DNA of 10,726 nt from Gammaproteobacteria bacterium (GTDB lineage Bacteria > Pseudomonadota > Gammaproteobacteria > Granulosicoccales > Granulosicoccaceae): positions 1 through 10,726 of the forward strand of contig JAHQVR010000277.1 of NCBI GenBank assembly GCA_019634245.1, written 5' to 3'. Below, in pieces: positions 1 to 10,726 of this stretch. Both the position numbers and the translations under genes were made by a program. The notes beneath the pieces were generated by a model. The model searched no databases and was not told where the DNA came from. It saw only the letters and a list, made by a program, of their open reading frames with translations. How positions within the stretch are numbered: position 1 is the first letter of the stretch; the number at the start of each line of letters is the position of its first letter.

Positions 1-1
1 A

Positions 2-682
2 ACGGCGAACCCCATTGAAAGCGCATTGGTATGGCGACAGGCAGATGCGCTCGACGCCTGCGAAGTATCCGTTTTACAAACCACGATAAATAGCGACTTC
101 CTGAACCAGCCAGTCGATCACTTGCTGGAACCTGAGGGCGATGGTGTTCTTCAAGTGGCTGCAGTGGATGCGGGAGAGACCATTGAGCTGTTCTCAGGCG
201 AGGGCTCCTTTTTGTCACTGACAGCCGATGCCACACAGTCGGGCGATAGTGAGTACACATCCGGAATAACGGATTCGACTTCGTTGATTCCTCCTTCTGA
301 ATTATTGGTAGCTGTTGCGGGCGGCGTGTATCCGGCTGTTCAATTCCAATGGAATAAACCACCACGTTTGTCAGCAGAGCTGAAACAAGCGCTTGTGAAC
401 GTCGCTGAAACACCTGAATTGCAATGGGAACCGTTAACACAGGGTATCAATCGCCAAAGTCGAGTGTATCTTTACGCTGGTCACCTTAACGAACTTAATG
501 GCGAATTCACTTCGTATCAGTGTGAGCTATCTGATGATGGGGCATTTGTTTTGCCAGCCTCGGTACAAGCCCTGTATGAGAACGGCTTTGTCGCCAATTT
601 CACCACAGTGGGTCGGCGTACCGTTGATCAGTTTCCGGTAGACACAACAGTGAACCTCGTTGTGTACCTCGATGTAAAGTAG
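2..682 (+). CDS. Unrecognised, probably exported protein (3' part only)
   Basis: I do not recognise the family. The frame is open to the left edge and stops with TAG at 680-682, so about 226 C-terminal codons are visible and the true start is very likely upstream. A TTG at 26 is the first possible in-window start, but nothing favours it. The visible part has no membrane helices. It is rich in alternating hydrophobic and polar stretches, with a Gly/Ser/Thr/Asp-rich acidic section near the middle, a proline-bearing segment (LIPPSELLVAV, then GGVYPAVQFQW) and a C-terminal end rich in Val/Thr (VNLVVYLDVK). This fits an extracytoplasmic beta-sandwich protein or lipoprotein, but that is inference from composition. 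Two Cys are visible, one near the left edge and one in YQCELSDDG. A 154-bp gap separates it from the next gene, so it is probably the last gene of its own transcript. The coding call is solid because of length and codon pattern; the function is unknown. Confidence 0.75.
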   Translation, partial: TANPIESALVWRQADALDACEVSVLQTTINSDFLNQPVDHLLEPEGDGVLQVAAVDAGETIELFSGEGSFLSLTADATQSGDSEYTSGITDSTSLIPPSELLVAVAGGVYPAVQFQWNKPPRLSAELKQALVNVAETPELQWEPLTQGINRQSRVYLYAGHLNELNGEFTSYQCELSDDGAFVLPASVQALYENGFVANFTTVGRRTVDQFPVDTTVNLVVYLDVK

Positions 683-799
683 TCACTGTCGCTGTTCTCG
701 CCACACTAGCCAAACTGTTTGCTCTTACCTGGCCACTCTTAACGGGCTGCGTTCACTTGGTCGTCGTTTGGCAGCGTAGCCTCACCGTAGCGCTTGGCA

Positions 800-805
800 T
801 ACAAT
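800..805 (+). promoter_or_regulatory. Possible -10 element before the acyl-CoA hydrolase gene
   Basis: TACAAT matches five of six bases of the sigma-70 -10 consensus. No good -35 hexamer lies 16-18 bases upstream (the best-placed sequence is TAGCCT-like). Transcription would start near 812, which argues that translation begins at the ATG at 837 rather than the GTG at 813. The rest of the 683-812 gap shows only a weak imperfect stem (GGCTGCG around 745 with CGTAGCC around 776) and no convincing terminator for the preceding gene. Tentative. Confidence 0.3.
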
Positions 806-836
806 AACGGCTGTGAAACATAGCGCTGCGTTGGCA

Positions 837-1823
837 ATGGAAACTGTACTGATTGAGCGGACCGGTAAGGTTGGTTACATTACCCTGAATCGACCGCGGG
901 CTCTCAACTCGCTTACCCTGGATATGATTCGACGTATTCATGCCGGAATTAAAGAGCACGAATCGAACACCGATGTTGAAGTGATTGTTATTCGCACCAA
1001 CGAGAAACGAGCATTTTGTGCCGGTGGGGATATGAAAGCAACGCGCGACATGGCACTTGCTGAGAACTGGCAGGGACTACGAAGCTTTTTCGCAGAAGAG
1101 TACGCACTCAATTTGCACATTAGCGAGTGTGCAAAGCCGTATGTCTCTCTGGTGCCGGGTATTGCCATGGGTGGTGGACTCGGTCTCACTGTGCATGGCT
1201 CGGTCATGGTGGTTTCCGATTCAACCAAGCTGGCTATGCCGGAGACGGCTATCGGATTTTTTCCAGATGTGGGTGGAACCCATTTTCTGTCGCGTTTGCC
1301 CTTTGAAGCAGGGTTGTGGCTTGGTTTCACAGGTGTGCCAATCAGCGGCCAGGAAGCTGTTGCGCTGGGGCTCGCCACGCATTTTATCGACGAGTCCTAT
1401 TGGGACGATCTCTGTGAGCACCTTGAGCAACAGGGTTCTAAGCATTTGAGTGAGAGCTTAAACGCTTGGGCAAGCAGAGTTGAAGACATTACTGCAGGTG
1501 AGAGTAGTGAACGGTATCATTTACGCGCAGCGTGGTTTTCAGCGGACACTGATAGTGAGTTGTTGCGGAATCTTCAGGACGCCGCGGCAGAGAATCAGGA
1601 TGCCGAAAAGCTGTTAAAGCGAATGCATTCCGTTTCACCTTACGCAGTTAGTTATACAAGGAAATTACTGAAAAAAGCTGCGACAATGTCTCTGAAGGAT
1701 TGTCTTGCAATGGAGCTGAAGGCTGCAGATGAGATGGTTCGACACCCTGATTTTATTGAAGGTATTCGCGCTGTGTTAGTGGATAAGGACCAAGCCATTT
1801 GGACATCCAGCTATCCGGCCTAA
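837..1823 (+). CDS. 3-hydroxyisobutyryl-CoA hydrolase-like enzyme (crotonase superfamily)
   Basis: The family hydrolyses 3-hydroxyisobutyryl-CoA to 3-hydroxyisobutyrate and CoA in valine breakdown, in the cytosol. The 328-residue product opens with the crotonase strand and N-terminal signature (VGYITLNRPRALNSL). It then shows the first oxyanion-hole motif (RAFCAGGDMK), the segment FFAEEYALN followed by AKPYVSLVPGIAMGGGLGL, and MPETAIGFFPDVGG. The Glu and Asp of that last motif correspond to the catalytic acid residues of HIBCH proteins. The C-terminal EGIRAVLVDKD is also typical of this branch, not of plain enoyl-CoA hydratases. I chose the ATG at 837 because METVLIERTGKVGYITLNRP aligns with the usual family start. 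An in-frame GTG at 813 would add eight residues, and neither start has a clear Shine-Dalgarno. At 328 residues it is a little short for the family. The HMG-CoA lyase-like gene downstream fits branched-chain amino acid catabolism. Promiscuity toward other 3-hydroxyacyl-CoA esters is possible. Confidence 0.88.
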   Translation: METVLIERTGKVGYITLNRPRALNSLTLDMIRRIHAGIKEHESNTDVEVIVIRTNEKRAFCAGGDMKATRDMALAENWQGLRSFFAEEYALNLHISECAKPYVSLVPGIAMGGGLGLTVHGSVMVVSDSTKLAMPETAIGFFPDVGGTHFLSRLPFEAGLWLGFTGVPISGQEAVALGLATHFIDESYWDDLCEHLEQQGSKHLSESLNAWASRVEDITAGESSERYHLRAAWFSADTDSELLRNLQDAAAENQDAEKLLKRMHSVSPYAVSYTRKLLKKAATMSLKDCLAMELKAADEMVRHPDFIEGIRAVLVDKDQAIWTSSYPA

Positions 1824-1825
1824 GC

Positions 1826-1921
1826 GCTTCATAGCAACAGCGCAATCTTGCAAAAGCGCAAACCGGCATATTCGCAATCCTGCACAACGGCAATCCAGCG
1901 TAACAGCAATCCAGCGAAACT
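1826..1921. repeat. Degenerate tandem array with 8-bp period (about 12 units)
   Basis: Every eighth base from 1826 starts a unit beginning GC. The units begin at 1826, 1834, 1842, 1850, 1858, 1866, 1874, 1882, 1890, 1898, 1906 and 1914. From 1834 on all eleven begin GCA or GCG; examples are GCAATCTT, GCAATCCT and GCAATCCA (twice). Units alternate between GCAATCCN-like and GCAAAACN-like types, giving a 16-bp higher-order period that is clearest at 1874-1921. The array fills almost the whole gap between the two acyl-CoA enzyme genes. The period is not a multiple of three and there is no reading frame through it. Role unknown; slippage-driven expansion followed by drift is the simplest explanation. 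Confidence 0.8.
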
Positions 1922-1941
1922 AATTAGAACGTGGGTATAGA

Positions 1942-2832
1942 ATGCAAAAGCAAGTTGAGCTCATAGAGGTCTCTCCAAGAGACGGTATTCAAAACGAAAA
2001 AACCCTGTTGACATTGGAGGAGAAACTCAAGCTTATTCAGTATGCCGTTGATTCTGGCGCAGCAAGGGTGGAAGTCACCAGCTTTGTGAATCCAAAGCGT
2101 GTGCCGCAAATGGCCGATGCAGATGACATTTGCGATGCCTTGCCAACAGCACCTCAGTGTCAATTCATCGGTCTGGCTTTGAATAAACGCGGGTTCGAGA
2201 GAGCAAGCCATACCAATCTTGATGAAATCAACTTTGTGGTTGTTGCCAGTGACACGTTTAGTCTGAGAAACCAGGGGACTAATACTGCAGATGGCATTAC
2301 GCTTTTTAATAAGCTTGCACTCGATTCAGATGCCACTAAAAAGCTCGGCGTTACCATTGCAGCCTCGTTTGGTTGTCCGTTTGAAGGTGAAATGAGTATC
2401 GATCGTCTATTACACGTAGTCGATGGCTGTATGAAATCAGAACCCTTTGAGCTAGCCCTTGCCGATACCATTGGTGTTGCAACACCTAAGGACATTAAAG
2501 AACGTATTCAGGCAGTAAAACAGCGATTCCCCGATGTGCCAATTCGCTTGCATCTGCACAATACGCGCAATACAGGCATTGCCAATGCATGGGCGGGGTT
2601 AGAAGCCGGTGTTTCCGCACTGGATGCGAGTTTTGGTGGTGTTGGAGGTTGCCCGTTTGCCCCTGCAGCAACAGGCAACATCGCTACTGAAGATTTACTT
2701 TACATGCTTGATCGAGCAGGGGTATCAAGCGGTGTTAATCTTGATACTGCTATTGAAGCGGCGCAATTCGTTGAACAGGTATTGGGTAAAACAGTGCCTG
2801 GAATGGTAATGAAAGCGGGTCGCTTTCCCTAA
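1942..2832 (+). CDS. Hydroxymethylglutaryl-CoA lyase-like protein (HMGL/DRE-TIM family)
   Basis: Typical family members cleave 3-hydroxy-3-methylglutaryl-CoA to acetyl-CoA and acetoacetate, the last step of leucine catabolism, using a divalent metal. The 296-residue product has the family's single TIM barrel and near-standard length. Visible motifs are VSPRDGIQNEK (catalytic Arg13-Asp14), VEVTSFVNPKRVPQMAD (residues 43-59), ASFGCPFEGE (141-150), LADTIGVATP (173-182), metal-ligand histidines in RLHLHN (His204, His206), and GGVGGCPFAPAATGNIATED (232-251). Cys237 in the last motif matches the catalytic cysteine of HMG-CoA lyases. After the histidines the sequence reads HNTRNTGIANAW, where canonical leucine-pathway lyases read HDTYGQALAN. 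It may therefore belong to a paralogous branch with a different acyl-CoA substrate. The ATG at 1942 follows a weak GGGT ribosome-binding site. It follows the hydrolase gene on the same strand by 118 bp, almost all of it the 8-bp array. Confidence 0.87.
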   Translation: MQKQVELIEVSPRDGIQNEKTLLTLEEKLKLIQYAVDSGAARVEVTSFVNPKRVPQMADADDICDALPTAPQCQFIGLALNKRGFERASHTNLDEINFVVVASDTFSLRNQGTNTADGITLFNKLALDSDATKKLGVTIAASFGCPFEGEMSIDRLLHVVDGCMKSEPFELALADTIGVATPKDIKERIQAVKQRFPDVPIRLHLHNTRNTGIANAWAGLEAGVSALDASFGGVGGCPFAPAATGNIATEDLLYMLDRAGVSSGVNLDTAIEAAQFVEQVLGKTVPGMVMKAGRFP

Positions 2833-2868
2833 GGCGTAAGCGGCCCTTACCATAATTTGTAGCCGAGA

Positions 2869-3225
2869 TTATATTCTTGGTTTTTTCGCAGGTTCTCGAT
2901 CTGAGTCACCAGAGTTAGGTTCGCCTTTGGGCTCGATAAGCAACACCTTAACTTCGTTTTCTGCTCTTGGGCGGTGCACTACTCCTTTCGGAACAACAAA
3001 CAGTTCACCGGCTTTAACCGTTCGAGGCGCTTCTCCGTCAATGTCCATTTGCATTTCACCCTCCAGTACGAGGAAGAAGTCGTCTGTGTTGTCGTGTTTG
3101 TGATATGGGAACTCGCCCTTGAACTTTACAACCATTACATCGTTGTCATTGTAGTCGCTCACGACATGCGGGTCCCAGTGGGTATCGAATACGTTCAGTT
3201 TTTCTTCTAAGTTGACAGTTTTCAT
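2869..3225 (-). CDS. Small single-domain cupin protein
   Basis: This is a 118-residue cupin_2-type beta-barrel protein. Cupin motif 1 is GEFPYHKHDNTDDFFLVLEG (residues 37-56), with metal-ligand candidates His42 and His44. The usual Glu ligand position holds Asp (Asp48 or Asp49). Motif 2 is GELFVVPKGVVHRP (residues 73-86), with His84 as the remaining ligand. Such short cupins bind a metal and can act as isomerases, dioxygenases or sensors; the substrate cannot be read from the sequence. The C-terminal 20 residues are charged and probably disordered (EPKGEPNSGDSDREPAKKPRI region). There is no signal peptide, so it is cytosolic. The start ATG (3223-3225 on this strand) follows an AGAGAAAG ribosome-binding site at good spacing. 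It is convergent with the HMG-CoA lyase-like gene, with 36 bp between their stop codons, and divergent from the DUF1800 gene, with 262 bp between starts. A functional link to either is not shown. Confidence 0.88.
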   Translation of the reverse strand: MKTVNLEEKLNVFDTHWDPHVVSDYNDNDVMVVKFKGEFPYHKHDNTDDFFLVLEGEMQMDIDGEAPRTVKAGELFVVPKGVVHRPRAENEVKVLLIEPKGEPNSGDSDREPAKKPRI

Positions 3226-3270
3226 ATTACTTTCTCTAAGAAGTGCTCATCTTGTTCGAAATTTAATGCG

Positions 3271-3282
3271 GTGGTTAACCAC
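3271..3282. promoter_or_regulatory. 12-bp perfect palindrome, candidate operator
   Basis: GTGGTTAACCAC is its own reverse complement. It sits 46 bp upstream of the cupin start on the minus strand and about 206 bp upstream of the DUF1800 start. On the cupin strand it could fall between a weak -35 (AGACAA) and a TTAAAT -10, which would suit repressor binding, but these hexamers are poor. The palindrome is seen directly; the regulatory role is inference. Confidence 0.35.
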
Positions 3283-3380
3283 TATTGTCTTTAAGCCTCA
3301 CACCAATTTTACCTCAATTCATTACAGGGTTCTTTCCTGTGCCGCTCCTTAGATACTGACCGCTTGAAGAAGCTATCAAA

Positions 3381-3410
3381 TTTACACTGCTGTCATTCAG
3401 GTTGTATACA
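3381..3410 (+). promoter_or_regulatory. Putative sigma-70 promoter for the DUF1800-DUF1501 unit
   Basis: TTTACA (3381-3386, five of six matches to the -35 consensus) is followed after 18 bases by TATACA (3405-3410, four of six to the -10). This would give a leader of about 70 nt before the ATG at 3488. Nothing else of note was seen in the 3283-3380 stretch. Pattern match only. Confidence 0.4.
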
Positions 3411-3487
3411 GATGCAGTCGCTGTAACGAGTCTTAACAGGAAACGCCAATGCCTTTCTGTTAATTCAAGCTTTACATGGAAAAGATT

Positions 3488-5491
3488 ATGAAGAGACTAC
3501 ATCGACATCGCGCATTACTACTCATATCCATCTCGGTTCTGATGAGTGCGTGTTCGCAGGAAGGAGTGCCACTGTTTAAAGTGGAAATAGCGGAATCTGA
3601 AGAGGCATCCGCTGAAGTGACAAATGAAGTACCAACTACTGCTATCGCTGAAGGAGAAGCTGAGCAGGCTGTTGGAATTGACTCAGAGGGTAGCGGTCCA
3701 TCTTTGGGTGCTGCCATAGACAGTGCATTAATCGATGAAGCCGCATCTGAAATGCCGCCTGAAACTGACTCAACAAACTCAGAGGAATCGTCTCCAGACG
3801 AATCATCTACTGACGAGTCGTCTACAGAGGAGTCATCTACCACCTCGTCCGAAGAATCAACTGTCGTCGATATGACAATTAATGAAGACTATGTGACTGA
3901 TCTGGATACGGTTGAAGAAGTGTCTCGATTTTTCATGCAAGCCGGCTTTGGCGCGACCATGCCTGATATCGAATCTTGGGTGGGTAAAAACGCCAGTCAA
4001 TGGATGTCTGATCAATTTAGCAAAGGAAGAGGGCGTAGTTACGTAAAGGGGATTGAACTTGCATTCCCGGGCAATCTTACCCCGAGCGGCCGCCCGGCAT
4101 CGCAGTTATTCTGGCAGTCCATGATTAAAGACAATGATCAGTTACGTAACCGTATGGTCTATGCCTTGTCGCAAATTATCGTTGCGTCAGATGTTGATAT
4201 AGGGAAAAACGGTTCTTTCCGTATGGCCTATTACGTGGACTTGCTCGATAAGCATGCCTTTGGCAACTACCGAGATCTGCTGTACGACATTACACACTCG
4301 CCAATGATGGCAAAGTACCTTACCTATTTAAGAAATCGAAAAGCCAATGAGCGTACTGGTCGAGAACCAGATGAAAATTACGCCCGAGAGATTATGCAGT
4401 TGTTCAGCATTGGATTAATTCAATTGAATCTGGATGGTACTCCGAAGCTGGATGCAAATGGCAGCACAATTGAAACGTACACCAACGATGATGTGGTGGG
4501 TTTGTCTCGTGTATTCACTGGTTTGTCATATAACCGTTCGGAATTTTTCTCGAAAAATACCATTCCGGATGAAATGAAAGCTTTAAAAATGTTTGAAGAC
4601 CAGCACTCGGAAAAGGAAAAAGCGTTTCTTGGTACGGTGATACCTGCAGGAACATCAGGTAAGGACAGTATCAACATTGCCATCGATACATTGTTCAACC
4701 ATCCCAATGTGGCGCCATTTATTGCTCGACAGCTCATTCAGCGGTTTACTGAATCAGCGCCATCGCCAGAATACGTGAGGCGCGTTGCGACAGCATTCGA
4801 GTCAGGTACATTTTTATCTGAAGATGGTACGGCGTTTGGCAGTGGCTCACGTGGTGATTTAACAGCAACTATTGCTGCCATTTTGCTCGATGCTTCTGCG
4901 CACATTGAACCGGCGGGCGCTGCTGATTTGACTGCCGGTAAAGTGCGAGAGCCAGTGTTGCGCTTTGTTCAAATGCTTCGTGCATTCGATGCTAAACCGG
5001 TGGACATAATCAGTCTTGAACGATCTCTTTACGATACATCCAGTGCGACAGAAAAGCTCGCTCAGCATCCAATGCGCCCTCGATCGGTGTTTAACTTTTA
5101 TCGTCCAGGCTTTGTAGCACCTAATTCGAATTCAGGAGAGGCTGGTCTTACCACACCGGAATTGCAAATCGTTAATGAAGGCAGTGCACTGGGCTTTTTG
5201 AACTTTATTACCAAGTACGCGGTACAACGTTCCAAAAATCCTGGTTCCGAACCGTCTTTGGTACCTGACTACAACGCGGCCGTACAGTTGGCTAACAACC
5301 CTGAGTCGCTTGTGTCTTATCTCAACACGTTACTGACTGGCGGTGCGCTCAGTGATTTTGATGCAGTTCGAATAGAGGAGATAGTGAACAGTATTGTTAT
5401 AGAAGAAAAGAGTGAACAAAATGATCGATTGTCCCGTGTGTACGCTGCTGTTGTGGCTGTGATGGTAAATAGTGCAAATGCAACGCTTTAG
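3488..5491 (+). CDS. DUF1800 family lipoprotein
   Basis: The product has 667 residues. It starts with a lipoprotein signal peptide: basic residues (MKRLHRHR), a hydrophobic stretch, then the lipobox LMSAC with the lipidated Cys22. The mature protein should be membrane-anchored, on the periplasmic or outer surface. An acidic Ser/Thr/Glu-rich linker of about 110 residues follows, containing pentapeptide repeats of EESS/DESS type. The DUF1800 (PF08811) domain starts near residue 145 (VSRFFMQAGFGA) and runs to the end. It shows RNRMVYALSQIIVAS, YRDLLYDITHSPMMAKYL and the hallmark ENYAREIMQLFSIG. DUF1800 has no established biochemical function, but it is repeatedly found beside DUF1501 genes, as here. 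I prefer the ATG at 3488 to the in-frame ATG at 3476, because GGAAAAG lies just upstream of 3488 and the signal peptide then begins normally. The 135-bp gap to the next gene contains no terminator, so co-transcription is likely. Confidence 0.9.
   Translation: MKRLHRHRALLLISISVLMSACSQEGVPLFKVEIAESEEASAEVTNEVPTTAIAEGEAEQAVGIDSEGSGPSLGAAIDSALIDEAASEMPPETDSTNSEESSPDESSTDESSTEESSTTSSEESTVVDMTINEDYVTDLDTVEEVSRFFMQAGFGATMPDIESWVGKNASQWMSDQFSKGRGRSYVKGIELAFPGNLTPSGRPASQLFWQSMIKDNDQLRNRMVYALSQIIVASDVDIGKNGSFRMAYYVDLLDKHAFGNYRDLLYDITHSPMMAKYLTYLRNRKANERTGREPDENYAREIMQLFSIGLIQLNLDGTPKLDANGSTIETYTNDDVVGLSRVFTGLSYNRSEFFSKNTIPDEMKALKMFEDQHSEKEKAFLGTVIPAGTSGKDSINIAIDTLFNHPNVAPFIARQLIQRFTESAPSPEYVRRVATAFESGTFLSEDGTAFGSGSRGDLTATIAAILLDASAHIEPAGAADLTAGKVREPVLRFVQMLRAFDAKPVDIISLERSLYDTSSATEKLAQHPMRPRSVFNFYRPGFVAPNSNSGEAGLTTPELQIVNEGSALGFLNFITKYAVQRSKNPGSEPSLVPDYNAAVQLANNPESLVSYLNTLLTGGALSDFDAVRIEEIVNSIVIEEKSEQNDRLSRVYAAVVAVMVNSANATL
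3783..3842 (+). repeat. In-frame 15-bp tandem repeat encoding an acidic Ser-rich linker
   Basis: Four successive imperfect 15-bp units encode SEESS, PDESS, TDESS and TEESS, inside a longer Glu/Ser/Thr-rich stretch of the DUF1800 lipoprotein. The core alternates GAATC or GAGTC with TCGTCT or TCATCT, so the copies differ mainly at silent third positions. That indicates selection on the peptide or an old expansion. It probably works as a flexible, negatively charged spacer between the lipid anchor and the folded domain. Confidence 0.75.
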
Positions 5492-5626
5492 TGAATGCAA
5501 GGTATTTCAGTATGCCATACATCGAATAGAAGCAAATTGTAGATAAGAACAGTGGAAGCGATTTGCAGATGTAACTGGCGAATAGCAATCAGCAGTCCCT
5601 ACATTGAAGTTTAAAGAGAAAACAAC

Positions 5627-7089
5627 ATGAAAAATAAAATCAACAATACTCACTGGGCAGAGATTCACTCAACTGAAAGACGACAATTTGTTAAATGTGC
5701 CGCCGCAGCCGGTTTGGTTGGGTCGTCTGCCTTTGTGCACGGCTTTGGTGCCAAAAGTGCCATTGCTGCTGAAACGGGCGGATACAAAGCCTTGGTTTGC
5801 ATCAATTTAAAAGGGGGGATGGACCACGCCGACACCTTGTTTCCGTTTGATCAGAACGAATTCAATCAGATGGCATCGGCCAGGCAGGAGTTGCTTAGAA
5901 GTTATAATTTTGAGAGTGCGGATTCATCCCGAAACCGTCAGAATCTTTTAAGAATCGGGCAAACAGGCCAAACGTTCTCGGGTGGCCGTGCTTTTGCACT
6001 ACCTGCAGAGTTGTCAGAGCTACGCGACATGTTCAACGATGGCGATGCTTCAATTGTCGCTAATGTTGGGCCGCTGATTGAACCAACCAATCGCTTGTCG
6101 ATGGAATCGGGTGGGCTTATTCCAGAGCGCTTGTTTTCACACAACGACCAACAGTCCACGTGGCAATCACTGTCAACAGAAGGCGCAAGGCTTGGATGGG
6201 GGGGGGATTTGTTGAGGCCGCACTGGCGAGTAACCCGACGGCGAATGCGTTGTTTGCCGGTTTAACTGCCTCCGGTACTGATGTTTTTCTTGCCAGCCGC
6301 AGTACACCGCAATTTCGCTTGCCGGTTAGTGGTGGCAAAGATGAAATAGCCATTATTGAGAAACGCTACTTGCTTGGATGGAACAGCCGCTTTGATACAG
6401 CCAGACAACTTTTCCGAGAGTATTTAACCAGTGCAGATCCGTTTGAGAATAATGTCATGAGGCAGGATACGACGCATGCAACGTCAAGCGGTATACAAAA
6501 GCGCGAAGAGTATCAAACCTACCTTGATGCTTCGTCACCACTTCCGACTCCATTTCCACCCACAAGGCTAGGTAGCCAGCTTGCGGCTGTTGCCAGAACC
6601 ATTGGTTTGAGAAATGTTCTGGGTATTCCGAGACAGGTTTTCTATGTCACCCTGGGTGGGTTCGATACGCACTCTTCACAATCTGTCGATCTACCTGAAA
6701 AGCATCGCGAGTTGTCGAGTGCATTAAGCGCATTCAAGCAAGCGATGATTGAAATGAATGCCTGGGATGACGTTACCGCTTTTACCATGTCAGACTTTGG
6801 TCGAACGCTGTCAGACAATGGTAATGGAACCGATCATGGCTGGGGGTCGCATCACTTTGTTGTTGGTGGCGGAATCAATGGTGGACAAATCATTGGTGAT
6901 GTTCCGGAGCCCGAGCCCGATTCACCCCGGTTTACGAAAAAGCGTGCAAGGATGATCCCAACCATATCAGTTGAACAGTATGCCGCAAGTCTGGGGTCGT
7001 GGTTTGGTTTGAACGATGAGGAATTGAATGGTTTGTTTCCCAACCGCGGTCGATTCGATACAGGTGCGGTCACTTTATTCAATGGGTAA
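5627..7089 (+). pseudogene. DUF1501 family Tat-exported protein, frame broken at a G9 tract
   Basis: Two overlapping frames together make one DUF1501 (PF07394) protein. The first (5627-6265) starts at ATG 5627 after AAAGAGAAAA. It has a twin-arginine signal (ERRQFVK at residues 17-23, hydrophobic core, cleavage probably near AIAAET), then the LKGGMDHADTLFP motif and LFSHNDQQSTWQS. The second (used from about 6199 to 7089) continues FVEAALASNPTANALF and ends with the conserved MSDFGRTLSDNGNGTDHGWG, HHFVVGGGINGGQIIGD and LGSWFGL. Homology passes from one frame to the other at nine G (6198-6206). Without correction the first frame stops at 6263-6265, after 212 residues. Adding one G gives GWGGGFVEAAL and 487 codons, a normal family length. 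DUF1501 is related to the alkaline phosphatase/sulfatase fold; its substrate is unknown. It follows the DUF1800 lipoprotein gene, so both products act outside the cytoplasm. Whether this is a mutation, slippage-tolerant expression or a sequencing error cannot be decided here. Confidence 0.85.
6198..6206 (+). other. G9 homopolymer at the DUF1501 frameshift
   Basis: Nine consecutive G follow AT in the codons TGG GGG GGG GAT of the upstream frame. The downstream frame reads ATG GGG GGG GGA TTT across the same bases. Joining the two homologous halves needs a net -1 shift of the reader, or one inserted G. Long G runs are prone to polymerase slippage, RNA polymerase slippage and base-calling error. 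Confidence 0.85.
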
Positions 7090-7102
7090 CGCAATTCGCT
7101 AG

Positions 7103-7119
7103 GCTTACAATTTGTAAGC
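7103..7119. other. Short perfect inverted repeat just after the DUF1501 stop
   Basis: GCTTACAA and TTGTAAGC are separated by a single T, giving a 7-8 bp stem 13 bases after the stop codon. There is no T-run after it, so it is unlikely to terminate transcription alone. It may protect the 3' end or add to the stronger hairpin at 7141-7192. Confidence 0.4.
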
Positions 7120-7140
7120 TACCTTGAAAGCCTTGACATA

Positions 7141-7192
7141 GAGAATTATCAGCGGGAATAACCATAGTATTCCCGTTGATAGTTTCTCTTTT
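7141..7192 (+). terminator. Rho-independent terminator of the DUF1800-DUF1501 unit
   Basis: A long stem pairs TATCAGCGGGAATA (7147-7160) with TATTCCCGTTGATA (7168-7181) around a 7-base loop, with one G-U pair. It is extended by GAGAA (7141-7145) with TTCTC (7184-7188) across a small internal loop. TTTT follows at 7189-7192. The strong stem, GC-rich centre and T-run are what an intrinsic terminator needs. Its position, 52 bp after the DUF1501 stop, fits. A weak promoter-like pair (TTGCTA 7204-7209, 16 bases, TAAAGT 7226-7231) follows and could serve the transporter gene downstream. Confidence 0.82.
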
Positions 7193-7282
7193 GATACCGT
7201 GCCTTGCTATTTGGGCCACTGGCTCTAAAGTCATGTGCGTGCTAGCCCTGTTGTTTGAATGTAGCCGCTGTAAAGTGACAAC

Positions 7283-8161
7283 ATGTCAGTGGGCTTCATT
7301 ACCAAATCAGCACCGTGGGTGTTTTTGCTATTGTGGTGTGGCGGTTTCACCGTTGCGAAAATAGGCTTCACCGGTGCGGAACCGTTTACGCTTCTAAGCG
7401 TACGGTATTTTTCAGTGGTTCTGTGCCTATTGCCTTGCCTGTTGTTTGTTCGACCAGCATTCCCGAATGGTTTGCGGGCCTGGTTACATGTAGCCTGGGT
7501 TGGTTTTCTGATTCAGGTGATTTATTTTGGTGCCGCCTGGGTTGCAATGAACAATGGCGGGTCGGCCGCCAGTGTTGCACTTATAACGAGCTTACAACCT
7601 ATCCTTGTGGCGCTTGCTTTGCCGTACATCTCAAATGAACGAGTATCCCTAAAAGGGTGGTTTGGTCTTTTTCTTGGCCTAATAGGTTGTGTCTGGGTCA
7701 TATTGGCCAATAACGAAGTTGAGTTGGTCAGCATGTCAGTATTTGTGTTTGCTGTGCTGGCCTTGCTTGGCATGAGCCTGGCAACAGTATGGGAGAAACG
7801 CTACGGCGTCTCTCATCATATTATTGTTAGCAGTTTGATTCAGTACTCGGTTGGTTTCATGTGCACCTTACCTGTCGCCATGCTTACCGAAACGATGCGA
7901 ATCGAATTGTCTCCATCGTTCTTGTTTGCCTTGGCGTATCTCGTATTGTGCAATTCCATTCTTGCAATTAGTTTGCTGCTAATGATGATTCGACAGGGCG
8001 AGGTAACACGTGTCACGTCGTTGTTTTTCCTGGTACCGCCAGGTACCGCTCTTATCGCATTGTTAGTGCTGGGAGAGCCGATGCATCCACTCGCCTGGGT
8101 CGGTATGCTTGTCGCCGTTTCAGGCGTTTGGCTGGTTGGTCGCGCCGGAAAGCTAAGATAA
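7283..8161 (+). CDS. EamA/DMT-family membrane transporter (first of a convergent pair)
   Basis: The 292-residue product is almost entirely hydrophobic, with about ten membrane helices in two homologous five-helix halves, the standard EamA (PF00892) layout of the drug/metabolite transporter superfamily. Helix 1 starts at APWVFLLLWCGGFTVAKIGF. The first half ends near residue 138, after NNGGSAASVALITSLQPILVALA and SLKGWFGLFLGLIGCVWVIL. The second half contains RQGEVTRVTSLFFLVPPGTA and LGEPMHPLAWVGMLVAVSGVWLVG, which are well-conserved family motifs. DMT proteins export or import small metabolites such as amino acids across the inner membrane; the substrate cannot be deduced. The ATG at 7283 places a short polar N-terminus before helix 1, as usual, but the ribosome-binding site (AAAGTGAC) is weak. 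It lies beyond a strong terminator, so it is probably transcribed alone. It is not closely similar to the converging transporter by eye. Confidence 0.9.
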   Translation: MSVGFITKSAPWVFLLLWCGGFTVAKIGFTGAEPFTLLSVRYFSVVLCLLPCLLFVRPAFPNGLRAWLHVAWVGFLIQVIYFGAAWVAMNNGGSAASVALITSLQPILVALALPYISNERVSLKGWFGLFLGLIGCVWVILANNEVELVSMSVFVFAVLALLGMSLATVWEKRYGVSHHIIVSSLIQYSVGFMCTLPVAMLTETMRIELSPSFLFALAYLVLCNSILAISLLLMMIRQGEVTRVTSLFFLVPPGTALIALLVLGEPMHPLAWVGMLVAVSGVWLVGRAGKLR

Positions 8162-8192
8162 CTTAGATGGACTAGTGGCCACCATTTTGGAC

Positions 8193-8224
8193 GTGATCTT
8201 AGTGACAATGTCATTAAGCATCAC
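8193..8224. terminator. Long hairpin between convergent transporter genes, possible bidirectional terminator
   Basis: GTGAT (8193-8197) plus CTTAGTGACA (8198-8207) pairs with TGTCATTAAG (8209-8218), a bulged C, and ATCAC (8220-8224). The stem is about 14 bp with one G-U pair and a tiny loop. The minus-strand gene's stop codon (8221-8223) lies inside the stem. Neither side has a clear T-run, so termination strength is uncertain, but the position between convergent genes is right. A second small palindrome, GTGGCCAC, lies at about 8175-8182. Confidence 0.5.
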
Positions 8225-9105
8225 GATTGTGCAGACTTTTCCAGTTGTCTTTCCCTAACGGCAACATAGCAAGCTCCGGAAAAAATAATGGTCGCGCCTA
8301 TAAAGGTGTAAACGCTGACATATTCGCCGAAGAGCAAATAGCCTAAACTTGCGCTCCAAATAATTTTTGCAAAGTCAAACGGTAGTACGATTGATGTTTC
8401 CGCATAGGCAAATGCCTTTGCAAGCAACAATTGACCGAGCGTGCCGGTGCCGGCTGCGAAGAGCAGCCATCCCCATTGTAAACCTTGTGGCCATTTCCAG
8501 AAAAAAATAGCCGGTATCAGGGACAGAATTGATAAAAAGATTGTGACATAAGCCGTAATGGTAAGTGGTGAATCAGTGTTGGAGAGGTGCTTGATGACGA
8601 TCATGGTAAGGGCCCAGATTGAGGCTGAACCCAACACCAGTAGGGCACCTAATTCGATGGGCTGGATACCAGGTCGAAGAATGATTAATACACCGGTAAA
8701 CCCAATAATAATTGCCATCCATCGTCTCAGCCTGACTTTCTCTCCCAGAAATAGTACTGCCATGACGGTTGCAAATAATGGCGCGGTGAAACTGAGTGCC
8801 TGAACTGTTGCCAGTTGAGTAATTGACAGCGCATAAAAGAACATGAGCATCGCAAAAACATTTAATCCTGCGCGAAGCAGATGCCACCGCAAATTGTTTG
8901 TTATCAGTAACTCAGCGCCGTTCTTGAGCATGAGTGGCAAGAAGAAAATGAGTGCCAAAAAATTGCGAAAGAATGCGATTTCGAATGGGTGAAGCTCTGC
9001 GCTCAAGTATCGAACACAAACATGCATGAGGGAAAAGAGAATGGTAGAGCCCAGCATGGCAGCACAACCCAGCAAGACGCTTTTCCCATGAACGGGATTA
9101 GTCAT
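8221..9105 (-). CDS. EamA/DMT-family membrane transporter (second of a convergent pair)
   Basis: The 294-residue product has about ten membrane helices in two EamA (PF00892) halves. The first runs from GCAAMLGSTILFSLMHVCVRYL to WMAIIIGFTGVLIILRPG, including FYALSITQLATVQALSFTAP and FLGEKVRLRRW. The second runs from LGALLVLGSASIWALTMIVI to FIGATIIFSGACYVAVRERQ, including AYAETSIVLPFDFAKIIWSA and LLFGEYVS. Both halves end in the typical LGE/FGE turn before a final helix. The architecture resembles members annotated as S-adenosylmethionine or riboflavin transporters, but nothing visible fixes the substrate. The ATG (9103-9105 on this strand) has only a poor ribosome-binding site upstream (GAGTAAAACTACAG). 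It runs convergently with the other DMT gene (59 bp between stops) and divergently from the radical SAM gene. Confidence 0.9.
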   Translation of the reverse strand: MTNPVHGKSVLLGCAAMLGSTILFSLMHVCVRYLSAELHPFEIAFFRNFLALIFFLPLMLKNGAELLITNNLRWHLLRAGLNVFAMLMFFYALSITQLATVQALSFTAPLFATVMAVLFLGEKVRLRRWMAIIIGFTGVLIILRPGIQPIELGALLVLGSASIWALTMIVIKHLSNTDSPLTITAYVTIFLSILSLIPAIFFWKWPQGLQWGWLLFAAGTGTLGQLLLAKAFAYAETSIVLPFDFAKIIWSASLGYLLFGEYVSVYTFIGATIIFSGACYVAVRERQLEKSAQS

Positions 9106-9339
9106 GCTGTAGTTTTACTCATCCGGGAAATGCGTCGCGCTCAAAAGAAATTACCGCTTAGGGGTGAATGCCACCGCAGCGACAGTAAACCGGTTCAGCT
9201 CGATAAGCTACCGCTGGTGGGTGACACTATCACAAAGTGGGAATTGCTTCATCTGGCAAAGCGATGGCCGGCTGACCGTCTGCACCCATGCAAGGCCCGC
9301 CTACAAGTGTCACTCGATAGACATTTTGTCCATTGTCGC
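9106..9339. other. Intergenic stretch with no supported gene
   Basis: Between the minus-strand transporter and the radical SAM promoter I see no convincing gene, RNA or terminator. One plus-strand frame stays open across it to 9357, but it begins inside the transporter gene, has no ribosome-binding site and encodes no recognisable domain. The stretch probably carries the transporter's promoter on the minus strand, although I found no good -35/-10 pair. Confidence 0.5.
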
Positions 9340-9367
9340 TTGCAATTAGCCGTGTAAACATTATACT
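9340..9367 (+). promoter_or_regulatory. Sigma-70 promoter of the radical SAM gene
   Basis: TTGCAA (9340-9345, four of six) is followed after 16 bases by TATACT (9362-9367, five of six). Transcription would begin near 9374, inside the LexA box that follows, leaving a leader of about 20 nt with the AGGGGG ribosome-binding site. Overlap of the -10 and start with the LexA box is the classic arrangement for repression. Confidence 0.6.
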
Positions 9368-9383
9368 GTATATATAAACAGTA
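9364..9383. promoter_or_regulatory. LexA (SOS) box
   Basis: TACTGTATATATAAACAGTA matches the E. coli LexA consensus (taCTGT, eight AT-rich bases, ACAGta) at 19 of 20 positions, including both CTGT and ACAG half-sites at exact spacing. It overlaps the -10 element and predicted start of the radical SAM gene and ends 13 bases before its GTG. On this evidence the gene should be repressed by LexA and induced by DNA damage. The organism's LexA is not in the window, so its specificity is assumed to be of the gammaproteobacterial type. Confidence 0.88.
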
Positions 9384-9396
9384 TTCAGGGGGCTTA

Positions 9397-10704
9397 GTGC
9401 ATAGAGCGCGCACCAGAAAGGGCCGCGGGGCTGTCAGCAACGAATCTGGCCGGTTCGAAGTCCATACACTTCACCCTGTGGATGACGGTTGGCACACTAA
9501 CGAGTCGCAAACTGATAGTTACCATACTGACGGTTCGCCGAGTAGCAACTGCCCAGGGAGTGCTGGCCAATTCAAAAGCAGCCAAATCAAAGGCAGCCAA
9601 AGCAGTGGCTACCAAAGTGTCCCCACCGAGAATGGGTATGAAGACGTCTGGTCAATTACGCAGCGTCTCAAAACCGAGTGGCAGGAAGATAAAAGTAAAA
9701 CCATCATTACTCGAAATCGCTCTCCTGATATTCACTTCGATCGATCTTTGAATCCATACCGTGGTTGTGAACATGGATGCATATACTGCTTTGCCAGACC
9801 CACACACAGTTGGCTTGGACACTCAGCAGGGCTCGATTTTGAAACGAAGCTGTACGCTAAACTAGATGCTGCCACCTTACTGAAACGGGAGTTGGCCAAA
9901 CCGGGATACCAATGCGAACCGATTGCCATCGGTGTGAATACCGATGCTTATCAACCTCTGGAACGTAAATTAAAACTAACTCGACAAGTGCTTAGTGTGT
10001 TAAGTGAGGCGCGTCATCCGGCTTATCTGATTACGAAGTCCTCGTTGATAGAGCGTGATATAGACATCCTCAAGGATATGTCACGGCAGAATCTTGTTTC
10101 TGCTTGCGTGTCGATTACAACGCTAAACCCAAGATTAGCCAGAAAACTAGAACCAAGAGCAACATCACCTCATAGGCGATTAAAAATTCTGGAAAACTTA
10201 TCCAAGGCAGGCATTCCCACGCGTGTTTCTATCTCGCCTGTAATACCAGCATTAAACGAGGAAGAAATAGACAACATTGTTGCCGCTGCTGCTGATGCCG
10301 GTGCGGTTGCAGCTTATGCCATTGCGCTTAGATTACCTCATGAGTTGCAAACGCTTTTCCCAGAATGGTTGCAGCAACACTATCCATTGCGTGCAGCGCG
10401 CGTATTAAAAGCCATTCGGTCAATGCGAAACGACCGGTTGAACAACGCAGAATTTGGGCATCGTATGGTCGGTGCCGGTCCTCGTGCCGACATTATTCAA
10501 ACTCGGTTCCAGCTAGCGTGCAAGCGAGCGAATATTGCTGTGGGGCGCGATTTTGAGTTAAATAAGGCGTTGTTTCAAGCTCCTGTTTTATCTGAGAAAG
10601 TGGCTGAGTCAACCGAATCGGCCCAGTCGACCCAGTCGACCCAGTCGACTAATAAGGCAAATAATCAAAGCCCCAAGCGTCAAATGCAGCTGTTTGCTGA
10701 CTGA
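9397..10704 (+). CDS. PA0069-family radical SAM protein, SOS-controlled, with C-terminal clamp-like motif
   Basis: Radical SAM enzymes use a 4Fe-4S cluster to split S-adenosylmethionine and start radical chemistry; this branch is distantly related to spore photoproduct lyase (SplB). The 435-residue product has the cluster motif CEHGCIYC (Cys124, Cys128, Cys131) inside SLNPYRGCEHGCIYCFARPT. It is followed by GLDFETKLYAK, IAIGVNTDAYQPLER, YLITKSSLIERD, SITTLNPRLARKLEPRA, VSISPVIPALNEEE and FGHRMVGAGPRAD, all typical of the PA0069 family. The GTG start at 9397 is supported by AGGGGG four bases upstream and by the family N-terminus RGRGAVSNESGRFE immediately after. Residues 33-85 form an unusual Ser/Gln/Gly/Asn-rich insert with pentapeptide repeats. 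Residues about 398-428 form a flexible Ser/Thr/Gln tail leading to KRQMQLFAD, whose QMQLF resembles a sliding-clamp binding motif. A LexA box overlaps the promoter. The substrate is unknown; a DNA-repair role is inference. Confidence 0.9.
   Translation: MHRARTRKGRGAVSNESGRFEVHTLHPVDDGWHTNESQTDSYHTDGSPSSNCPGSAGQFKSSQIKGSQSSGYQSVPTENGYEDVWSITQRLKTEWQEDKSKTIITRNRSPDIHFDRSLNPYRGCEHGCIYCFARPTHSWLGHSAGLDFETKLYAKLDAATLLKRELAKPGYQCEPIAIGVNTDAYQPLERKLKLTRQVLSVLSEARHPAYLITKSSLIERDIDILKDMSRQNLVSACVSITTLNPRLARKLEPRATSPHRRLKILENLSKAGIPTRVSISPVIPALNEEEIDNIVAAAADAGAVAAYAIALRLPHELQTLFPEWLQQHYPLRAARVLKAIRSMRNDRLNNAEFGHRMVGAGPRADIIQTRFQLACKRANIAVGRDFELNKALFQAPVLSEKVAESTESAQSTQSTQSTNKANNQSPKRQMQLFAD
9562..9621 (+). 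repeat. In-frame 15-bp repeat in the N-terminal insert of the radical SAM protein
   Basis: Four imperfect 15-bp units encode AGQFK, SSQIK, GSQSS and GYQSV (residues 56-75). The invariant Gln codon is CAA, and units two and three share GCAGCCAAA. The repeat lies within the low-complexity insert between the conserved N-terminal patch and the catalytic domain. Confidence 0.6.
10622..10648 (+). repeat. Three perfect copies of a 9-bp unit in the C-terminal tail
   Basis: CCCAGTCGA occurs three times without a mismatch and encodes QST-type tripeptides in the tail of the radical SAM protein. Degenerate copies precede it (AGTCAACCGAATCGG). Identity at silent positions suggests recent slippage, and copy number could vary between strains without breaking the frame. 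Confidence 0.8.
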
Positions 10705-10726
10705 CGCTTTTAAGTAGATCTTTAAC

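Follow-up and report, generated by a model that had tools for sequence, protein, structure and literature searches.

Why should a gene for a radical SAM protein be preceded by a near-perfect SOS operator, and on what would its product act once it is made? The question arises at one end of the window, by which we mean the full 10,726-nucleotide stretch analysed here (contig JAHQVR010000277.1 of assembly GCA_019634245.1, Granulosicoccaceae). The gene ends 22 bases before the window does, and its upstream neighbour, a divergent gene for an EamA transporter, is not judged to be part of the same transcription unit. The features of this region are collected in Table 1.

Table 1. Features of the radical SAM gene and its upstream region, in window coordinates.
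Feature	Position	Strand	Basis or remark
EamA transporter gene, divergent, upstream neighbour, 258 bases from the LexA box	8221..9105	-	ORF and Pfam
Putative sigma-70-like promoter TTGCAA-16-TATACT	9340..9367	+	consensus match only, 9/12
Predicted LexA (SOS) box TACTGTATATATAAACAGTA	9364..9383	+	19/20 to consensus TACTGTATATATATACAGTA
Ribosome-binding site AGGGGG, 4-base spacing to GTG	9387..9392	+	sequence read directly
PA0069-family radical SAM protein, 435 aa	9397..10704	+	NF033668, Pfam Radical_SAM

An earlier note on this DNA had claimed a near-perfect LexA box lying over the -10 element and start site of a promoter, followed by an AGGGGG ribosome-binding site and a gene of the PA0069 family, and all of these elements were recovered. 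The core CTGT-N8-ACAG is exact at positions 9366-9381, and the box scores 27.7 of a maximum of 30.4 bits with a matrix derived from boxes of lexA promoters. The window contains no second site with three or fewer mismatches to the SOS consensus, and none arose in 200 dinucleotide shuffles. Together with a base-composition estimate of 1.8e-8 for a match of this quality in the 291-base intergenic region, the shuffles lead us to reject a chance origin of the box. If one mismatch is allowed in the core, the window holds four sites against 4.1 expected, and the other three core-like sites are therefore attributed to chance. The putative promoter is the sole sigma-70-like site in a scan of positions 9100-9420, where 0.3 would be expected in shuffled sequence. 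From its predicted position, the box overlaps the -10 element TATACT and the presumed start site. A predicted LexA site is thus found within a predicted promoter, which is the arrangement by which membership in a LexA regulon is judged.

The gene product is assigned to the PA0069 family, with a score of 459.7 bits for the family model (NF033668, curated cut-off 360). The second-best family, Rv2578c (NF038135), reaches 209.5 bits and stays below its cut-off of 430. The protein belongs to the radical SAM superfamily by its CX3CX2C motif, its match to Pfam PF04055 and its barrel fold matches, and the cluster cysteines C124, C128 and C131 are present in 95/95 aligned proteins. The GTG start codon (9397-9399) is credible because the ORF opens with an RKGRGA..N..GRFE stretch that is common to homologues in an alignment of 25. 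Like other members of the family, the protein combines the N-terminal RKGRGA stretch with the cluster motif, but it stands apart by an insert of low complexity, about 45-50 residues long, that follows the N-terminal DDGW, and by a Gln/Ser/Thr-rich tail; many of the 25 aligned homologues have shorter versions of the two or lack them. Short tandem repeats with 15-base and 9-base units fall within this insert and tail (9566-9601 and 10607-10649). Elsewhere in the window, a DUF1800 gene (3476-5491) carries a 15-base tandem repeat at 3780-3840 that encodes a Ser/Asp/Glu-rich stretch. The DUF1501 gene downstream of it (5627-7089) is split over two frames that overlap, 5627-6265 and 6160-7089, with the DUF1501 match confined to the second, and resembles a frameshift that may be real or derived from sequencing.

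Conservation of the site was assessed in 80 loci, the top scorers among at least 594 that encode a relative, and the 80 are for that reason an uneven sample. By taxon label these comprise 17 betaproteobacterial, 13 gammaproteobacterial and four Xanthomonadales-type loci, with the remaining 46 taken as alphaproteobacterial; a locus labelled 'Proteobacteria bacterium' (L005) is counted as gammaproteobacterial and carries the alpha-type site. The alphaproteobacterial set includes two oddly labelled records, 'Mycobacterium sp.' (L029) and 'Candidatus Marinimicrobia' (L069), whose genes have an alpha-type LexA site and which are perhaps mislabelled or contaminated. In the roughly 400 bases that precede the match, these best 80 loci show the exact CTGT-N8-ACAG core in 16 of the 17 betaproteobacteria and in 2/13 gammaproteobacteria, and GTTC-N7-GTTC in 45 of the 46 alphaproteobacteria. 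From the remainder of the same loci, a fitting motif would be expected 0.002 to 0.005 times per region. The one exceptional betaproteobacterium (L011) carries TACTGATCATATATACAGTA, with a single core mismatch. The four Xanthomonadales-type loci yielded none of the sites tried, including TTAG-N6-TACTA, which we take to be the Xanthomonas-type LexA site and which is rejected as their operator. Close orthologues keep the box: among the three of these 80 loci closest to the window, two from Granulosicoccaceae (L001 and L003) are exact and the third (L002) has TACTGAATATAAATACAGCA, with one core mismatch. A box is also present in Aeromonas caviae (L241), where it reads AACTGTATATATAAACAGTG. Three relatives reside in contigs of a viral collection. 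The one long example (L242) has a near-complete PA0069-family gene at 4001-4993 with 46% identity, and no box occurs in the 400 bases upstream of it. The proposed scan for CTGT-N8-ACAG across proteobacteria therefore succeeds in betaproteobacteria but fails in most of the gammaproteobacterial loci sampled, and in alphaproteobacteria a different LexA site takes its place.

A second sample was drawn from the class of the genome that carries L001 (G001), in which 117 of 369 genomes encode a PA0069-family protein above the cut-off. Upstream regions were studied for 110 of the 117 (30 and 80 loci); the seven left out are G001 itself, three genes at or near a contig end (G069, G080 and G384), one split gene (G103), and G373 and G380. 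Exact boxes occur in 11/110 regions and nowhere in the remaining 346 kb. With a scoring matrix derived from 23 lexA-promoter boxes, 17 of the 110 regions reach at least 9 bits, as do 3 of 1100 control windows, and 93 fall below this value. The LexA DNA-binding domain was tested in 79 of the 110 genomes. At 8 bits, a box is found in 16 of 45 genomes whose LexA domain is strong, in 1 of 23 whose domain is weak and in 0 of 11 that have none, where the border between strong and weak (75 bits) was set after the scores had been seen. Even so, 29 of the 45 genomes with an E. coli-like LexA have no box. A dyad search in the 99 unboxed upstream regions ranked mainly fragments of the coding KGRGA stretch highest, and its top 40 results contain no palindrome; on this basis, a different operator common to these relatives is rejected.

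The class may take in betaproteobacteria under the GTDB scheme. In a FastTree tree built with the best-80 loci, however, none of the 110 genes falls inside the clade of 17 betaproteobacteria (support 0.961), which discounts the idea that the boxed genes are simply betaproteobacterial; L207 adjoins that clade. Of the 17 boxed genes, three sit beside the window, five are close to L030 and L059, four are close to the Xanthomonadales-type genes, one is close to Aeromonas, one adjoins the betaproteobacteria and three (L101, L109 and L166) are scattered. Because they fall in several groups of the tree, occurrence of the box beyond alpha- and betaproteobacteria is uneven, through losses, gains or both. 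Conservation of the site in orthologues is thus found in alpha- and betaproteobacteria and is patchy elsewhere. The idea of a general SOS function is partly right, in that the site is nearly universal in the alpha- and betaproteobacterial loci sampled, but the majority of the class-sample genes lack it. Predicted LexA control of the radical SAM gene is nevertheless strongly supported, because the site is conserved across two LexA site types and co-occurs with an E. coli-like LexA. Since the type of site follows the LexA that each lineage has, there is good evidence for selection acting to keep the enzyme damage-inducible.

A search for conserved neighbours by ORF clustering, which is noisy in GC-rich DNA, gave RNase HII as its one clear lead. 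By tblastn, 30 of the 46 alphaproteobacterial loci among the best 80 of at least 594 have a downstream RNase HII gene in the same orientation, and in 26 of those 30 it starts less than 500 bases from the end of the match. In locus L020, the Pfam-confirmed RNase HII ORF (6104-6811) starts 53 bases past the stop codon; in the alphaproteobacterial locus L006 it lies on the other side of the PA0069-family gene, and it is also present in L005. RNase HII was not found in the 17 betaproteobacterial, the other 12 gammaproteobacterial or the four Xanthomonadales-type loci, nor within about 1 kb downstream in the 110 class-sample loci. This neighbourhood hints at a link to ribonucleotide or strand repair.

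Structure models provide a further view of the enzyme. A first model (25 alignment rows, pLDDT 67.3), for which Foldseek ranked the peptide maturase SkfB just above spore photoproduct lyase, gave way to a second one with 95 rows and a pLDDT of 78.6. With the second model, spore photoproduct lyase leads in both Foldseek and VIA-align and is the closest solved fold, ahead of lipoyl synthase by only 1.4 to 1.9 Z units. The likeness to spore photoproduct lyase (4fhc and kin) is one of fold, at 10% identity, and the PA0069 family differs in having no conserved candidate for a hydrogen-donor cysteine. Among the 95 aligned proteins, cysteines outside the cluster reach at most 62% conservation; 11 proteins have a core free of any additional cysteine, and 7 lack an additional one over their full length. 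The hydrogen donor of spore photoproduct lyase is presumably C140. This residue is mutated in solved structures of that enzyme, according to their titles; the equivalent position in the PA0069 family was not located. No spore photoproduct lyase family is among the eight NCBIfam models matched with an E threshold of 10, such models being presumed part of that library. The protein has no Pfam domain besides Radical_SAM at E up to 0.001, and a light-driven DNA photolyase is rejected at the same threshold by the lack of an FAD-binding photolyase domain. The kinship to spore photoproduct lyase suggested in the earlier note therefore stands at the level of the fold, but the lack of a conserved donor cysteine leaves reversal of the spore photoproduct by that enzyme's chemistry unsupported.

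The workings of LexA and of radical SAM enzymes are established. In an undamaged cell, LexA on the box would cover the -10 element and the start site and block transcription. On damage, RecA filaments forming on DNA would promote self-cleavage of LexA, and the radical SAM enzyme would be made. For the organism studied here, LexA binding and induction by damage are predictions from the sequence. The [4Fe-4S] cluster held by C124, C128 and C131 would then use S-adenosylmethionine to generate a 5'-deoxyadenosyl radical inside a barrel like that of spore photoproduct lyase. The enzyme may target damaged bases or nucleotides of DNA and reverse or trim the lesion, with a hydrogen-return step that would differ from that of spore photoproduct lyase because no cysteine donor is conserved. 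That the substrate would be DNA we infer only from the modelled fold. A role in DNA repair is probable for the enzyme, because the arrangement of LexA box and promoter recurs in many related bacteria. Overall, we consider it likely that this is an SOS-repressed radical SAM enzyme acting on damaged DNA by a chemistry apart from that of spore photoproduct lyase.

Other readings fit parts of these data. The enzyme might be under SOS control and yet leave DNA untouched, modifying instead a protein or a small molecule that the cell requires after damage. This is unlikely, since the better model puts spore photoproduct lyase first, the sequence match to SkfB spans only part of the barrel, and Pfam shows Radical_SAM alone. 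A true spore photoproduct lyase, repairing 5-thyminyl-5,6-dihydrothymine in dried or UV-exposed cells with the SOS box setting the timing, would agree with the closest solved fold and with the role that the splB passages of PMC3323433 propose for splB of alpha- and betaproteobacteria. The cysteine distribution and the NCBIfam matches described above make it improbable. As for the operator, the AT-rich centre of the box is simple sequence, and the site could belong to another LexA-like or phage repressor or be a chance palindrome. We give this very little weight, given that the box keeps its position in betaproteobacterial and some gammaproteobacterial relatives, is replaced by the alpha-type LexA site in alphaproteobacteria, and is tied to an E. 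coli-like LexA. Returning to an SOS-controlled enzyme for damaged DNA, we offer a broader version only tentatively. The PA0069 family would be a general, non-spore SOS repair enzyme with its own chemistry and no cysteine donor, directed at a lesion of translesion synthesis or ribonucleotide removal, with LexA control kept through the change of site type. Ribonucleotide removal is included because the gene precedes RNase HII in many alphaproteobacteria.

PA0069 itself reportedly appears in the 2006 list of Cirz and colleagues, and the earlier note had mentioned the Pseudomonas aeruginosa homologue as listed among LexA-controlled genes. This holds at second hand, in that the relevant passage of PMC8565304 attributes SOS regulation of a P. 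aeruginosa 'SplB radical SAM protein (COG1533)' to Cirz et al. 2006, but no literature source was found that names PA0069 as SOS- or LexA-regulated; in the one paper found for it, PA0069 serves as a chromosome position. The search also returned nothing joining radical SAM with LexA, the SOS regulon and photolyase. The terms 'radical SAM' and 'photolyase' are absent from the main text of three P. aeruginosa SOS papers (PMC8407119, PMC12796719 and PMC6120978), and 'radical SAM' is absent from that of PMC13114513.

Passages of several other reports bear on related genes. In PMC3323433, LexA control of splB is predicted, and termed photoreactivation, in alpha- and betaproteobacteria with multiple chromosomes. 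PMC8565304 finds splB/COG1533 in SOS networks of Bacteroidetes, and PMC3765255 places SplB-like proteins beside SOS genes. RecA-dependent induction is described for an M. tuberculosis gene termed 'DNA repair photolyase' (PMC8151990), which may be Rv2578c, a Streptomyces radical SAM gene is listed with a LexA site (PMC9380542), and SplB is among the P. fluorescens genes raised by tea polyphenol (PMC5435343). The splB of PMC3323433 and PMC8565304 would correspond to the PA0069 family, being likewise a spore-photoproduct-lyase-like radical SAM gene behind a LexA site, and LexA regulation of such genes is thus mostly in print already. The splB passages of PMC3323433 state that LexA-controlled splB was not observed in its gammaproteobacteria, whereas the box is found here in the window, in the Granulosicoccaceae loci L001 and L003, in A. 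caviae, and in 15 to 17 of the 110 class-sample genomes, outside the clade of 17 betaproteobacteria.

A LexA site is therefore nearly universal at the alpha- and betaproteobacterial loci sampled, while the enzyme itself is uncharacterised. Some sources use the name 'DNA repair photolyase' for it, a name to which its domains lend no support. Its cysteine pattern sets the PA0069 family apart from spore photoproduct lyase and makes the question of its substrate testable.
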